A stretch of 64,000 nt of DNA, taken from positions 1-64,000 of the forward strand of contig DAIDHS010000009.1 of assembly GCA_027451985.1 (NCBI GenBank), given 5' to 3'. The notes beneath the pieces were generated by a model. The model had not been told where the DNA came from. It was given only the letters and a program-made list of their open reading frames with translations, and made no database searches. Below are positions 1-64,000 of this stretch, in pieces (position 1 is the stretch's first letter; each line of letters starts with the position of its first letter). Source of the DNA: Elusimicrobiota bacterium. Lineage in GTDB: Bacteria; Elusimicrobiota; Elusimicrobia; UBA1565; UBA9628. A program made the position numbers and the translations under genes.

Positions 1-2
1 CC

Positions 3-284
3 GGCGTCCTGACGCTCCCCACCGAAACGCGCCCCGTTCGCTGGGAGCGCGCCGCCGAGGATGCGATCACGGTCATGGGCGAGCGGGCGCGGTTCGACCT
101 GGTGGTTGACATCCGCGACCTGTTCCCGTCTCGCGTCCCGGCGCGCCCGTTCCCGCGCGACCCGGCCAGCCGCAGCAGCGCCCCGGCCCGCGGCCCCAGC
201 ATGGCGCTCGCCCCGCCGCCAAGCCGGCCCCCGCGCCGGCGTCCGCGGCCAAGCCCGTCGAGCCCGGCGCCAAGCCCGCTTTGA
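3..284 (+). CDS. 3' part of an upstream reading frame, possibly continuous with infB through a frameshift
   Basis: From the window edge, frame 3 is open to a TGA at 282-284. Its first 40 codons read like real protein (LVVDIRDLFPSR near 99-134) with G/C at most third positions. After about base 125 this frame becomes Pro/Ser/Arg-rich shadow, while frame 2 (open from 110, after a TGA at 107-109) reads as a Pro/Ala/Lys linker typical of the region before the IF-2 N domain. Frame 2 has no ATG or GTG before 305. Either a separate gene ends here or one base is missing near 120-130 and this is the N-terminal part of IF-2. I cannot name the upstream segment. Confidence 0.3.
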   Translation, partial: GVLTLPTETRPVRWERAAEDAITVMGERARFDLVVDIRDLFPSRVPARPFPRDPASRSSAPARGPSMALAPPPSRPPRRRPRPSPSSPAPSPL

Positions 285-2050
285 AGCCTCTCGAGGTCTC
301 CAGCATGATCACCGTGCGGGAATTGGCCGAGAAGATGGAGGTCAAGCCCAACGACGTCATCAAGAAGCTCATGGGCCTGGGGATCTTTGCGACCATCAAC
401 CAGCGGCTCGATCAGGAGGCCGCCTCCATCGTCGCCGGCGACTTCGGCTACGATCTCAAGGTCGTGGCCATGTACAAAGAAGAGGAGCTCCAAATCTCCG
501 GCGGCCAGAAGGAATCCCCGGAAAAGCTCAAGCCCCGGCCGCCGATCGTGACCGTGATGGGCCACGTCGACCACGGCAAGACCTCTCTGCTCGACGCCAT
601 CCGCCAAAGCCGCGTCGCCGAGGGCGAATCGGGCGGCATCACGCAGCATATCGGCGCGTATCAGGTGAAGACGGCGAAAGGACTCGTCACGTTCCTCGAC
701 ACCCCCGGCCATGAGGCGTTCACGGCCATGCGCGCCCGCGGCGCCCGGGTGACCGACATCGTCATCCTGGTCGTCTCCGCCGTCGATGGCGTCATGCCCC
801 AGACGATCGAGGCCATCGACCACGCCAAGGCCGCCGGAGTGCCGATCATCGTCGCCGTCAACAAGATCGATCTGCCGGGCGCCGACCCGCAAAAGATCCG
901 CACGGCGCTCGCCAACCACGGGCTGCAGCCGGAGGAATGGGGCGGCAAGACCATCTTCCAGGACGTGTCCGCCAAGAAGCGCATCAATCTGGACAAGCTG
1001 CTCGAGATGGTGGGCCTCCAGGCCGAGATCCTCGAGCTCAAGGCGAATCCGGAACGTCCGGGTCACGGCATCGTGCTCGAGGCGCGGCTCGACCCCAAGC
1101 GCGGAAGCGTGGCGACGCTGCTCGTTCAGGGCGGGAGCGTCAAGGTGGGCGACGCCTTCGTCGCCGGGCTCTGCCATGGAAAAATCAAGGCCCTCGTGGA
1201 CGACAACGGCCAGCGGGTCCAGACGGCGGGCCCCTCGGCCCCGGTCGAGCTGATGGGCATCATGGGCACGCCCCAAGCCGGCGACATCTTCTCCGTCGTC
1301 TCCGACGACCGGCAGGCGCGCGACATCGCCGAGAAGCGCCAACTCCTCAACCGCGAGCAGCAGCTGGCCCACCAGCGGCACATGACCCTGGTCGGGCTCA
1401 AGTCCCAGATCGGCGGCCCGGCGGCCAAGGACCTCAATATCGTGCTCAAGGCCGACGTGCAGGGCTCGCTGCAGGCGCTGCGCGATTCGTTGGAAGGGCT
1501 TTCGACCTCGGAGTGCCGCGTCCGCATCATCCACTCGGGCATCGGAAACGTCAACGAGTCCGACGTCCTGCTGGCCTCGGCCTCGGATGCCGTCACCCTG
1601 CTCTTCCGCACCGAGATCGAGCCGCGCGCGCAAGAGCTGGCCACGCGCGACGGAGTCGAGGTACGCAAATACCAGATCATCTACGACCTCATCGGCGACG
1701 TCAAGGCGGCCTTGGAGGGCCTGCTCGAGCCCGAGATCGTGGACGTCGTCATCGGCAAGGGCGAGGTCCGCGAGCTCTTCCCCCTCAAGGGGGGCGGCAA
1801 GGTCGCCGGCTGCTTCATCCGCGAGGGCAAGGTCGTCCGCGGAGGCTTGGCCAAGGTGACGCGCAACGGCGCTTCCGTCGCCGAGGGCAAGATCGGAAGC
1901 CTCAAGCGCTTCAAGGACGACGTCAAGGAAGTCGAGAAGGGCCTGGAGTGCGGCATCCAAGTCGAGGGCGTGGACTTCCAGAAGGGCGACCAGCTGGAAT
2001 TCGTCGTCAAGGAATCGCGCACCCGTCGCCTGAGCCAGTCGCCGCAATAG
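281..2050 (+). CDS. infB: translation initiation factor IF-2
   Basis: This GTPase brings initiator tRNA to the 30S subunit and promotes subunit joining. Visible in order are an IF2_N domain ([21 protein letters not shown] from codon 9), the G domain with G1 [11 protein letters not shown]3 DTPGHE and G4 NKID, then domains II, III and C2 to the stop. A TTG at 281 or an ATG at 305 could start it, giving 589 or 581 residues, shorter than usual for IF-2. The Pro/Ala linker continues upstream in the same frame to 110 without a start codon, so the annotated N-terminus is probably truncated by a frameshift. rbfA follows 18 bp downstream with a GAGGAG Shine-Dalgarno. The identity is certain; the start is not. 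Confidence 0.96.
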
Positions 2051-2068
2051 GCGGCGAGGAGCGCCTCA

Positions 2069-2425
2069 ATGTATAGCCGGAGCGACCGGCTCAAGGAGCT
2101 GTTCCGCGAGGAGGTCATTCTGGCCCTGCGCGGCGTCAAAGACCCCGGTCTTTCGGGCTTCTTGACCATAACCGACGTCGAGCTTTCGCAGGACAAGAAG
2201 ACCCTGCGAGTCTTCTATTCGCTCATGGGCAGCGAGCGCGAGAAGCACGGCACCGCGAAGGCCTTGGAGCGCGCCGCGCCCTATATCCGCCAAGTCTTGC
2301 GCAAGCGTCTGGCGCTCAAGCTCATCCCGCAGGTCGTCTTCCTCTTCGACGAGACCCCCCAGCGCGCCTCGCGCATCGACAAGATGTTCCTGAAGCTGGA
2401 AGAGGAGCGGCACCAGGACTCATGA
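2069..2425 (+). CDS. rbfA: 30S ribosome-binding factor A
   Basis: RbfA is a KH-like protein that binds immature 30S subunits and helps 16S rRNA 5'-end maturation and cold adaptation. The 118 residues show the family pattern: a basic N-terminus (RSDRLKELFREEV), the DPGLSGFLTITDVELS strand segment, and the RQVLRKRLALKLIPQVVF helix-strand near the end. The length fits. A GAGGAG ribosome-binding site lies 8-9 nt before the ATG. The stop overlaps truB as ATGA, so translation is coupled. infB-rbfA-truB is the classic order. Confidence 0.95.
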   Translation: MYSRSDRLKELFREEVILALRGVKDPGLSGFLTITDVELSQDKKTLRVFYSLMGSEREKHGTAKALERAAPYIRQVLRKRLALKLIPQVVFLFDETPQRASRIDKMFLKLEEERHQDS

Positions 2426-3132
2426 CGGCGGACGTCAGCGGGCTGCTGCTCTTCGACAAGCCCGCCGGCTGGACCTCTCACGACGTCGTGGCCGTCGTCC
2501 GGCGGATGCTGCCCAAAGGCACCCGCGTCGGGCATACGGGCACGCTCGACCCGATGGCCACGGGTCTTCTGGTGCTTCTGGCGGGCTCCTGCACGCGCCT
2601 GCAGGAATCCTTGCAGGGGCAGGACAAGGTCTATGAAGGGCAGATCCGGCTCGGCCGGACCACTGACACCGGCGACGTCACGGGGCGCCTTCTCGAGCAA
2701 AGGGAAGTGCCGCAGCTCGCGCTGCCGCGGCTCCAAGCCGCGCTCGACGGCTTCCGCGGCCTCTTCGAGAGCGCCGCGCCCGCTTATTCCGCCGTCAAGC
2801 ACCGCGGCCGGCCGCTCTATGAGTACGCGCGCAAGGGGCTGGAGGTGCCAGTCAAGCCCCGCCGCTGCACCGTTTACGAATGGACGGCGTTTTCCTACGC
2901 GCAGCCCGAGCTTTCGCACCGGCTCTCGTGCTCGAGCGGCACCTATGTGCGCTCCCTGGCGCAAGCCCTGGGCGAGCGCCTGGGCTGCGGCGCGACGGTC
3001 TCCGCCCTGCGCCGCCTTTCCATCGGCCGCTTCGACCTCAAGGATGCGATCACGATGGACAGGCTCAAGACGATGGACGCGCCGGCGCTGGCGCGCCGCC
3101 TCGAGGAGCAGCGGGCCCTGCATGCGGCTTGA
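2422..3132 (+). CDS. truB: tRNA pseudouridine(55) synthase
   Basis: TruB converts U55 of the tRNA T-loop to pseudouridine. The N-terminal LLLFDKPAGWTSHD segment and the catalytic GHTGTLDPMATG motif are present, with the nucleophilic aspartate at residue 43. The KVYEGQIRLGRTTDTGD and SSGTYVRSLAQALGE motifs follow. At 236 residues it is short for the family and lacks a clear C-terminal PUA domain, as in other short bacterial forms. It overlaps rbfA by 4 bp and the next gene by 11 bp, so the four genes form one translationally coupled unit. Confidence 0.95.
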   Translation: MTADVSGLLLFDKPAGWTSHDVVAVVRRMLPKGTRVGHTGTLDPMATGLLVLLAGSCTRLQESLQGQDKVYEGQIRLGRTTDTGDVTGRLLEQREVPQLALPRLQAALDGFRGLFESAAPAYSAVKHRGRPLYEYARKGLEVPVKPRRCTVYEWTAFSYAQPELSHRLSCSSGTYVRSLAQALGERLGCGATVSALRRLSIGRFDLKDAITMDRLKTMDAPALARRLEEQRALHAA

Positions 3133-3478
3133 GGGAGTCGTGGTGCGCGGCGACGGCCTCGGGCGCAAGCTCGGTTTTCCCACCGCCAACCTCGACTGCC
3201 GGGGAGCCGTCCCCGAGCCGGGCGTCTACGAGGTCCTCGTCTCCGGGCGCACGCTCAAGGAACGTCGCGCCGTGTGCAGCGTCGGGCGCAGGCCCACGGT
3301 GGCCGGCAAGGACCTTCGCGTCGAGGTGCACATCCCGGACTTTTCCGGCGATCTCTACGGGCGCACCCTCGCAGTCGAGTTCCTGCGCTTGATCCGCCCG
3401 CAGCGCAAGTTCGCGTCCCTCGACGAGCTGGCCGCGCAGATCGGGAGGGACGTCGAGAGCATCGGCGGCCCAAATTAG
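3122..3478 (+). CDS. stand-alone riboflavin kinase domain (C-terminal half of RibF)
   Basis: The 118-residue protein corresponds only to the riboflavin kinase half of bifunctional RibF, which phosphorylates riboflavin to FMN. Diagnostic elements are the KLGFPTANL nucleotide and riboflavin loop, VGRRPTV, the catalytic-glutamate segment RVEVHIPDFSGDLYG, and the C-terminal PQRKFASLDELAAQIGRDV. The ATG at 3122 sits inside the end of truB (11-bp overlap). The same frame is open upstream to 2633, but that stretch lies wholly inside truB and shows no FMN adenylyltransferase motifs. ribF normally follows truB as a two-domain protein, so loss of the first domain is notable. FAD synthesis must come from elsewhere. 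Confidence 0.85.
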   Translation: MRLEGVVVRGDGLGRKLGFPTANLDCRGAVPEPGVYEVLVSGRTLKERRAVCSVGRRPTVAGKDLRVEVHIPDFSGDLYGRTLAVEFLRLIRPQRKFASLDELAAQIGRDVESIGGPN

Positions 3479-3479
3479 G

Positions 3480-3485
3480 TAAGAT
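3480..3485 (+). promoter_or_regulatory. -10 box (TAAGAT) 6 nt before the GTG at 3492
   Basis: TAAGAT overlaps the end of the riboflavin kinase gene and ends 6 nt before the GTG of the small frame at 3492. It fits the short -10-to-start layout seen at about ten other genes here. No good -35 is visible. Confidence 0.35.
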
Positions 3486-3491
3486 GACGGC

Positions 3492-3653
3492 GTGACGAAC
3501 GCGAAGGCGGATCGCAACCTTTTGGGACGGGGGCTGGCGCTGGCCGTTCTGACGGCGGCCGGCATCTGGATCGGGCGCATCTACACCGGCTGCGACAGCT
3601 ACTGCCCTTTCGCTCTGCTGACGGGGCGCTGCCCCATCCAAACGGGACGCTGA
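3492..3653 (+). CDS. small single-span membrane protein candidate (53 aa)
   Basis: A GTG-started frame encodes 53 residues: a short basic N-terminus, one hydrophobic segment (GLALAVLTAAGIWIGRIY, about residues 13-30), and a cysteine-containing tail (TGCDSYCPF, then GRCPIQTGR). The Cys-rich tail after a membrane span recalls small DUF6132-type proteins, but this is only a resemblance. A TAAGAT box 6 nt upstream and the exact placement of its stop within an 18-bp palindrome support it. It faces potC convergently, 6 bp apart. It has no Shine-Dalgarno. It could be chance. Confidence 0.4.
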   Translation: MTNAKADRNLLGRGLALAVLTAAGIWIGRIYTGCDSYCPFALLTGRCPIQTGR

Positions 3654-3665
3654 GCCGGCTCAGCG
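3648..3665. terminator. 18-bp perfect palindrome between convergent genes
   Basis: CGCTGAGCC followed directly by its reverse complement contains the TGA of the small plus-strand frame and the TGA of potC on the minus strand in mirrored positions. It could fold in either transcript as a 7-bp stem with a tight loop. No T-tract follows on either strand, so it is at best a weak bidirectional terminator. Confidence 0.35.
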
Positions 3666-4457
3666 CGCGGCGGGATCGCGCGAGAGCAGCCGGTTGCCGG
3701 CCAACAGCAGCATCGTCAGCGCCAATAGGCAGCAGGCCAGCGCGTTGATCTCCGGCGTCACTCCGAACTTCATCATCGAATAAACCTTGATCGGCATGGT
3801 TACGATGCCGATTCCGGCGATGAAGAAGGTCGTGACGAAGTCCTCGAAGCTCACCGTGAAAGCCAGCAGCGCTCCGGAGAAGATCGCCGGCCAGGCCAGA
3901 GGCAGCGTGATCTTCCGGAACGCCTGCCATTCGGTGGCGCCCAGGTCCATGGCGGCGTCCTCCAGGCGCGAGTCGCGCAGGGACAGCAGCCGCGCCCGAA
4001 TCGAGCTGATGGTGTAGGGCAGGGCGATCAAGGCGTGAGCGCAGGCCAGGCTCCCGAAGTCGAGCGGGATGCGCACGCGCACGAAAAACGCGAGCAGGCT
4101 GACGCCCATGACCACCTCCGGCATCATGAGCGGGACGCTGAAGAGCGCGTTGTAGGTCTGCCGCCCCTTGAAGGCCGGATGGCGAGCCATGGCGTAGCTG
4201 GCGAGAAGACCCAGTACGGAGGCGATGGCCGCGGCGGTCAGGGCCAGGCGCAGGGAAGTCCCCAAAGCGCCGATGAGCTCCGCGTCGTGGAACAGCCGGC
4301 CGTACCAACTGAGGGTGAAGCCCTTCCAGACGACGTTGCGCCTGGCGTCGTTGAAGGAGAACACGAACATGACGGCCAGGGGCAGGTAGAGGAACGCGTA
4401 GAGAGCCGCGACGTAGGTCGACAGCGCGGAGAAGCGGCTGACGCGTCGACCGATCAT
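3660..4457 (-). CDS. potC: spermidine/putrescine ABC transporter permease PotC
   Basis: Inner-membrane permease of the polyamine importer. The 265 residues show an N-terminal span (YVAALYAFLYLPLAVMFVF), five more hydrophobic segments, and the EAA cytoplasmic loop (DAAMDLGATEWQAFRKITLP) that docks on PotA. PotC-type features include FSFNDARR after the first span and FTVSFEDFVTTFF late in the protein. The ATG at 4457 overlaps the potB stop as ATGA. It is the last gene of potA-potD-potB-potC. The polyamine rather than general opine or iron assignment rests on the whole operon. Confidence 0.92.
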   Translation of the reverse strand: MIGRRVSRFSALSTYVAALYAFLYLPLAVMFVFSFNDARRNVVWKGFTLSWYGRLFHDAELIGALGTSLRLALTAAAIASVLGLLASYAMARHPAFKGRQTYNALFSVPLMMPEVVMGVSLLAFFVRVRIPLDFGSLACAHALIALPYTISSIRARLLSLRDSRLEDAAMDLGATEWQAFRKITLPLAWPAIFSGALLAFTVSFEDFVTTFFIAGIGIVTMPIKVYSMMKFGVTPEINALACCLLALTMLLLAGNRLLSRDPAAR

Positions 4458-5383
4458 GGCTCGATCTGCCGCGCCTCCAGGCGCTGGTAGAAGTAAAGGC
4501 CGGAGATCAAGGACAGGACGAGCAGGGCGGTCAAGGCCGCGCCGAAGGGCCAGTCCTGGGACATCAGGAACTGGTTCTGGATGAGGTTGCCGATGAGGAA
4601 GTTGCGCGGTCCGCCGAGGAATTCCGCCGTAAGGAAGTCCCCCATGCAAGGCACGAAGGTCAGCAGGCAGCCGGCGAAGACCCCGGGCAAAGACAGCGGC
4701 AGCGTGACCTTGAGGAAGGCCTCGGCCGGGCTTGCGCCCAGGTCGTAGGCGGCCTCGAGATAGGCGCGCGGGATCTTCTCGAGCGAGCCGTAGAGCGGCA
4801 GCACCATGAAGGGGATGTAGAAGTAGACCAGGCCGAGAACGACGGAAAAGCCGTTGTTGAGCAGCGGCAGCGGCGCCTGGATCAGGCCCAGGCGCCCGAG
4901 CAGGTCGTTGAGCAGGCCGTGCCGCCCCAGGATGATCATCCAGGAATAGATCGCGACGAGGCATGAGGTCCAGAACGGGATCATGAGCATGACCAGCAGG
5001 GTCTCCCGGCGCTTGCCGGCATAGAAGCTCAGGTAATAGGCGAGAGGAAAGCCCAAGGCCAAGCAAAGGCCCGTGGCCGAGCCGGCGTAGGCGGCGGTGC
5101 GCAGGAGTACGGGCAGATACATCGGGTTGAGGGCGCGTCCGAAGTTGGCCCAGGTGAAGGACCAGACGACCGTGCCGTAGGGACCGCGCGTGGCCAGCGA
5201 GAGCGCCAGCAGGCAGGCGACGGGCAGAAGCAGGAAGACGAGCAGCCAGGCCGCGGCCGGCAGCAAAAGCAGGTGGCTTGCGGCCGGCGAGGCGCCGCGG
5301 ATAAGCCAGGACAGGAGCTTTTCGGCCCTCGACTCTCGCCGGGCCGGAAGGTTTTCGGCTGCGGCCTCGGCGGTCTGAGTCAT
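4454..5383 (-). CDS. potB: spermidine/putrescine ABC transporter permease PotB
   Basis: The second permease subunit, 309 residues, has six predicted spans starting near residue 38 (HLLLLPAAAWLLVFLLLP) and the EAA loop EAAYDLGASPAEAFLKVTLP. PotB-like signatures are the YYLSFYAGKRRETLLVML segment and the gating-region sequence FVPCMGDFLTAEFLGG. The start at 5383 overlaps the potD stop by 4 bp; the frame is open further upstream but that part lies inside potD. The unusually long, charged, Ala-rich cytoplasmic N-terminus (about 30 residues) is not typical of E. coli PotB. Confidence 0.92.
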   Translation of the reverse strand: MTQTAEAAAENLPARRESRAEKLLSWLIRGASPAASHLLLLPAAAWLLVFLLLPVACLLALSLATRGPYGTVVWSFTWANFGRALNPMYLPVLLRTAAYAGSATGLCLALGFPLAYYLSFYAGKRRETLLVMLMIPFWTSCLVAIYSWMIILGRHGLLNDLLGRLGLIQAPLPLLNNGFSVVLGLVYFYIPFMVLPLYGSLEKIPRAYLEAAYDLGASPAEAFLKVTLPLSLPGVFAGCLLTFVPCMGDFLTAEFLGGPRNFLIGNLIQNQFLMSQDWPFGAALTALLVLSLISGLYFYQRLEARQIEP

Positions 5384-6444
5384 GCGACTTTTATGTCCGA
5401 CCACGTGTCGTTCCACAGCTCCACGGCGTCGGGATCGAGCAAGGCGTGGAACTTGAGCTGCTCCATTTCCCGCTTGGGCGGAAAGACCCGGGGGTCGTCG
5501 CGCAGCGAGGCGTCGAGCAGAGGCTTGGCCGCGGCGTTGGGACTGGCGTAGCGGACCTTGTCGGCGATCTCCGCGGCAACCTTGGGCTCGAGCAGGTAGT
5601 CCACCAGCCGCAGGGTGTCCTCGCGGTGCTGGGAGCCGCGCACCAGGCACAGGTTGTCGACCCAGATGTAGCTGCCTTCTTTCGGGATGACGTAATCGAG
5701 CTGCGGGTTCTCGCGCGCGGCCTGCAGGACGTCGCCCGACCAGGCCATGGCCATGACCACCTCCCCCGCCACGAGGCTGTCGACGTAGGTGGAACTCGTG
5801 TACTGGCGCACCAGAGGGCGCTGCTTGAGCAGCAGGTCGCGCACCGCCTTGAAGGCGGCGTCGCTGGTCTCGGTTTCAGGGTAGCCCTTGAGCATCAGCG
5901 CCAGGCTGATGCAGTCGCGGGCGTTGTCGAGCATGGCGATCTTTCCGGAATAGCGCGGATCCCACAGGTCGAGCCAGGACGTCGGCGGCTTGGCGAGCTT
6001 TTTCTTGTTGAAGCCGATGCCCGTGGTGCCCCAGAGATACGGGACCGTGAACGCGTCGTCCGGATCGTAAGGCGTGCGGCGGAATTGCCGATCGATGTTT
6101 CCGAGGTTCTTGAGCACCCCGGGCGGATAGGGCGCGATGATGTTGAGCGCCTTCATGCGCGGGATCATGTAGTCCGTGCCGACGATCAAGTCGTAGCCGA
6201 GGGCGCCGGAGCGAAGCTTGGCGAACATCTCCTCCTCGTCGGCGAACTCCTGGTAATTGACCTGGATCCCGGTCCGCTTGGTGAAGCGCGGGAGCGTCTT
6301 CGGGTCGATGTAGCGCGACCAGTTGAAGAAGTTGACGACGCGCTCCTTGGGCCCCTCGGCGCAGGCGACGAGGAGCGTCGGCGAGGCCGCGACGGCCAGC
6401 GCTACGCGAAGGAAGTCTCGGCGGGTGTAGCGGCGTTCGTCCAT
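5380..6444 (-). CDS. potD: polyamine-binding lipoprotein PotD
   Basis: Extracytoplasmic binding protein of the importer. The N-terminus carries a twin-arginine motif (TRRDFLR, residues 7-13), a hydrophobic stretch and a lipobox ending in Cys28 (LLVAC), which suggests Tat export and lipidation. The mature part starts NFFNWSRYIDPKTLPRFTK, typical of PotD/PotF. Further family segments are YDLIVGTDYMIPRM, PYLWGTTGIGFNKKK and EGSYIWVDNLCLVRGS. The length, 354 residues, fits. Its start lies 43 bp inside the end of potA and its stop overlaps potB, so translation is coupled. Putrescine versus spermidine preference cannot be read directly. Confidence 0.93.
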   Translation of the reverse strand: MDERRYTRRDFLRVALAVAASPTLLVACAEGPKERVVNFFNWSRYIDPKTLPRFTKRTGIQVNYQEFADEEEMFAKLRSGALGYDLIVGTDYMIPRMKALNIIAPYPPGVLKNLGNIDRQFRRTPYDPDDAFTVPYLWGTTGIGFNKKKLAKPPTSWLDLWDPRYSGKIAMLDNARDCISLALMLKGYPETETSDAAFKAVRDLLLKQRPLVRQYTSSTYVDSLVAGEVVMAMAWSGDVLQAARENPQLDYVIPKEGSYIWVDNLCLVRGSQHREDTLRLVDYLLEPKVAAEIADKVRYASPNAAAKPLLDASLRDDPRVFPPKREMEQLKFHALLDPDAVELWNDTWSDIKVA

Positions 6445-7562
6445 TGTCCGACGGGCTCAAGCATCAGGATGTCCTCGAGCCGGATGTCCGCCCAGGCGGG
6501 ACTGCCGGCCGCGCGCGGGGCGCGGTGCTGGGAATCCATTGAGACGGCGAGCAGGGTCTTGCCCCCTTCGCCGAAAGGCTGAAGATAGATTTGAGAGGCG
6601 TTGCCGAGATACACGTTCTCGGCCAGGACGGCCGGCAGGCGCAGCGCTCCCGGCGCGGCGGGCTCGTCCTCCCGGTAGCGCACCGTCACGCGCTCGGGGC
6701 GGATGGCGAGCTTGAAGATCGTTCCGGCCGGATAGGCCGAAGGTTCTTCGACAAGAAGCTCGAACTCCACGCGTTCCTCCAGCCGCAGGCGCAGCCGTCC
6801 GCCTTGGGCATCCAGGACGCGCGCGGAGAAGACGTTGGCGGCCCCGATGAAGTCGGCCACGAAGCTGGTCTTGGGCCGCTCGTAGATCTGCGCCGGCGCG
6901 CCCAGCTGCTCGATGACGCCCTTGTTGAAGACGGCGATGCGGTCCGACATCGTCATCGCCTCTTCTTGGTCGTGCGTGACGTAGACGAAAGTGATGCCCA
7001 GGCGCCGCTGCAGCGTCTTGAGCTCCAACTGCATCTCCTTGCGGAGCTTGAGATCGAGCGCGCCCAACGGCTCGTCGAGCAAAAGCACGGCCGGCCGGCC
7101 GATCAGGGCGCGGGCGAGCGCGACGCGCTGCATCTGACCGCCCGACATTTGGGTCGTCTGGCGCTCCTCGAAGCCCGAAAGCTTGACCAGCGACAGGGCC
7201 TCGCGCACGCGCTTGCCGATCTCCGCCTCCGGGACGCGGCGGATGCGCAGGCCGAAGGCGACATTGTTGAAGACGGTGTAGTGCGGAAAAAGAGCGTAGT
7301 GCTGGAAGACGGTGTGGACGTCCCTGCGGTAGGGCGGAAGGCCGGTGATGTCTTGGCCCTCGAGGAGAATCCGGCCGCAGTCCGGTGCCTCGAAGCCGGC
7401 GATGATGCGCAGCGTGGTGGTCTTTCCGCAGCCCGACGGGCCCAGGAAGGTCAGGAATTCGCCCTTACGGATGTCGAGCGAAATCTCCCGCAAAACGGTG
7501 GTGTCGCCGAAGGATTTGGTGACGCCCTCAATGGACAGGAGCGGGCCGTCGGGCGGCTGCAT
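6402..7562 (-). CDS. potA: spermidine/putrescine ABC transporter ATP-binding protein PotA
   Basis: The ATPase that powers polyamine import; 386 residues. It shows Walker A GPSGCGKTT at 41-49, the signature MSGGQMQRVALARAL, Walker B LLLDEPLGALD and the switch histidine in VYVTHDQEEAM. A C-terminal TOBE-type regulatory domain (about 240-370) includes LAIRPERVTVR and ENVYLGNASQIYL. It heads the operon potA-potD-potB-potC. It begins 12 bp after the histidine kinase stop, with a TAAACT box 6 nt before the ATG, so it may have its own leaderless promoter. Confidence 0.94.
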   Translation of the reverse strand: MQPPDGPLLSIEGVTKSFGDTTVLREISLDIRKGEFLTFLGPSGCGKTTTLRIIAGFEAPDCGRILLEGQDITGLPPYRRDVHTVFQHYALFPHYTVFNNVAFGLRIRRVPEAEIGKRVREALSLVKLSGFEERQTTQMSGGQMQRVALARALIGRPAVLLLDEPLGALDLKLRKEMQLELKTLQRRLGITFVYVTHDQEEAMTMSDRIAVFNKGVIEQLGAPAQIYERPKTSFVADFIGAANVFSARVLDAQGGRLRLRLEERVEFELLVEEPSAYPAGTIFKLAIRPERVTVRYREDEPAAPGALRLPAVLAENVYLGNASQIYLQPFGEGGKTLLAVSMDSQHRAPRAAGSPAWADIRLEDILMLEPVGQWTNAATPAETSFA

Positions 7563-7568
7563 TGGGCA

Positions 7569-7574
7569 AGTTTA
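7569..7574 (-). promoter_or_regulatory. -10 box (TAAACT) 6 nt before potA
   Basis: In the 12-bp gap after the histidine kinase, TAAACT reads toward potA and ends 6 nt before its ATG. The spacing would place the transcription start at or next to the A of the start codon. The -35 region (7592-7597, TTCCCG) is weak. Confidence 0.4.
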
Positions 7575-9362
7575 TCAAATTGGTTTCTCGACGGGAAGCG
7601 TGAAGAAGAACTCGCTGCCCCGGCCGGGCTCCGAGCGCAGGCCGACTTGCCCGCCGTGGGCCTGCGCGACGTTCTTGACGAAGGCCAGGCCGAGCCCGAA
7701 GCCAGGGATCTGGCCGGTAAAGTGCTCGTCCACTTGATAGAAGCGCCGGAACAGGTGCGGATGCTCCTCGCCCGGGATTCCAGGGCCGTTGTCCCGCACG
7801 CGGACGCGGACGACGCCGTCTTCGCGGCTGGCCGACAAGACGACCTCTTTGTCCTCGCCGCGGTTAAACTTGACGGCGTTTTCCAGGAGATTGGCGATCG
7901 CCTCGCGCACCAGGAACGGGTCCATCGACACCGGCGGCAGCGCGGCGAGTTCCTCGGGCTTCCAGATCAGCCGCACGCCCGGCCGCGAGGCCAAGCCGAG
8001 GTTCTTGATCGCGGCCTCCGCCGGTTCCCGCAAAGACGCCTTCACGCGGTCGAGGACGATGTTCTCGGGGCTGTGCACCGTGGAGAACGTGATGAGCTTC
8101 TCCACGAGCGAGCGCAGCTTCTCGTCCTCTTCCCGGATCTTTTTGAGGGCGTTTTGCTGGAAGGCGTTGAGGTTGCCCCCGTCGGCCTGGACCATCTCCA
8201 AAAAGCCGAGCGCGATGGTCAGCGGCGTCCTAAGCTTGTGCGAGACCAGCGAGAGGAAGTTGCGCGACAGCACCTCGCCGCGCTTTTCCAGAGTGGCGTC
8301 GTGGAAGATGAAGAGAAAGCCCCCCGGATCCTCCGGCGTGCCGAGGCGGTCGGCGATGCCGGAGAGGATCAACAGCTTGGGCTCGGCGCGCGTCAGCTCG
8401 AATGGCGTGATGCGGGAACGCCCGGCCAGGATATCCGGCAGCGCGGGCGCGGCCTTGAAGGCCGCGGCCGCGGTCTCTAGCCGGTCCACGGCGCGCTGCT
8501 GGCAGCCGAGGAGCGCGCGCGCCGAAGGGTTTAGCAGCAGCACCTTGCCCGCGGTGTCGGCCCAGACCATGCCCTCGCGGGTCTCGTGGAAGATCGTCTC
8601 AAGCTTCTCTTTTTCCTCGCGCAGCGTGGCAAAGAGCAGGGAGTTGGCGATCGCCATGTCGTTGAAGGCGCGCGAGAGCAGGCCGATCTCGTCTTGGCTT
8701 CGCCAGTCGACGCGCACCGCGAAATTGCCGCGTCCGACCTCCTCGGCCGCAGCGGCCAGGCGCGGCAGCGGGCGCATGATCCAGCCCACGATCAGGATGG
8801 TGCCCAGCACCGCCGCCGCGGTGGCCCCGGCGGCGATCGCCAGGATCTGGCGCTTGGGGCCGGCCAGCGCCTGGTCCAGCGACGAGCGGCTGAAGCCGAT
8901 GAGCGCCGTGCCGACGCGTCTTTGGCCGACCAGGATCGGCGCCGAGAGCGAGTAGGCGCGCAAGCCCGAAGCGTCGCGGTAGCTTTGCAAAAGCGCCTGC
9001 GGGCTTTGGCGGGCGCGCAGTGAGACCGGGTCGGAGAGGACCTCGCCGATGAGCTCGGGCTTGGAGTGCGAGAGCGCCCGGCCGTCGGCGTCGAGGATGG
9101 CCGCCTGCGTGACGGCCTGCTCGCGCAGGGCTTCCTCCACCGCGAAGTGCAGCGAGAAGTCGTCCACCTTGGGCAGCATCGCCTCCCGCGCCCGGCGCGC
9201 GAAGAACTCGCTGCGCACGCGCATCTGCCCGATGAAGCCGTCCTCCGCGCCTTGCAGGATTGCCCGCGCCATGAGCGCGATCACGGCGAGGACGAAGAGG
9301 CACGTCAAAAGCGAGAGCTTGAAGGCGACGGAGCGCCACGGCTTGGCTATGAAGCGGGTCAT
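7575..9362 (-). CDS. membrane sensor histidine kinase (HAMP-PAS-HisKA-HATPase)
   Basis: Two-component sensor of 595 residues: membrane span about 14-33, an extracytoplasmic sensor region to about 170, a second span about 172-195, HAMP 196-250, PAS-like domain about 255-360, HisKA with phospho-acceptor His375 in SLVSHKLRTPL, then HATPase_c with N box NLLENAVKFN, G1 DNGPGIP and G2 GFGLGLAFVK. It starts 1 nt after the stop of the Fn3 surface protein gene and so is third in the operon PorV-TPR / Fn3 / kinase. The response regulator at 13751 is divergent from this operon and is a likely partner. The signal sensed is unknown. Confidence 0.93.
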   Translation of the reverse strand: MTRFIAKPWRSVAFKLSLLTCLFVLAVIALMARAILQGAEDGFIGQMRVRSEFFARRAREAMLPKVDDFSLHFAVEEALREQAVTQAAILDADGRALSHSKPELIGEVLSDPVSLRARQSPQALLQSYRDASGLRAYSLSAPILVGQRRVGTALIGFSRSSLDQALAGPKRQILAIAAGATAAAVLGTILIVGWIMRPLPRLAAAAEEVGRGNFAVRVDWRSQDEIGLLSRAFNDMAIANSLLFATLREEKEKLETIFHETREGMVWADTAGKVLLLNPSARALLGCQQRAVDRLETAAAAFKAAPALPDILAGRSRITPFELTRAEPKLLILSGIADRLGTPEDPGGFLFIFHDATLEKRGEVLSRNFLSLVSHKLRTPLTIALGFLEMVQADGGNLNAFQQNALKKIREEDEKLRSLVEKLITFSTVHSPENIVLDRVKASLREPAEAAIKNLGLASRPGVRLIWKPEELAALPPVSMDPFLVREAIANLLENAVKFNRGEDKEVVLSASREDGVVRVRVRDNGPGIPGEEHPHLFRRFYQVDEHFTGQIPGFGLGLAFVKNVAQAHGGQVGLRSEPGRGSEFFFTLPVEKPI

Positions 9363-9363
9363 T

Positions 9364-11832
9364 CTAATAGAGCACGGCGATCTTGAGCCTCTGTGTCTCG
9401 GAGTGGTCCCCGTAGTCCTTGCGCAGGGTGGCGATGTAGCCTCCGGGCGCGACCTTCATCCCGTTGCCGTTTCGCCCGTCCCAGGTCGCGATCTGGTTGC
9501 CCGCCGAGCCGAAGCTGAAGGTCTCGTCGCGCACGAGCTCCCCCTGGAGCGTGTAGATCTTGATGTCGACGCTGGCCGGGGCTCCGAGCGAGAAGCCGAT
9601 CTGCGTGGCGCCTTGGTCCGGGTTGAACGGATTAGGCCAGTTGTAGGGCGCGGAGATCAGCGAGGACCCGGCGGCGATGAAAACGGCCACGCCGCTGCTC
9701 GACGCCGAGAAAGCGCCCGTCACTCCGGCGCCGCTGCGCGCGGCCACTTCGGCGTAGTAGCTGCGTCCGCTGGTCAGGCCCGTGACGGCGTAGCTAGTCG
9801 AGATCGTGCGCGTGGCCGAGCCCGCGCTGATGACGTCGTCGCCGCCCGGAAAGCTGCCGAGGATGATCTGATAGTCCACGGCGTTGGGAACGGCGTTCCA
9901 CGTGAAGGTCACGTCGCCGTTGTAGGAGTAGCGCGTGCTCGGCGTCGGCGCGACCGGAGCCGCCGGCGGAGAGGAATTGCCAAGATCGCTGCCCGGGGTG
10001 GTCGAGACGACGGCGGAAAAGGCGCTGAGGACGCCGGCCGAGTTGATCGCCGCCGCCCGCAGATAATACGGCGTCCCGGGATTGAGGGCGAAGAAAGTCG
10101 CAAAGCTCGAGGACGTTTGCGAGCTCTCGTTGACGGTCGCGAAGTTGTCCGTGGAGATCTGCGCGAGATAGAGCGTCCCGGCGGGATTGGCGCCCGTCGT
10201 CCAGGAGATGGTCACGCTCGTAACGAAGACGTCGGAGGCTGCGGGGCTTGCGGGCACCGAGCCGAGCGTCGGCGTGGAGACCGCGGCCAGGAAGGCCGTC
10301 GGGACGTCGTCAAGGTTGATCGCGCGCACGCGGAAGTAATACGTGGTGTTTGGCGAAAGGCCGGCGGGCGAGGAGGACAGGCCGACGACGTAGCTCGTCG
10401 ACACCGGAGCGGCGAACTCCGCGTTCGTCGACCGGTCCACCTCGTAGGTGGTGTAGGACGGATTGCCGGCGGCGCCGGCCGTCCAGTTGACCGTCATCGA
10501 GGCGTCGGCCATGGAGGTGAAGGGCGCGGCGGCCGACAGCGGCACGTCGGCGAGGGTGTGGGTCGAGACGTAGTTGGAGGGCAGGCTGTCGCCCCAGTCG
10601 GTATAGTGGGTCACGAAGCGGTAATAGGTCGTGTTCGGAGTCAGACTCGTCACCGTGCTCGCCGTCACGGAAGCGGAGATGGTCGACTCGGGCGAGAGGA
10701 GAGGCGCGGTCTCGGTGGCCGGGAAGATGCGGTATTCGTTCACGCTCGGGCCATCGCCCGCCGCGGAGGCAGTCCAAGCCCAGGAAATGGAGGTCACGTA
10801 GACGGCTTCGGCGGCGAAATCCGTCGGCGAGGAAGCGATGACGCCGAAGCTGACGGTGCCCGAAGAGCCCGCGACCGGGGGATTGGTCGCGTCGACCGAG
10901 ACCGAGGAACCGCCGTTGCCTCCCGCCGCGCCTTCCCCGGTGGACAGAGTCACGGCATAGGCCGCGCCGGGGCCGGCGAAGATCTTGACGCGCCCCCCGC
11001 CGCCGCCTCCTCCAGGCTCGGCCGGCCCGGCGAACAACGAATCGGTGACGTCTCCTCCCGTGCCGCCGTTGGCCGTCACGCTGGAGCCCGCGGCGAAGCT
11101 CAGGGACCCCGGAGCCCGGATCAGGACCGTGCCGCCAGAGCCGCCGCCGCCTCCTCCGGGGTGCGTCCCGGCGTTGGTGTCGTTGACGGGGCCGGCGTCC
11201 TCGCCGGAGACGACGATCGAGCCGCTGATCGTTATGGACGAGGCCTCGAGGTAGACGGCGCCGCCTCCGGCGCCGCCGGCCCCGCCGGTGACGTTGTCGT
11301 CGCCGCCGCCGCCGCCGCCGCCCGAGCCCTGCAGAAGGTCGTCGGACGACAGAGGGATCGTGAGCGTCCCCGTCGATCCGTACGCGCTGCCCGGCTGCCC
11401 GGCGCTTGCGCCGCCGGCGCCGGCGCCGCCGGCGCCTCCCGCGGAGGCTCCCGCTGCGCCAAGTCCCGCCGCTCCTCCCGTGCCCGCTCCGGCGGCTTGA
11501 GTCCTGGTGCCCGGCGGATTGGCGCCGACGCCGGTCGCTCCCGCGCTGCCGGAGGCGCCGCCCGCGCCGCCGCCCTGGCCGGCGCCGGTGCCGTCGAGAA
11601 CGCCCTCGATCGAGATCGTCGACGCGTAGACGACCAGGGTCGTTCCCGCAGCGACGTAGACCGTTTCGCCCGCGGGGATCGTGAAGGAGCCGACGTTGGT
11701 GAAGGTCCCGGATAGATCGTCGCCGTTATTCGGGCTCAAGGCGGCGCCGGCGTAATCGGCGCCGTTGATGAGTGCGGCTTGCGCCGGCGCCGCCGCGAGC
11801 AGCCAGCCGGCCAGCGGGATCAGCAGCCGCAT
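9364..11832 (-). CDS. secreted fibronectin type III protein with Gly-rich region and FlgD-like C-terminal sorting domain
   Basis: A predicted exported protein of 822 residues. It has a signal peptide (LLIPLAGWLLAAAPAQA), an N-terminal beta-helix-like part rich in Gly/Ala/Ser (about 70-300), several Fn3-like modules in the middle (repeated PNTTYYFRV / PGTPYYLRAAAIN patterns, about 310-700), and a C-terminal FlgD/Por-like domain starting at NWPNPFNPDQG and ending KDYGDHSETQRLKIAVLY. That domain type is used for surface sorting by type 9 secretion in Bacteroidota. The ATG at 11832 lies 8 bp after the PorV-TPR gene. The Gly-rich part is low complexity, so assembly errors are possible there. Substrate and role are unknown. 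Confidence 0.85.
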   Translation of the reverse strand: MRLLIPLAGWLLAAAPAQAALINGADYAGAALSPNNGDDLSGTFTNVGSFTIPAGETVYVAAGTTLVVYASTISIEGVLDGTGAGQGGGAGGASGSAGATGVGANPPGTRTQAAGAGTGGAAGLGAAGASAGGAGGAGAGGASAGQPGSAYGSTGTLTIPLSSDDLLQGSGGGGGGGDDNVTGGAGGAGGGAVYLEASSITISGSIVVSGEDAGPVNDTNAGTHPGGGGGGSGGTVLIRAPGSLSFAAGSSVTANGGTGGDVTDSLFAGPAEPGGGGGGGRVKIFAGPGAAYAVTLSTGEGAAGGNGGSSVSVDATNPPVAGSSGTVSFGVIASSPTDFAAEAVYVTSISWAWTASAAGDGPSVNEYRIFPATETAPLLSPESTISASVTASTVTSLTPNTTYYRFVTHYTDWGDSLPSNYVSTHTLADVPLSAAAPFTSMADASMTVNWTAGAAGNPSYTTYEVDRSTNAEFAAPVSTSYVVGLSSSPAGLSPNTTYYFRVRAINLDDVPTAFLAAVSTPTLGSVPASPAASDVFVTSVTISWTTGANPAGTLYLAQISTDNFATVNESSQTSSSFATFFALNPGTPYYLRAAAINSAGVLSAFSAVVSTTPGSDLGNSSPPAAPVAPTPSTRYSYNGDVTFTWNAVPNAVDYQIILGSFPGGDDVISAGSATRTISTSYAVTGLTSGRSYYAEVAARSGAGVTGAFSASSSGVAVFIAAGSSLISAPYNWPNPFNPDQGATQIGFSLGAPASVDIKIYTLQGELVRDETFSFGSAGNQIATWDGRNGNGMKVAPGGYIATLRKDYGDHSETQRLKIAVLY

Positions 11833-11840
11833 CACGGCGA

Positions 11841-13658
11841 CTACCTCTGCGCCACCTCGACCTTCTCCCGCAGAGTTCGAGCAGCCTCCGATGACGGATC
11901 GGCCTGCATCACCTGCCGGGCGAGCTCTCCCGCGGCGGCGAAGTTGCCCTTGAGGTACTGGTCGACGGCCCGGTAATAGAGCTGCTCGAGTTGCCGGCGC
12001 TCTTCGGGCGAGATCTTCTTTCGGAGCTCGCTGCGCCAAGTCCGCGCCTCGGCGGCGAGGCGCCCGTCGTCTGGCTTCTGCGCCAGCGCCTCCCCGGCGG
12101 CGCGTACGGCGCCGGCGACGTCGCCTCCGGCGATCAGGCGGCTGGCCTCGGCGGTCTTCGCGGCGTCGAGCGCGTCGATCTGCCGCTGCACCTGGGCCTG
12201 GAACGCTTCCAAGGACGTCGAGCCCGGCAGATGGAGCAGCGCCCGGTGGGCCGCCAGCCAGGCGTCTCGCAGCCGCCCGCTGTCGCGCAGCGCGCCGGCG
12301 GAGGCCAGCGCCTGCGCGGCCTGGGCGTCCTGCGCGGCTTTGCGGGCGGCGTCGAGACGGGCGCGGTCGTCGGCGGAAAGCTCCTCGTCGATTCGCGCCA
12401 GGGCCTGCTGCGCCTCGGCGCGGCCGGGATCGAGCTCCGCGACGCTCAGCCAATATTGCCGAGCGGCCACGAGGTTGCCTTCCTCCTGCTGCTGGTAGGC
12501 CAGGGCGGCGGTGCGCTCGACCATCTGCTTTTTGAGCGACTGCTCCCACTGCTGTCCGGCCTGGCGGATGCGCTCATGGATGGAGTTGTCGCCGGGCGAC
12601 AGCAGCGAGGCGGACTCCAGGTCGTGGAGCCCTTCGCTGACTCGTCCGGCGTCGAGTTCCTCCTCGGCCCGGCGCACGTAAGCCTTCGACAGCCGGTCGG
12701 CGCTGTCGGCGGTGAGCGCGGCGACGCCCTTGCGGATGGCGTCCTCGAGCTCTTCCTGGGTCTGTCCGAAGCGCTGGGTCAGGCTGATGATGTTGCTGAC
12801 GCCGAGGTCGTTGAGCAATGCCGCGTAGTCCACGGAGGTGTTGCCGATGGTCAGGCCGATGCCCATGGACATCCCTTTGTCCTGCACTCCCAGGCGCAGC
12901 GCGCCCAGATGCCCATACTGCAGCTCCATGCCGGCGGAGGGCGCGACCGACTGGCCGTCGACTCGGCTTAGGCGCACGGCCAGAAGCGCGTTCCAGTCGT
13001 AGGGCAGGGCCCAAAGGGAGCCGGCCGAAAGGTCGACGGCGCGGGCGTAGCTGACGGGGTCGGAGACGAAGGTCAGGCGCGGGGGCACGACGTTCTGGAC
13101 GGAAAGCCCGAGCTGGAGGCGCGGGTCGGGATGGTAGTCCAGTCCGAAATCGGCGCCCGTGCCCGAGGCCGAGTTGTTGTAGACGCTCTCCTTGACGGCC
13201 TTGAACGTCACGCCGGCGTCGATCGGCAGTCCGAGGGGCAGGGGCACCCCCCAGCCCGCCAGCAGGGCGTTTTGTCCGACGGAAAACGACGTCGGCGCGT
13301 CGTTGGGCCCCTGGCGCGCCTGGAAACCGCCGCTGGTCTGGTTGATGTAAGCGGCGGCAAATCCCCCGAAGCGCTTAGTCGGCAGGCCGCCCGAGTAGAA
13401 CTGGTAGTTCGTGTCTTGAAACAGCGTCACGTTCGTGGCTCCGACTTCGGGCTTGACCATGCGCGCAAGGCCCGCCGGGTTCCAGATGAGCGCGCTGGCA
13501 TCGTCGACGATCGCCGTCATCGCGCCGCCCATGGCGGCTCCCCGCGCCGCCGGCTCCTGGCGCAGGAAGCCACCGGCTTGACCCGCCTGCCCGTCGGCAT
13601 ACGCGCGCCAGGAGAAAGCGCAAAGCATCCACACGGCGGCGGAGACGATCGTCGGCAA
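11841..13658 (-). CDS. PorV/PorQ-family outer-membrane barrel fused to TPR-like C-terminus
   Basis: The first half matches the PorV/PorQ family: signal peptide (SAAVWMLCAFSWRAYA), then the hallmark ARGAAMGGAMTAIVDDASALIWNPAGLA, followed by alternating barrel strands to about residue 290. The second half (about 300-605) is alpha-helical with TPR-like repeats (ALAYQQQEEGNLVAARQYWL; ALAQKPDDGRLAAEARTWR). PorV in Bacteroidota shuttles C-terminal-domain cargo in type 9 secretion. The TTG at 13658 has AGGAGG only 2 nt upstream and a TATATA box 14 nt upstream; an ATG 10 codons in is an alternative start. It heads the operon with the Fn3 protein and kinase. Confidence 0.85.
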   Translation of the reverse strand: MPTIVSAAVWMLCAFSWRAYADGQAGQAGGFLRQEPAARGAAMGGAMTAIVDDASALIWNPAGLARMVKPEVGATNVTLFQDTNYQFYSGGLPTKRFGGFAAAYINQTSGGFQARQGPNDAPTSFSVGQNALLAGWGVPLPLGLPIDAGVTFKAVKESVYNNSASGTGADFGLDYHPDPRLQLGLSVQNVVPPRLTFVSDPVSYARAVDLSAGSLWALPYDWNALLAVRLSRVDGQSVAPSAGMELQYGHLGALRLGVQDKGMSMGIGLTIGNTSVDYAALLNDLGVSNIISLTQRFGQTQEELEDAIRKGVAALTADSADRLSKAYVRRAEEELDAGRVSEGLHDLESASLLSPGDNSIHERIRQAGQQWEQSLKKQMVERTAALAYQQQEEGNLVAARQYWLSVAELDPGRAEAQQALARIDEELSADDRARLDAARKAAQDAQAAQALASAGALRDSGRLRDAWLAAHRALLHLPGSTSLEAFQAQVQRQIDALDAAKTAEASRLIAGGDVAGAVRAAGEALAQKPDDGRLAAEARTWRSELRKKISPEERRQLEQLYYRAVDQYLKGNFAAAGELARQVMQADPSSEAARTLREKVEVAQR

Positions 13659-13714
13659 GCCCTCCTGGCCCGTATATAACAGCGGCTCCGCGGGCTGTCA
13701 AGGCGAGCCGGGCG

Positions 13715-13744
13715 TTGTGCCGGGCGGCGCGGATTTGTTACGTT
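13715..13744 (+). promoter_or_regulatory. promoter of the response regulator gene
   Basis: TTGTGC at 13715-13720 and TACGTT at 13739-13744, 18-bp spacing. The -10 ends 6 nt before the ATG at 13751, so the transcript would be leaderless. It lies in the 92-bp divergent gap to the PorV-TPR operon. Confidence 0.4.
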
Positions 13745-13750
13745 TTCGAC

Positions 13751-14425
13751 ATGGCCAAGGTGCTGATCATCGAGGACGACGGCGATTTGCAGCAGATGCT
13801 GAGCCTGGCGCTCAACCAGGAGAGTTACGAGGTCCATTACGCCTTCAACGGCAAAGAAGGCTACGACAAGATTCTCGCGCTCCAGCCCGATGTCGTGCTG
13901 CTCGACTTGATGATGCCCGTCCTCAACGGCGTCGAGGTCATCAAGCTGGTCACGACGAATACCCTCGTGCGGGACATTCCGATCATCGTCATGACGGCCC
14001 ACAGCGATCAGGCCGACATGCTCGAGCACTCGATCCGGGCGCAGGGCGTGCGGGAATACATCCGCAAGCCCTTCGAGATCGCCGGCATGAAGAGCCTGGT
14101 CAAGCGGATGCTGCTGCAGTATCCCCGCAAGGCCGCCGCGCCCTCGCAAATCGCCAAGGGAGAGGTCCGCCTGGACGTCAAATTCCGGACGGTCTGGGTG
14201 AGCGACAAGCTCGTCGCCACCCTTCCCCCTACGCGCGCGCAGGTCCTGCGCGTGCTCATCGAGTCCAAAGGCGGCGTCAAGCGCGAGAAGATCCTTCAGA
14301 CCGTCTGGGGCCAGGAGGGCAGCGCCAGCGCGCTCGAAAAGACCATCCAGCGCCTGCGCGAGGACCTGGGCTCCCACGGCCAGCGCATCCAGACCACCGC
14401 CGAAGGCTACGAGCTCGTCGGCTAG
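13751..14425 (+). CDS. OmpR/PhoB-type response regulator
   Basis: The receiver domain (1-120) has the acidic pair Asp9/Asp10, phospho-acceptor Asp52 in VVLLDLMMPVLNG, a conserved Thr in IVMTAHSD and Lys in IRKPFE. The C-terminal winged-helix (about 140-222) has the OmpR/PhoB pattern (LPPTRAQVLRVLI, KREKILQTVWG, LEKTIQRLREDLG, IQTTAEGYELV). The ATG at 13751 was chosen over earlier in-frame codons because the receiver begins exactly there and a TACGTT box ends 6 nt upstream. It is divergent from the operon encoding the histidine kinase and lies just before the Kelch surface gene. Confidence 0.93.
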   Translation: MAKVLIIEDDGDLQQMLSLALNQESYEVHYAFNGKEGYDKILALQPDVVLLDLMMPVLNGVEVIKLVTTNTLVRDIPIIVMTAHSDQADMLEHSIRAQGVREYIRKPFEIAGMKSLVKRMLLQYPRKAAAPSQIAKGEVRLDVKFRTVWVSDKLVATLPPTRAQVLRVLIESKGGVKREKILQTVWGQEGSASALEKTIQRLREDLGSHGQRIQTTAEGYELVG

Positions 14426-14494
14426 CCGACGCTCGCTGACAACACCTGACCAAGGCAGGCTTGCCTTATAGTCCTGGGCGCGCCATCCTTTTTT

Positions 14495-17400
14495 GTGCGC
14501 AGCCTATGGGACCCCCGTCGGACCGCCGGCGCAGCGCTGATCTTATCGCTTCTTTGCGTCCCCTTATGCGGAGAGGCGGCGTTCACGCCGACCGCTCCCC
14601 TTCCCGACCTGGTTTACGGGCACGCCCTCGTTAACACCAACGGCTACCTCTACAACATCGGCGGTCTCAGCGGCACGGTCGGCTGGCAGGGAGGCTTGCA
14701 CGTTTACGTCGCGGCCGTGCAGCCCGGCGGGGGCGCCGGCGCCTGGTCGGCCACGACTCCCCTGCCGCAGGCGACGTTTTTTCACTCCGCGGTCGCCGTC
14801 AACGGCGTCGTCTACGTCTTCGGCGGCTGGCATTATGTCAACGGCTTGGCGCCCTCGGCGGCCGTCTATTGGTCCCGCGCCAACCCGGATGGCACGCTGG
14901 GCGCCTGGCAGAGCGGGCCCGACCTTCCGCAAACCCTCTTTTTCCTGAGCGCCGCTGCCTGGAACGGCCGCATCTACGTCACGGGAGGCTGGAACCCGAG
15001 CAACGGCACGCTCAGCGGCCAGGTCTATTCCGCAGCGATCCAGCAAGACGGCAGCCTCGGCGCCTGGCGCGTGGAGACTGCGCTGCCGGAGGCCGTCTAC
15101 ACGCACGCGGCCGTGTCCGACGGCACGCTTTACGTGCTCGGCGGCGTGGCCAATGGCGGCAACGAGATCGAGAACATCGTCTATTATTCGCGCATCAACG
15201 CCGATGGCTCGCTCTCCGCCTGGTCCACGACGACTCCGATGCCACAGGCGCTGGCCAATCACGCGGCCGCGGTGGCCGACGGGTATGTCATCGTCAGCGG
15301 CGGGTGGACGGGCGCGTCGGCCAGCGGCGCGGCCGTTCAGGCGCCGGTCAATCCGGACGGGACGTTGGGCTCGTGGACTGGATTCGCGAGCCTTCCCGAT
15401 CCCATTTATCTGCATGCCGAGACCGCCGCCGGCGGCTGGCTCTATATCAGCGGCGGCAACGACGGCGAGCATTCCCAGTCGGCCGTCTATTCCGCTCCGC
15501 TTCCTGCCGCGTCGTCGCCCTTGCTGACGTCGCTCGCCGTCGGACAGCCTCAATTCGGCGCTTCCCCGCTGTTCGTGTCGACGAACACGGCCTTCTCCCT
15601 TTCAGTCGCCGGCGGCTCCGGAGAAGACACCACGCTTTATGCCCTCGACTCCGGGACCTGGACGGCCTACGCCGCCCCGATCCGCGTCCCCAACGACGGC
15701 TTCCATTGGCTGCGCTACCTGAGCTATGACGGCGCGGGCGAGCGCGAGGCGCCTCACAGCGCCTCCTTCGCCGTCGACGGCACGCCGCCTCAGACGTCGC
15801 TGGCGACGCCGGTCTTCGCCGCGTCCGACGGCGGGGCGCCGTATGTCAGCGCCTCGGCTCCGATCGCGCTTTCGGCTCAAGATCCCGTGGTCGCCTCGGT
15901 GGCGTCGGGAGTCGCCGGCACGGACTTCTCCGTCGACGCCGGCTCGGCGTCCGCCTATTCCGGCTCTTTCGGCCTGCCGGAAGGCACCCATATCGTGACG
16001 GCGCGCAGCGTCGACAACGTGGGCAACGGCGAGGCCTGGCGGCCCTTCCCCCTGCGCGTGGACGGCACGGCGCCGCAGACCACGGCCGCGCTCTCCCAGG
16101 GCGTCACGCTCTTCGGCGCGGACTTGGCGGCGCCGGGAACGACGCTGGCCTTGTCCGCGCAGGACCCCGTCTCCAACGGCGTGGCCTCCGGGCTTGCCGA
16201 GATCCTCGTTTCCCTCGACAGCGCGCCGCTCCAGGCTTACACCGCGCCGCTGGCGCTTTCGGAGGGCGCGCACGAGGCGGTCTTCCACGCCGTCGACAAC
16301 GTCGGCAACGCCGAGGACGCGCGGCAACTCTCGGTGGCGGCCACGCGGTGGCTTTCGGACGCGCTTTCGGCGACGGGGTCGATCACGCTGTCGGGCCGCG
16401 CCGAGGTGGCGGGCGACGTATCGGCGCCGTCGGTGACGCTCGAGGGCGGCGCCGAGGTCAACGGCGCCGTCGACCGGTCCGCGCCGGCTCAGGCCCTGGA
16501 CGTGGCGCAAGCCGCTTCCGCGGCGCAGGCGCAGAATAACGACGCGGCCATCTCGGGCTGGCTGGCCAACGGCGCGTTGAGCCTGTCGGGCCGGCAGAGC
16601 TTGGTTCTTCCGGACGGAGAGTATTACCTGACGGGCCTAAGCCTGTCCGGCGCGGCTTCGCTTTCCATCTCGACGCGGGCGGACGTCTTCGTGCACGGGG
16701 AAATCTCCGTGTCCGGGCAAGCCGCTCTCAACGCCGGAGGCGACGCCGCGGGCCTGTGGATCGTCTCCGACGGCACCGGCGTCTCGGTCACCGGCCGCTC
16801 GCGCAGCGCCTTCAATCTTTACGCGCCTTCGGCCGACGTCGCGCTTTCGGGCGGCGGCCAGTTCGCGGGGCGCATCTTCGCCGGCAACATCAGCCTTTCC
16901 GGGGGCGCGGCCCAGCCCTCGACGACCGCGTTGCCCGCCCCCGAGCATCGGGGCCGGCCCAAGTCCGTCGAGGTGGCCGAATACCGCGCGGGCGGCGGCA
17001 CGGAAACGACCGAGAGCGCGCCCGCCGCGCCTCCCGAGCCCGACTCGCCCGTGCCGCAGTCGCCGATCGCCACTGCCTCCGGCGCGGCTTCCGTGCAACG
17101 GGTGGCCTTCAATTGGCCCGGAGTGTCCGTGTCTTCGCACGCGGCCCTCGGCGTGGTGGCCGGCCAGGGCGGCGCGGTCGCATCGCCCGACGGCAGCGGC
17201 GTGACCATTCCCCAAGGCGCGGCGTCGAGCGGCCTGGACGTGACCGTCGCGCAGGCCCCTGCGCCCGACCCGGTCGAGCAGCATCGCCGCGACCAGGCGG
17301 CGGCGCAGCGCCAGCTCGTGGCCGCGGCCTTGCCCGTGCAGTTCGGTCCTGAAGGCACGCAGTTCGCCAAGCCGGTGACGCTGGCCCTGCCTTACGATCC

Positions 17401-17860
17401 GGCGAGCCTTCCCGCTGGCGCATCCGCGGAGGACCTGGCCGTCTACTACTGGAATCCGGGGCTTGGCGACTGGCAGCCCATGCCGTCCCTGGTCGACGCG
17501 CGGGCAAGCGTCGTGCGGGCTCAGACGACTCACTTCTCCCTCTATCAGGTCATGGTCGGCCCCAAGCCGCAGAGCGCCGTCGCGCAGGCTTCCAATGACG
17601 TGTCGGCGGCGCAGATCGCCTGCAATCCGCTGCGGCCGGGCTGCGAGACGATGAAGTTCCAGAACCTGCCCGCGGGCGCGCGGTTGCGCATCTATACGCT
17701 GACGGGCGCGCTGGTCAAGGATATCTCGGCCCTGGGCAACGGGACGGCCCAATGGGACGGCACCAACCGCAGCGGAGAGCCGGCAGGAAGCGGAGTCTAT
17801 TTCATCCTGGCCCAGGGCGGCGGGACGACGAAGGTCCTCAAGGTGGCGGTGGAGCGGTGA
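14495..17860 (+). CDS. giant secreted Kelch / OmpL47-like / FlgD-C-terminal surface protein
   Basis: Predicted exported protein of 1121 residues from a GTG. The signal peptide is AGAALILSLLCVPLCGEA. Residues about 30-335 hold six Kelch-type repeats (HSAVAVNGVVYVFGGW, LSAAAWNGRIYVTGGW and so on), i.e. a likely six-bladed propeller. Three OmpL47/Ig-like repeats follow (about 365-610; SVDNVGNGEAWRPF, AVDNVGNAEDARQL). Then come a bactofilin-like stretch of short repeats (SGSITLSGRAEVAG style, about 620-800), a ZU5-like segment (about 890-1030) and a FlgD-like C-terminus (RLRIYTLTGALVKDI...). Its stop overlaps the next PorV gene by 4 bp (GTGA). A TATAGT at 14467-14472 with CTGACC 15 bp upstream is a possible promoter. 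Confidence 0.85.
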   Translation: MRSLWDPRRTAGAALILSLLCVPLCGEAAFTPTAPLPDLVYGHALVNTNGYLYNIGGLSGTVGWQGGLHVYVAAVQPGGGAGAWSATTPLPQATFFHSAVAVNGVVYVFGGWHYVNGLAPSAAVYWSRANPDGTLGAWQSGPDLPQTLFFLSAAAWNGRIYVTGGWNPSNGTLSGQVYSAAIQQDGSLGAWRVETALPEAVYTHAAVSDGTLYVLGGVANGGNEIENIVYYSRINADGSLSAWSTTTPMPQALANHAAAVADGYVIVSGGWTGASASGAAVQAPVNPDGTLGSWTGFASLPDPIYLHAETAAGGWLYISGGNDGEHSQSAVYSAPLPAASSPLLTSLAVGQPQFGASPLFVSTNTAFSLSVAGGSGEDTTLYALDSGTWTAYAAPIRVPNDGFHWLRYLSYDGAGEREAPHSASFAVDGTPPQTSLATPVFAASDGGAPYVSASAPIALSAQDPVVASVASGVAGTDFSVDAGSASAYSGSFGLPEGTHIVTARSVDNVGNGEAWRPFPLRVDGTAPQTTAALSQGVTLFGADLAAPGTTLALSAQDPVSNGVASGLAEILVSLDSAPLQAYTAPLALSEGAHEAVFHAVDNVGNAEDARQLSVAATRWLSDALSATGSITLSGRAEVAGDVSAPSVTLEGGAEVNGAVDRSAPAQALDVAQAASAAQAQNNDAAISGWLANGALSLSGRQSLVLPDGEYYLTGLSLSGAASLSISTRADVFVHGEISVSGQAALNAGGDAAGLWIVSDGTGVSVTGRSRSAFNLYAPSADVALSGGGQFAGRIFAGNISLSGGAAQPSTTALPAPEHRGRPKSVEVAEYRAGGGTETTESAPAAPPEPDSPVPQSPIATASGAASVQRVAFNWPGVSVSSHAALGVVAGQGGAVASPDGSGVTIPQGAASSGLDVTVAQAPAPDPVEQHRRDQAAAQRQLVAAALPVQFGPEGTQFAKPVTLALPYDPASLPAGASAEDLAVYYWNPGLGDWQPMPSLVDARASVVRAQTTHFSLYQVMVGPKPQSAVAQASNDVSAAQIACNPLRPGCETMKFQNLPAGARLRIYTLTGALVKDISALGNGTAQWDGTNRSGEPAGSGVYFILAQGGGTTKVLKVAVER

Positions 17861-18786
17861 AGACGACCCTCGCGGCGTCCGTCGGCCTCTGCTTGCTGGC
17901 GCAAAGCGCCTTCTCGGAGAGCTTCACCTCTTCGGCCAAGGGCACGACGGCGGGCACGTTCCTGGAGCTCGGGGTCGGCGGGCGGGCGACGGCGATGGGC
18001 GGGGCCTACACGGCCGTCGCCGACGACGCCACGGCCCTTTACTGGAACCCGGCCGGCCTGGCCTCGGTCGAAAAGCACGCGGCGACCTTCATGCACGCGG
18101 CCTACCTGCAGTCGAGCTTTTACGATTACGGGGCTTACGCGCAGAGCCTCGGCGACGGCGACGGCGCCTTTGGCGCCAGCTTCCAGTATCTCTCGGCGGG
18201 ATCGTTGACCGAGACCGACGCCAATTTCAATTCCGTGGGAACCTTCACGCCCAACGACCTGGCCCTGACGGCCGGCTACGGCCGCGCCGTCGGGGGCGGC
18301 GCGGTCGGCGCGAGCGTCAAATACATCCGTTCCTCCATCCTGCAGACCGCCCAGACGGCGGCCGTCGATCTCGGAGCGCTGAGCCCCTGGGTCTGCGCGG
18401 GGAAGCTGCGTCTGGGGGCGGCCTTGCTCAACGCCGGCGGCACGCTCAAATACGAGCAGTCGTCGGAGAACCTTCCGCTGACGCTCAAGGCCGGCGGCGC
18501 CTACCGCGCCTCGCGAGACTGGCTGTGGTCGGCCGACGTCGCGGCGCCCCGGGACAATGCCCCTTATTTCGCGCTCGGCACCGAGTATCTTTTTCCGCTC
18601 ACAGGCTCCTGGAGTTTCGCCGGCCGCATGGGCTACAGCTCGCAGACCATGCTCGACGTCACCGGGGTCACGGGCTTCTCCGTCGGCATCGGCCTCGGCT
18701 CCGGAGGCTTGGCCTTCGATTACGCTTTCGCTCCCTACGGCGGCGTGGGCATCACCAACCGATTCTCGCTCTCGGCCAAGTTCTAG
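17857..18786 (+). CDS. PorV/PorQ-family outer-membrane barrel protein
   Basis: The 309 residues comprise a signal peptide (ASVGLCLLAQSAFS), the family hallmark GGRATAMGGAYTAVADDATALYWNPAGLA, and barrel strands ending in a terminal aromatic strand (GGVGITNRFSLSAKF), as expected for an outer-membrane protein. It is translationally coupled to the Kelch/FlgD-C-terminal protein (GTGA overlap), which suggests it shuttles that cargo. The GTG at 17857 is chosen because the frame upstream lies inside the Kelch gene and the signal peptide begins here. It lacks the TPR extension of the other PorV homologue at 11841-13658. Confidence 0.9.
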   Translation: MKTTLAASVGLCLLAQSAFSESFTSSAKGTTAGTFLELGVGGRATAMGGAYTAVADDATALYWNPAGLASVEKHAATFMHAAYLQSSFYDYGAYAQSLGDGDGAFGASFQYLSAGSLTETDANFNSVGTFTPNDLALTAGYGRAVGGGAVGASVKYIRSSILQTAQTAAVDLGALSPWVCAGKLRLGAALLNAGGTLKYEQSSENLPLTLKAGGAYRASRDWLWSADVAAPRDNAPYFALGTEYLFPLTGSWSFAGRMGYSSQTMLDVTGVTGFSVGIGLGSGGLAFDYAFAPYGGVGITNRFSLSAKF

Positions 18787-18798
18787 CCGCTCACTTGG

Positions 18799-18804
18799 TA
18801 TAAT
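18799..18804 (+). promoter_or_regulatory. extended -10 promoter of the uridine kinase gene
   Basis: TGGTATAAT (18797-18804) is an extended -10 with a perfect TATAAT, ending 7 nt before the ATG at 18812. A second in-frame ATG at 18803 lies within the box and is therefore unlikely to be the start. Confidence 0.55.
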
Positions 18805-18811
18805 GGCGCAT

Positions 18812-19537
18812 ATGCGACCGGTCTGCGTCGGCATCGGCGGCGGCAGCGGCTCCGGTAAATCGTGGCTGGCCGCTTTTCTTCGCAAGCGGTTGGGGCGGCG
18901 GGCCGTCGTCGTCTGCCAGGACTGGTACTACAAGGACAACGGCTGCCTGTCGGAGAAGGAGGCGTTGAGGCTCAATTTCGACCATCCCAACGCCTTCGAA
19001 TTCCCCCTCCTTTTCTCGCAGGTTGCCGAGCTTCGAGCCGGACGTCCGGTGCGGTCCCCGCGCTACGACTACGCGCGCCACGCGCGGCTTGGCCGGACGG
19101 TAGTCGTGCGGCCGGCTCCGATCATCATCCTCGAGGGGCTGCTCATCCTGCATGATCCGAGGCTTCGCCGCATCATGGATCTCTCCGTCTTCATCGACGT
19201 GCCCTCGGATGTGCGGCTCATCCGGCGCATCCGTCGCGACGTGGAGCACCGGCGCGTGGACCTGGAGGAGACCCTGCGCCTCTACGAGCACTGCGTCCAG
19301 CCCATGCACGAGCGCTACGTCCAGCCCTGCGCCGGGCACGCCAACTGGGTTTGGCGCCAAACGCAGAACAGGCGCTTTCCCGAGCAGCTGTTGCGCTGCG
19401 TGGAGGCGCTGGCGTTGGGGACGGGCGGCGCTCAGCGGCGCTCGACGACCAAGTCCACGCGCTCTTCGGAGGCGGGCGCCGAGGCCCCTTCCGCGGCGAT
19501 CCGGTCGGCCTCGACGGCGAGCTCCTCCGCCAGGTAG
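18812..19537 (+). CDS. udk: uridine kinase family protein
   Basis: Phosphorylates uridine or cytidine to the monophosphate in pyrimidine salvage. The Walker A loop GGGSGSGKSW is at residues 8-17. DWYYKDN is the family's YYKD segment, FDHPNAFEF and the RYDYARHAR loop contact the nucleoside, and the lid IRRIRRDVEHRR is basic. The homologous part ends near residue 205 (MHERYVQPCAGHANW..., FPEQLLRCVEALAL). About 35 more residues follow only because no stop appears; they are antisense to the end of the convergent gene (106-bp overlap), so the tail may be an extension caused by a lost stop. Confidence 0.85.
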   Translation: MRPVCVGIGGGSGSGKSWLAAFLRKRLGRRAVVVCQDWYYKDNGCLSEKEALRLNFDHPNAFEFPLLFSQVAELRAGRPVRSPRYDYARHARLGRTVVVRPAPIIILEGLLILHDPRLRRIMDLSVFIDVPSDVRLIRRIRRDVEHRRVDLEETLRLYEHCVQPMHERYVQPCAGHANWVWRQTQNRRFPEQLLRCVEALALGTGGAQRRSTTKSTRSSEAGAEAPSAAIRSASTASSSAR

Positions 19538-20328
19538 GAGCGGATCGCCGCGGCCTGGACTTGCGCGAGCTCCGCGTCCTGCGAGTAGACGCGCACCCGC
19601 AGGATCTGGCCGTAGCCTCGGCGCTTGACCCAGTCGGAGGCCCCTCGCAACAGCGGCAGGCCGGCCGGCGCGATGTCCCTAGCCGACCGATCGGAGCCGA
19701 AGAGCGCCGAGGAATCCAGTCCGATGAGCGAGCCGTCGTCCTGCGGATGCACCAGGGCCGCGAACTGCAGGGGCTGTCCCATGACCGTGCGCGACGTGGT
19801 CGAGGAGTCGGCCAGGCGATAGACGGCCGAATAGGCGTGGCCGGCCAGGAGCCAAGCGCCGCCTTGAGAGCGGCCGTTGAAGGCGAGATCTTGAGGGGGC
19901 TGTCCGGAGCCTTGGAAGGTCGTGAAGGGCTTGCCGTCCTCATCGACGAGGTCCAGCGTCCAGGAAAGCGTTTTCTCGAGCTTGGCGGCGCCGGAGGAGG
20001 CCTCGGAGGCGGGGTGCAGCTCGATGCGGGATATATCGGGGATGTCATCGTTCCAAGGTTCCAGCAGATGGGAGTCGTCCAGCCGCTCCGGGCGGCTGCG
20101 GCCCCAGGTGAGCAGGGCCGGAGATTGCGCAAGCAGGAGGCTCTCGTCGGGCTTGAGGGTGCCTCGGAGGCTCTCGTAGGGGTCGTAAGGGATGTCGAAG
20201 GCGGGCTTGGCGATGCTGGGCGCGTCCTTTTCCGCTCCCTTGATGACGACGTCCTTGAGCGACCCGGCCTGCGCGGCAAACGAGGGGCGCGGGATCATGG
20301 CGGCCAGGAGCAGCGCGCAGGCGAGCAT
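19432..20328 (-). CDS. exported protein of unknown function in an envelope operon
   Basis: The 298 residues have a signal peptide (LACALLLAAMIPRPSFA) and a mature part with no family I recognise. The middle contains SWTLDLVDEDGKPFTTFQG followed by PPQDLAFNGRSQGG, a degenerate version of the FlgD-like Ig module repeated in the upstream neighbour. The C-terminal part (QILRVRVYSQDAELAQVQAAAIRSYL, VDLVVERR) resembles the end of an OmpA-like domain. It could therefore be a reduced paralogue of the neighbour. Its ATG shares a base with the upstream stop (TGATG), so it is coupled in the operon TPR / FlgD-OmpA / this gene. Confidence 0.75.
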   Translation of the reverse strand: MLACALLLAAMIPRPSFAAQAGSLKDVVIKGAEKDAPSIAKPAFDIPYDPYESLRGTLKPDESLLLAQSPALLTWGRSRPERLDDSHLLEPWNDDIPDISRIELHPASEASSGAAKLEKTLSWTLDLVDEDGKPFTTFQGSGQPPQDLAFNGRSQGGAWLLAGHAYSAVYRLADSSTTSRTVMGQPLQFAALVHPQDDGSLIGLDSSALFGSDRSARDIAPAGLPLLRGASDWVKRRGYGQILRVRVYSQDAELAQVQAAAIRSYLAEELAVEADRIAAEGASAPASEERVDLVVERR

Positions 20329-23300
20329 CAGTCCCCCTCCCCGTCGCCCGAGTCCTTCTGGGCGCTCATCGCGGGCGCTTTCTCGATGATGATCTCCACG
20401 CGCCGGTTCTTGCGGCGGCCTTCCGGGGTCGAATTATCGGCGATCGGCCGCCTGTCTCCGAAGCCGCGCGCCGTCAGCCGGGAGCCGTCGAGGCCCTTGT
20501 TCTTGACGAAGTAGTCGCGCACGGCCTCGGCGCGCGCCTGCGACAGCGCGCGGTTGTCGGCAAAAGAGGCGTCGTGGATGGGCGTGTTGTCCGTATGCCC
20601 CTCGATGACGATCTTGCGGCCGATGTATTTGCGAATCAGGGCCGCGGCCTCATCCAGCGTCTCGAACGCCTCCGGCTTGACCTGCGCCTTGCCGACCTCG
20701 AAGAGGACCTCGGCGGCCAGCGGGATCACCAGCCCCCGCGAGGTCTCGACGGTCTTGAGCTCCGGCATCAGGCTCGGGACCGACTCTTCCTCCGTCTCGA
20801 CGACGAGGACGGGCTTGGCGGCGTTGATGGTGACCGAGGCGGGGGCGCTCTTGCCCTCGTTGCCCGCCTCGCAGGTCGCATAGAGACGCCCCTGGTAGAC
20901 GCCGTCGGCAAACGGCTGGCCCTTGGCATCGACTCCATCCCAGACGATCTCCGCGGGCGGATGGCCTTCGCCGTCGAATTGCTTCACCACGGCCCCTTTG
21001 GCGTCCGAGATCTTCAAGGACCATTTCACGATGTTGGAGGCGTTGGCCACGTCCTGGGCCGTGCCGCTGAAGACGACCTGGTTTTGCCCCGTGTCGGATT
21101 TCGGGGCGAAGATCGCGGGAGCCACGGAGAGCGTGAGCTCCGGCGGCATGGTGTCGACGCGCAGGATCTGGTCCAACGTCTCGGACTTGTTGCCCACCGC
21201 GTCGGCGGCGGTCAAGGTATAGGTGTAGGGCCCGTCAGCGACGACCTTCCCGGCGTCGCCCTTGCCGTCCCAGGGCAGCTCGGAGGGCAGGGAGCCGTCT
21301 CCGTGGAAGGTTTTGACCGTCTTGCCCGACTCGCTCTTGATCGCCAGCTCCCAGCGGCCCGCAGGGCTTGCGTCCCGGTAGGCGATCTGGAAAGCCGTGG
21401 TGTCCAGGTAGCCGTCGCCGTTGGGCGAAAAGAGCGCCGGAGCCGCCTTGACGGAGATCTCGGGCCGGGTGGTGTCGATTTGGATGCGCTGGGGCGCGGT
21501 GTCGTTCTTGTTGCCGGCCTTGTCGACGACATGGAAGGAATACGTGTAGAAGCCGTCCGGCGAGGGGCTCTTGTCGTCGCGCTCTCCGGCCCAGGTGACG
21601 GCCTTCGGCGGCGCGCCCTCGCCCGCGAATGTCCGGACGCGGAGGCCGGTGGCATCGTTGATCTCTACGCTCCACTGGCGGATCTTGTTGAAGGACCGGG
21701 TGGTCAGGGCGAAGTCGACGGAGTCCATCACGCCGTCGGCATTGGGCGAAAAGTCCGGAAGGCTGGCGGAGACCGATATCCGAGGGATGGCGGCGCCCAC
21801 GGTGACCGTCTTGGGCGAAAGGGTCACGCCGTTGTGCGCGACGTCCTGCGTCCAGAACACGCAGGAATACTCGCCGTCGGGCGCCAGCGCCTTCTCGTCG
21901 GAACGGCCGTCCCAAGCCAAGTCCCCGTTGAGCGCCCCCTTGCCCTCGAAATGGCGCACGATCTTGCCATTGACGTCCTTGATCTTCAGGTCCCAGGCAT
22001 CGATCGGCGAGGCGTCCTCTTCCGAGATATGGAATAGGGCCTCCTTCTGGTCGCCGTTGGGCGAGATCAGGGGCGGATCGACGCTGAATTGCACGACGGG
22101 AGGATTCGTGTCTATCTGCGCCGTCTGGACCGCCGTCACCGTCTTGTTTCCGGCGCGATCGATGACGGCGAGGTCGTAGGTGTATTTGCCGTCGGGAAGG
22201 AGGGCCCCGGAATCGTCCTGGCCGGCCCAGTCCACGTTCTTGGGCGGAGTCCCCTCGCCCTTGAACGACCGCTTGAGATCGCCGACGTCGTTGTGGATCT
22301 CGAGGGTATAGCCGGCGATGCCGTTCTCGTCCTGGGCCTGGATTTGGAAGCTGCCGCTGTCGGCGAAGCCGTCTCCGTTGGGAGAGATCAGCGCCGGCTG
22401 GAAGGCGACGGAGGCCGTCGGAGGCTTGGTGTCGACGATCAGGGTCTTCGGAATCGTCAGGCCGCGGTTGCCGGCTTGGTCGACCGTCAGGAAGGCGTAG
22501 TTGTAGGCGCCGTCGGCGACCGGCTTGCCGTCGGCCGCCGCGCCGTCCCAGTCGATCTCGCGGGGAGGCTCGCCGGTACCCTCGAAGGTCTTAACGGCTC
22601 GTCCCTTGAGATCCTTGATGCTCAATGTCCAGTTCTCGATGACCTTCTTGAGCGAAGGCGGCTGGATTTGAAAGGAGGTCACGTCGTTGACGCCGTCGCC
22701 GTTGGGCGAGAAGATCGCCGGCCGGGCGTCGACTTGGGTGACGGGCTCCGTGCGGTCGATGCGCACGGTCTGGGGAGAGGTCGTGGTGGTGTTGCCGGCC
22801 ATGTCGCGCGCGGCGAACGTGAAGGTGTAGTCGCCGTTGGGCGCCGGATCCCCGGCGTCGGTGCGGCCGTCCCAGTCCTCCTCCTTGGGCGGCTGGCCGC
22901 GCCCGAAAAAGGATTTCTCCGCGGCGTCGCTGCGAATGCGCAGCAGCCAGCTGTTGATGCCGTTGGCGTCGTAGGCCTGCAGGAAGAAATGGGCGATCGG
23001 CTTGGCGCTGCCTTCTTCGGGCGAGAAAACGGAGGGCTCCACGCTGGCCTGGGCTTCCGGAGCCTGGCGGTCGCAGATGACGTCCTGGGGCGGCATGGAG
23101 ACCCTCGTGCCGGCGAGCGTGACGATGCTCAGGGTGTAGTGGTAGAGCCCGTCGCGGATGAGCTCGTTGTTCTCATCCTTGCCGTCCCACTCCAGGACTC
23201 CCGGAGGCGCGCCCTTGCCGCCGAAGCGCTTGATTTCGTTGCCTTGGGTGTCGTCGATGAGGAAGTCCCATTGCGTGATGTTGCCCGGCTCTGAGACACG

Positions 23301-23444
23301 CAGGTGGAAGATCGCCCTGTCGAGAATGCCGTCGCCGTTGGGCGAGAAAAAGACCGCCGCGGGCTGTTTCTGGGGCGTGTCGGCCGCGCGGACGCCCGCG
23401 GCGAGCAGGAACGCGAAGACAAGGATTGAAGTGCGCGTCGGCAT
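20328..23444 (-). CDS. eight FlgD-like Ig repeats with C-terminal OmpA peptidoglycan-binding domain
   Basis: The 1038-residue envelope protein has a signal peptide (SILVFAFLLAAGVRA) and about eight tandem FlgD-type Ig modules of roughly 110 residues. Each starts near FSPNGDGxxD and contains W.L.I.D..G, a WDG turn, DG.Y.Y and D.AGN, ending in DT.PP. Positions run from about 30 to 890. The C-terminal OmpA/MotB domain (about 900-1025) has LFEVGKAQVKPEAFETL, IEGHTDNTP and LSQARAEAVRDYFV, expected to bind peptidoglycan. The start and stop overlap its neighbours as TGATG. A structural stalk tethered to the cell wall is the likely role. Repeat-driven assembly error is possible. Confidence 0.9.
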   Translation of the reverse strand: MPTRTSILVFAFLLAAGVRAADTPQKQPAAVFFSPNGDGILDRAIFHLRVSEPGNITQWDFLIDDTQGNEIKRFGGKGAPPGVLEWDGKDENNELIRDGLYHYTLSIVTLAGTRVSMPPQDVICDRQAPEAQASVEPSVFSPEEGSAKPIAHFFLQAYDANGINSWLLRIRSDAAEKSFFGRGQPPKEEDWDGRTDAGDPAPNGDYTFTFAARDMAGNTTTTSPQTVRIDRTEPVTQVDARPAIFSPNGDGVNDVTSFQIQPPSLKKVIENWTLSIKDLKGRAVKTFEGTGEPPREIDWDGAAADGKPVADGAYNYAFLTVDQAGNRGLTIPKTLIVDTKPPTASVAFQPALISPNGDGFADSGSFQIQAQDENGIAGYTLEIHNDVGDLKRSFKGEGTPPKNVDWAGQDDSGALLPDGKYTYDLAVIDRAGNKTVTAVQTAQIDTNPPVVQFSVDPPLISPNGDQKEALFHISEEDASPIDAWDLKIKDVNGKIVRHFEGKGALNGDLAWDGRSDEKALAPDGEYSCVFWTQDVAHNGVTLSPKTVTVGAAIPRISVSASLPDFSPNADGVMDSVDFALTTRSFNKIRQWSVEINDATGLRVRTFAGEGAPPKAVTWAGERDDKSPSPDGFYTYSFHVVDKAGNKNDTAPQRIQIDTTRPEISVKAAPALFSPNGDGYLDTTAFQIAYRDASPAGRWELAIKSESGKTVKTFHGDGSLPSELPWDGKGDAGKVVADGPYTYTLTAADAVGNKSETLDQILRVDTMPPELTLSVAPAIFAPKSDTGQNQVVFSGTAQDVANASNIVKWSLKISDAKGAVVKQFDGEGHPPAEIVWDGVDAKGQPFADGVYQGRLYATCEAGNEGKSAPASVTINAAKPVLVVETEEESVPSLMPELKTVETSRGLVIPLAAEVLFEVGKAQVKPEAFETLDEAAALIRKYIGRKIVIEGHTDNTPIHDASFADNRALSQARAEAVRDYFVKNKGLDGSRLTARGFGDRRPIADNSTPEGRRKNRRVEIIIEKAPAMSAQKDSGDGEGD

Positions 23445-26400
23445 CAGTTCTGCTCCTTGGCGAGGGTCGGGTTCATCTTGACCAATTCCTTGATCCGGTC
23501 CCTCGCCGCGGCCGCCATGTCGGCCTTGCCCGCGTGGTCGGCCAAGTCTCGGTAGACCTGGATCGCGTGCTTCCAATCGGACGCTTTCTCGTAGACCTCG
23601 GAGAGCCGGACCAGCGCCTGCAGCCGGTAGGGATCATCGTCAGGCTTCATGGCGGCCAGCGACACCCAGGCCTTTACCGCCCCCGCGCGATCGCCCTGGG
23701 AGAAGGCGAGGTCGCCTTGCTGGTAGACTGCGTTGAAGGCGTCGTCGCTGCCGGGCTTGGCCGCCGCCTCGATCTCTCCCAGGGTCTTCGTCGCGCCGGC
23801 GTAGTCTTTCTTGCCTTTCTCGAGCGAGTAGATCTCCCAGCGCGCGTTCATGCCGCTTTGGTCGTCGCCGGAGAGCGCCACGTAGCGCGCGTAGGTGGTC
23901 TGCGCGCGGTCCGCCTGTCCGGCCGCCTTGTAGGCCAGCGCCAGGTTGAACAGGGTCGGCTTGAGGTAGTCCGACTTCGGGAAATCGGAGACCAGGCGCT
24001 CGTAGGGCGGGATCGCCTTTTCGAAAGCCTGCTCGCTGTAATAGGCGCTGCCCAGGCGGAAGAGCGCCAGCGCCGTATCGGCCTCGTCGGGATAGTTCTG
24101 GACGTAGCGGTCGTAGGCGGCGGCGGCGTCGGCGTAGCGCTCGAGGTGAAAATAGCACTCGCCGAGCATGAACTGCGCCTTCGGGAGGCTCGGATGCTCG
24201 GTGTAATTGACGCTGAAGCTCTCCAACTCCGTCGCGGCGCCCTGGTAGTCCCGGGCGTCGTAGAGGCGCCGCGCCATGCGAAACTGCATCTCCCCGGCCG
24301 CCGCCCCGTCGGGCGCCGCGGCGATGAGGTCCTTGAAATAGGCGCGGGCGTCGCGTTTGGGGTCGCGATCGAAGACGGCCTCGGCCAGATCGAGGCCGTC
24401 GGTGATCTCGGACGACTTCGGGAAATCGGCGACCAGGCGCTTGACCTGGGCCAAAGCCTCGTCGTCCTGGTTGGCGTAATAGGCGATCTGGGCCAGGCGC
24501 AGCGTGGCCACGGCGCCGCGCTCGCCGTTGGGCGCCGCGGCCAGTATCTTCTGGTAAGCCGCGGCCGCCTCGGGGAACTTCCGGGCGCGGAAGAGCGTGT
24601 CGGCGATCTGATCCGACGCCTTGCGGGCTTGCGGGGAATCGGGAGCGGCGGCGACGAGCTTCTGCCACGTCTCCACGGCCTGCCCGTAGTACTTCATCCG
24701 GTAGAGCGCGAAGCCCGCGCGATAGAGCGCGGCCGCGGCCGCGGGGTCCTGCGGGTGCTCGCCGGCGAACTTGTCGTAGAAAGCGTAGGCGTCCTGGTAG
24801 TCCTTTTGGGCGTAGAAGCTGTCGGCGATGCCCAGATCGTTGATGGCCGCGAAGGTGAAGGTCGCGGTTCCCGTCTGCAGCATCTCCTTGAGCTTCTGGC
24901 GGTCGGCCACCGCCTCCTTGTCGCGTCCGGAGAGCTGGTCGCACCAGGCCAGCCCGTCTTGAGCGTAGACGCCGGCCGCGTCGGCGGGGTATTCCTTGAG
25001 GACGGTGTCGTAGAGAGCGCGCGCCTCTTCGACGCGGTTGAGGCGCAGATAGGTCTCGGCCGCCGTGAGGTATGACAGCGCCCGCCATTTCGAGCGCGAA
25101 GGCGGCAGCTGGTGCAGCAGGTATTGATAAGAGGTGAGGATCGAGGCGTAGCTCTTGCGGTCGTACTGCTGCTTGAGCATCAAAAAGAGCGCCTGCTCGG
25201 CGACCTCGCTGCCGGGCGCGATGTCCAAGATGCGCTGGAAGGCCTCCAGCGCCTGCGGGAATTGCCCGATCTTGTCGAGGCTGTTGCCCAGGATCAGATA
25301 GACGTCTTTGGCCAGGGGATGAGTCGGATAAGAGTCCAGGAAGAGCTGGCTGGTCTGAACCGCGCGTTGCGAATCCCCCAGCGATTGCTGCGTCCACGCC
25401 AGGCGGTAGAGCGCCTGCGGCCTGAGGTCCTTGCGTCCGTTGGAGAGGACGTCGGTGTAGGCGAAGAGGGCCTCGCGCATCTGGTCGTTGACCAGGTAGG
25501 ACTCGCCGATGAAATAGCGGGCGAGCGTCGCGTAATAGTCGCTGGGAAACTGCGAAACCAGGGACCCGAACGAAAGACGCGCCTCGCCGTAGCTCTTCTT
25601 CTCGAAGGCCGAGCTTCCGATGCGGTAGAGCGCGGCCACCTTGAAGCGGGAGAAGGGGTAGGAGCGCACGAAGGACCGGTATTTGTCGATCGCGCCGTCG
25701 TAGTCGTGCGAAAGGAAAAAGGCGTCGCCCAGGAAGAAGGCCGCGGCTTCTTTGATGTCGCCGTCCTTCGCGGCGTCGGCCAGCTTGTTGAACAGAGTGG
25801 CGGCGAGCAACGGCCTGCCCCACAGCAAATAGGTCCGGCCCAGGAAATAGCGCGCCTGCTCGGTGTCCAGCGAGGAGAGCTTTTTTTCGGCCCCCGGATA
25901 ATCGCCGGAATGCAGCGCGAGAACACCCTCCACGAAGCGCACGCGCGCCGCCTTTTCCCGGTCGGGAAAATCGCGGGCCAGGCGGGCGACGGCTTCCTGG
26001 GCCCCCGGGAAATCTCCCAAGGCAAGCCGGGCGTAGGCCAGACCCAGCAGGCAGCGCGGCGCGACATAGCTGCGCGGCCACTGGCGGGCAGCGTCTTCGA
26101 AGCGCTTGGCCGCCGCGGCGAAGTCTCGCTGGTCGTAGGCCACCTCGCCGAGCCGGTAGGCCGCCGTGGCGCGCAGGCCGTCGTCCGGCGCCTTCTTGAG
26201 CGCGGCCTGGTAAGCCTTGGCCGCCGCCTGGAAGGCGCGCTGCGCCCCGTCGGGCATCCGGGCATTGAGACGGTCGCGCACGTAATCCGCATCGGCGTCG
26301 AGCAAGCCCATCGCGCGCGCCAACTGCGCGTCGCCGATGGCGTACTCGGCGTCGGCGGCCCGGGAGGCGTGCGGGAACTCGTCGACGAAGCGCTGGAAGG

Positions 26401-26545
26401 CGTCTATCGCGGCCGTCTTGTCCGCGCCCGCGTTTCGGTAGAACCTTGCCGCGGCGCTGAAGCCCTGGTCTTCAGAGGCCGCCGTATGGGCGGCGCAGGG
26501 CGGAGCCAACCATAGCAGCGCGAAAACCGCGCTCCAAAAGCGCAT
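23444..26545 (-). CDS. exported TPR-repeat protein
   Basis: This protein of 1033 residues has a signal peptide (WSAVFALLWLAPPCAAHTA) and is almost entirely TPR-type helical pairs, with many Y..G......G.Y..A...Y...V..FP units like those of BamD/CpoB (ALYRIGSSAFEKKSYGEARL, FLDSYPTHPLAKDVYLILG). It probably acts as a periplasmic scaffold. It is first in a three-gene operon with the FlgD-repeat/OmpA protein and a small exported protein, each joined by TGATG overlaps, so the three likely form one envelope complex. A TTGCGC-17-CACAAT promoter ends 5 nt before the ATG. Confidence 0.9.
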   Translation of the reverse strand: MRFWSAVFALLWLAPPCAAHTAASEDQGFSAAARFYRNAGADKTAAIDAFQRFVDEFPHASRAADAEYAIGDAQLARAMGLLDADADYVRDRLNARMPDGAQRAFQAAAKAYQAALKKAPDDGLRATAAYRLGEVAYDQRDFAAAAKRFEDAARQWPRSYVAPRCLLGLAYARLALGDFPGAQEAVARLARDFPDREKAARVRFVEGVLALHSGDYPGAEKKLSSLDTEQARYFLGRTYLLWGRPLLAATLFNKLADAAKDGDIKEAAAFFLGDAFFLSHDYDGAIDKYRSFVRSYPFSRFKVAALYRIGSSAFEKKSYGEARLSFGSLVSQFPSDYYATLARYFIGESYLVNDQMREALFAYTDVLSNGRKDLRPQALYRLAWTQQSLGDSQRAVQTSQLFLDSYPTHPLAKDVYLILGNSLDKIGQFPQALEAFQRILDIAPGSEVAEQALFLMLKQQYDRKSYASILTSYQYLLHQLPPSRSKWRALSYLTAAETYLRLNRVEEARALYDTVLKEYPADAAGVYAQDGLAWCDQLSGRDKEAVADRQKLKEMLQTGTATFTFAAINDLGIADSFYAQKDYQDAYAFYDKFAGEHPQDPAAAAALYRAGFALYRMKYYGQAVETWQKLVAAAPDSPQARKASDQIADTLFRARKFPEAAAAYQKILAAAPNGERGAVATLRLAQIAYYANQDDEALAQVKRLVADFPKSSEITDGLDLAEAVFDRDPKRDARAYFKDLIAAAPDGAAAGEMQFRMARRLYDARDYQGAATELESFSVNYTEHPSLPKAQFMLGECYFHLERYADAAAAYDRYVQNYPDEADTALALFRLGSAYYSEQAFEKAIPPYERLVSDFPKSDYLKPTLFNLALAYKAAGQADRAQTTYARYVALSGDDQSGMNARWEIYSLEKGKKDYAGATKTLGEIEAAAKPGSDDAFNAVYQQGDLAFSQGDRAGAVKAWVSLAAMKPDDDPYRLQALVRLSEVYEKASDWKHAIQVYRDLADHAGKADMAAAARDRIKELVKMNPTLAKEQN

Positions 26546-26550
26546 GCCAG

Positions 26551-26579
26551 ATTGTGCCGGGAACGCCGCATCGGCGCAA
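26551..26579 (-). promoter_or_regulatory. promoter of the TPR / FlgD-OmpA operon
   Basis: Reading on the minus strand, TTGCGC (26579-26574), a 17-bp spacer and CACAAT (26556-26551) lie 5 nt before the ATG at 26545, giving a transcript that starts at or very near the start codon. Confidence 0.4.
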
Positions 26580-26590
26580 GCGGTCTTTTG

Positions 26591-27469
26591 TCAGCTTTTG
26601 TCTTTGGCAGTCAGCGGCTCGTCGGGATCGAGGCCTCGCTCCAAGGCGAACGCCAGGGCCAGCCACTGCAGTTGGACCAGCGCTTCGACCCAGCCGAGCG
26701 CCTCCGGCGAGACGGCGAAGCGGCGGGCGCTGACGAGCTGCGCTCGGGGGTCCTGCGGCGCGGCGACGTGCCAGACGACGGCCCCCGCGCGAGCGAAGGC
26801 CCAGCCGTGAAAATACTCCTCGCTGTCGAAGGCGCACACGGGGCGGCGGGCCATCTCCACGAATTTGAGCGCGCCTTCGCGCGCGACCCAGCGGCCCGCG
26901 CCGTGCCCGACGACGACGTCGGGCGCTTCGCCCGCGTCGCGGCGAAAGGCCGCCAGGTCGGGATCGGGCGCGGCGGCCAGCCTCTGCCAGGCGGCCGCTG
27001 CCTCCCGCCCCCCGAGCCACGAGGTGGCCGCGCAGACGGCGCCCGTCATGCCCGAGGTATGCGGCTCGCAGCGCTCGACCGGGCCCGTGGCGAGCACCGT
27101 GTCGGCGCAGCGCGACTGCGCCGCGCCGGCGGCGCAGATCATGGCCGTGGCCGCTCCGGCCCGGCGGCATCTCTCCAGCGCCGCCAGAGTCGGCGGCGTC
27201 TTGCCCCGGTGGCTGAAGGCGACGGCGAGGTCGCCGGGCCGGGGCGCGACCAGACGGCCCACGTCCAGCGGAGAGCCGGCCCAGCAAGCCGGCGGCTCCG
27301 GCGAGCCGAAGGCCAGGGTCTCGGCGGTCAAGTGGGCGCAGTGCCCGCTGCTGCCAAGGCCGAAGAGCAGCAAGCGACGCCGTCCGGGCGCGGACAGCGC
27401 GGCGGCGCGGGCCGAGACTTCCCCCCACAAGGCGCGCTGCCGGCACAGCGATAATTCGACGTGAGTCAC
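26591..27469 (-). CDS. SIS-domain protein, sugar-phosphate isomerase/aminotransferase-like
   Basis: The 292 residues contain two SIS (sugar isomerase) folds as in the C-terminal half of GlmS and in AgaS/FrlB proteins. SIS1 has LLLFGLGSSGHCAHLTAETL and the phosphate-binding AVAFSHRGKTPPT. SIS2 has VVVGHGAGRWVAREGALKFVEMA and FDSEEYFHG, the segment equivalent to GlmS E(E)FKHG. There is no glutaminase domain, so ammonia transfer from glutamine is not expected; isomerisation or deamination of a phosphosugar is likelier. The GTG start at 27469 follows a TAGAAT box by 5 nt. It is divergent from the amidohydrolase, 34 bp apart. Confidence 0.82.
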   Translation of the reverse strand: MTHVELSLCRQRALWGEVSARAAALSAPGRRRLLLFGLGSSGHCAHLTAETLAFGSPEPPACWAGSPLDVGRLVAPRPGDLAVAFSHRGKTPPTLAALERCRRAGAATAMICAAGAAQSRCADTVLATGPVERCEPHTSGMTGAVCAATSWLGGREAAAAWQRLAAAPDPDLAAFRRDAGEAPDVVVGHGAGRWVAREGALKFVEMARRPVCAFDSEEYFHGWAFARAGAVVWHVAAPQDPRAQLVSARRFAVSPEALGWVEALVQLQWLALAFALERGLDPDEPLTAKDKS

Positions 27470-27474
27470 GGCTC

Positions 27475-27496
27475 ATTCTACTCATTTTGTTAGGAT
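27475..27496. promoter_or_regulatory. compact divergent promoter pair
   Basis: The 34-bp gap between two divergent GTG starts holds TAGAAT on the minus strand (27480-27475, 5 nt before the GTG at 27469) and TAGGAT on the plus strand (27491-27496, 7 nt before the GTG at 27504). Any -35 elements would lie inside the opposite gene; none is convincing. Confidence 0.45.
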
Positions 27497-27503
27497 TGGT
27501 CCG

Positions 27504-28418
27504 GTGCTCAGCGACGCCCACGTGCATCTGGCCGCCCTGCCGGCGGCGGGAAACGGCTGCCTCGCCTCTCGCCGGCAGCTGCGGCGCTGGCTGACCCGCT
27601 TGGTGGCCTGGCAGCAGGGCCTGCCCCTGCGCGACCCCGCCCGGGCCAACGCCCTCTATCTCGAGCGCCTGGAAGAGGAGCTCGCGCGCTCCCGGCGCGT
27701 CGGGCGAGCCGTGCTCCTGCCGCTCGACGGCGTTTATGGCTCGGATGGACGGCTCGATGAAGCGAGGACGCATTTCCTTGTCTCCAACGACTATGCCCTC
27801 TCCTGCGCCCGGCGCCCGCGCTTTCTTGCCGGCGCGTCGGTCAATCCCGCCCGGCGCGACGCGCTCGAGGAGCTCGAGCGCGTCGCCGGCGCGGGCGCCG
27901 TGCTGGTCAAGCTCTTGCCCAACGTCCAGGGCATCGACCTGTCGCAGGCCCGCTTCAAGCCGTTTTTCCGCGCCTTGGGCCGGCTGCGCCTGCCGCTGCT
28001 CGTGCACGTCGGCGCGGAAATGAGCTTGGGAGCCTTGGACCAATCCCTGGGGGACCCGGAAAGGCTGCGCGCCGCGCTGGAAGAGGGCGCGACGGTGATC
28101 GCCGCGCACGGCTGCAGCGACGGGACGCTTTGGTCGAGGCGCTACGTCAGGTCCTTTTTGAGCCTATGCGCGCGCTATCCCCGCCTCTACGCCGACACCT
28201 CGGCGTTGACGCTGCCAAACCGCCTGCCGGCCGCGCTCTTCTTGCGGCGGCATCCCGAGATCTTCGACCGCCTCGTCTTCGGCACCGATTACCCCCTGCC
28301 CTGCTGGTCCTGGGGGCTGCCGGCCGCGCGTAAAGCCGACAACCGCTTCGACCGCCAGGCGCTGGCGTTGGAGGGGCTGGGGCTGCCGGCGGGGCGCGAC
28401 GTTCTGGAGCTGCGCTAG
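27504..28418 (+). CDS. amidohydrolase-family metal-dependent hydrolase
   Basis: A TIM-barrel amidohydrolase of the amidohydrolase-2 / TatD-like class, 304 residues. It carries the metal-binding D-x-H-x-H at residues 4-8 (DAHVH), a central Lys in VLVKLLPNVQG, His in LPLLVHVGAE, His in VIAAHGCSD, and Asp in VFGTDYPLP, i.e. a full set of ligands. The substrate cannot be told; relatives act as decarboxylases, lactonases or amidases. GTG at 27504 is preferred because DxHxH comes right after it and TAGGAT lies 7 nt upstream. It ends 4 bp into the convergent patD gene. The divergent SIS-domain gene may share a pathway. Confidence 0.82.
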   Translation: MLSDAHVHLAALPAAGNGCLASRRQLRRWLTRLVAWQQGLPLRDPARANALYLERLEEELARSRRVGRAVLLPLDGVYGSDGRLDEARTHFLVSNDYALSCARRPRFLAGASVNPARRDALEELERVAGAGAVLVKLLPNVQGIDLSQARFKPFFRALGRLRLPLLVHVGAEMSLGALDQSLGDPERLRAALEEGATVIAAHGCSDGTLWSRRYVRSFLSLCARYPRLYADTSALTLPNRLPAALFLRRHPEIFDRLVFGTDYPLPCWSWGLPAARKADNRFDRQALALEGLGLPAGRDVLELR

Positions 28419-29926
28419 GCTGGATCGCCGAACGCCGTGTAGTGCCACGGCTTTCGCGCGGCGCCCGTGGTGTCCAGCATCACGTGCTTGGCGACGGTGT
28501 AATCCTCTAGGGCGTACTTGGAAAGGTCCTTGCCGAAGCCCGACTGGCCAAAGCCTCCGTGCGGCATCTCCGAGGCCAGAGGCAGATGGTCGTTGACCCA
28601 GACGGTGCCGAAACGCAGCGCCGATGACACGCGCAGGGCGCGCTGGACGTCCTTGGTCCAGACCGAAGCGGCCAGGCCGTAGGGCACGTCGTTGGATAGG
28701 CGCACAGCCTCGGGCTCGTCTCTAAAAGGAAGCACGCAGACCAGCGGGCCGAAGACCTCCCGTTGGACGAGCTCGGAGTCCTGCTCGGCGCCCGCCACGA
28801 CGGTCGGCTCGAAGAAAAAGCCCTTCTTGAGGTGCTTGGGGCGCCCGCCGCCCGCCAGGATTCTCACGCCCTTGGCGCGGGAAAGAAACCCTTCCACGCG
28901 GTCGCGCTGGTCGGCGCAGATCAGCGGCCCCATGTCGGTGTCCGGCCGGGAGGGATCGCCGACGCGCACCTTGGCCGTCTCCTTGGCGAAGGCCTCGCAG
29001 AAGCGCTTGAACAGGGGTTCCTGCACGTAGATGCGCGTCGCGGCCGTGCAGTCCTGGCCGGCGTTGACGAAGGCGCCGACGACGGCGCCCGAAACGGCGG
29101 CCGCGAGATCGGCGTCCTCGAAGACCACGAAGGGCGCCTTGCCCCCGAGCTCGAAATGGAGGCGCTTGACGGTCGCGGAGGCCTGCTGCATGATCTTGCG
29201 GCCGGTTTCCGTGTCGCCCGTAAACGAGATCATGCGCACATCCAGGTGGGAGGTGAGCGCTCGGCCCGCCTCCTCCCCGCCCGTGATCACGTTGAGCGCG
29301 CCCTCGGGGATGCCGGCTTCGAGGGCGAGGCGGCCGAGTTCGAGCGTCGAGAGCGGAGTCAGCTCGGAGGGCTTGATGACGCAGCAGTTGCCGGCGGCAA
29401 GGGCCGGCCCCAGCTTCCAGGCCGCCATCATCAGCGGGTAGTTCCACGGCGCGACGAGGGCCACGACGCCCACAGGCTCGCGGCGCAGGATGGATGTGTA
29501 GCCGCCGGCCAATTCCCCCGCCGCCGAGCCGTCGACGACCCGGCAGGCTCCGGCAAAAAAACGCAGGTTGTCCACGGCGAAAGGCACGTCGCCGTCGCGG
29601 GCGAGCTTGAGAGGCTTGCCGGCGTTCTGGGATTCCAGCTCGGAGAGAGCAGGGAGATTCTGCTCGATCAAGGCGGCCCACTTGTGAATGAGGGCGCTGC
29701 GCTCGCCCGGCGTCTTGCCCGACCACGCGCCCGAGGCGAACGCCTGCTTGGCGGCCGCCACGGCTTGGTCGACCTCCAGCGGGCCGGCTTCGGGGGCCTC
29801 GGCGATGGGCTCCTCCGTGGCGGGGTTGAGGATCTGGCGGGTCGCGCCGCGCGCGGCGGAAATCCACTTGTCGCCGACGAGCATCTTGGCGTGCTTCAGC
29901 TTGGCCGGCGCGGCGGCGGAGGTCAT
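28415..29926 (-). CDS. patD: gamma-aminobutyraldehyde dehydrogenase
   Basis: Oxidises 4-aminobutanal to GABA with NAD+. It is an ALDH-superfamily protein of 503 residues with general base Glu259 (FELGGKAP) and nucleophile Cys293 in NAGQDCTAATRIY. The AGQDCTA context, LRFFAGACR, APWNYPLMMAAWKLGPALAAGN, VSEMPHGG-like SEMPHGG and a C-terminal GLEDYTV-like ALEDYTVAKHVM match the PatD/YdcW group closely. The start overlaps the patA stop by 4 bp. It is the last gene of gabT / lysine-dehydrogenase-like / patA / patD. Confidence 0.92.
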   Translation of the reverse strand: MTSAAAPAKLKHAKMLVGDKWISAARGATRQILNPATEEPIAEAPEAGPLEVDQAVAAAKQAFASGAWSGKTPGERSALIHKWAALIEQNLPALSELESQNAGKPLKLARDGDVPFAVDNLRFFAGACRVVDGSAAGELAGGYTSILRREPVGVVALVAPWNYPLMMAAWKLGPALAAGNCCVIKPSELTPLSTLELGRLALEAGIPEGALNVITGGEEAGRALTSHLDVRMISFTGDTETGRKIMQQASATVKRLHFELGGKAPFVVFEDADLAAAVSGAVVGAFVNAGQDCTAATRIYVQEPLFKRFCEAFAKETAKVRVGDPSRPDTDMGPLICADQRDRVEGFLSRAKGVRILAGGGRPKHLKKGFFFEPTVVAGAEQDSELVQREVFGPLVCVLPFRDEPEAVRLSNDVPYGLAASVWTKDVQRALRVSSALRFGTVWVNDHLPLASEMPHGGFGQSGFGKDLSKYALEDYTVAKHVMLDTTGAARKPWHYTAFGDPA

Positions 29927-31302
29927 TTGCGCACCGGGATCCGCTTGGACTCGAAGTGGCGCGCGTTGACCTCCTTAAAGACCTTCTCGATGGTGTCGAC
30001 GGCGCTGCCCAGCTCTTGGGAGGTGATCGTCAGGGGCGGCTCGATGCGGATCGTCTTGGCGGAAAAGAGCGTCCCGGCGACCAGCACGCCGCGGTCGAAG
30101 AGGCCTTTGGCGACTTCGTAGCCGATCGCGTCGGTCGGGAACTCCATGCCGATCATGAGGCCCTTGCCGCGGATGTCGAGACAGAGCTTGGGGAAGCGCC
30201 GGCGCAGGGCGCGGAGCTCCGCGATCATCTCGTTGCCCATCTTATCCGCGCGCTCGGGGAGCTTCTCCTCCAGGAGCACGTGGATGTTGGCGATGGCGGC
30301 CACGCAGGCCAGCGGGTTGCCGCCGAAGGTGGTCGAGTGCAGCCAGGGCTCAGGGAAAAGCTGCTCCCAGACGGTCTTGTTGGAGACAAAGGCCCCGATG
30401 GGCATCACGCCGCCGCCCAGGGCCTTGCCCAGGCACATGATGTCCGGCACCACGCCCCAGTGGTCCACGCAGAACATCTTGCCGGTGCGGCCCATGCCGG
30501 TCTGCACCTCGTCGGCGATGAGGAGAGCGCCGTAGCGGTCGCAGAGTTCGCGCACGCGCGGAAAATAGTCGTCCGGAGGCACGTTGATGCCGCCTTCCCC
30601 TTGGATGGGCTCCAAAATGACGCCCGCGATGTCGTTGCCGACTTCGTCGGCGGACTTCAGGATGGACTCGATGTAGTCCGCGTCGCCGTAGGGGGCGTGG
30701 TAGCAGTCGGGCAGGATGGGCAGGAAGGGCTGGCGAAACTTGGCCTTGGCCGTGGCGGAGAGCGCGCCCAGAGTCTTGCCGTGGAAGCCGGAGACCGCGG
30801 CCACGAAGGACTTGCGGCCGGTGTGCAGCATGGCGAGCTTCATCGCGCCTTCGACGGCCTCCGCGCCCGAGTTGCCGAAGAAGCTAAACTGCAAGTCTCC
30901 CGGGGTAATGTCTCGCACGAGCTTGGCGAGGATGGCGCGGAAGGGCTCCAGGAGTTCCTGCGAGTGCAGGGCCTGGCGCTTCAACTGGTGGGTGACCGCC
31001 TCCACGACCTTGGGGTGGCGGTGGCCGACGTTGAAGATGCCGTAGCCGCCCAGGAGGTCGATGTAGGTCTTGCCGTTTATGTCCGTGAAGCTGTTGGCGC
31101 CGTCCGCCCACTCGACCGAGATGTACTCGGTCGAAACGGCCTTGCGGTACTCCAGGATGCCGGGGTTGACGTGCTCGGCGTAGTAGGCCGCCGTCTTGTC
31201 CGTGAGCCAGGCGCGTTCCTCTTCCGTGAGCGCCTCGTGCTTGGCGATGAGGCCCAGCGTTTTTTCGCTTTCCTTCAGGATATCTTGCGCAGAAACTTTC
31301 AT
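29923..31302 (-). CDS. patA: putrescine aminotransferase
   Basis: Class-III PLP enzyme that transfers the amino group of putrescine (or cadaverine) to 2-oxoglutarate, giving 4-aminobutanal. The 459-residue sequence tracks E. coli PatA/YgjG: HVNPGILEYRK, LGGYGIFNVGHRHP, LHSQELLEPFRA, FFGNSGAEAVEGA, LGALSATAKAKFRQPF, and the C-terminal AGTLFSAKTIRIEPPLT. PLP residues are Asp264 (IADEVQTGMG) and Lys293 (CLGKALGGG). AAGGAG lies 7 nt before the ATG. It follows the lysine-dehydrogenase-like gene by 22 bp and overlaps patD. Confidence 0.93.
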   Translation of the reverse strand: MKVSAQDILKESEKTLGLIAKHEALTEEERAWLTDKTAAYYAEHVNPGILEYRKAVSTEYISVEWADGANSFTDINGKTYIDLLGGYGIFNVGHRHPKVVEAVTHQLKRQALHSQELLEPFRAILAKLVRDITPGDLQFSFFGNSGAEAVEGAMKLAMLHTGRKSFVAAVSGFHGKTLGALSATAKAKFRQPFLPILPDCYHAPYGDADYIESILKSADEVGNDIAGVILEPIQGEGGINVPPDDYFPRVRELCDRYGALLIADEVQTGMGRTGKMFCVDHWGVVPDIMCLGKALGGGVMPIGAFVSNKTVWEQLFPEPWLHSTTFGGNPLACVAAIANIHVLLEEKLPERADKMGNEMIAELRALRRRFPKLCLDIRGKGLMIGMEFPTDAIGYEVAKGLFDRGVLVAGTLFSAKTIRIEPPLTITSQELGSAVDTIEKVFKEVNARHFESKRIPVRK

Positions 31303-31324
31303 AAACTTCTCCTTCGGGCGTTCT

Positions 31325-32548
31325 TCAGGCCACCGGGTAGGCGGCCGTTTCGGTCATGCGGAAAATCTTTCGCTCTCTCATCTCGTCGAAGAAGAGCGCG
31401 TGGTCGAGCGCAGACTCGGGCGCGGCGGCGCCGCCCGCGAACTGCGTCGAGCCCTTGAGCGCCATGATGGCCGCCATGCTGCCGGCGAAGCCCACGGCCG
31501 CGGTTCCGGCCGCGATGGCGCCGATGGGCGTGATTTCGCAGTCGCGCACCTTCTCGTAGGGCGCGCCGGCCTTCTTGCCGGTTACCTTCACGCGCAGGAT
31601 TTCGAAGTCCCTGGGTGGGCCCGAGGGCACGTAGGAGGCGGTCTGCGCGTTCTGCACGGCCAGGGCTGTCAGAAAATCAAGCGGCGAGACGGAGACGCCG
31701 TCCACCTTGACCTTGTCGGACTTGCCCAGGCCGATGCCCGAGGCCACGGCCAGCTGGCGCTTGACGCTGTCGGGGTAGGCGATCTTGAAGCACAGGTTCT
31801 TGACGCCTTTTTTCTTAAAATAGGCCGGCAAAGTGGCGACTTCCGAGTGGATGACCGCGCCCAGGCTCACGCGCCCGATGGGCGCCTTGAAATCCATCAC
31901 TTCCGCGCGGCTGTGCGCCGTGACTTCCTTCAGGCGCCCGTGCTCCCAGATGGGCGCCGGCGCTTCGTACTCCGCCATCATGGTGCGGATGGAAAAAGGC
32001 GGCAGAAAGGACTCCTCGGCCAAGGCCGGGTCGTAGCTGGCGTCGTAGATGCCCACAGTGTCCAGGCTGTCGAAGTCCTCGGCCATGGCCGCGGCCATTA
32101 TGTTCGTGATGCCGGGCGTCGAACCGCAGCCCAAGACCGCGACGCGCCCGATCTTCTCGAAGGCTGAGTCGTACTTCAACTGCTTCAAAGTCGTGTGGAA
32201 GAGCCCGCCCAGGTCCGCGTAGTGGGCCTTGAGCGCCAGGGCCAAGTCCATGGCCTTTAAATTGTGCTCGTACCAGGCGCAGCTGAGCACCGCCTGCGCG
32301 CCCTGCAAGACGCGCGCGGCCTTGGCCGTGTCGCGCAGGTCGATGACCACGGGCTTAATCTTGCGGCGGTTGGGGATTTTGGCCAGAATCGCCTCGGCGC
32401 GGCCCAGGTTGATGTCGGCCGCGTAAATCTTGTCCACGATGGGGCTGCGGGCCAGGTCGTAGAGCGACGCCTCGGCCATCAAGCCGAAGGCGCCCAGGAC
32501 CGCGACCGTCACGCCGCCCTGGCGTCCGCTGCGCGGCGCGGAGCTCAT
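31325..32548 (-). CDS. saccharopine dehydrogenase-like protein, probable lysine 6-dehydrogenase type
   Basis: The 407-residue protein has an N-terminal Rossmann fold (VAVLGAFGLMAEASLYDLA, AADINLGRAE), then YADLGGLFHTTLK and VAVLGCGSTPGITNIMAA, the pattern of the saccharopine dehydrogenase family and in particular of NAD-dependent L-lysine 6-dehydrogenases. A carboxynorspermidine dehydrogenase-type role is another possibility given the polyamine context. The ATG at 32548 overlaps the gabT stop (ATGA). Its position between gabT and patA suggests that lysine or cadaverine catabolism is joined to putrescine breakdown. Substrate assignment is inference. Confidence 0.78.
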   Translation of the reverse strand: MSSAPRSGRQGGVTVAVLGAFGLMAEASLYDLARSPIVDKIYAADINLGRAEAILAKIPNRRKIKPVVIDLRDTAKAARVLQGAQAVLSCAWYEHNLKAMDLALALKAHYADLGGLFHTTLKQLKYDSAFEKIGRVAVLGCGSTPGITNIMAAAMAEDFDSLDTVGIYDASYDPALAEESFLPPFSIRTMMAEYEAPAPIWEHGRLKEVTAHSRAEVMDFKAPIGRVSLGAVIHSEVATLPAYFKKKGVKNLCFKIAYPDSVKRQLAVASGIGLGKSDKVKVDGVSVSPLDFLTALAVQNAQTASYVPSGPPRDFEILRVKVTGKKAGAPYEKVRDCEITPIGAIAAGTAAVGFAGSMAAIMALKGSTQFAGGAAAPESALDHALFFDEMRERKIFRMTETAAYPVA

Positions 32549-33882
32549 GGCTTCACCTCGCGCAGGGCGGTCTCGATGACCGAGAGGCCGCGCTCGAGCT
32601 CTTCCTCGCCGATGGTCAGCGGCATGAGCGTGCGCAGCACGTTGTCGTAGGCGCCGGCCTTGATGAGGATGAGGCCGTTGTCTTCGCAATGATGGAGAAT
32701 CTCCTTGACCTTGGCCGCGGGAAGAGGCGTCTTGGTCTTCTTGTCCGCGACCAGTTCGATGGCGCGCATGGCGCCCAAGCCGCGGGAGTCGCCCACGAAG
32801 GAAAACTCGTCTTTGAAGGCGTCAAAGCGCTTGCGCACGGTTTCTCCTACGCGCGCGCCCGCGGCCACGATTTTCTCCTCGCGGAAAATCTCGAAGACGG
32901 CCTTCGCCGCGGCCAAGGCGAGCGGGTTGCCGCCGTAGGTGCCGCCGATGGAGCCCACCGGCGCGGCGTCCAGGATTTCAGCGCGGCCGGCCACGGCCGA
33001 GAGCGGCATGCCGCCGGCCAGGGACTTGCCGACGGTGACCAGATCGGGCACGATGCCCTCATGATCCATGGCCCAGAAGCGGCCGGTGCGCCCGAAGCCG
33101 CTTTGCACCTCATCGATGATGAGCACGATGCCGTGGCGGTCGCAAATCTTGCGCAGGCCGGGCAAAAAGCCGGGCGTGGGGACAACGAAGCCCCCCTCGC
33201 CCTGTACGGGCTCCACGATCATGGCCGCAACATCCTCGGGCGCGGTCTCCAGGCGCAGCACGAGCTCGAGCTCGGAGAGGCAGTGCTCGGTCAAATCCTT
33301 GGCGTCCACGCCCACGGGCGGGCGGTAGGCGTAGGGAAACGGCGCGTGGTAAATCTCCCCCGCGTAGGGCCCGAAGTGTTGGCGCAATGGCTTGTGCTTG
33401 CCATTCAAGGTCAGGCACAGGAGCGTGCGGCCGTGGAAGGCGTTGGTGAAGCTGATGACGCCGCGGCGCTTGGTGTAGGCCTTGGCGAGCTTGACCGCGT
33501 TCTCGACGGCTTCCGAGCCGCTGTTGAAGAAGATGGCCTTCTTGGCGAAGGTTCCCGGAATCGCGGCGGTCAGCTCCCTGCAGACGTCAAGATAATTCGG
33601 GTAGGAGGCCACGTGGAAGGAGGTGTGGATGAGCTTGCCGGCCTGCTCTTGGATGGCCGCGACCACTTTGGGGTGGCAGTGGCCGGTGTTGATGGCCCCA
33701 ATGCCGCCCGCGAAGTCCACGTATTCTTTGCCGTCTACATCCCACACCGTGGCGTTTTTCGCCTTGTCGATGAAAACGGAAGTGTAAGCGGCGCTGGCCT
33801 TGGAGACGAGATTTTCCCGCTCCTGCCAGAGAGTCTTTGAAATGGATGTCTTCATGGTTGTGTTTTTTGTTTTTGTCAGCAT
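32545..33882 (-). CDS. gabT: 4-aminobutyrate aminotransferase
   Basis: Class-III PLP transaminase converting GABA plus 2-oxoglutarate to succinate semialdehyde plus glutamate. Of its 445 residues, YVDFAGGIGAINTGHCHPKVV, FFNSGSEAVENAVKLAKAYTKR, APEDVAAMIVEPVQGEGGF and LRTLMPLTI match GabT. Asp257 (IIDEVQSGFGRTG) and Lys286 (TVGKSLAGG) bind PLP. An ATG at 33855 (nine codons in) is an alternative start; neither has a clear Shine-Dalgarno. It opens the catabolic operon behind a TTGCCA-18-TATAAT promoter, with a roughly 45-nt AT-rich leader. Confidence 0.92.
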   Translation of the reverse strand: MLTKTKNTTMKTSISKTLWQERENLVSKASAAYTSVFIDKAKNATVWDVDGKEYVDFAGGIGAINTGHCHPKVVAAIQEQAGKLIHTSFHVASYPNYLDVCRELTAAIPGTFAKKAIFFNSGSEAVENAVKLAKAYTKRRGVISFTNAFHGRTLLCLTLNGKHKPLRQHFGPYAGEIYHAPFPYAYRPPVGVDAKDLTEHCLSELELVLRLETAPEDVAAMIVEPVQGEGGFVVPTPGFLPGLRKICDRHGIVLIIDEVQSGFGRTGRFWAMDHEGIVPDLVTVGKSLAGGMPLSAVAGRAEILDAAPVGSIGGTYGGNPLALAAAKAVFEIFREEKIVAAGARVGETVRKRFDAFKDEFSFVGDSRGLGAMRAIELVADKKTKTPLPAAKVKEILHHCEDNGLILIKAGAYDNVLRTLMPLTIGEEELERGLSVIETALREVKP

Positions 33883-33932
33883 AAATAATAATTTTTTTAA
33901 TTTTGGAGGCGCTGATTTTTAGTCAGCTTGGC

Positions 33933-33962
33933 ATTATACCAAATCCGGGCAATTCCTGGCAA
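33933..33962 (-). promoter_or_regulatory. promoter of the gabT-patD operon
   Basis: On the minus strand, TTGCCA (33962-33957), an 18-bp spacer and a perfect TATAAT (33938-33933). The leader to the ATG at 33882 is about 45 nt, AT-rich, and contains a small hairpin GCTGA-N7-TCAGC just after the start of transcription. Confidence 0.65.
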
Positions 33963-33974
33963 AACGCCCCCCAC

Positions 33975-34003
33975 TTGACCCGTTTAGCCAGTTCTGCTTA
34001 TAT
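33975..34003 (+). promoter_or_regulatory. promoter of the ankyrin lipoprotein gene
   Basis: TTGACC at 33975-33980, 17-bp spacer, TTATAT at 33998-34003; an AAGGAAGG Shine-Dalgarno follows before the ATG at 34020. It is divergent from the gabT promoter, 12 bp away. Confidence 0.65.
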
Positions 34004-34019
34004 TAAGGAAGGTAAAAGA

Positions 34020-34397
34020 ATGAATAAATTGCGTTTTTTAGGCGTCCTGGCGCTTTTTGCGGCTCTTTCCGGATGCGCCGGTTCCCTGTCAGAAGCTCAA
34101 ATCAACGGTCTGAATCAGGGCTTGCTTTCACAAGCGCAGGCGGCCCAATGGACCCAAGTTGAGCGATCAATTAAGGAAGGAGCCAACGTCAATGCCCAGG
34201 ATGGCCAGGGCCGGACGGCGCTTTATTTCGCGGCGGACAAGGGCGACATGGATGCGGTCAAATTCCTAATCGATCAGGGCGCCAACGTCAACCTCGCGGA
34301 CATCAACGGGCAGACGCCGCTCGATCGGGCCGCCCTGCGTTCCTTCTTGGACATCGTGCGCTATCTCGTGCAGAACGGCGCGTCCGCGAATAACTAA
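34020..34397 (+). CDS. small ankyrin-repeat lipoprotein
   Basis: A 125-residue protein with a lipoprotein signal (KLRFLGVLALFAALSGC, lipobox Cys at residue 19) and about three ankyrin repeats (QAAQWTQVERSIKEGANVNA, DGQGRTALYFAADKGDMDAV, DINGQTPLDRAALRSFLDIV). Ankyrin repeats mediate protein binding; here presumably in the periplasm, anchored to a membrane. AAGGAAGG lies 7 nt before the ATG, behind a TTGACC-17-TTATAT promoter. It shares its design with the larger ankyrin lipoprotein at 47459, including the GCAGS lipobox surroundings. The 5' region is AT-richer than the neighbours. Confidence 0.88.
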   Translation: MNKLRFLGVLALFAALSGCAGSLSEAQINGLNQGLLSQAQAAQWTQVERSIKEGANVNAQDGQGRTALYFAADKGDMDAVKFLIDQGANVNLADINGQTPLDRAALRSFLDIVRYLVQNGASANN

Positions 34398-34409
34398 GCC
34401 GCCCGGCCG

Positions 34410-36461
34410 CTACCAGACACGGCAGGCCGGGATGCGGACCATGGGCGCCTGCGCGGGACAGTTGAAGGCTTCGCGGAACTCGGGCATGTTGGAGACCACG
34501 CCGTTGACCCGGTCCTTGCCGGGCGAGTGCGGGTCCGCGATGGCCAGCTGCTTGGCGTCTTCGGGCTGGTCGTTGTTGCACCAGTTCTGGGCGTAGCTCA
34601 AGAAAAAGACCTGGGCGTCGCTCCAGCCCGGCTCCTTGCAGGAAAGTCCGGGGTCGGCCTTCAAGTCCTTCTGCAAAGTCATGTAGGCGATGCGCACGCC
34701 GCCGTTGTCCGCGGTGTTCTCCCCCAGCGTCAGCTTGCCGTTGACCTTGATGGGATGCCCCGGATTGTCCGGATCGTCGACCGCGGTGAACCCCGAGTAC
34801 TCGTTGACCAGGCACTGCGTGCGGGCCTTGAAGGCCGTGGCGTCGGCCTTGGTCCACCAGTTGCGCCGGTTGCCGTGACCGTCGTACTGGTGGCCCTGGT
34901 CGTCGAAGCCGTGTGTCATCTCGTGGCCGATGACCGCGCCGATGCCGCCCAGATTCTGCGCCAGGCAGGCGTGCTGATCGAAATAGGGCGGCTGCAAGAT
35001 GCCGGCCGGGAAGTTGATGTTATTCTCCTGCGGGTCGTAGTAGGCGTTGACCGTGGGCGGGGTCATCTCCCACTCGTTTCGGTCGGTGGGTTTGCCGATT
35101 TTGTTGACCTCGCGGTGGAATTCGAAGGCTTGGCCGCTGGCCAAGTCGCCCAGAGCGTCGTCTCGCGTGATGACGAGCTTGCTGTAGTCGCGCCACTTGT
35201 CGGGGTAGCCGATCTTGTTCTGGATGAGGGAGAGCTTATGCAGGGCTTTGAGCTTGGTCTTGGCGCTCATCCAGTCGAGGCTCTTCATGTCCTGGGCGAA
35301 GGTAGCCTCTTCGCTGCGCACCATGGCCAGCGCGCGCTCCTTGCTCTGGCCCGGGAAATCCTTGTCCACGTATTCCTTGCCCAGGGCCTCGCCCAAAATG
35401 GCATCGGTCATGATAACGCAGCGCTTCCAGCGGGGCTTTATTTCTTTTTGCCCCGAGAGGTCCTTGTTGAAGAAGTCGAAGTTCTCCATGACGAAGGCGT
35501 GCGGCAGCATGGGCGCGGCCGCGGTGACGAGCTGCCAGCGCAGGTAGGTCTTCCAGTCGGACAAGGGCGTTTTCTCGATGAGGGCGTTCAACTTCTTGTA
35601 AAAGCCCGTATCCATTACGTTGACGGTCTTAAAGGGCGGGGCGTCCGCGGTCTTGAAGAACGCGGGCCAGTCAATGGACGGGTCTTCCTTCTCGAGCGCG
35701 CGCAGGGTTTCGATGTGGTAGAGATTGGCGGGCACGCGGCGTTCGACGCGGCCCATGGAGATGCGGGCCAAGTCAGTCTCCAGGCGCATGACAACGGCGG
35801 CGTCGGCCTGGGCTTGGGCGTCCGATTCGCCCAGGAGCGTGAACATCTTCTGGATGTGGGCCAGGTAGGCTTTCCTCTGCGCCGCGAAATCGGGCTTTAG
35901 GTAGTAGTCGCGGTCAGGCAGGTCGAAGCCGCCCTGATCGATGGCCGCGATCTGCCGCTCTGCGTGCTTGTCGTCGATTTCGGAGGAAAAGGAGAAAATG
36001 GCGTTGGCGCCAACTTCCTGCAGGCGGGCGAGCTCCTGGGAGAGCTCGGCTTTGTTTTGCACCGCGTTGATTTGCTTGAGCGCCGGGTCCAGGGGCTTTA
36101 AGCCCGCGGCCTCGATGGCGGCGGTGTCCATGCAGGCGGCGTAGAAGTCGCCGATTTTTTGCACGTCCGCGTCCTTGGTGCCGGCCGCGGCCTTGCGCGA
36201 GGCCGTCTCCAGGATTTCGCGCAGCTCGGAGCGGTTGTCGTCGGCCAGCTTGCCGAACCGGCCCCAGCGCGGGTAGTCTCCGGGAATCGGGTTGGCCGCG
36301 TCCCATTTATCGCAAGCGTAGCGGTAGAAATTGTCGCAGGGATTGACCGTGGTGTCCACGATGACGTTCCAGTTGGAATCGGCGGATCCGGACGCGGCTG
36401 CGGTCTGTGCGCGGGATGCGCGGGGCGCGAGCGAGAGCAGCAGGGCGAGGGCGATGTTCAT
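34410..36461 (-). CDS. M13-family zinc endopeptidase (neprilysin/PepO-like)
   Basis: The 683-residue secreted metallopeptidase begins with a signal peptide (IALALLLSLAPRASRA). The N-terminal domain has PCDNFYRYACDKWDAANPIPGD, typical of M13. The catalytic domain has VNAYYDP substrate-binding NAYY, zinc ligands His513 and His517 (GHEMTHGFDDQG), the third ligand Glu581 in GENTADNGG, and the terminal CRVW shared with neprilysin. M13 enzymes cleave oligopeptides of up to roughly 40 residues. AGGAG lies 8 nt before the ATG. It follows the ornithine aminotransferase gene by 32 bp. Confidence 0.94.
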   Translation of the reverse strand: MNIALALLLSLAPRASRAQTAAASGSADSNWNVIVDTTVNPCDNFYRYACDKWDAANPIPGDYPRWGRFGKLADDNRSELREILETASRKAAAGTKDADVQKIGDFYAACMDTAAIEAAGLKPLDPALKQINAVQNKAELSQELARLQEVGANAIFSFSSEIDDKHAERQIAAIDQGGFDLPDRDYYLKPDFAAQRKAYLAHIQKMFTLLGESDAQAQADAAVVMRLETDLARISMGRVERRVPANLYHIETLRALEKEDPSIDWPAFFKTADAPPFKTVNVMDTGFYKKLNALIEKTPLSDWKTYLRWQLVTAAAPMLPHAFVMENFDFFNKDLSGQKEIKPRWKRCVIMTDAILGEALGKEYVDKDFPGQSKERALAMVRSEEATFAQDMKSLDWMSAKTKLKALHKLSLIQNKIGYPDKWRDYSKLVITRDDALGDLASGQAFEFHREVNKIGKPTDRNEWEMTPPTVNAYYDPQENNINFPAGILQPPYFDQHACLAQNLGGIGAVIGHEMTHGFDDQGHQYDGHGNRRNWWTKADATAFKARTQCLVNEYSGFTAVDDPDNPGHPIKVNGKLTLGENTADNGGVRIAYMTLQKDLKADPGLSCKEPGWSDAQVFFLSYAQNWCNNDQPEDAKQLAIADPHSPGKDRVNGVVSNMPEFREAFNCPAQAPMVRIPACRVW

Positions 36462-36493
36462 GACGGGTCTCCTATGTTCGGTTCGAGCAAATC

Positions 36494-37705
36494 CTAGAAT
36501 TCTCGCAGGGCCGAAGCGATGATCGCCGCGGCCGCGTCGACTTGAGCTTTGGTGATGACCAGTGGCGGCGCGAAGCGCACGGTGTTCTCGTGCGTGTCCT
36601 TGGCCAAGAGGCCCTTGGCCATCAAACTTTCGCACAGGCGGCGGACCGGGCGGTTCATCTCCAGGGCCAGCAGCAGCCCGCGGCCGCGCACCTCCTTGAT
36701 GTCCGGGTGCTGTAAATTTCCCAGCCGCTTCTTGAAGTGCTCCCCCATCATGGCGGAGCGTTCGGCGAGCTTCTCGCGCGCGAGCACATTCAGGGACGCG
36801 AGCCCGATGGCCGAGGCCAGGGGATTGCCGCCGAAGGTGCTGCCGTGCGTGCCCGGCTTGAAGAGCCCCATGACCTCGCGGCGGCCGGCCACGGCGGAAA
36901 TCGGATAGTAGCCCCCGGAGAGAGCCTTGCCCATGACGATGAGGTCGGGCTTGACGCCTTCGTGGTCGACGCAGAACATCCGGCCGGTGCGCCCGAGGCC
37001 CGTCTGAATTTCGTCCGCGCAGAACAGCACGTTGTTCTCGGAGCAGACGCGGCGGACTTCCTTTAAGTAGCCCGGCGGCGGGATTTTGACCCCGGCCTCG
37101 CCTTGGATGGGCTCGACCAAAAAGCCGCAGGTGTTAGGCGTGACGGCGGCGGCCAGGGCCTCGGCCGAGCCGTAGGGGACGGACTTGAAGCCCGGCGTGG
37201 CGGGCCCGAAGCCCGAGTAGGAGTCGGGGTCCGAGGAAAAGCCCACGATGGTGGTGGTGCGGCCGTGGAAATTGCCCTCGCAGACGATGATTTCGGCCTG
37301 CCCCTCGGCGATGCCTTTTTTGCGGTAGCCCCACAGGCGCATGGCCTTGATCGCGGTCTCGACCGCCTCCGCGCCCGAGTTCATGGGCAGAGCCATGTCC
37401 TGCCCGGATACCGCGCATACCTTCTTGAGGAAGCCCCCCATCACATCGTTGTGGAAGGCGCGCGAGGTGAGCGTGAGGCGGCCCATCTGTTTCTTGGCCG
37501 CGGCCGCGATTTTGGGGTGGCAGTGGCCTTGGTTCAAGGCCGAGTAGGCCGAGAGCATGTCGAAGTAGCGCTTGCCCTCCACGTCCCAGACGAAAATGCC
37601 GCGGCCGCGCGAGATGACGACGGGGAGCGGATGGTAGTTGTGCGCGCCGCAAGTTTCATCCAAGGCGATGAAGCGCTTGGTTTTGGCGTCCATTGGGGCC
37701 GTCAC
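36494..37705 (-). CDS. rocD: ornithine aminotransferase
   Basis: Class-III PLP enzyme moving the delta-amino group of ornithine to 2-oxoglutarate, giving glutamate-5-semialdehyde. Family marks in 403 residues: SAYSALNQGHCHPKI, LPMNSGAEAVETAIKAMRLWGY, VCEGNFHGRTTTIVGFSSDP, PYGSAEAL. Asp231 (ADEIQTGLGRTG) and Lys260 (VMGKALSGG) bind PLP. GTG at 37705 is preferred to the ATG at 37693 because TAAAAT ends exactly 7 nt upstream, as at other leaderless genes here; neither has a Shine-Dalgarno. It adds an ornithine route to the polyamine/GABA operon upstream. Confidence 0.92.
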   Translation of the reverse strand: MTAPMDAKTKRFIALDETCGAHNYHPLPVVISRGRGIFVWDVEGKRYFDMLSAYSALNQGHCHPKIAAAAKKQMGRLTLTSRAFHNDVMGGFLKKVCAVSGQDMALPMNSGAEAVETAIKAMRLWGYRKKGIAEGQAEIIVCEGNFHGRTTTIVGFSSDPDSYSGFGPATPGFKSVPYGSAEALAAAVTPNTCGFLVEPIQGEAGVKIPPPGYLKEVRRVCSENNVLFCADEIQTGLGRTGRMFCVDHEGVKPDLIVMGKALSGGYYPISAVAGRREVMGLFKPGTHGSTFGGNPLASAIGLASLNVLAREKLAERSAMMGEHFKKRLGNLQHPDIKEVRGRGLLLALEMNRPVRRLCESLMAKGLLAKDTHENTVRFAPPLVITKAQVDAAAAIIASALREF

Positions 37706-37712
37706 GGACTCG

Positions 37713-37767
37713 ATTTTAACACATTAGCTGCGCCTCGCGGATTCGGGCCGAAGCTTTTAGGTAAAAT
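37713..37767. promoter_or_regulatory. divergent leaderless promoter pair (rocD / glycosyltransferase)
   Basis: TAAAAT on the minus strand (37718-37713) ends 7 nt before the rocD GTG, and TAAAAT on the plus strand (37762-37767) ends 7 nt before the ATG at 37775. The two identical boxes with identical spacing face apart across a 69-bp gap. Confidence 0.5.
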
Positions 37768-37774
37768 CAGCCGG

Positions 37775-39457
37775 ATGAAAAAAACGAGTCCCCCCAATGG
37801 GGTCGAAATCTCTCCCTGGTTGGAGGCGGCCGCTTTGACCCTTCTCATCTCAAGCTACTGCTGGATTCAAATCCGAGGGTTGCTGGTCCCCGGCGTCTAC
37901 GGCGATGAGGCGCAGGACGGCGTCCTGGCGCAGCAGATCATTCATGCGGGGTTCCACCACATGGGAGAATGGCCTTTATCCAATGGCGGCTATCACGGCG
38001 CGCTGCAGGCCTACCTTCTCGCGCCATTTTTTCTGCTCATCAAAGAACCCCTCTTGGCGCTTAGAATCGGCGAATTGGCATTGAGCCTCATCGTTATCGC
38101 AACGGCATACTTATGCGCGAAGCGATTCTTCAATTCGTTAGCCGCCGTTTTTACGCTTGTTTTTCTTCTTTCCAATCCCGCTTTCATCTTTAAATCCCGC
38201 ATGAACACCGATCCGGCTGGGATCATGGCCGCATTTTATCTGGGAGCGCTGATTTGCCTGCTCTCCTGGCATCGCTCGGGCAAAAGCAGCCGCCTTTTCG
38301 CCGCCGCGTTTCTCGCCGGCGCCGGGTTCTGCCTAAGGCTCTGGTTTTATTGGTTCTACTGCGGGCTTATCCTCGCCGCCCTTATTTTTCGAGGCGAGGC
38401 GGCCCATGCGCTGGGACCTCGGTCGGCATCAAAAATCGGAGGAACCGCCTTGTTTTTTGCGTTGGGCTTGTCTCTGTACATAATGAAGGAAGTTCGAGGC
38501 GAGGGAACGGAACTCTTTGGCTGCGTGCTGGCCCACCTTCACTACGGCGTTCGCGGCGCGGATAATTTCATGATTCTGAAAAATCTAGGGATGCGCTTCG
38601 GGCAGTTAATCACGGAGCTACGTGGGCGTATTTTGGATTCGTTCCCAGAATGCTATTCAAATTGCGGAGCATCCCTCAATCTCAGTCCGTACGCGGAGAT
38701 GTTTTGCGGAGCTCTGCTAGCATTAAGCTTTTTTTGCCTCATTGCCTTAGGGCGCGGTGCCTACCGCCGTAAAGGCCTCTTTTTTGTCACGCTGCTTTTC
38801 GGCATGTTCCTGCCATCCATTTTTACGCTCAGCGATCTGGTTCCAGAGCATCTTTTCATTCTCTTCCCCATCCCCCAGATCATTATGGGCGCCGCGGCCT
38901 ATCTACTTTTTGAGCACGTTCTGAAAACGGGGCGCTTCTGGAAAGCGGCCGCTTTGGGCTTGGTCCTGTATGCTCTGGCGCCGCCGTTCTACGCGTGGGA
39001 ATTTTCCCAAATGAGCGGCTTTGTGCAAAGGACGGGCGGCACGTGGTTTTATTCGGATGCCAATGTCGGCATGGTCCATTGGCTAAAGGAACGCGGCTAT
39101 TTTGCGCCGAAGAATTGCGATCAAAGGCTCGACGATCCGGTACGCCTGCTCTCAAACGAGCGAATCGTTCCCATCTCTTGCGGGCAGGCGTCCTATGGAA
39201 CGCCGGACCATGCCGCGGCCGAGGCGTTCCTGTCCCAGTGCGTCGGCGGCGAGAACGTCTATCTGTTCTTGTCGCCGGATCTGGAGCATCCGTCCCACTC
39301 GACGCTTCCCTATTTTTCCGCGCTGCTCGCGGGGACCGGCGAAAAATTCGCACTGAGGAAGGTTTTTTACGACAAAAACGGCGGACCGGCCTACGGTGTT
39401 TACTCCCTCGTCCCGGACCTTAGCGCGGGCCGAAGCCGAAGGCGTGGCCCTGGATGA
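37775..39457 (+). CDS. GT-C family membrane glycosyltransferase (ArnT/PMT-like)
   Basis: A polytopic protein of 560 residues with about ten or more hydrophobic spans. The first loop contains PGVYGDEAQDGVLAQQI, where the acidic DE pair is the usual GT-C metal/acid site, and GGYHGALQAYLLAPFF resembles the ArnT/GT39/GT83 second region. A soluble C-terminal part follows (about 420-560). Such enzymes transfer sugars from polyprenyl-phosphate carriers outside the membrane to lipids or proteins. Base composition is clearly AT-richer than flanking genes, suggesting acquisition. It ends 38 bp into the convergent membrane gene. Confidence 0.78.
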   Translation: MKKTSPPNGVEISPWLEAAALTLLISSYCWIQIRGLLVPGVYGDEAQDGVLAQQIIHAGFHHMGEWPLSNGGYHGALQAYLLAPFFLLIKEPLLALRIGELALSLIVIATAYLCAKRFFNSLAAVFTLVFLLSNPAFIFKSRMNTDPAGIMAAFYLGALICLLSWHRSGKSSRLFAAAFLAGAGFCLRLWFYWFYCGLILAALIFRGEAAHALGPRSASKIGGTALFFALGLSLYIMKEVRGEGTELFGCVLAHLHYGVRGADNFMILKNLGMRFGQLITELRGRILDSFPECYSNCGASLNLSPYAEMFCGALLALSFFCLIALGRGAYRRKGLFFVTLLFGMFLPSIFTLSDLVPEHLFILFPIPQIIMGAAAYLLFEHVLKTGRFWKAAALGLVLYALAPPFYAWEFSQMSGFVQRTGGTWFYSDANVGMVHWLKERGYFAPKNCDQRLDDPVRLLSNERIVPISCGQASYGTPDHAAAEAFLSQCVGGENVYLFLSPDLEHPSHSTLPYFSALLAGTGEKFALRKVFYDKNGGPAYGVYSLVPDLSAGRSRRRGPG

Positions 39458-39827
39458 GGCCCGCGCCGTAGGCCATCAGAAAGACGCCGGGCAAAAAGAA
39501 CAGCGTCGCGCCGTGGCTGACGTGGGCGATCAACGCTCCCGCAACGCCCACCACCAGCACGAAGAGCCCCAGGCCGGCCAGGAAGTCCATGAACGGCTCA
39601 ATGAAGAAGGCTTGGGCGCGCCAATAGCCGTAGAAGAGATACGCGCAGCTGCCCGCGATGAGCAGGATGAAGTGCACATAGTAGTAGAGTTCCAGGATTT
39701 CCGCTTTCTGGACCAGCGGCAGTCCGCGCAGAAGCCAGGCGGCCAGGGCCATGGAGCCGGCGTGTAGGACGCCGGCCAGGATGAAAATAACCCCCACGCC
39801 TTTTCGCAAAGGCGGAGGGTTATTCAT
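39420..39827 (-). CDS. four-span membrane protein of unknown function
   Basis: This 135-residue protein shows four hydrophobic segments (VGVIFILAGVLHAGSMALAAWLL; YYYVHFILLIAGSCAYLFYGY; FLAGLGLFVLVVGVAGALIAHV; LFFLPGVFLMAYGAGLIQG). No catalytic motif is visible and I do not recognise a family. It lies downstream of the histone-like gene with 27 bp between, in which a 7-bp hairpin occurs, and overlaps the convergent glycosyltransferase by 38 bp. Confidence 0.75.
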   Translation of the reverse strand: MNNPPPLRKGVGVIFILAGVLHAGSMALAAWLLRGLPLVQKAEILELYYYVHFILLIAGSCAYLFYGYWRAQAFFIEPFMDFLAGLGLFVLVVGVAGALIAHVSHGATLFFLPGVFLMAYGAGLIQGHAFGFGPR

Positions 39828-39833
39828 GCCGGA

Positions 39834-39851
39834 CGGGCTTGGGAAAGCCCG
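39834..39851 (-). terminator. hairpin after the histone-fold gene
   Basis: CGGGCTT-N4-AAGCCCG, a perfect 7-bp stem, lies between the histone-fold gene and the four-span membrane protein gene. No T-tract follows, so it may attenuate rather than end transcription. Confidence 0.3.
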
Positions 39852-39854
39852 CGC

Positions 39855-40037
39855 TTAGACGAGGTCTTCGGCGCCGAGGGTTTTTTTCTTGCCGTCCTGC
39901 TTCACGCGCTCGATGGAGGCGCTGACGAGTTCGGCTACGCGGCCGGAAAGCTTCTCGATGTAGTCTCCGCCGGTGCGGAAGCCCGCATCCTTGACGGTTT
40001 TCTTGACCTTGCTGACGACGACGAGCACTTCTGCCAT
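39855..40037 (-). CDS. histone-fold protein, 60 aa (bacterial histone-like)
   Basis: A 60-residue basic protein with AAGGAG before the ATG at 40037. The pattern aligns to a single histone fold: short helix 1 (SKVKKTVKDAG), loop 1 (FRTGG), long helix 2 (DYIEKLSGRVAELVSASIERVKQDG), loop 2 with KKT in place of the RKT of archaeal histones, and helix 3 start GAEDL. The match to HMfB-type sequence around loop 2 (AKHAGRKTIKAEDI versus VKQDGKKKTLGAEDL) is the main evidence. It should bind DNA as a dimer. Helix 3 is cut to about five residues. It sits directly after a tRNA gene and may be co-transcribed with it. Confidence 0.8.
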   Translation of the reverse strand: MAEVLVVVSKVKKTVKDAGFRTGGDYIEKLSGRVAELVSASIERVKQDGKKKTLGAEDLV

Positions 40038-40081
40038 GTCTTTGTCTCCTTGAGTTAACCGCGCGATCGCGAGCGAAACCA

Positions 40082-40153
40082 TGGCGCCGGGAGGACTCGA
40101 ACCTCCGACATGACGCTTATGAAACGTCCGCTCTACCTCTGAGCTACGGCGCC
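40082..40153 (-). tRNA. tRNA with CAU anticodon (elongator Met, or Ile2)
   Basis: On the minus strand the cloverleaf folds cleanly: acceptor GGCGCCG/CGGCGCC, D stem GCTC/GAGC with a short loop, anticodon stem GACGT/GCGTC with loop TTCATAA, variable ATGTC, T stem GGAGG/CCTCC with TTCGAGT, and discriminator A. CCA is not encoded. The paired first base and lack of three G-C pairs in the anticodon stem exclude the initiator. Elongator Met and lysidine-modified Ile cannot be separated by eye. Confidence 0.92.
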
Positions 40154-40176
40154 GTCTTTCGCGGCCGCGCCAACGG

Positions 40177-40206
40177 ATTCTAACACATCGCGCCCGAGGG
40201 GCTCAA
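40177..40206 (-). promoter_or_regulatory. promoter of the tRNA(-histone) unit
   Basis: TTGAGC (40206-40201), an 18-bp spacer and TAGAAT (40182-40177) on the minus strand, about 23 nt before the tRNA 5' end. The -35 lies inside the terminator hairpin of the upstream gene. Confidence 0.5.
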
Positions 40207-40226
40207 GAAAGAGTCCCCCGGGCGCG
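40189..40226 (-). terminator. strong hairpin after the papain-like gene
   Basis: A 16-bp stem with two mismatches (CGCGCCCG...CTC / GAG...CGGGCGCG) and a 6-nt loop lies 19 bp after the stop of the gene at 40245. No T-run follows. It probably separates that gene from the tRNA unit. Confidence 0.55.
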
Positions 40227-40244
40227 GTTGCGGCGCACCGCTTC

Positions 40245-41651
40245 TTAGCCGCGTTTGGGCGCGGGCTTGGGTTGGCGGTGGCCGGTGTCGATCTTGGTGT
40301 TCTCGTTCTGGCTGAGCGCAGAAAGGTCGGCTTTGAGCGTGGCCCAGTCGAACTGGTTGTTTGGCGTCACGCCCTGGGCGTTTAAGAAATCCTTGCTGAC
40401 GACTGCCCAGGATTCCTCAACGTAGGCGTTGAAAAACGCCCAGGTCATCTTGAGGAAGCGGCCCCAGGTTACAATAAGCACGCCCTGAGCGTCGAAGCCC
40501 GCGACCGCGACGGAGTGGCCGCCCCAGGATCCGGGCGCGCCGTCGCCTGAGGTGCCTTCGGCCGGGACGTCCCATAGGCCTTCGGAAACTTGCTGCTGCG
40601 CGGACTTGGGCAACGCAATGCCCAAGTCGCCGCCGCCGAAGAGCCAGACGGCTTTCTTGAAGAGATCCAAATTGCCCTGCGAAAGCTGGAGAAAGGCGCC
40701 CAGCTTGTCGCCGCCGATGCCGGTCTTGCGCCAATATTTGAGCACGTCAATGATCGCCGAGCCCTGGTCCGAACTGGGGTCGTTGGGGTTGTAGTTGCCC
40801 ACGCTGGGGGCCTCGTAGGCCTTCAGGATGGCGGAATCGGGGATGGTCTTCTCCTTGCTGGCGTTGGCCGTCCAGATCTGCACGCAATGCCCGGGCGCAG
40901 CCACGGCGCAGTCGCCGATGGTGTCGTTGAGCATCATGCCGAGCTTGGTGACCGGGCCGGAGAAATCGGCCTGGGTGGGAGCGTCGGGGACCTGGCCGGC
41001 GTACTTTTGGAACTGGAGCGTGCGCGCGTCGGGCTTGGAGGTGCGGCGGCCGAGCTTGAACTTGGAGACGTCGACCGTTTCGCCAGGCTGGTAGCCCCAG
41101 AAGCGGGAATCCTTCTTGATGAGCGCGGCGGAGACGACGCGGCCGGTCCGGGCGCTTTCCGAGGCGGCCATGGAGCGAAGTTGCTGCAAAGCGGGTAGGG
41201 CCTTTTCCGCGTTCTTCCTGGATTTCTTGGCGGCCTTCTTGTTGGCGGTCGCAGCTTTGCGGCGGGCGGCGACGGCCTTGACGGCGCTCTTCTGCGCGGG
41301 CCGGGCCGTGGCGCGCGCGGCCATCGGCGCCGCAACGGCCTCAACCGCGGCTTCGGGTGCGGACTCGGAAACGGTTCGGGCTTGGGTCGCGGATTGGACG
41401 GGGCGGGCCGTTGCGGCCGAAGGCATGTCCGCGGCGGCGTTGGGCAAAGAGATGTTTGCGCCGGCGGAGACGCTGCCCAAGTCGGCGGCGTTTAGGCCCG
41501 CGCCCAGGTTGGCGACGGGCGCGATGTCGGCGGGGCCCACGGCCATGGTGGTCTCAGGCGCGTCAGCGGGGCCTTCGACAAAACCGCCCGCGAAGGCGGG
41601 CAGCGGAAATTGTGCGAGAATCAGGGCGAGGCTCAGTAGTGCGCTTTTCAT
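40245..41651 (-). CDS. exported papain-fold-like cysteine protein with Ala/Lys-rich linker
   Basis: The 468-residue protein has a signal peptide (LSLALILAQFPLPAFA), a low-complexity Ala-rich segment (about 30-120), a Lys/Ala-rich basic stretch (about 121-150), then a globular domain. That domain has Cys248 in NDTIGDCAVAAPGH, His379 in SWGGHSVAVAGFD, and the following TWG (395-397), the Cys-His order of papain-like folds. The same arrangement is known from uncharacterised bacterial proteins. Whether it is an active protease is not shown. AGGAGA lies 7 nt before the ATG. Confidence 0.75.
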   Translation of the reverse strand: MKSALLSLALILAQFPLPAFAGGFVEGPADAPETTMAVGPADIAPVANLGAGLNAADLGSVSAGANISLPNAAADMPSAATARPVQSATQARTVSESAPEAAVEAVAAPMAARATARPAQKSAVKAVAARRKAATANKKAAKKSRKNAEKALPALQQLRSMAASESARTGRVVSAALIKKDSRFWGYQPGETVDVSKFKLGRRTSKPDARTLQFQKYAGQVPDAPTQADFSGPVTKLGMMLNDTIGDCAVAAPGHCVQIWTANASKEKTIPDSAILKAYEAPSVGNYNPNDPSSDQGSAIIDVLKYWRKTGIGGDKLGAFLQLSQGNLDLFKKAVWLFGGGDLGIALPKSAQQQVSEGLWDVPAEGTSGDGAPGSWGGHSVAVAGFDAQGVLIVTWGRFLKMTWAFFNAYVEESWAVVSKDFLNAQGVTPNNQFDWATLKADLSALSQNENTKIDTGHRQPKPAPKRG

Positions 41652-41777
41652 TAGGTTCTCCTAGTGGAGCATGCCGACATTAATATAAGGATAGCGCACC
41701 AGCTTGGCGAGCAGAAGTGTCTTACGGCCTATGCGGGACCTAGGACTTTTGCCGAAAGCCGCGGCAGGCATTTGAGG

Positions 41778-41783
41778 TAAAAT
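41778..41783 (+). promoter_or_regulatory. -10 box (TAAAAT) 6 nt before the PilZ gene
   Basis: TAAAAT ends 6 nt before the ATG at 41790, predicting a leaderless transcript. TTGCCG at 41749-41754 is too far away (23 bp) to be a normal -35. Confidence 0.45.
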
Positions 41784-41789
41784 AGACTG

Positions 41790-42089
41790 ATGGAGTCCAA
41801 CGACAAGCGCAAGGCGCCGCGGGCCAGGCACGATTCCGTCCTGGAAATTTGCGACGACGCCGGGCGAGTGATTTTAAGCGTCGGCCGACTGGTGGACGTC
41901 TCCTCAAGCGGCGCGTGCTTTTCCAGCACCGCCGAGTTCCCCGTGGGCCAGAAGGTGGCGGCGCGCCTGCGCCTCTTAAAGGAAGGGCTCCTGGAAATCC
42001 ACGGCCGCGTCGTCTGGGCGCGGAAAAAGGCCAACGCTACGCTCTACGGCGTGGCCTTCGAGACGGCCAAACAGACGCCCATCGAATAA
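41790..42089 (+). CDS. PilZ-domain protein
   Basis: A single PilZ domain of 99 residues, predicted to bind cyclic di-GMP. The N-terminal RKAPRARHD provides the RxxxR loop, and LVDVSSSGACF is the D/NxSxxG motif. VGQKVAARLRLL and HGRVVWARKKANATLYGVAF complete the beta-barrel. It stands alone; likely roles are in motility or surface control. TAAAAT ends 6 nt before the ATG and there is no Shine-Dalgarno. Confidence 0.92.
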   Translation: MESNDKRKAPRARHDSVLEICDDAGRVILSVGRLVDVSSSGACFSSTAEFPVGQKVAARLRLLKEGLLEIHGRVVWARKKANATLYGVAFETAKQTPIE

Positions 42090-42115
42090 GGCCGCCGCGC
42101 GCGGCCCGAAGTCTC

Positions 42116-42144
42116 TTGACAGCCCGGGCTTGCGGGCTTACCCT
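42116..42144 (+). promoter_or_regulatory. sigma-70-like promoter of the HExxH protein
   Basis: TTGACA at 42116-42121, exact 17-bp spacer, TACCCT at 42139-42144, ending 9 nt before the GTG at 42154. The leader would be only 2-3 nt or absent. Confidence 0.6.
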
Positions 42145-42153
42145 TCCTCCAGC

Positions 42154-43794
42154 GTGAAGCTCAAATCGTGCGCCGCCGCGGGGCTGGCCTGCGCCCTCTT
42201 TTGGGCCGCCGCCGCCCGCGCCTTTGCGCAGGAGGAGTCCGCGGCGACGGACGCCCAGGCCGGGCCGGTCCCGCTCGAAGGCTCCCTCGGCGCCTCGGCA
42301 CTGCTGCCCGTCTCGCCGGACATCCTGGGGCAGGGCCTTTCCTTGGGCGCTTTGGACGCCCCGGGCCCGGGGGCGCTTGCCCCCGCCGCGGTTTCGGCCG
42401 CGGTCCGCGCGCCGGCCGTCTCGGCCGAGGAATTGCCCGCCGCCGTGGTTGAACCAACCGCAGCCGCCGCGCGAAAGTCGGGTGCCGCAAGCCCTGCGGG
42501 CGCGCTGCAGCATCTAAAGCGAACGGCGGCACGCTTGTCCCGACCCGGCGCCTCCACCGGCGCCGCTTTGCGCGGGCTCTTGGACGGCGAGACCGGGGCA
42601 AGCGGCGAAAACGGCGCCGTCCTGGCCGCCGACGCGCCGCCGGCGCCTTCGCGCCTGCGCCTCTGGGTCCGCGGGCGCCTGCAGGCCTGGAAGATTTCGC
42701 GCTTTCAAGACGATGAACTCCCCTTCGCGCTCACCTACGCGAACAAGACGCCCACGCCCGCGGTCAAAAAGAAGATCACCCGCATGGCCAAGCGCCTGCT
42801 GCGCCGCCACGGCGTCGCCTACCGGGAAGCGTGGCAAAACCGGCTCGTCATCCTGCCCGAGGGCGGCTCGCGCCTCAACCGCTTCGCCGCAGCCGTCCAA
42901 CGGCAGTTTTCCGCCGAGGTGGAGTTCTGCGTCGACAGGCTGGTGGACTTCAAGGCCGGGGCGTATTACTCTTCCTGGTGGGGACTAGAACTCTATAAGG
43001 GCGGGACCATCGGGCTTCCCGCGGCCTCCGTGGTCAGCGGCCGGCCCTTCGCCGCGGACGACGCGATGGCGTCGCACGAGATGGTCCACATGGTCACGCA
43101 CAAGCGCGACTACGCGGACGCCTCGGACCCCATTCACGGGCACATCGACGCTTCGCCCGCCTTGAAGGACGACCCGGTCTACGGCAAGCATTTCTCGCTC
43201 GACGAGCTGGACGCCTACGACCTCACCCAGCGCGTCCTGGCCGCCAAGGCGCAGACGGCCTACGAGCGCCGCCAGCGCGGCCTGCCCGCGCCCTACCCGA
43301 GCAAACTCGTGAACGAGGCCCTGTTCTACTGCGAGCGCCTTCGCGCCATGATTCCGGCGGTCTTCGAGGCCGACCAAAAGCTCCTGGAGCTGGCCGGCCG
43401 GCTGCGCGCGGGAGAGGGCGAACGCAACGGCGTTTTCACCCATCTTCCCGGCGGCATGATCACCGTGGCGGACTCGGGCTGGGTCCGTGTCTCGTTCGAC
43501 CCTTTCACGAGCGGAATGAAGTACGTCTTTCTCCGCCGGGGCTTGAACGCGCAATCCTCCAGGGCTGAGCTCGCCGACGCGCTGACGCGCCAGGCCGAAG
43601 ACTTTGACGACATCGCCGCGAACAAGGACTACGCCCTGCAGAAGGTCTTAGCGCGCCTGGAGAGGCTGTTCAAGCTCCTGTGCGCGTCCCGGAAGGATCC
43701 GGCGGCCGTGCGGCGCGCCTTCGCCGAGTTGAAAGCCGCGGAGCGGTGGAACCCCGCCACCGAAAACCAGCGAAGAAGCTGGGCGCGGCGCTGA
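42154..43794 (+). CDS. exported HExxH putative metallopeptidase
   Basis: About 546 residues from the GTG at 42154, which directly precedes a signal peptide (KSCAAAGLACALFWAAAARAFA) and follows a TTGACA-17-TACCCT promoter. An Ala/Pro-rich low-complexity region runs to about 165. The globular part has HEMVH at 308-312 (ASHEMVHMVTHKRD), a zinc-binding HExxH, with DELDAYD about 40 residues later as a possible third ligand region. No family is recognised; it could be a distant gluzincin. The design (signal peptide, low-complexity linker, peptidase-like domain) mirrors the papain-like protein at 40245. Confidence 0.72.
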   Translation: MKLKSCAAAGLACALFWAAAARAFAQEESAATDAQAGPVPLEGSLGASALLPVSPDILGQGLSLGALDAPGPGALAPAAVSAAVRAPAVSAEELPAAVVEPTAAAARKSGAASPAGALQHLKRTAARLSRPGASTGAALRGLLDGETGASGENGAVLAADAPPAPSRLRLWVRGRLQAWKISRFQDDELPFALTYANKTPTPAVKKKITRMAKRLLRRHGVAYREAWQNRLVILPEGGSRLNRFAAAVQRQFSAEVEFCVDRLVDFKAGAYYSSWWGLELYKGGTIGLPAASVVSGRPFAADDAMASHEMVHMVTHKRDYADASDPIHGHIDASPALKDDPVYGKHFSLDELDAYDLTQRVLAAKAQTAYERRQRGLPAPYPSKLVNEALFYCERLRAMIPAVFEADQKLLELAGRLRAGEGERNGVFTHLPGGMITVADSGWVRVSFDPFTSGMKYVFLRRGLNAQSSRAELADALTRQAEDFDDIAANKDYALQKVLARLERLFKLLCASRKDPAAVRRAFAELKAAERWNPATENQRRSWARR

Positions 43795-43799
43795 AGTGC

Positions 43800-43805
43800 T
43801 ATAGT
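43800..43805 (+). promoter_or_regulatory. -10 box (TATAGT) 7 nt before the delta-60 gene
   Basis: TATAGT spans 43800-43805, just after the stop of the previous gene, and ends 7 nt before the ATG at 43813. No Shine-Dalgarno is present. Confidence 0.45.
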
Positions 43806-43812
43806 TAGGATT

Positions 43813-45123
43813 ATGCGCCGCCGGGCCCGCAGGCCTTTCTTCGCCGCCCTCGCCCTTTCCTGCCTGGCGCTCGGCTCCTCTCGCAGCCGCGGCCAGACCT
43901 ATCCCGACATCAACTTCACGGGCTACCAGATCTCGCCGCTTAAAAGCCCCTTGGGTGGCGCTCTCGCCGCGGGCTACGCCGTGGCTCCTGATGACAAGGG
44001 CGACATCTTGGTCACCGGGGCGCTCTCGGACGCCTCCGGAGCCGTGCGCATGGCCTTGATGCGCTTTGAGCGCGACGGCACGCTGGACACGCACTTCGCC
44101 TCAAACGGCGTCTATGCGCCTGCGGGGCCGCGCGACTGGGGCACGGCCATGGCAGTGGACGGAGAAGGGCGCGTCGTGGTCGCGGGCTCGGCGGGACAAA
44201 ACTTCGGCAACTCTCAATCCGTGGTCCTGCGCCGCCTGCTGCCGACCGGCCTGCCGGATCCGATGTTCGCCAAGGGAGGCATGGCGTCGGCCGCGGGACC
44301 CTTCGGCGGCCGGGCCATGGCCTACGCCGTGGCGCTGCAGGGCCGGGACATTTTGGTCGGAGGCGCTGCGACCGGGCCCAACGGGCGGCTGTGGGGCGCC
44401 TTGTGGCGCTTCGATCACGACGGCGATCCGGAAAAATCGTTCGGCCGGGGCGGCGTCGTCTTGTTTCCCGCGCCGCCGCCCTATTTCTCCCAGGTGCGCG
44501 CGCTCGTTCCGCTGGCGGACGGCTCCGTGCTTGCCGCGGGCAATTTCGCCTACCGCATGGCCATTTGGAAGACCGAGCACGACGGCCGTCGGGACGACTC
44601 TTTCGGCCGCCGCGGCCTGGCTCTGGGGCCCTTTGGTTGGACGCGCGCCCTGGCTCCGGGCGTCGGCGGCGCTTTGTGGCTCGCGGGATTCCGCACGATT
44701 TATAACCGCGTTACGCGGACGGTCAGCCGGCGTCTGCCCGCGCTCGTTTTGATGACGCCTTCGGGCGCCGTGGACGCGGGCTTCGGCCGCCAGGGGACCG
44801 AAGTCCTGCGCATTCCCGACTTTTCCCCGGGCGCGCAGATTTTTGCGCTCGCGGCGGATCCTCAAGGCGGCCTCTACGCCGCGGGCGACACAGGAGCGGC
44901 CGGCAAGCAGGCTTGCCTGTGGGCCCTGGACGCGAACGGCCTGCCCAATCCCGCCTTCGGCTCGGGCGGCCTCCTGCTTTTGCCCTACGCCGCGGGCGGA
45001 ACAGACGAGCGCGCATATGCCATCTCTTTTGACCGCCACGGCCGCATCCTGGCCACGGGCATCAGCCGCGATAAGGCCGGCGACGTCCGCTTGGCCCTGT
45101 GGCGCGTCCTGCCGGCGCGGTAG
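43813..45123 (+). CDS. exported delta-60 repeat beta-propeller protein
   Basis: The 436 residues include a signal peptide (FFAALALSCLALGSSRSRG) and about seven delta-60 (DUF5122) repeats. Each unit has A.A.D..G.I.V.G followed by RF..DG..D..FG..G (MRFERDGTLDTHFASNGV, WRFDHDGDPEKSFGRGGV, TPSGAVDAGFGRQGT, DANGLPNPAFGSGGL). These form propeller-like surface proteins of unknown ligand. The ATG follows a TATAGT box by 7 nt. Confidence 0.88.
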   Translation: MRRRARRPFFAALALSCLALGSSRSRGQTYPDINFTGYQISPLKSPLGGALAAGYAVAPDDKGDILVTGALSDASGAVRMALMRFERDGTLDTHFASNGVYAPAGPRDWGTAMAVDGEGRVVVAGSAGQNFGNSQSVVLRRLLPTGLPDPMFAKGGMASAAGPFGGRAMAYAVALQGRDILVGGAATGPNGRLWGALWRFDHDGDPEKSFGRGGVVLFPAPPPYFSQVRALVPLADGSVLAAGNFAYRMAIWKTEHDGRRDDSFGRRGLALGPFGWTRALAPGVGGALWLAGFRTIYNRVTRTVSRRLPALVLMTPSGAVDAGFGRQGTEVLRIPDFSPGAQIFALAADPQGGLYAAGDTGAAGKQACLWALDANGLPNPAFGSGGLLLLPYAAGGTDERAYAISFDRHGRILATGISRDKAGDVRLALWRVLPAR

Positions 45124-45554
45124 GGCCCCGGCCCCAGGCATTCAAGAGTTCGTAAGGAATGATGAGCGTCCGGCGAGATTGGGCGGTTCAGCGCGCGCCA
45201 CCCCCCCAACGGACCATACCAGCGCGATCCCCGCTCGTTGAAAAAAAAGTTCCTCCGACCACGTAGGCCGCGAGCGAGCCGTAATGCGTCGAGGCTAAGT
45301 TTGAGAACAAGGCTGCGGCGAGCAAAACCCGAGCGCAACGTGAATCGCGGGCCGGGCGCTTTAGCGACAACGAATTCGCCATGCGGATGCGAAAGGCCAA
45401 TGACAAGCTCTTTAGAAAGAAAAGTGGCCAAAAAGAAAGACCACGGCCCATGACTGCTTCAGGCTCATTCTTGGATTAGAAAATGCTCTTGCGGGCCGCG
45501 CGTTCGGGGGCTATGCTTTCCGAGAGGTTCATGCCGTAGCCCCAGAGAACCGTC
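45124..45554 (+). other. 431-bp gap without a convincing gene
   Basis: Short frames exist on both strands but none has a ribosome-binding site, typical codon use or a recognisable product. Composition is more mixed than in neighbouring genes, and poly-A and poly-C runs occur. The only feature I can support is the promoter at 45489-45517. It may hold a decayed gene. Confidence 0.4.
45489..45517 (+). promoter_or_regulatory. promoter of the LRR protein gene
   Basis: TTGCGG at 45489-45494, exact 17-bp spacer, TATGCT at 45512-45517, about 37 nt before the GTG at 45555. Confidence 0.5.
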
Positions 45555-46751
45555 GTGAAGAAACTAAAAACTTTCGTCGCGGGATTGGCCGCCTTAGCCT
45601 GCGCGGTCTCCATGGCCGCCGCGCAGAATAAAGATCTAAGCCCGCAGCAAAGCAAAGATCAGATTAAACGCTTAGAAGCCGTCATCCGCCGCTCCTCGCG
45701 CGCCGCTTCTTCCCAAGTCCGCGCCGAGCAGGCCATCGTTTCGGCCCGCAGAACTTCCGCGCCGAGCCTTGAATTGCAGTGGGTCGGCGAAAAGAGCCTG
45801 CCCGGCTCGGTGCTTGGCCGCATCAGCGGCCTGGCGCGCCTGAAATCTCTCTCCTTGCCCCCCATCTCTGACACGGGCTTGGCGCGGGTTCGAAACTTGC
45901 CGAGCCTGGAGAGCCTTCAGTTCGCCCCATGCCGCGGCGGGTCCGCGGCGATGACGGCCCGGGGCGTGCGCGCGCTCAAAAGATTCCCGAAATTAGAACG
46001 CCTGGAATTTTACGATTCATGCCTCGGGCCGCGCGCCGTCGCGGCTTTGGGAGAGATGACGGCTTTGACGCGCTTGAGCGTCACGGGCGACCCGTCCGGA
46101 TTTAAACCGGGCCCAGTGCCGTTTCAAAAACTCAAGGCGCTTAAAATGCTCGGCCTGCGCCAAGACGGCATCCGCGACGCGGGTTTAGCCGGCCTGCCAT
46201 CCTCGGTCGAGTCGCTGGATCTTTCCGAGGACCCCGTCACCCCCCGCGGACTGCGCGCCCTGGCCCGCCTGCCGCGCCTTCAGATGATTATTCTTTCCCG
46301 CGACCATCTTGGCGCGCGGGGATTGGCCGCGCTCGCCGCGGTGAAGAGCCTCCAAGTCATCCAGGCGGACAACGAGGCGGCCGGCTTCGGGCGGGGCCTG
46401 CATTTCTTAAAGGGCCTTAGGCGCCTGCGGCAGATAGGCCTTACTAACGACGGCGTCAAGGACTCCGAACTGGCGGGCTTGCCCGCGTCGATTGAGAATT
46501 TGTCGCTGACGGGCGACCCGATCACGGACGCGGGCGCGGCGGCCTTGGCGCGGCTTAAAGGGCTGCGCAGCCTGAACTTAAGCGGCACGCGCGTCGGGCC
46601 CGCGGGCGTGGCCGCGCTGGCCCCCCTCAAGCGCCTGCACTGCCTTCAGATTGACGACCCGCGCGCCGCGAAGGTTCTGCTGCGCTCCCACCCGCATTTA
46701 AGGATTCCCGTCGTCAAAGCGGGCGGCGGGATAACGCGCGACTGCGGCTAA
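45555..46751 (+). CDS. exported leucine-rich-repeat protein
   Basis: The 398 residues start from GTG with a signal peptide (TFVAGLAALACAVSMAAA). A helical stretch (residues 30-70) precedes about ten RNI/LRR-type repeats of 22-25 residues (LARLKSLSLPPISDTGLARV, LPSLESLQFAPC, LKGLRSLNLSGTRVGPAGVAAL). This is the type found in bacterial surface LRR proteins that bind other proteins. It ends 3 nt from the convergent methyltransferase-like gene (which ends at 46748), with a 4-bp overlap. Confidence 0.88.
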   Translation: MKKLKTFVAGLAALACAVSMAAAQNKDLSPQQSKDQIKRLEAVIRRSSRAASSQVRAEQAIVSARRTSAPSLELQWVGEKSLPGSVLGRISGLARLKSLSLPPISDTGLARVRNLPSLESLQFAPCRGGSAAMTARGVRALKRFPKLERLEFYDSCLGPRAVAALGEMTALTRLSVTGDPSGFKPGPVPFQKLKALKMLGLRQDGIRDAGLAGLPSSVESLDLSEDPVTPRGLRALARLPRLQMIILSRDHLGARGLAALAAVKSLQVIQADNEAAGFGRGLHFLKGLRRLRQIGLTNDGVKDSELAGLPASIENLSLTGDPITDAGAAALARLKGLRSLNLSGTRVGPAGVAALAPLKRLHCLQIDDPRAAKVLLRSHPHLRIPVVKAGGGITRDCG

Positions 46752-47236
46752 TAAAGGAAGGGGACCAGCCGCCAAGTCCGCGCGCAATAGGCGTCGTAGG
46801 ACGCGCCGAAGTGCGAGCGCAAAAGCGCCTCTTCCGCGCGGATGCGAAAGGCGAGTGGAACCAGGAGCAGCAGGACAATCGCCAGACCCGCGCCCGCGGC
46901 AAAGGCCAGTGACCAACCGGCCAGCATCACGATCAGGCCCAGGTAGCTGGGGTTGCGCACGCGGGCGTAAATGCCGGTGGTGACCAGTTCGTGCTCGGGC
47001 TGGATGGCGACCAAGCCGCTAAAGCGCTTGCCCAGCACGTAGACCGGCCACAAGCGCAGGACGCCGCCCGCGGCGTAAAGGACGACGCCCGCCCAGCGCA
47101 GAGTTTGGCCGCCGCCCAAGCTCCAGAACGCGCGGAGTCCCCCGGCGCCCCAGGCTGCCAGGCCGAGATAGGCCAGCGTCGAGACCACGACTGCAGCCGC
47201 GGTGGCGGGCAGGAGTTTTAGGCGCAGGCGCCCCAT
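46748..47236 (-). CDS. isoprenylcysteine carboxyl methyltransferase-like membrane protein
   Basis: A 162-residue membrane protein of the ICMT/phospholipid methyltransferase (PEMT-like) fold. It has hydrophobic segments near 10-30, 45-65 and 105-135, the conserved LVTTGIYARVRNPSYLGLIVMLAGW (H/N-P-x-Y motif; here RNPSYLG) and the C-terminal RAEEALLRSHFGASYDAYCART segment (EE pair and Y). Small bacterial members methylate lipids or unknown substrates. The ATG at 47236 overlaps the stop of the upstream small frame as TGATG. Confidence 0.88.
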   Translation of the reverse strand: MGRLRLKLLPATAAAVVVSTLAYLGLAAWGAGGLRAFWSLGGGQTLRWAGVVLYAAGGVLRLWPVYVLGKRFSGLVAIQPEHELVTTGIYARVRNPSYLGLIVMLAGWSLAFAAGAGLAIVLLLLVPLAFRIRAEEALLRSHFGASYDAYCARTWRLVPFLY

Positions 47237-47460
47237 CACGGCTGCGTCCAGCCGAGCTTGCCCTGCACGTCCTGATCCTGCAAAGCCTTGGCCGCGTCTT
47301 TGGCGGCCTCGGCGAAGACCTGGTTCAAGGCCGCGTTCTCGGCCGCGACCGGGCCGCCGTATTGGCTTAGCGCCGCCTGCGCGCGGTAGGAACCGTCGAT
47401 AATCCGCCAGTTGAACTCGCCGTCGCCCACCGCGCGTTTGTGATATAATGACGCGGCCAT
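47236..47460 (-). CDS. small hypothetical protein or gene remnant
   Basis: Up to 74 residues, from an ATG at 47460 that overlaps the divergent ankyrin gene's start codon, or a GTG at 47430. EFNWRIIDGSYRAQAALSQY and an Ala-rich helix (AALNQVFAEAAKDAAKAL) could be the C-terminal end of an envelope lipoprotein that lost its 5' part. The stop is coupled to the methyltransferase-like gene (TGATG). No independent promoter is seen. I do not recognise a family. Confidence 0.4.
   Translation of the reverse strand: MAASLYHKRAVGDGEFNWRIIDGSYRAQAALSQYGGPVAAENAALNQVFAEAAKDAAKALQDQDVQGKLGWTQP
47442..47449 (+). promoter_or_regulatory. extended -10 promoter of the ankyrin lipoprotein
   Basis: A TATAAT hexamer (47444-47449) with an upstream TG (TGATATAAT from 47441) lies 9 nt before the ATG at 47459 and 12 nt before the ATG at 47462. 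Confidence 0.5.
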
Positions 47461-48550
47461 GATGGCTTTGACCGAGCGCCGCCCCGCAACTTTTTCGCGC
47501 GCCTTCTGCGGCTTGGCCGTTCTCGCGGCCGCCGCGGGCACTTTGATTTTCCAAGGATGCGCCGGGTCTCAAATAGTCGCCATGGCCCAGGACGGAAACA
47601 TGGCCGGTGTGAGGGCCTCTCTGGCCAAGGGCGCCGACGTCAACGCCGCAGACGCGAAGGGCAGAACCGCGCTCATGAACGCGGCCTATTCCGGCCACGC
47701 GGACATCGTCCAGTACCTGCTCGAGCATGGAGCCGACGTCGACGCCAAGAACGACAACGGCGCGACCGCGCTCATGGACGCGGCCTATTCCGGCCACGCG
47801 GACATCGTCCAGTACCTCCTCGAGCACGGAGCCGACGTCGACGCCAGGAACGCCAAGGGCGCGGCCCCGCTCTTCTTCGCCGTCAACGGGGACCACCCGG
47901 ACGCCGCCAAAGACCTGCTCGAGCACGGGGCCGACATCAACGCCAAGAACGACTACGGGGTGACGGCACTCATGGCCGCGGCTGATCACGGCTACGCGGA
48001 CATGACCCAGCTGCTGCTCGCGCGCGGGGCCGACGTCAATGCGAAAGGGAAGTTGGGTCTTACGGCGCTCCTCATCGCATCCGCCCAGGGCCGCACGGCC
48101 GTCGCCAAGCTTTTAATCGACGCGGGCGCGAACGTCGCCGCGACCGACGACTCCGGTACCCCGACGCTCATCTATGCGACCGGCGGGGACCACGCGGATA
48201 TCGTCTCGCTTTTGCTCGCGCACGGCGCCGACGTCAACGCGCGGGACAAGAACGGCGTGACCGCGCTCATGGACGCGGCCTACTACGGCTACGCGGACGT
48301 CGCCCGCATCCTTGTCGCGCACGGAGCCAACGTCACGGAGCAGACCCTGACCGGCGTCTCCGCCCTGACAAACGCCACGCTTAGGAACCACCCGGACATC
48401 GTCCAAATTCTCCAGTCGTCCGCCGCGAACCAGGCGGCACAGGCTCCGGCGGCGGATTCTTCCATGCCGCAAAGCGCCGCAGCGCCCGCGGCACAGCCGC
48501 AAAACGCGCCGGCGCCCTCGTCCCAGCCCTGGTGGCAGCAGCAGCAGTAA
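47459..48550 (+). CDS. ankyrin-repeat lipoprotein
   Basis: The 363-residue lipoprotein has a signal with lipobox cysteine (GTLIFQGCAGS, Cys34) and about nine ankyrin repeats of 33 residues (GATALMDAAYSGHADIVQYL, LLEHGADVDAKND). The tail after about 325 is Ala/Pro/Gln-rich and ends WWQQQQ. Repeats at 47681-47779 and 47780-47878 are nearly identical DNA copies. A second ATG at 47462 is possible. It resembles the small ankyrin lipoprotein at 34020. A periplasmic protein-binding role is the natural guess. Confidence 0.9.
   Translation: MMALTERRPATFSRAFCGLAVLAAAAGTLIFQGCAGSQIVAMAQDGNMAGVRASLAKGADVNAADAKGRTALMNAAYSGHADIVQYLLEHGADVDAKNDNGATALMDAAYSGHADIVQYLLEHGADVDARNAKGAAPLFFAVNGDHPDAAKDLLEHGADINAKNDYGVTALMAAADHGYADMTQLLLARGADVNAKGKLGLTALLIASAQGRTAVAKLLIDAGANVAATDDSGTPTLIYATGGDHADIVSLLLAHGADVNARDKNGVTALMDAAYYGYADVARILVAHGANVTEQTLTGVSALTNATLRNHPDIVQILQSSAANQAAQAPAADSSMPQSAAAPAAQPQNAPAPSSQPWWQQQQ
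47681..47878 (+). repeat. 99-bp tandem duplication within the ankyrin gene
   Basis: Two adjacent 99-bp units (47681-47779, 47780-47878) each encode one 33-residue repeat. Over the first 75 bases only four differences are visible (ctg/ctc, cat/cac, aag/agg, gac/gcc), which indicates a recent in-frame duplication. Confidence 0.8.
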
Positions 48551-48608
48551 ACGGCGCCGCACCGTCCTCCGCTTCCCCCGCCCGCGCAAAAATAGCGCGC
48601 TTATTTCA

Positions 48609-48637
48609 TTGACAGGAAAAACTTACTCTGGTATTCT
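48609..48637 (+). promoter_or_regulatory. sigma-70 promoter of the response regulator / NuoF-like operon
   Basis: A perfect TTGACA at 48609-48614, 17-bp spacer and TATTCT at 48632-48637. The leader is about 40 nt with GAGGAG before the GTG at 48684. Confidence 0.7.
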
Positions 48638-48683
48638 TTTGGAGCGGATTACGCCGAACCCGTCATTTAAGAGGAGCAAACGA

Positions 48684-49352
48684 GTGGCAAAAAAGAAAAT
48701 CTCGGTCATCATCGCGGACGACCAGACCCTTTTCCGCGAGGGCATCAAGGACTTGCTGGAAGACGAGAAGGGCATCGAGGTCGTGGGCGAGGCCGCAGAC
48801 GGCGAGGAAGCGCTCCGCCTAGTCAAGAAGATGCGCCCCAACGTCATCCTTTTGGACATCAAGCTCCCCCACATGGACGGCATCGAAACCACCCGCCAGA
48901 TTCACAAGGACTGCCCCACCACCAACGTGCTCATCCTCTCCTCCTACGAGGACGAGTCGCACGTGATGGAGGCCATCCAGGCCGGCGCCAACGGGTATCT
49001 CTCGAAGATGCTCCCCGCCGCCGAGCTGGTCAACGCCTTGAAGGCCTTCGCCAACCAGGGCGTCATGATTCCCCAGCCCGTCATGTCCAAGCTCATCGAC
49101 GGCCTGCGCCAGATGGGCAGCTCCTCCGCGGAGGCGTCCTTGGTTTCGCTGACCAAGACCGAAATCCGCGTGCTGGCGCTTTTGGGCCGCGGCCAGTCGA
49201 ACAAGGAAATCGCGAGCAAGCTCGAGTGCAGCGTCAAGACCGTCAAGAACCATTTGAACAGCATCTTCCAGAAGCTCGGCGTGAGCAACCGCACCGAGGC
49301 CGTCGTCAAGGGCATCGACTTGGGTCTGATTTCCGCCGAAGGCGTCGACTAA
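48684..49352 (+). CDS. NarL/FixJ-type response regulator
   Basis: The 222-residue two-domain regulator has a receiver with Asp12/Asp13, phospho-acceptor Asp58 (VILLDIKLPHMDG), Ser/Thr in LILSSYED and Lys in GYLSKMLP. The LuxR-type helix-turn-helix (about 155-215) is LTKTEIRVLALLGRGQSNKE with SVKTVKNHLNSIFQKLGVSN. The GTG at 48684 is preceded by GAGGAG at 7 nt. No sensor kinase gene is adjacent. The NuoF-like gene begins 15 bp downstream and is probably co-transcribed. Confidence 0.95.
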   Translation: MAKKKISVIIADDQTLFREGIKDLLEDEKGIEVVGEAADGEEALRLVKKMRPNVILLDIKLPHMDGIETTRQIHKDCPTTNVLILSSYEDESHVMEAIQAGANGYLSKMLPAAELVNALKAFANQGVMIPQPVMSKLIDGLRQMGSSSAEASLVSLTKTEIRVLALLGRGQSNKEIASKLECSVKTVKNHLNSIFQKLGVSNRTEAVVKGIDLGLISAEGVD

Positions 49353-49367
49353 AGCGGAAGGACAGGA

Positions 49368-50738
49368 ATGGATACAACCCACAGGCTCATCCCCGAACAT
49401 CCCTACGAATCTTACGACGAATACCTGAAGCAGTACGGCGGCAAGTCCCCCGTCTTGAAGGCCCGGCAGGCCGGGCCGGACACGGTCATCAAGGAAGTCA
49501 AGGACGCGGGCCTGCGCGGCCGCGGCGGCGCAGGCTTTCCCACCGCCATCAAGTGGACCACCACCAAGAACCACCCCTGCCCCACGCGCTACGTGGTGTG
49601 CAACGCCTCCGAGGGCGAGCCGGGCACCTATAAGGACCGCTTTCTCATCCAGAAAAACCCCTACGCCACCATCGAGGGCATGCTCATCGCCGCCCACGTG
49701 GTCAGCGCCAAGGGCCTCTACATCGCCATCAAGGGCGTCTACAAGCGCGAAATCGCGCGGCTGGAAAAGGCGCTTGAGGAAGTGCGCGCCAAGGGGCTTT
49801 TGGACGGCGTTCCTTTCACCATCATCCACGGGCCGGACTCCTACCTCTACGGCGAGGAAAAGGCTTTGCTGGAAGTCGTCGAGGGCAACGAGCCCATGCC
49901 GCGCGAGGCGCACTACCCCCCCTTCGAGAAGGGCCTCTTCGCGAGCATCGAGTCGCCCAATCCCGCGTTGGTCAACAACGCGGAGTCCTACGCGCGCGTG
50001 CCTAGCATCATCCACCACGGCGCGGCGTCGTTTCGCGCCATCGGCAGCCCGGATACCGCGGGCTATCTGATTTTCACCCTCTGCGGCGACGTGGCCAAAC
50101 CCGGTCTCTACGAGGTTGAGGCGGGCATCACGCTGCGGGATCTCTTGAACAAATACGGCGGCGGGCCCAAGCCCGGCCGCAAGTTCAAGGCCGAGATTTC
50201 AGGCGTGGCCTCGGGCGTGGTGCCGGAATCGAAGTTCGACACCCCTGCCGACTTCGGCTCCTTGGCCAAGGCCGGCGGCGGCTTGGGATCAGCGGGATTT
50301 ATCGTGATGGACGACTCCGTCAACATCCCGCGCGTGGCCCAGACCCTGACCCACTTTCTCTACGTCGAGTCCTGCCACCAGTGCGGCTCCTGCAAGAGCG
50401 GACTGCGCGAAGCTTCCTTGGCCCTAAACGAATTCTGCGAAGGCCGCACCGGGAAGTCTGACCCCATCGAGCGGGCCCTGGCGGCCGTGATGGGCGGCTC
50501 GCAGACCACGCGCTGCTACCTGCCCGTGGAAGGCGGCTTGATGCTGCCCAGCCTCATCAAGAATTTCCCGGAGGAGTTCAAGGATCAGGCCGCGGCCGTG
50601 GCGGCGCCCATGTTCGCCACGCCCAAGATCAAGGACTACGATGAGGCCAAGCACGTCATCACCTACGACGCGCATTACTCCGAGAAGCAGCCAGACTGGA
50701 CCTACGCCGCCCCCGGCGAGACGGTCCTCATCCGGTAG
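49368..50738 (+). CDS. stand-alone NuoF-like (51-kDa) flavo-iron-sulfur protein
   Basis: The 456-residue homologue of complex I NuoF / hydrogenase HoxF has the FMN site GLRGRGGAGFPTAIKW, NAD-site CNASEGEPGTYKDR, YGEEKALLEVVEG (canonical proteins have CGEETALL), and the 4Fe-4S motif SCHQCGSCKSG with a later Cys in TTRCYLP. It would pass electrons between NAD(P)H and an unseen partner. No NuoE or NuoG gene adjoins it, and Y replaces the usual C of CGEE. Its C-terminus carries an unfamiliar extension (DAHYSEKQPDWTYAAPG). It follows the NarL-type regulator by 15 bp. Confidence 0.85.
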   Translation: MDTTHRLIPEHPYESYDEYLKQYGGKSPVLKARQAGPDTVIKEVKDAGLRGRGGAGFPTAIKWTTTKNHPCPTRYVVCNASEGEPGTYKDRFLIQKNPYATIEGMLIAAHVVSAKGLYIAIKGVYKREIARLEKALEEVRAKGLLDGVPFTIIHGPDSYLYGEEKALLEVVEGNEPMPREAHYPPFEKGLFASIESPNPALVNNAESYARVPSIIHHGAASFRAIGSPDTAGYLIFTLCGDVAKPGLYEVEAGITLRDLLNKYGGGPKPGRKFKAEISGVASGVVPESKFDTPADFGSLAKAGGGLGSAGFIVMDDSVNIPRVAQTLTHFLYVESCHQCGSCKSGLREASLALNEFCEGRTGKSDPIERALAAVMGGSQTTRCYLPVEGGLMLPSLIKNFPEEFKDQAAAVAAPMFATPKIKDYDEAKHVITYDAHYSEKQPDWTYAAPGETVLIR

Positions 50739-50776
50739 AGTTGCAACCATTCAAGGCGTCGTGCTCGCAAGAAGAC

Positions 50777-51439
50777 ATGGCGAGTCATTCAACTAAAATT
50801 ATAGAGCGCCCCCTGATTCGCGTCGGACGCGGCCGTATTGAGATCACGGCGTCGAGTGATGACCTGGAAAGGGCGCGTCAAAGTTATCTGGATCGCCACT
50901 TTATCGCTTTACCTGGCTTGCTTGAAATTGGAACAATAAACTGGATTCTTGATCGTCTGGCCACTGCCGCATTCGAGCCGACTGACGATGACCACCGCTA
51001 TCTCAGTGGTCTACAGCCTGTTGATCGCTCCATCAACTCCGCTCTTTCGTTCCTTTTTAACGATCCGCAAATTCTCTCATTCGTCCGTTTGGTGACGAAC
51101 TGCGGACCGATAGACGGCTTCGGCGGCCGTGTGCTCAGATTTGAGCCTGGCGGCGAGCATTATGTGCGCTGGCACGATGACTCTGAGACTGGGCCGCACC
51201 GTGTAATGACGCTACGGATCAATTTATCGAGGCGGCCGTTTCGAGGCGGCGTCCTTCAATTCCGCCGGGACCGCGGCGAGCCTGTGCTGTCGGAATACGA
51301 CGATAAAACCTGCGGCAATGCCGTGCTGTTTCGGGCCAGCCAGAGCCTCCACCGGAATACTCCAATCCTGGGAGGCGCTGCCAAGACGACCTTTACGGGT
51401 TGGTTTTACCGCGGCAATCCAGTGGACAAGGCGGGATGA
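50777..51439 (+). CDS. 2-oxoglutarate/Fe(II)-dependent oxygenase
   Basis: About 220 residues with the jelly-roll facial triad His133-x-Asp135 (VRWHDDSET) and distal His192 (SQSLHRNTP), with Arg193 or a nearby basic residue for 2OG. FRGGVLQFRRD and GNAVLFRAS are the conserved strands. These enzymes hydroxylate or desaturate small molecules, sugars or peptides. The ATG at 50777 is used; an in-frame TTG at 50741 adds 12 residues. Base composition falls here, marking the left edge of the low-GC cluster. Its end overlaps the convergent radical SAM gene by 34 bp. Confidence 0.8.
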   Translation: MASHSTKIIERPLIRVGRGRIEITASSDDLERARQSYLDRHFIALPGLLEIGTINWILDRLATAAFEPTDDDHRYLSGLQPVDRSINSALSFLFNDPQILSFVRLVTNCGPIDGFGGRVLRFEPGGEHYVRWHDDSETGPHRVMTLRINLSRRPFRGGVLQFRRDRGEPVLSEYDDKTCGNAVLFRASQSLHRNTPILGGAAKTTFTGWFYRGNPVDKAG

Positions 51440-52998
51440 GCTTCCTCTCTGCTCCTAAAATACCTTAGGGCGTAAACAACGGCTGCTTGTAGAGGGCGAT
51501 TTTTAATCAGTAAGGCAGTTATTTTTTCCAAAGCTGTTTCGTTTTCGATTGCGCTGAGGTCATCGATGCCCAAGGCGGCGGAGACGCCCGTTGTTAATTC
51601 GATAAATTCAATGAGTTCCAGCAGAATATCGACGCGCCGCCGCTCTTGCGGCCATGTCGGCTGATGAGTTCTTTCCCAGAGATCAGAGAACGGGCCGGAA
51701 AAGGCAGGGAAGCCACTTAACAGCCATTGATAGAATGCCAGCCTATTTAGCAAGTTTAGATCCTCAGCGCTGAGGGTGTCGGTTTTAAGGACCCGATACG
51801 GCGGTTTCTGCTGGTAGTGCACGCCGTATTGTTGCGCCAAACCTCCTAGTTCGGCTCCGGGCAGGACTAAGGCTCTATAATGAATCACCCCCTGAGGCTG
51901 AACCTGCAACAAGCTCCATTCGATTGATGCCGTGGCTGATTTCCAATCTTGTCCAGGCAGGCCGTAAATCAATTGGATAAAAAAAGGAAGGCTCGGAGCT
52001 TTCTCCTTGAGGTACTGCAAATTGGCTTCGACTTTTTCCCGATTAAATACACGACCGATAATTTTTAGTACGGTAGGATCCGTGGTTTGTACGCCAAGGG
52101 CGAGATTGAACTTCTTGGGATCCTGAGCAAGGGCGTTTACGATTGACTTGTTTAAGAAAGCAGGATTAGTGTTGAGGCCCAGACAGCAATCCGTGCCTTG
52201 GGAGGCGGCTAGGAACAAATTGATGATTTCCAGTCCGCGCCGCTGATTCATAAAGATATCGGCATCGCACATGGTTATTCCCGAAACTCGCGGTGCCAAG
52301 TCCCTGAATTCTCTATCGAGCTTTTCCAGAGGAACATAGCGCATCTTAGTCAGGCCCCAGTCGCAGAACTTGCAGCCAAAAGAACATCCTCGGGAAGACT
52401 CAAGGAGCGCCAGATCAGATTCCGGGACCATGTCTGCGCCCATAACAGATGAAGGAGAGGTCGCCAGATCAATAAATGCTCCGGGCTTTGTCGTTTTTAT
52501 GCGAGCATCGAGGCCGTGCCACGCCAGGCCGGGAATGTGATCTAGACTCGGCTCGGCAAAAATTAAATGCCTTAGAAGCTGGCGAAAAGTCTCCTCACCT
52601 TCATCGCTGATTGCCGCATAGTCCGCTTCTGGGTACGAGAGAAGCGCATTCGCCCCACGCCCAGAAATCTCCGGGCCGCCGAAAACGATTTTTACCTCCG
52701 GACAAAGTTCCTTGATTCGCCGCGCCATGCGGCATGCATGTGTAATCCCCCAGACGTAGCACGAGAACCCAAGCAGGTCGGGCTTTAGCGAGACGATCTG
52801 AGTCAAGCAGGTTTCCCATGCCTCCTCATTCAAAAGGGGCCGAATGACGCTGAAACGGACACGGCCGGCCAGTTCAGTATCGGCGAGCGCATAATTAATC
52901 AATACGGCAGCGGTAATCGACTGCAGACGGCGCTGCGGTCGGAATTCAACTAATGTCACGGAGAGCGCCGCCAGGGACGGCTCAGCCCCGTTTTTCAT
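51406..52998 (-). CDS. B12-binding-domain radical SAM enzyme
   Basis: The 530-residue protein has an N-terminal Rossmann-like cobalamin-binding-type domain (LKPDLLGFSCYVWGITHA, VKIVFGGPEISG, about 65-145) and a radical SAM barrel with Cys205, Cys209 and Cys212 (SSRGCSFGCKFCDWG). NLALGVQTTDPTVLKIIGR and IQLIYGLPGQDW are typical of this class. The DxHxxG cobalamin-ligand motif is not seen, so cobalamin may bind base-off without His or not at all. Such enzymes methylate unactivated carbons or rearrange rings. It starts 2 nt after the upstream GT4 gene. Confidence 0.88.
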   Translation of the reverse strand: MKNGAEPSLAALSVTLVEFRPQRRLQSITAAVLINYALADTELAGRVRFSVIRPLLNEEAWETCLTQIVSLKPDLLGFSCYVWGITHACRMARRIKELCPEVKIVFGGPEISGRGANALLSYPEADYAAISDEGEETFRQLLRHLIFAEPSLDHIPGLAWHGLDARIKTTKPGAFIDLATSPSSVMGADMVPESDLALLESSRGCSFGCKFCDWGLTKMRYVPLEKLDREFRDLAPRVSGITMCDADIFMNQRRGLEIINLFLAASQGTDCCLGLNTNPAFLNKSIVNALAQDPKKFNLALGVQTTDPTVLKIIGRVFNREKVEANLQYLKEKAPSLPFFIQLIYGLPGQDWKSATASIEWSLLQVQPQGVIHYRALVLPGAELGGLAQQYGVHYQQKPPYRVLKTDTLSAEDLNLLNRLAFYQWLLSGFPAFSGPFSDLWERTHQPTWPQERRRVDILLELIEFIELTTGVSAALGIDDLSAIENETALEKITALLIKNRPLQAAVVYALRYFRSREEAHPALSTGLPR

Positions 52999-53000
52999 TA

Positions 53001-54059
53001 TTATGCGCGGCCTTTTACGGAAGGCCCGTATTCGCCGCATTCGTTGGGCATCAGCGCGAGGTAGCGTCGTGCGATGGTGTCCCAATGATACTTGCGCGCC
53101 TCGCGGATTGCCCCGGCCTCAAGATCTCTGCGGCGTTGCGGACTGTCCAAAAGTTTACGCATCCCGGAGGCAAGTTTTTTCGCGTCACCCGCGGGAACAA
53201 GCAAGCCCGTGCGGCCTTCGACGACGGTTTCTTGTGGCCCGCCGCTTCTGGTCGCGACGACGGCCTTCCCGGCACCCATGGCCTCGATTAGGGCCATCCC
53301 AAACGATTCGTAAATGGCTGGATGCACCACAAAGAGGCTCCGCTCGAATTCGGACCATAATCGTCTGCGAGAGAGCTTCCCCAGCACTTTTACGCTGTCC
53401 AACATGCCCATGTCAAGCACCTTGCGGAGCACGCGTCTGTCGGGCGGGCAAGGATCTGGCCCTGCAATTCTCAACGTCGCGTCGCGGCGTCCGCCTAGTC
53501 GCTTCCATGCATCAAGAAGCACGTTTATCCCCTTGGCTGGAGAGTTCCTTGCCACGCATAGCACGGCGGGGCCGCCACGCCGTGTCTTAAGATGCAGCGC
53601 TTTTTCCAAAGCGTAGCCATCCGGCACAATGGCGATTCTCCCTGCTAGAGCGGGCATATCTTTCTCCATCTGCTTGGCGCAAAAAAACGAAAGCGCCGTC
53701 ACTTGACGCACACTACTGAGCCATTCGGAAAGCAGCGCCAACTCCGCGCGATCAGGACGGCGGCCCCAGGGGTCGCCGTAGCTCTGAAACGTAACCATGG
53801 CGAACTTTTGTTTGCGCCGCTGCGTGCTCCAGAAATCTATGGAAGAGTCTTCCAGGTGGCCGTAGAAATGATGGAAATGGACGGCATCCGCTCCCTTTAG
53901 GATCGCGGTCAAGACGCGGCGCCGGACGGACCGGGAGCGTCCCATTGCCGCAGTATGGACGTCGTGCCCGAGACGTCGGTAGGCAGCGCCGAGACCACGA
54001 AGCACAGCTTCTGCAGTTGGATTCGTGTACGGCAAACCGGCAATTAGCGCAATCCGCAT
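53001..54059 (-). CDS. GT4-family glycosyltransferase
   Basis: The 352-residue GT-B enzyme has an N-terminal acceptor domain (LIAGLPYTNPTAEAVLRGLG) and a C-terminal nucleotide-sugar domain with the E-x7-E motif (HPAIYESFGMALIEAMGAGKAVVATRSGG). VLCVARNSPAKGINVLLDAW is the usual start of that domain. It is a retaining transferase; donor and acceptor are unknown. It lies 12 bp after the GT2 gene and 2 nt before the radical SAM gene, so it is in the minus-strand operon 56815-51406. Confidence 0.9.
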   Translation of the reverse strand: MRIALIAGLPYTNPTAEAVLRGLGAAYRRLGHDVHTAAMGRSRSVRRRVLTAILKGADAVHFHHFYGHLEDSSIDFWSTQRRKQKFAMVTFQSYGDPWGRRPDRAELALLSEWLSSVRQVTALSFFCAKQMEKDMPALAGRIAIVPDGYALEKALHLKTRRGGPAVLCVARNSPAKGINVLLDAWKRLGGRRDATLRIAGPDPCPPDRRVLRKVLDMGMLDSVKVLGKLSRRRLWSEFERSLFVVHPAIYESFGMALIEAMGAGKAVVATRSGGPQETVVEGRTGLLVPAGDAKKLASGMRKLLDSPQRRRDLEAGAIREARKYHWDTIARRYLALMPNECGEYGPSVKGRA

Positions 54060-54071
54060 CGCAAGATGGGT

Positions 54072-54920
54072 TTAATTAAGAGTGGTATAAGGTGAGATGC
54101 CTTTGGATGGGAGTTCGCGCTCTATCATGCTCCAATTGGTTGCGTGTTTAAATTGAAAGTAGGCCCGATCGATCAGTATTTCTTTATAGCGCCTATCTCT
54201 GCGAAAAATAACGGGAATGCGGCAGCCGTTTAATGCCGCTTGATTCGACAGCTCCGTTAACTGCGCCGAAGGATGGCGCGTATAGAGCCCCAGCGGCTCA
54301 TCGATCCGGACGAATCCTCGCGCTCCGTAAGTCAGCGTCATCCGGGCATAGAGGTCAACATCCACGCCCTCCCATTTAAGATGAGGATCAAATCCACCCA
54401 AATGGGAAAACACCTCACGTCGGAAAACGTTGAAGGAGAGATGCCAGCCCCAGTAGAAACGGGAACCGGAGCTTCGACGCGGATAAAGCGCGACTTCTGG
54501 ATCAAAGACAACCGCGTCTCGCCAATGGTAGCGATGGACGATCTCCCCCTCTTCGGTCGCGATCCACCATGCTGAGGAGACGCTTTTGATGTCCCGTGAA
54601 CGGAAGGCGGCGAGCATCGTCTCAAGATACTCCGGCGCCCAATAATCGTCCGATTCCAGAAAGGCAATGAAGCGTCCGCGGGCAAGAGCGAGCCCAGCAT
54701 TCATAAGTGTGGCAACACCGGGATTTCCTCGCACGGAGACTGAGCGCACGGGCAATCTCAGCAGATTCAGGTAAGAAAGTGTGCCGTCATGCCCGGCATC
54801 GGCAACGATGATTTCCAAATTCTTGAACGTTTGCCGGAAAACGCCCGCCAACGCACGTTTGAACATCGGTAATCGGTTATATGTAGTAATAATGACGCTG
54901 ACTTCCGGACGTTCATTCAT
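54072..54920 (-). CDS. GT2-family glycosyltransferase
   Basis: The 282-residue GT-A enzyme has VSVIITTYNRLPMFKRAL, EIIVADAGHDG, the metal-binding FLESDDYWAPEYL (DxD-like SDD) and KWEGVDVDLYARM, the ED-type catalytic segment. It is an inverting transferase. The ATG at 54920 is eight bases inside the end of the PIG-L gene; the frame is open further upstream but that part has no family features. Donor sugar is unknown. Confidence 0.88.
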   Translation of the reverse strand: MNERPEVSVIITTYNRLPMFKRALAGVFRQTFKNLEIIVADAGHDGTLSYLNLLRLPVRSVSVRGNPGVATLMNAGLALARGRFIAFLESDDYWAPEYLETMLAAFRSRDIKSVSSAWWIATEEGEIVHRYHWRDAVVFDPEVALYPRRSSGSRFYWGWHLSFNVFRREVFSHLGGFDPHLKWEGVDVDLYARMTLTYGARGFVRIDEPLGLYTRHPSAQLTELSNQAALNGCRIPVIFRRDRRYKEILIDRAYFQFKHATNWSMIERELPSKGISPYTTLN

Positions 54921-55743
54921 GGCGGGGGAGCGGCTTGAAGAATGCCGCGTGGAACGGGCCTTGTCGAAATGCCTCCGGAGAGCATGGTATAAAGCAAAAT
55001 TCTTTTTCTGAATCGATCCCGCGCTTGAGCCAGGATTTGATGTTCTGGCTGACATAGGCGCTAAGTATCTTTTCCTTGCGCTTCCGATATGGAGTGATAT
55101 CAACGAAGACGTTCGGCTGGGCAGGCGCCGCCAGGAAAAGCTCATCAACGGCCCATGGTTGGAGATTCTGGCGCAGAGCGTAATTGGGCAGCGCCGAACC
55201 GCAATAGATGGCATCCAGGGCTGCCTCCCCAACGGCCCTGTGATCGGGATGGTGGATCGCGCCAAAAGGCCGGTGGAACCTTGAATAAGCGCGGCCCTGC
55301 AGGTAAAAAAGCGTGGGGTCGTAAGTGAAAACGGCGTTGGGTCTGAGTGTGCGGATATGCTGGACGAATTGCTCCCTGAGCCGCGGCTTACGCGCTTGCA
55401 GCCCGCCGTCGGGATGGTTTAGGAAATAGACGCCATGGACGCCAGCCAGTCGAGCGGCGGCGCGCTGTTCACTCTTGCGAATGGCCCCCAAGGCACGCAT
55501 CGGGACTCGTGGCAAAGTTGTTCCAAGGGCACCATCCGTGGCAACGACGATGTATACCTTTTCGCCCTCATCAATTAGTCGCAGCATGGTTCCAGCAAAG
55601 CATACTTCGGCGTCATCCGGATGCGCGATCAGGATCAGGTTAACGCGGGGCCTAGATCCCCATAGAGAGCGCGCGGACTTTTCCTTTGTTTCTCGCTCAC
55701 GCGCTGCCAAGAAGCATCTCCCGATACAGCGCTCTATAGGCAT
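54913..55743 (-). CDS. PIG-L/LmbE-family deacetylase
   Basis: A 276-residue zinc N-deacetylase of the family that includes MshB and BshB. Zinc ligands and base are in AHPDDAE (His41, Asp43/Asp44) and HHPDHRAVG (His164, His165, His168). The family usually removes acetyl from GlcNAc on an acceptor. The ATG at 55743 lies 47 bp inside the preceding GT4 gene, which suggests tight coupling of glycosyl transfer and deacetylation. The first 33 residues are extra relative to the family core, and a later start is possible. Confidence 0.9.
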   Translation of the reverse strand: MPIERCIGRCFLAARERETKEKSARSLWGSRPRVNLILIAHPDDAEVCFAGTMLRLIDEGEKVYIVVATDGALGTTLPRVPMRALGAIRKSEQRAAARLAGVHGVYFLNHPDGGLQARKPRLREQFVQHIRTLRPNAVFTYDPTLFYLQGRAYSRFHRPFGAIHHPDHRAVGEAALDAIYCGSALPNYALRQNLQPWAVDELFLAAPAQPNVFVDITPYRKRKEKILSAYVSQNIKSWLKRGIDSEKEFCFIPCSPEAFRQGPFHAAFFKPLPRHE

Positions 55744-56815
55744 GGAGGGGCGTGGACCATGGAAATTTTGACGCCGTCTTCAATCCCTCGCGTCCGAGGC
55801 AGAGGCGAAGGCGTTCGTCGCCTGCCAAGCGCTCAATGGCGTCTTTGAGCGCGTCAATATTTTCGGGCTCAAAGAGCAGTCCGTTATCGCCGTTAGATAG
55901 ATATTCAGGGATCCCGCCCACTCGTGGAGCGGCCACGGCCTTGCCGCAAGCCATCGCTTCGAGCAAGGCTATCCCGAAAGATTCTTCGCGGGAAGCGGAG
56001 ACGAAGAAGAGACATCGTTTCATGAGCGCTATGACGATGTTATGAGGGCAATTCGGAAGCAGGATGACGGCGCTTTCAAGCTTGAGCGCGGCTACCAGTC
56101 GGGCCAGTTGTCCTTTCGGTTCGTCTTGACCGCATAGGACGATCGGGATTTTTAAGCGGCCTTCTTGCCAAAGGTCAAAGATGGCCAGCAATAGCATGTC
56201 TCCGCCTTTGACAGAGCAAAAGATCCCGGCCGAGAGAATAAACTTTTCCGGTAACCCTGCGGGCAGGAGGCCGTCGTCCTCGTCATTGATTTGTACGCCG
56301 TTAGGCACGACCTTGATTTTGCCGTCAATTGATGGTAACAGCTCCCCTATATCTCCCTTGAGCGCGCGTGAGACAGCCGTGATCTTGAAGGCTCCGCGCA
56401 ATAACCGGCGAACAACGTCTGGCTCATACAATCCCTGGCTCCTCAGCCGGTCCCGATTAAAGGCATGAAAAGTGAGGGCGTAGGGCAGTCGCGGGGCAAT
56501 GCGGCGATAAAGATCGAAGCCCCAGTGGTCAACCCCGCTCCAATGAATGTGCGCCAGTCGGACGCCACATCTTCGAAATATCCAAGCCAGCTCGATGGCC
56601 GAGACCCATCGTCCGAGCGGCGTGCCTCTCGGAAGGCCGATGGTGTATCGCGGAGTTCCATTCCAAAAGTCGCGGGACAGCTGGCTCCAGCACATACGAC
56701 GTCGCAGCCACAATCTCGGGGAGTCCGTATTGCACGACTTGAAGAGGGCGTTTCTGATGGCGGCGGTACTTCCATGAGTTGCCGCGTCCTGATCATTGAG
56801 AAAGACGGCAATCAT
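55697..56815 (-). CDS. GT4-family glycosyltransferase
   Basis: The 372-residue GT-B enzyme begins MIAVFLNDQDAATHG and has WSGVDHWGFDLYRRIA in the acceptor domain. Its donor domain has KFILSAGIFCSVKGGDMLL, VVLCGQDEP-like IVLCGQDEPKGQ, and the E-x7-E motif in SASREESFGIALLEAMACGKAVAAPRVGG. It is first in the minus-strand operon GT4 / PIG-L / GT2 / GT4 / radical SAM. The GT4-then-deacetylase order is that of mycothiol, bacillithiol and amino-sugar antibiotic pathways, but the later genes differ. Composition is AT-rich for this genome. Confidence 0.9.
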   Translation of the reverse strand: MIAVFLNDQDAATHGSTAAIRNALFKSCNTDSPRLWLRRRMCWSQLSRDFWNGTPRYTIGLPRGTPLGRWVSAIELAWIFRRCGVRLAHIHWSGVDHWGFDLYRRIAPRLPYALTFHAFNRDRLRSQGLYEPDVVRRLLRGAFKITAVSRALKGDIGELLPSIDGKIKVVPNGVQINDEDDGLLPAGLPEKFILSAGIFCSVKGGDMLLLAIFDLWQEGRLKIPIVLCGQDEPKGQLARLVAALKLESAVILLPNCPHNIVIALMKRCLFFVSASREESFGIALLEAMACGKAVAAPRVGGIPEYLSNGDNGLLFEPENIDALKDAIERLAGDERLRLCLGREGLKTASKFPWSTPLHAYRALYREMLLGSA

Positions 56816-57024
56816 GCCGCAGGGAGGAACTTACGATAAAGTGGTCGCGAATGCGACATTCGACACGGAAAGGCTCCCTACCATTACAAGGATAGGAGCG
56901 ACGTATTTTTTCTTTTTTGGTCCTGGGCGTTTGGATTTGGCAGAACCATCTTTTTCGGCCATTTTTATGAGGGTACTACATTTAGCTCACTCCATGCAAC
57001 CACTTCCTACCCCACGGGAATAAC

Positions 57025-58497
57025 TTAATTATTGAAAGAGAAGTAGGCATGTCTCGAGACTTTAGTCAGTGTTTTGCGACCGTCGCCCTCCGCTACAAAG
57101 CCGAGGCGGTTCATGGTCTCCAGAAGTAAGCGGTGGCGCTCCATGCGGATTTCAATCGTGTTAGAACCGTCTACGCTTGACCACAGACGCGGTTCGGCGG
57201 GATCAAGGCGTATGCCGTATTCGATTCGATTGACGTATAAGTGCGAGCCTTTTAGAACCGCACACATGGAAGGATCGACAATATCAATAAAATCAACGTT
57301 TTTCTCAAGGAACGCGATAGTTTGCAGGAAATCTTTTTCCGTTTCACCAGGATAGCCGACCATGAGGAACAACTGCACCCTGATACCGGCCTTGTTTGTG
57401 TCTTGGATGATCCTCTCGGCCTCTGGAACTCGAAAGTTTTTACGCATCAGATCCACAACCTTCTGGCTTGCGCTCTCGAAGCCGTAGGCCAGCGTCTGGC
57501 AGCCGCCACGTCTCATTTTTCTCAGAAGATCCGCGGTCATCGTCGGGTGAAGAATTGCCATGCCGCCCCAGCCGAAATCCAGCGAGCTTCTCTTGGTTGC
57601 CATCTCCAGTCGGAACGGGAGCAGAAGTTCCGAAAGCCGCGAAATGAGCCGGACGTCTCCATTAATCAATGAATCCATGAACCGTATGAAGTATCGGTCC
57701 GGGTAGTGCCTGCGCTGATGCCGAATCTCGGAGAGGATGCGTTCCGCACTCATTCTGCGGTATGTTTTTTTCTGTACGATATCTGTGCAAAAAGAGCATC
57801 TGCGCACGCATCCTCGGCTTGAGACCAAAGAAAGTGATGCTTGGTCGTAGGCGTCCATCTCGAAATCGCCGAAGTCCATAAAAGGGAGACTGTCCAGATC
57901 GGCAACTTCACAAGGATCGCCGCAGTCAATGACGACCCCATTTTCCTTGACCAGAAAACCATGGGTCTTCGGCATCTTCTTGCTGCGGATATCGAACGCC
58001 AGTGCGAATTCCACGAAAGACTTGTCAGCCTCTGCCATGGCGACGGCATCCACGCAAGACTCTTGGATTAACTCAAAGGCCTTGGTTTCTCTGAGGCACT
58101 GTGGGCCACCAAAAATGATCGTGGTTTTGGGAGAAAGCTCCTTGATGCGCCGAGCCAGCTTTAGGCTGCATTCTTCAGTAGAAATTTGGACATGAAAGCC
58201 GATGATGTCGGGAGCCTGCGCGAGGATTTCAGCGGCCTCCATCGATAGCAAAGATTCCATCTGCTCAGGAAACGGCTCGGCCGCGCCAAGCATATCCTCG
58301 GCATCTGAGATTAAATATTCCTTCCAAGCAAGTCCTTTTGCCTTGAAGCCGCGCCGGAGCATCAGGCTCGAATCTCGGATATTTGTTTCTATCCCGGCTG
58401 TGCTCAGATGCGCTTTGAGAAGAGCCAAGCCGTTGGATGGAGAAAGCCGGGAAAAAACCGGCGCCTGGACAAGCATTATCCTGGGAAAACTCCGCAT
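57025..58497 (-). CDS. B12-binding-domain radical SAM enzyme
   Basis: The 490-residue protein has an N-terminal cobalamin-binding-type domain (MLVQAPVFSRLSPSNGLALL..., APDIIGFHVQISTEEC, TIIFGGPQC) and a radical SAM domain with Cys230, Cys234 and Cys237 (SSRGCVRRCSFCTD). IRFMDSLINGD, GFESASQKVVDLMRK and FLMVGYPGETEKDFL follow the class pattern. No DxHxxG is visible. The ATG at 58497 was taken because the domain starts there; other codons lie upstream. It is separated by 209 bp from the GT4 operon (56816-57024, which holds nothing I can name). Confidence 0.87.
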   Translation of the reverse strand: MRSFPRIMLVQAPVFSRLSPSNGLALLKAHLSTAGIETNIRDSSLMLRRGFKAKGLAWKEYLISDAEDMLGAAEPFPEQMESLLSMEAAEILAQAPDIIGFHVQISTEECSLKLARRIKELSPKTTIIFGGPQCLRETKAFELIQESCVDAVAMAEADKSFVEFALAFDIRSKKMPKTHGFLVKENGVVIDCGDPCEVADLDSLPFMDFGDFEMDAYDQASLSLVSSRGCVRRCSFCTDIVQKKTYRRMSAERILSEIRHQRRHYPDRYFIRFMDSLINGDVRLISRLSELLLPFRLEMATKRSSLDFGWGGMAILHPTMTADLLRKMRRGGCQTLAYGFESASQKVVDLMRKNFRVPEAERIIQDTNKAGIRVQLFLMVGYPGETEKDFLQTIAFLEKNVDFIDIVDPSMCAVLKGSHLYVNRIEYGIRLDPAEPRLWSSVDGSNTIEIRMERHRLLLETMNRLGFVAEGDGRKTLTKVSRHAYFSFNN

Positions 58498-58715
58498 TGC
58501 TGTAGTTAACAAATTATCGCGAGGCGGGGCAATGAATCCATAAACTGAGGTGTTTTTGCTTGCCAATAGCTTTGAAATATAAACCACAAAAAGCGAAGAT
58601 ATTCTTCAGCAAAACAATAAAAGCGCATAGCAATTGGACAGGCAAAAGCGAAGATGCGTCGGACTCCTGAAAAGAAATGGGCATAGTTGCTGAAATGGTA
58701 GCAAGAGGCGCTCGT

Positions 58716-58769
58716 GGTGAGAGTATGCCATCGCCACCGGTGGCCTGAGTTTTAAGGCAGACTCTCACC
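58716..58769. repeat. 54-bp structured inverted repeat before the methyltransferase gene
   Basis: Outer arms GGTGAGAGT (58716-58724) and ACTCTCACC (58761-58769) are perfect; after one mismatch they extend with TGCC/GGCA. Inside lies a perfect 12-bp palindrome GCCACCGGTGGC (58733-58744). The arms end 11 nt before the ATG at 58781. It could be an RNA leader structure, an operator or a small mobile repeat. The rest of the gap 58498-58780 holds nothing else recognisable. Confidence 0.6.
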
Positions 58770-58780
58770 ATGCCAAAACT

Positions 58781-59740
58781 ATGACAGCTGGCGCCCCTCT
58801 TTCCCGCAAAAGTCTATACAGAGCTGTCAGCAGCCTTTATCGCGATAAACAGCGACAGCTTCATGAGCAAATAGCCAAGCATCGGGAGGGACAAAGGGAG
58901 AGATTTGGAATATACCAATCGCGTTTTAAATCAACATACGAGGACATCAGACACTGTCACCTTGAAAAATTTCAAACGCCTTCCTGGAAAGCGCATATAG
59001 TTGCGTGGGAGAAAAAAATTGCTCCACCTCCTTTTGATTTCTTGGATCCGAAGAAGACCGTCCTTCGCGCAATGTTGGGATACCCCTCGCCGGACACGCT
59101 GCCCGGGTTCCTTTCCGAAGCGTTGCCGCCCGCCACAGCGGGAGAAATCCTAATGGAAGATCCCATCGGTCGTCCCCTGCTGACCCCCGCCTTCCTCTCA
59201 TCAAAAAATCTCATTCGTCTTGCCGCCGATCTGGTGTGGCTTTCGCAAAAAACCAACAGCGCACTAAGCGATATGCGCACCGTCATCGAATGGGGCGGCG
59301 GTTACGGCTGCATGGCTAAGATCGCCAGACGAATGAGCCCCGGCCGCTTGACCTATATTATCATTGATGTTCCGCTGATCAGCAGCCTCCAGTGGCTTTA
59401 TCTTTCAACGATCTTCGGAGAATCTGCGGTCAACCTATTCCACGATGGAACTGAGAGTATTCAGGAAGGAAAGTTTAACCTTATCCCCGTTTGTTTCGTA
59501 GAAAAATACTCCTTAAAGGCGGATCTTTTTATTTCAACTTTCGCGTTGAGCGAGAGCTCCGCTTACGCGCACGATTTTGTGGATAAAATGAACTTTTTCG
59601 GTGCCAAGCACATTTGGCTTGAATATCATGGCATGGTGTCCGTTTTCAGGGAGAGGTATCCAATCATTGAGTCGATGGCACTGAAGCACGGGCTAAAAAT
59701 AGAGAGCCCCAGGCGGTTTCAATTCTATGCTTACCGGTAA
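58781..59740 (+). CDS. putative sugar O-methyltransferase
   Basis: The 319-residue protein has a basic helical N-terminus (about 1-60) and a SAM-dependent methyltransferase domain whose motif I is TVIEWGGGYGCMAKIARRM, followed by LTYIIIDVPLISSLQWLYLS. This pattern is seen in putative sugar O-methyltransferases of polysaccharide and antibiotic clusters. It is divergent from the radical SAM gene and the last gene of the AT-rich block. A structured repeat lies directly upstream and no clear Shine-Dalgarno is seen. An inverted repeat GCACGCC/GGCGTGC (59753-59812) lies downstream. Confidence 0.75.
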   Translation: MTAGAPLSRKSLYRAVSSLYRDKQRQLHEQIAKHREGQRERFGIYQSRFKSTYEDIRHCHLEKFQTPSWKAHIVAWEKKIAPPPFDFLDPKKTVLRAMLGYPSPDTLPGFLSEALPPATAGEILMEDPIGRPLLTPAFLSSKNLIRLAADLVWLSQKTNSALSDMRTVIEWGGGYGCMAKIARRMSPGRLTYIIIDVPLISSLQWLYLSTIFGESAVNLFHDGTESIQEGKFNLIPVCFVEKYSLKADLFISTFALSESSAYAHDFVDKMNFFGAKHIWLEYHGMVSVFRERYPIIESMALKHGLKIESPRRFQFYAYR

Positions 59741-59846
59741 CTGATCCTGAATGCACGCCTTCAGCTATTTGGGAAGCTTTGCCGTATGAAAGACTTCATG
59801 ATTCCGGCGTGCCTCTCGTATTAAAAACTTCGGGGCCGCCGAGCCT

Positions 59847-61433
59847 TTAGTGCGCGGCGATGGGCTTGCCGGTGTGGCGCACCTTGCTGAACAGAAAGCA
59901 CAGCGGCGCGCCCAAAATGCAGAGCCAGGTCAAGTAGCGGAACAGGTCCACGTAGACCAGCAGGTGGGCCTGGAGCAGAACCTGTCTGTAGAACATCCCC
60001 AAGGACGCGGCCAAGGCGCGCGGCGCGCCCAGACCCCGGGAGAGCAGGGCCGAAAGTCCGTGGTAGCGGCTCTGGTAGACCGTGCTGTAAGGGTTGACGT
60101 TGTAGACCATGTTGGCCTGTTGCTTTTGCGACATGCGCTCTAAGAGCGTGGTCGAAAGCGAGATGCCCACCGAGCCGCCCACGTTTCTCATCAGATTGTA
60201 GATGCCCGTGCCGTTGTTCATCTCCGAGAGCGGCAGCTCCCCCATTGTCGAGGTCGTCAGCGGCACGAAGATGAAGCCCATGGCGAAGCCGTTGACGATA
60301 CAGGGCCAGATGACGTTCATGATGGAGACGTTGAGGTTGATGCCGGCGAATAGGTACATCGAGTAGGCCAGGATCATGAAGCCGAAGGCCATTAAGGCGC
60401 GGTCGTCGATGATGCCGACGAGCCTTCCCGCGACCACCATGGAGGCCAGCGAGCCGAATCCGCGCGGGCTAATCGCCAGGCCGCTTTGGAATGCGGGATA
60501 GTTCATCAGCGTCTGCAAAAACAGCGGCAGCATGGCCGTGGTGCTGTAGAGCGCGGCGCCCACCACAAAAATCAGGAACGTGCCTACCGCGAAGTTGCGG
60601 TTCTTGAACACGCCCAGATGCACGATAGGCTCCTTGGCCCGCATTTCTCGGATGATGAAAATGATGAAGGCGACGACGGAGATCACGGTCAGGTAGCGAA
60701 TCCAGGGCGTGCCGAACCAATCCATCTCCTGGCCCTTGTCGAGTACGATCTGCATGGCGGCGAGCCACACCGCCATGAAGCCGAAGCCCACGTAATCGAT
60801 GGGCGATCCGCGCGTCTTCCTTAAATAAGGCGGGTCCTGCACGAAGGCGCGGATCATGCTGATGGCGAAAATGCCGATGGGCACGTTGATGTAGAACACC
60901 CAGCGCCAGGAGTAGCTGTCGGTGATCCAGCCGCCCAAGGTCGGGCCGATGATGGGAGCCACCACCACGCCCATGCCGTAGACCGCCATGGCCAGGCCGC
61001 GCTTCTTGGGCGGGAAGCTTTCCAAGAGCACCGACTGCGCGATGGGCTGGAGCGCCCCGCCGCCCGCGCCCTGGAGTGCGCGGAACAAGACGATGGAGCC
61101 CAGGCTTCCGGCCGCTCCGCACAAGGCGGAGGCCACGGTGAAAATGATGACGCAGGTAATCAGGAAGCGCTTGCGACCGAAGTATCCCCCCAGCCAGCCC
61201 GTCGCCGGAAGGATGATGGCGTTGGCGACCAAGTAGCTGGTGAGCACCCAGGTCGCCTCGTCGGGAGTGGAGGAGAGGCTGCCCGCGATGTGCGGGAGCG
61301 CGACGTTGGCGATGGAGGTGTCCAGGACCTCCATGAAGGTCGCCAGCATGACGGAAAAGGCGATGATCCAGGGATTGATGGGCGAGACCCAATCCTGGCT
61401 TGAAGCTGCGGGGGCCGTCGCGGCGTCGCTCAT
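59847..61433 (-). CDS. emrB: DHA2/EmrB-type major facilitator efflux pump
   Basis: The 528-residue protein has about 14 membrane spans. It shows DHA2 motifs: MEVLDTSIANVALPHI (motif D1), GWLGGYFGRKRFLI (motif A), RALQGAGGGALQPIAQS (motif B) and GMGVVVAPIIGPTLGGWI (motif C). It exports drugs or other toxic compounds by proton antiport and works with the EmrA-like adaptor and TolC-like channel encoded upstream. Gap to emrA is 24 bp. Substrate is not predictable. Confidence 0.94.
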   Translation of the reverse strand: MSDAATAPAASSQDWVSPINPWIIAFSVMLATFMEVLDTSIANVALPHIAGSLSSTPDEATWVLTSYLVANAIILPATGWLGGYFGRKRFLITCVIIFTVASALCGAAGSLGSIVLFRALQGAGGGALQPIAQSVLLESFPPKKRGLAMAVYGMGVVVAPIIGPTLGGWITDSYSWRWVFYINVPIGIFAISMIRAFVQDPPYLRKTRGSPIDYVGFGFMAVWLAAMQIVLDKGQEMDWFGTPWIRYLTVISVVAFIIFIIREMRAKEPIVHLGVFKNRNFAVGTFLIFVVGAALYSTTAMLPLFLQTLMNYPAFQSGLAISPRGFGSLASMVVAGRLVGIIDDRALMAFGFMILAYSMYLFAGINLNVSIMNVIWPCIVNGFAMGFIFVPLTTSTMGELPLSEMNNGTGIYNLMRNVGGSVGISLSTTLLERMSQKQQANMVYNVNPYSTVYQSRYHGLSALLSRGLGAPRALAASLGMFYRQVLLQAHLLVYVDLFRYLTWLCILGAPLCFLFSKVRHTGKPIAAH

Positions 61434-61457
61434 GGCGCGGCCTCTCGGCCGACTCCC

Positions 61458-62333
61458 TTATCGCAAGTCGACGGTCGGCTCGACCGACATTCCCACCGCG
61501 AGCGGATAAGTGGGATTGGGCGCATCGTCAAAAATGATTTTCACGGGAATTCTCTGCACGACCTTGACGAAGTTCCCGGTTGCGTTCTCTGGAGGAAGAA
61601 GGCTGAAGGCCGCGCCCGTGCCGCGCTGGATGCTGTTGACGTGCCCGTGGAAGACGACGCCGGGATAGGTGTCGATGGTGATGCGGACCTTCTGCCCGGG
61701 GTGCATGTCGGTGACCTCGGTCTCCTTGAAATTCGCCAGAACCCAGAGCTTGTCCGGCACGATGGCCATCAAGTCCTGGCCGGTCTGCACGTACATGCCG
61801 GCGACGGCGCTTTTTTCGGAGACGTGGCCGTCCGTGGGCGCGGAAATTTTGGTGTAGGAGAGGTTCAGCCTGGCCTGCTCCAGGCCCGCCTGGGCCAGCT
61901 CGACCTGGGCCTTGGCCTGCTGATAGGCGGCCAACGCGTGATCGTACTCCTGTCTGGAAGCTTCGTCGCGCGCCGCCAAGTCCTTGTAGCGCCGTACATC
62001 AAGACCGGTCTTGTTCTCCTGCGCTTGAGCGCTGGCGACCTCGGCCTGGGCCTGGTCCAGCCGCGCCTGGTAGTCGCGCGGGTCGATTTCGAGGAGCGGA
62101 TCGCCCTTTTTCACCTTCTCGTTGTCGCTGACGTAGACGGCGATGATTTTGCCGGGCACCTGGGGCGCGATGGGCACGACGTCTGTCGCGATGAAGGCGT
62201 CGTCCGTGGAGGCGTGGGACATGCAGTAGCGCCAGTACTTGACTCCCAGAATGAGGGCGGGCACCAGGACCACGGCGCCCGCGATGATCCCCGCTTTTTT
62301 CTTACCGCCGTTCATCCCTGCCGCTTTCTCCAT
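61458..62333 (-). CDS. emrA: EmrA/HlyD-type membrane-fusion protein
   Basis: The 291-residue periplasmic adaptor has one N-terminal span (AGIIAGAVVLVPALILGVKYW), the biotinyl-lipoyl half (STDDAFIATDVVPIAPQVPGKI), a coiled-coil hairpin about 90-160, the second lipoyl half (ISAPTDGHVSEKSAVAGMYV) and a beta-barrel (KETEVTDMHPGQKVRITID). It bridges EmrB and the TolC homologue. It begins 20 bp after the tolC-like gene in the three-gene operon. Confidence 0.94.
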   Translation of the reverse strand: MEKAAGMNGGKKKAGIIAGAVVLVPALILGVKYWRYCMSHASTDDAFIATDVVPIAPQVPGKIIAVYVSDNEKVKKGDPLLEIDPRDYQARLDQAQAEVASAQAQENKTGLDVRRYKDLAARDEASRQEYDHALAAYQQAKAQVELAQAGLEQARLNLSYTKISAPTDGHVSEKSAVAGMYVQTGQDLMAIVPDKLWVLANFKETEVTDMHPGQKVRITIDTYPGVVFHGHVNSIQRGTGAAFSLLPPENATGNFVKVVQRIPVKIIFDDAPNPTYPLAVGMSVEPTVDLR

Positions 62334-62353
62334 GTTCGTCTCCTCTAAAATTT

Positions 62354-63670
62354 CTAGAGCCGGAACGCGTCCATGTCGCCCAGCGCGACGGCCAGGCGCA
62401 CCCGCGCCTGATTGTAGAAGGCCAGCGCCGAGACGTGCTCGTCGCGCGCTTCTTCGATGGAGGTCTGCGCGCTCAAGACCTCGAGATTGTCCGCCACGCC
62501 GGAGCGGAAGCGATCGCGCGCCATGTCGAGCTCTTTTTGCGCCAGTCCTAGGGACTCGTCTGCGGCGCGCACCTGCTCCTGCGCGGCCAGGACCTGCGCC
62601 GAAGCGACGCGCACCTCTTTTTCGATTTCCTGCTTCAAGTCATCCAGCGTCAGGCGCGACTCCTTCTCCCGGCTCATGGCCGCGCGCACGCGGCCATAGT
62701 CGGCGCCGTCAAAGAGCGGCAGGCTCACGAAGGCGCCCACCTGGCGCGTCTCGTGCACGTTCTTGGAGGGGTCGGTGCCGCTTAAGCCGTAGTCCGCGGA
62801 GACGGACAAGGACGGCAAGAGTGCGCCCTCGGCCGAGCGGGCGGCCAAGTCGTCCACGCGGAGCTCCTCCTTGGCCACCGAGAGCTCCACGCGGTCCTGC
62901 AGGGCTTCGGCGATGGCGGTCTGGGTCGAGACGGGGGCCTGCTCCGAGTCGCGCAGGGAATCGGTCAGGATTAAATCGGCGTCCATGGGCAGCCCCAACA
63001 CCCGCTCCAAGTCGATGCGGGAGGTGCGCTGGTCCAAGTCGGCCCGGGCTACGTTGTACTTCTCCTCGGCCACGCGGGTCTTGGCCCGCGCGACGTCTAC
63101 GCCCTGGGCCAATCCTACTTGATGCTCATCCTGCGCCAGCACGTAGAGGCTCTTGGCCAAGTCCAGATTCGCGTGGGCCGCGGCCACGGCCTGGGCCGAG
63201 CGCTGGGCCTCGATGTAGGCCATGGCGGCCTCTTCGGCAACGGCCGGCCGGGACAAATCCTGCTCGAGCTTGGCCAGGCGCACCTCGGCGCGTCCCTGGG
63301 CGAAATCGGCGAAGCTCCGGGCGTCCAGGAGGTTCTCCACCAAGTGCAGCCGCGCGTCATAGAGCCCGTAGGGGCCGATGACGAGCGGCGTGCCCGAGAT
63401 AAAGGGCTTCTCGAAGCCCAGGCCCGCGAGGTTCGAGGTGGCATTCTGCTGATAGGCGGTCGCCGTGATGCGCGGCCAAAGCTCGGAGTAGAGCGTCATG
63501 GCGTCGCCCTTGGCCTCGCTGATTTTCTCGGCCGCCATCAGGGACTGCAGGTTCTGCTTGAGCGCCAGTTGCACGGCGTCGGAAAAGCTCAGGTCGATGG
63601 TCTGGGCCGCGGCGGCGGGGAAGGCGGTCAGGGAGAGAACGGCGGCGAGAATGACTGACCCGTTAGTCAT
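62354..63670 (-). CDS. TolC-family outer-membrane efflux protein
   Basis: The 438 residues start with a signal peptide (VILAAVLSLTAFPAAAAQT) followed by the duplicated outer-membrane-efflux-protein (OEP) halves: ALKQNLQSLMAAEKISEAKGD, YIEAQRSAQAVAAAHANLDLAKSL and, in the second half, DLKQEIEKEVRVASAQVLAAQEQVRAADESL. It would form the trimeric exit duct for EmrAB. It is the first gene of the operon. Its start codon lies within a perfect inverted repeat and a TGGACA-17-TATCAT promoter is just upstream. Confidence 0.93.
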   Translation of the reverse strand: MTNGSVILAAVLSLTAFPAAAAQTIDLSFSDAVQLALKQNLQSLMAAEKISEAKGDAMTLYSELWPRITATAYQQNATSNLAGLGFEKPFISGTPLVIGPYGLYDARLHLVENLLDARSFADFAQGRAEVRLAKLEQDLSRPAVAEEAAMAYIEAQRSAQAVAAAHANLDLAKSLYVLAQDEHQVGLAQGVDVARAKTRVAEEKYNVARADLDQRTSRIDLERVLGLPMDADLILTDSLRDSEQAPVSTQTAIAEALQDRVELSVAKEELRVDDLAARSAEGALLPSLSVSADYGLSGTDPSKNVHETRQVGAFVSLPLFDGADYGRVRAAMSREKESRLTLDDLKQEIEKEVRVASAQVLAAQEQVRAADESLGLAQKELDMARDRFRSGVADNLEVLSAQTSIEEARDEHVSALAFYNQARVRLAVALGDMDAFRL

Positions 63671-63671
63671 T
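63650..63671. promoter_or_regulatory. operator-like inverted repeat at the efflux operon start
   Basis: AATGACT (63650-63656), 8-bp spacer, AGTCATT (63665-63671): a perfect 7-bp inverted repeat covering the start codon and reaching to within a few bases of the predicted transcription start. Its size fits a TetR- or MarR-type dimer; no regulator gene is inside the window. Confidence 0.55.
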
Positions 63672-63680
63672 TATGAATCA

Positions 63681-63709
63681 ATGATAGCACACCCCGCGCC
63701 GCTTGTCCA
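63681..63709 (-). promoter_or_regulatory. promoter of the tolC-emrA-emrB operon
   Basis: On the minus strand, TGGACA (63709-63704), exact 17-bp spacer, TATCAT (63686-63681), 10 nt before the ATG at 63670. The predicted leader is only a few nt long. Confidence 0.55.
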
Positions 63710-63738
63710 GCCCCCGCCGCGCGAAAAAAGCGTCGGGC

Positions 63739-64000
63739 TTAAAGCCGGGCGCCGGCGACGGGCGGATGGTGGATGAACTGGATGAGGTTGCCCTCCGGGT
63801 CGCGCATATAAAAGGAACGGGCGCCGTCCCGGTGCGTTTTGGGCTCCTTCTCGAACTTGAAGCCCTTCTTCTTGAGATAGTCCGCCCAGGCGTCCACGTC
63901 CTGGGCCTTCTTTAGCATGATGCCGAAGTGATCCAGACTGCCCCCCTCGGAAAATTGCGCCGCGTGAAGGGCGAGGCTGTCCTTGTCCTTGGTGAGATAG
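63739..64000 (-). CDS. VOC/glyoxalase-family protein, C-terminal part
   Basis: The 3' end of a minus-strand gene running off the window; 86 residues are visible. GSLDHFGIMLKKAQDVDAWA and the C-terminal FYMRDPEGNLIQFIHHPP are the vicinal-oxygen-chelate fold's second metal half, with the Glu/Gln-type ligand region in DPEGNLIQF. Members are glyoxalases, dioxygenases or fosfomycin/bleomycin resistance proteins. The N-terminal part is outside, so no function can be given. It is 68 bp upstream of the efflux operon and in the same direction. Confidence 0.85.
   Translation of the reverse strand, partial: YLTKDKDSLALHAAQFSEGGSLDHFGIMLKKAQDVDAWADYLKKKGFKFEKEPKTHRDGARSFYMRDPEGNLIQFIHHPPVAGARL

Follow-up and report, generated by a model that had tools for sequence, protein, structure and literature searches.

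Discrete RREs of lasso peptide systems bind a leader motif of the form [Y/W]xxPx[L/V/I/F/A] (PMC13381572), and the same source describes linear polyphosphorylated peptides (LPPs), which carry the motif YxxPxVLxHQxIxFETxxS and whose core genes encode an SpI peptidase, a discrete RRE, an HprK-like kinase, an NTP transferase and an MsbA-like transporter (PMC13381572, 2026). Tailoring enzymes comparable to those considered here occur in the TIGR03975 systems ("RiPP maturation radical SAM C-methyltransferase"), among the cobalamin radical SAM methyltransferases TokK, CysS and KedN5, and in thiol biosynthesis (BshA/BshB and MshA/MshB). GT4 and PIG-L pairs are found in the mycothiol, bacillithiol and aminoglycoside pathways.

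The locus described here comprises eight genes (A to H) at 50777-59740 of the window, by which we mean the whole 64,000-nucleotide stretch of Elusimicrobiota DNA that was analysed, and a ninth gene, missed earlier, that encodes a 43-aa peptide (56831-56962, minus strand). It resembles the LPP systems (precursors of 35-200 aa) in its RRE-type YxxPx leader, in the variable tails of the peptide family, in the position of the loci among glycosyltransferases and in having no macrocyclase; however, the window leader, which reads YVAPILVMVGSLSV, does not fit the LPP motif, and none of the five LPP core genes is present among the eight window genes, which instead include B12-radical SAM, PIG-L and 2OG enzymes. 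The likeness to lasso systems lies in the leader (YxxPxLxxxG), in weak, sub-cutoff matches of the peptides to the lasso_cyano and DUF5972 models, and in the PqqD proteins of this group, which score best with lasso PqqD models. A lasso peptide is nevertheless ruled out, as a Pfam scan of the eight genes found neither an asparagine-synthetase-like cyclase nor a transglutaminase-like B2 peptidase, and the short, Ser/Thr/Ala-rich window tail, about SVSNVAFATTLS, has no Asp or Glu for ring closure.

Results

The eight genes assigned to this region by the first-pass annotation were all recovered with the families it had named (Pfam/TIGRFAM-type profile matches), as was their low GC: 0.49-0.60 in the cluster vs 0.61-0.68 in adjoining DNA, with a GC3 of 0.55-0.64 for the eight genes vs 0.83-0.91 for most flanking genes. 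Genes B, C, D, E and F, the peptide gene and G form a single tight minus-strand array with operon-like spacing (gaps of -47 to +62 bp), and intact catalytic motifs are present in E (HPDDxE), in C and F (EX7E) and in both radical SAM proteins, B and G (CxxxCxxC). In the sister species G001 (assembly of 440 contigs, 86% complete), contig C229 starts inside emrB, and the remainder of 44.5-60.9 kb of the window gave only short paralogous DNA matches. A NuoF-anchored comparison found no close ortholog of NuoF (best 40%), and one anchored on EmrB yielded no empty site.

Gene A (50777-51439, plus strand) encodes a 220-aa 2OG-Fe(II) oxygenase (PF13640, 34.4 bits, cutoff 27) and is convergent with B. 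Within the class its homologs are restricted to this genome (G000), G007 and G020; at G007:C23, G007:C76 and G000:C18 the homolog is accompanied in its locus by a peptide of the same family as the window peptide, and at G020:C48 the locus is cut by a contig end. Gene B (51406-52998, minus strand) encodes a cobalamin radical SAM C-methyltransferase-like protein (PF04055 and PF02310); its reading frame is open to 53085, and the ATG at 52998 is the likelier start. Both its sequence profile (TokK, E=1e-46; CysS, 5e-41) and its AlphaFold model (CysS closest, TMq 0.78) place it near TokK and CysS, although the solved complexes of these enzymes hold pantetheinylated small molecules, whereas B sits in peptide and glycosyltransferase loci. 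It is not a member of the KedN5 family (103 bits vs a cutoff of 700), and in a GTDB scan with the B profile the matches outside this group were all remote radical SAM proteins, at about 27-30% for the best.

The second radical SAM protein, G (57025-58497, minus strand; PF04055, 63.3 bits), is of the cobalamin type, with a B12-binding domain match of 25.4 bits, under the 32.1 cutoff; its frame is open to 58587 and the ATG at 58497 is the likelier start. At 136.5 bits it falls under the TIGR03975 cutoff of 281.85 and is a distant relative rather than a member. The folds nearest to its model are TsrM, OxsB, CysS and MgmA, and a family peptide is present in all five loci that contain its nearest relatives. 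Profile comparison found no RRE within B or G (probabilities of 0.3% and 0.2%).

Three glycosyltransferases and a deacetylase lie between the radical SAM genes: the GT4 protein C (53001-54059; PF00534, 110.8 bits), the GT2 protein D (54072-54920; PF00535, 77.9 bits; frame open further upstream, with the ATG at 54920 the likelier start), the PIG-L family N-deacetylase E (54913-55743; PF02585, 100.2 bits) and the GT4 protein F (55697-56815; PF00534, 108.7 bits), all on the minus strand. Homologs of D adjoin the peptide in G000:C1, G007:C44 and G007:C76. For E, a single other match at E<=1e-12 was found among 147 class genomes, in G007:C23, where it lies beside F and a family peptide in the same peptide-F-E order. 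Gene H (58781-59740, plus strand), divergent from G, encodes a putative O-methyltransferase; with 40.6 bits against the TIGR04371 cutoff of 44, it is at best a near relative of this sugar O-methyltransferase family and not a member. A family peptide is found in the same locus as the H homolog at G020:C52, G020:C137 and G007:C105.

The 43-aa peptide, MAEKDGSAKSKRPGPKKKKYVAPILVMVGSLSVSNVAFATTLS, is encoded 15 bp upstream of F and 62 bp from G, with no clear Shine-Dalgarno sequence seen ahead of it. Its leader motif, KKKKYVAPILVMVGSL (YxxPxLxxxGSL; 56870-56917, minus strand), follows the pattern of a family with a Lys-rich start, K[KR]xYxxPxLxxxG[ST]L and then a variable tail, members of which were found at 27 places in this genome and in related uncultured bacteria. 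A leave-one-out profile recovers the window peptide at E=8.9e-10 from 1329 six-frame pieces of the window, the next best scoring 0.73. Among 16 peptides compared, the P and G are invariant and the Y and L are at least 90% conserved, and in a whole-class search with the peptide profile the strong matches were confined to loci of this kind. No peptide matched a curated precursor family over cutoff. The family is new. Two loci share the core MSQKGLMATSIPG yet differ at 9 of its 39 nucleotides, every change being synonymous. The peptides are short and combine a conserved leader with a variable core, as expected of RiPP precursors.

Besides the window locus, 26 loci that encode a peptide of this family were examined; the first family peptides came from inspecting loci chosen beforehand, and 16 later loci were found blind by whole-genome search, statements about whole genomes resting throughout on profile searches. 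A GT4 gene lies within 3 kb in 13 of the 16 blind-found loci (within 112 bp in 11), and PqqD/RRE and radical SAM genes each lie within 3 kb in five; the same neighbour counts at control positions gave none. Since 108 of 231 class genomes have PqqD, its presence alone is weak evidence and only co-location counts. The sole PF05402 (PqqD) protein of this genome, a candidate RRE in trans, is encoded on contig C12 (42379-42579) and adjoins fatty-acid-synthesis-like genes. Full TIGR03975 members occur in four sister loci (G000:C18, the one in this genome, and G007:C23, C80 and C105), with scores of 481-585 bits vs a cutoff of 282, about twice the cutoff, and in G007:C80 the peptide, PqqD, GT4, GT2 and TIGR03975 enzyme stand in one locus. 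Through these sister loci, modifying enzymes with RiPP precedent are linked to the precursor; B and G are related to them and not members, and the constant partner here, in contrast to the TIGR03975 systems, is a glycosyltransferase.

Scattered placement in relatives, named beforehand as grounds for rejecting a functional set, was found in part: the cluster genes are reshuffled between the relatives' loci, yet they recur beside a member of the same peptide family.

Discussion

Taken together, we think it likely that this is a RiPP locus in which the 43-aa peptide is the precursor, decorated by the cluster enzymes. The first-pass annotation had held the scaffold gene to be missing; the candidate scaffold is the peptide gene inside the cluster. 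Because the cluster surrounds a peptide gene whose family recurs at 27 places, the product is most likely a previously undescribed kind of ribosomal peptide that carries sugars and methyl groups. The sequences show the peptide family, its conservation and its close linkage to GT4/GT2 and B12-radical SAM genes, joined in several relatives by PqqD/RRE genes. Neither a lasso cyclase nor a protease, an RRE or an exporter is encoded in the cluster, and we therefore infer the chemistry, the removal of the leader and the product.

The leader would consist of the Lys-rich start with YxxPxLxxxGSL, and the core of the short tail that follows. An RRE supplied in trans may present the leader to the enzymes, whereupon F would place a sugar, probably N-acetylated, on a core side chain and E would deacetylate it, a transfer-then-deacetylate step of the kind suggested by the adjoining GT4 and PIG-L genes of the BshA/BshB and MshA/MshB systems. 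C and D could then lengthen the glycan, B and G could C-methylate the core or the sugars, A would probably oxidise (hydroxylation) and H would probably methylate, with leader removal and export presumably provided by functions outside the cluster.

A bolder version, which we regard as tentative and rather unlikely, is that the RRE-type leader brings the peptide to the GT4 and GT2 enzymes and an oligosaccharide is built directly on the peptide in a glycogenin-like manner, PIG-L freeing amino groups and the B12-radical SAM, 2OG and methyltransferase enzymes diversifying peptide and sugars. If so, the cluster would make a modular glycopeptide, genetically encoded and either secreted or displayed on the surface, whose fate depends on which tail the leader has been swapped onto, S74 chaperone domains being among these tails.

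The glycosylated RiPP reading points to a family in uncultured bacteria in which the precursor is constantly partnered by glycosyltransferases rather than by cyclases or dehydratases; in this cluster they are joined by cobalamin C-methylases and a PIG-L deacetylase. The first-pass annotation recognised no described pathway with this gene set, and neither did we: in the literature searched we found no report of a glycosyltransferase-partnered RiPP with cobalamin C-methylases and PIG-L, no paper on Elusimicrobia with radical-SAM peptide maturation, and none on a RiPP with a glycosyltransferase, a cobalamin radical SAM enzyme and a precursor peptide. Such loci are a source of enzymes, as yet unstudied, that could glycosylate and C-methylate peptides, and they make questions about RREs testable, for example whether one in-trans RRE serves several loci. 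Because so short a gene (43 codons) goes uncalled, they may be mistaken for polysaccharide clusters.

It is improbable, in our judgement, that the cluster is itself an accessory surface-glycan module (capsule, EPS or LPS decoration) acting on a lipid carrier, with the peptide an unrelated or regulatory small ORF. Such loci commonly contain three glycosyltransferases, PIG-L and a methyltransferase, and an ABC exporter resembling a polysaccharide exporter adjoins the peptide in the relatives G028:C129 and G135:C59. However, the Pfam scan of the eight genes found no flippase, polymerase or polyprenyl/initiating transferase, so a capsule locus or a standard O-antigen locus, the latter already judged a poor fit on first reading, is ruled out, and such a module leaves unexplained both the TIGR03975 enzymes of the sister loci and a conserved RRE-type leader peptide beside a GT4 gene at many unlinked places.

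The peptide could also be read as a secreted or membrane-bound product, similar to a Sec signal peptide, that serves as an exported glycosylation scaffold, free of any RRE or RiPP logic: it has a Lys-rich start, a partly hydrophobic stretch and an AxA-like site followed by a short tail (VAFA-TTLS, VFA-SY), and three family members run on into a Peptidase_S74 domain. Members such as YVKPKLTKHGALSQTALARSY and YRKPKLTQHGSLEPEIRAFQLLY nevertheless carry charged residues along this stretch, whereas the Y, P and G positions are kept across the family, and with PqqD adjoining the peptide in the five blind-found loci noted above we hold this to be very unlikely.

Less credible still is a cluster that tailors a small amino-sugar glycoside, its scaffold being non-peptide and produced by genes elsewhere. 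The first-pass annotation had proposed the tailoring of such a glycoside, and the set it listed (glycosyl transfer, deacetylation, C-methylation, oxidation and methylation) stands. The GT4 and PIG-L pairing and the presence of AprD4 among the fold matches of both B and G are in keeping with this proposal, but the F/E-type pair scores under cutoff with the thiol families (BshB1, 81.9 bits; MshA, 75.0 bits), the other genes of those pathways are absent from the cluster, and the AprD4 likeness is at the level of fold only. There is no glycoside scaffold gene in the cluster; that role is filled by the peptide, which is conserved with these genes.

A chance gathering of unrelated genes in an AT-rich island, to which the low GC3 and the sister species lacking matching DNA save short paralogous pieces might point, is scarcely conceivable given the operon-like spacing and is refuted by the fact that the same rare families occur together again and again in other genera.

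Contig C1 of the same genome carries the paralogous locus, which is likewise low in GC (0.50-0.58). The G007 versions of the system have an ordinary GC of about 0.61-0.73, and low GC is therefore not intrinsic to it.

A probable precursor peptide gene within the cluster

The first-pass annotation had described eight genes at 50777-59740 of the window, and all eight exist with the families it named: a 2OG-Fe(II) oxygenase (A), two cobalamin-type radical SAM enzymes (B and G), two GT4 enzymes (C and F), a GT2 enzyme (D), a PIG-L deacetylase (E) and a putative O-methyltransferase (H). The lower GC it reported was also recovered, the cluster being an AT-richer island on a single contig, C9 of a 2.4 Mb metagenome-assembled genome, with GC-rich DNA on both sides. 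B-C-D-E-F-G lie on the minus strand with neighbors overlapping or closely spaced, A and B are convergent (tail to tail), and H is divergent from G. The ~210 bp gap between G and F holds, on the operon strand, a 43-codon ORF (56831-56962, minus strand; translation MAEKDGSAKSKRPGPKKKKYVAPILVMVGSLSVSNVAFATTLS) whose product resembles the leader peptides of RiPPs that depend on an RRE, a leader-binding fold.

A motif scan of fetched loci revealed similar ORFs adjoining genes related to A, B, G and H, and a profile built from six peptides retrieved five more, with a clear break between matches (E = 8.5e-5) and noise (0.12). These first eleven peptides came from loci preselected by their enzymes; one of the five added by the profile, on G007:C23 from a relative, sits ~15 bp upstream of an F homolog, the same placement as in the window. 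In a leave-one-out test of 16 peptides, where each was sought among six-frame pieces of its own locus with a profile of the other 15, the true ORF ranked top every time (window peptide, E = 8.9e-10; second-best piece, 0.73). The core MSQKGLMATSIPG is the same in G007:C44 and on contig C1 of the window's own genome (G000), and the 9 of 39 nucleotides that differ are all synonymous, a sign of purifying selection. Across 235 genomes of the class, strong profile matches were confined to loci of this peptide/enzyme type.

Linkage to glycosyltransferases and sister loci

A further 16 matches were taken from the whole-genome search alone, with their neighbors not known beforehand. A GT4 gene lay within 3 kb in 13 of these loci (within 112 bp in 11), which is far from chance since our rough estimate of ~30 GT4 genes per 3 Mb places about 6% of positions within 3 kb of one. 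PqqD, which has the RRE fold, and radical SAM genes were each within 3 kb in 5/16. Random positions within control stretches, a small sample of about 150 kb, had none of these neighbors. The spacing between PqqD and peptide is 70 bp in G028:C129 and 9 bp in G004:C149, and the two share a cluster in G007:C80, G026 and G030.

Gene combinations differ among sister loci while the peptide is present throughout: C1 (G, D, peptide, G, GT2, D, B) and C18 (GT4, peptide, radical SAM, A, methyltransferase) in G000; C15, C23, C44, C76, C80 and C105 in G007; C52 and C137 in G020; and C254 in the sister species G001. E, A and H are all rare in the class (E in 2/147 genomes, A in three, H in six). The peptide is present at both E loci, at those of the three best H homologs, and at the A loci except G020:C48, where a contig end cuts the locus. 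With 481-585 bits (cutoff 282), the radical SAM proteins of C18, C23, C80 and C105 belong outright to TIGR03975, the RiPP maturation radical SAM C-methyltransferases, and G007:C80 unites the full architecture of twitch-domain radical SAM, PqqD, GT4, peptide, GT2 and TIGR03975 enzyme. On another contig of G000 (G000:C5:41791-60578; L012, L013), B12-type radical SAM paralogs of G form a large cluster that gave no match to the peptide profile and is a different system.

Leader and tails

Among the 16 peptides a Pro and a Gly are invariant, and a Tyr and a Leu are at least 90% conserved. Discrete lasso RREs recognize a [Y/W]xxPx[L/V/I/F/A] motif, and RRE binding in the linear polyphosphorylated peptides (LPPs) requires YxxP (PMC13381572). 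For the two PqqD proteins scanned, the best-scoring models were those of lasso PqqD, with scores under the model cutoffs. A Sec signal would fit some members of the family, but the charged members do not suit it. Among known systems the leader comes closest to LPPs and lasso peptides, and the enzymes to TIGR03975 systems. The window locus departs from each in a defining respect, and the literature searched contained no report of the peptide family. We class the cluster as an undescribed variant of RiPP locus whose constant partners are glycosyltransferases.

RiPP precursors typically join one leader to varied cargoes. The tails here are variable, one type being short and Ser/Thr/Ala-rich. Peptides of a second subfamily, KPxLTKHGxLS, have a C-terminal Tyr (ALARSY, ALAHSY, ASFRTFY, AFQLLY, AFSLLY), possibly a site of modification; they occur in L229, L233, L279, L280, L281, L282, L283, L286, L287 and L288, mostly beside GT4 genes and sometimes beside an HprK-like protein (sub-cutoff match only). 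In three peptides the same leader is followed directly by a Peptidase_S74 (endosialidase-chaperone) domain beginning SSRTLKTDI or SSRMFKKNI (L023 7566-7985, G007:C105; L048 15293-15742, G020:C137; L230 8669-9115, G015:C9), autocleavage of which could release the front part.

Enzymes and proposed maturation

Catalytic motifs are intact in B, C, E, F and G. By profile, B matches TokK (E = 1e-46) and CysS (5e-41), both cobalamin radical SAM C-methyltransferases, and its predicted model (pLDDT 80) also matches CysS (TMq 0.78). G is more distant from these enzymes; its predicted model (pLDDT 83) matches TsrM, OxsB, CysS, MgmA and AprD4, and methyl transfer is therefore likely but not certain. E carries HPDDxE, with BshB1 the nearest family (score below cutoff). 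In bacillithiol and mycothiol synthesis an N-acetylated sugar is added and then deacetylated, and by analogy the F-then-E order suggests the same sequence here.

The cluster genes include no RRE, protease or exporter, and no RRE was detectable in B or G. We propose that the single PqqD on contig C12 would supply the RRE in trans, that the glycosyltransferases would attack the peptide core, in a putative order of modification steps, and that the leader would be removed and the product exported. This PqqD (L272 8364-8648, G000:C12) is the sole PF05402 protein found in the genome; it adjoins genes that by eye resemble fatty-acid synthesis, so its role with the peptides is putative, and its close homologs in four relatives lie in other settings.

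Flanking genes

Neither flank was counted in the cluster. The efflux genes downstream, judged by eye to be EmrB/EmrA/TolC-like, share 91% DNA identity with the sister species. Upstream, the NuoF-like gene (49368-50738) has ordinary GC3 and adjoins a response-regulator-like gene rather than lying in a complex I operon; its protein shares only 40% identity with its best match among relatives, and contig C17 holds a second NuoF-like gene. Within the G/H divergent gap, an inverted repeat at 58714-58770 (GGTGAGAGT ... ACTCTCACC) is a possible operator or terminator.
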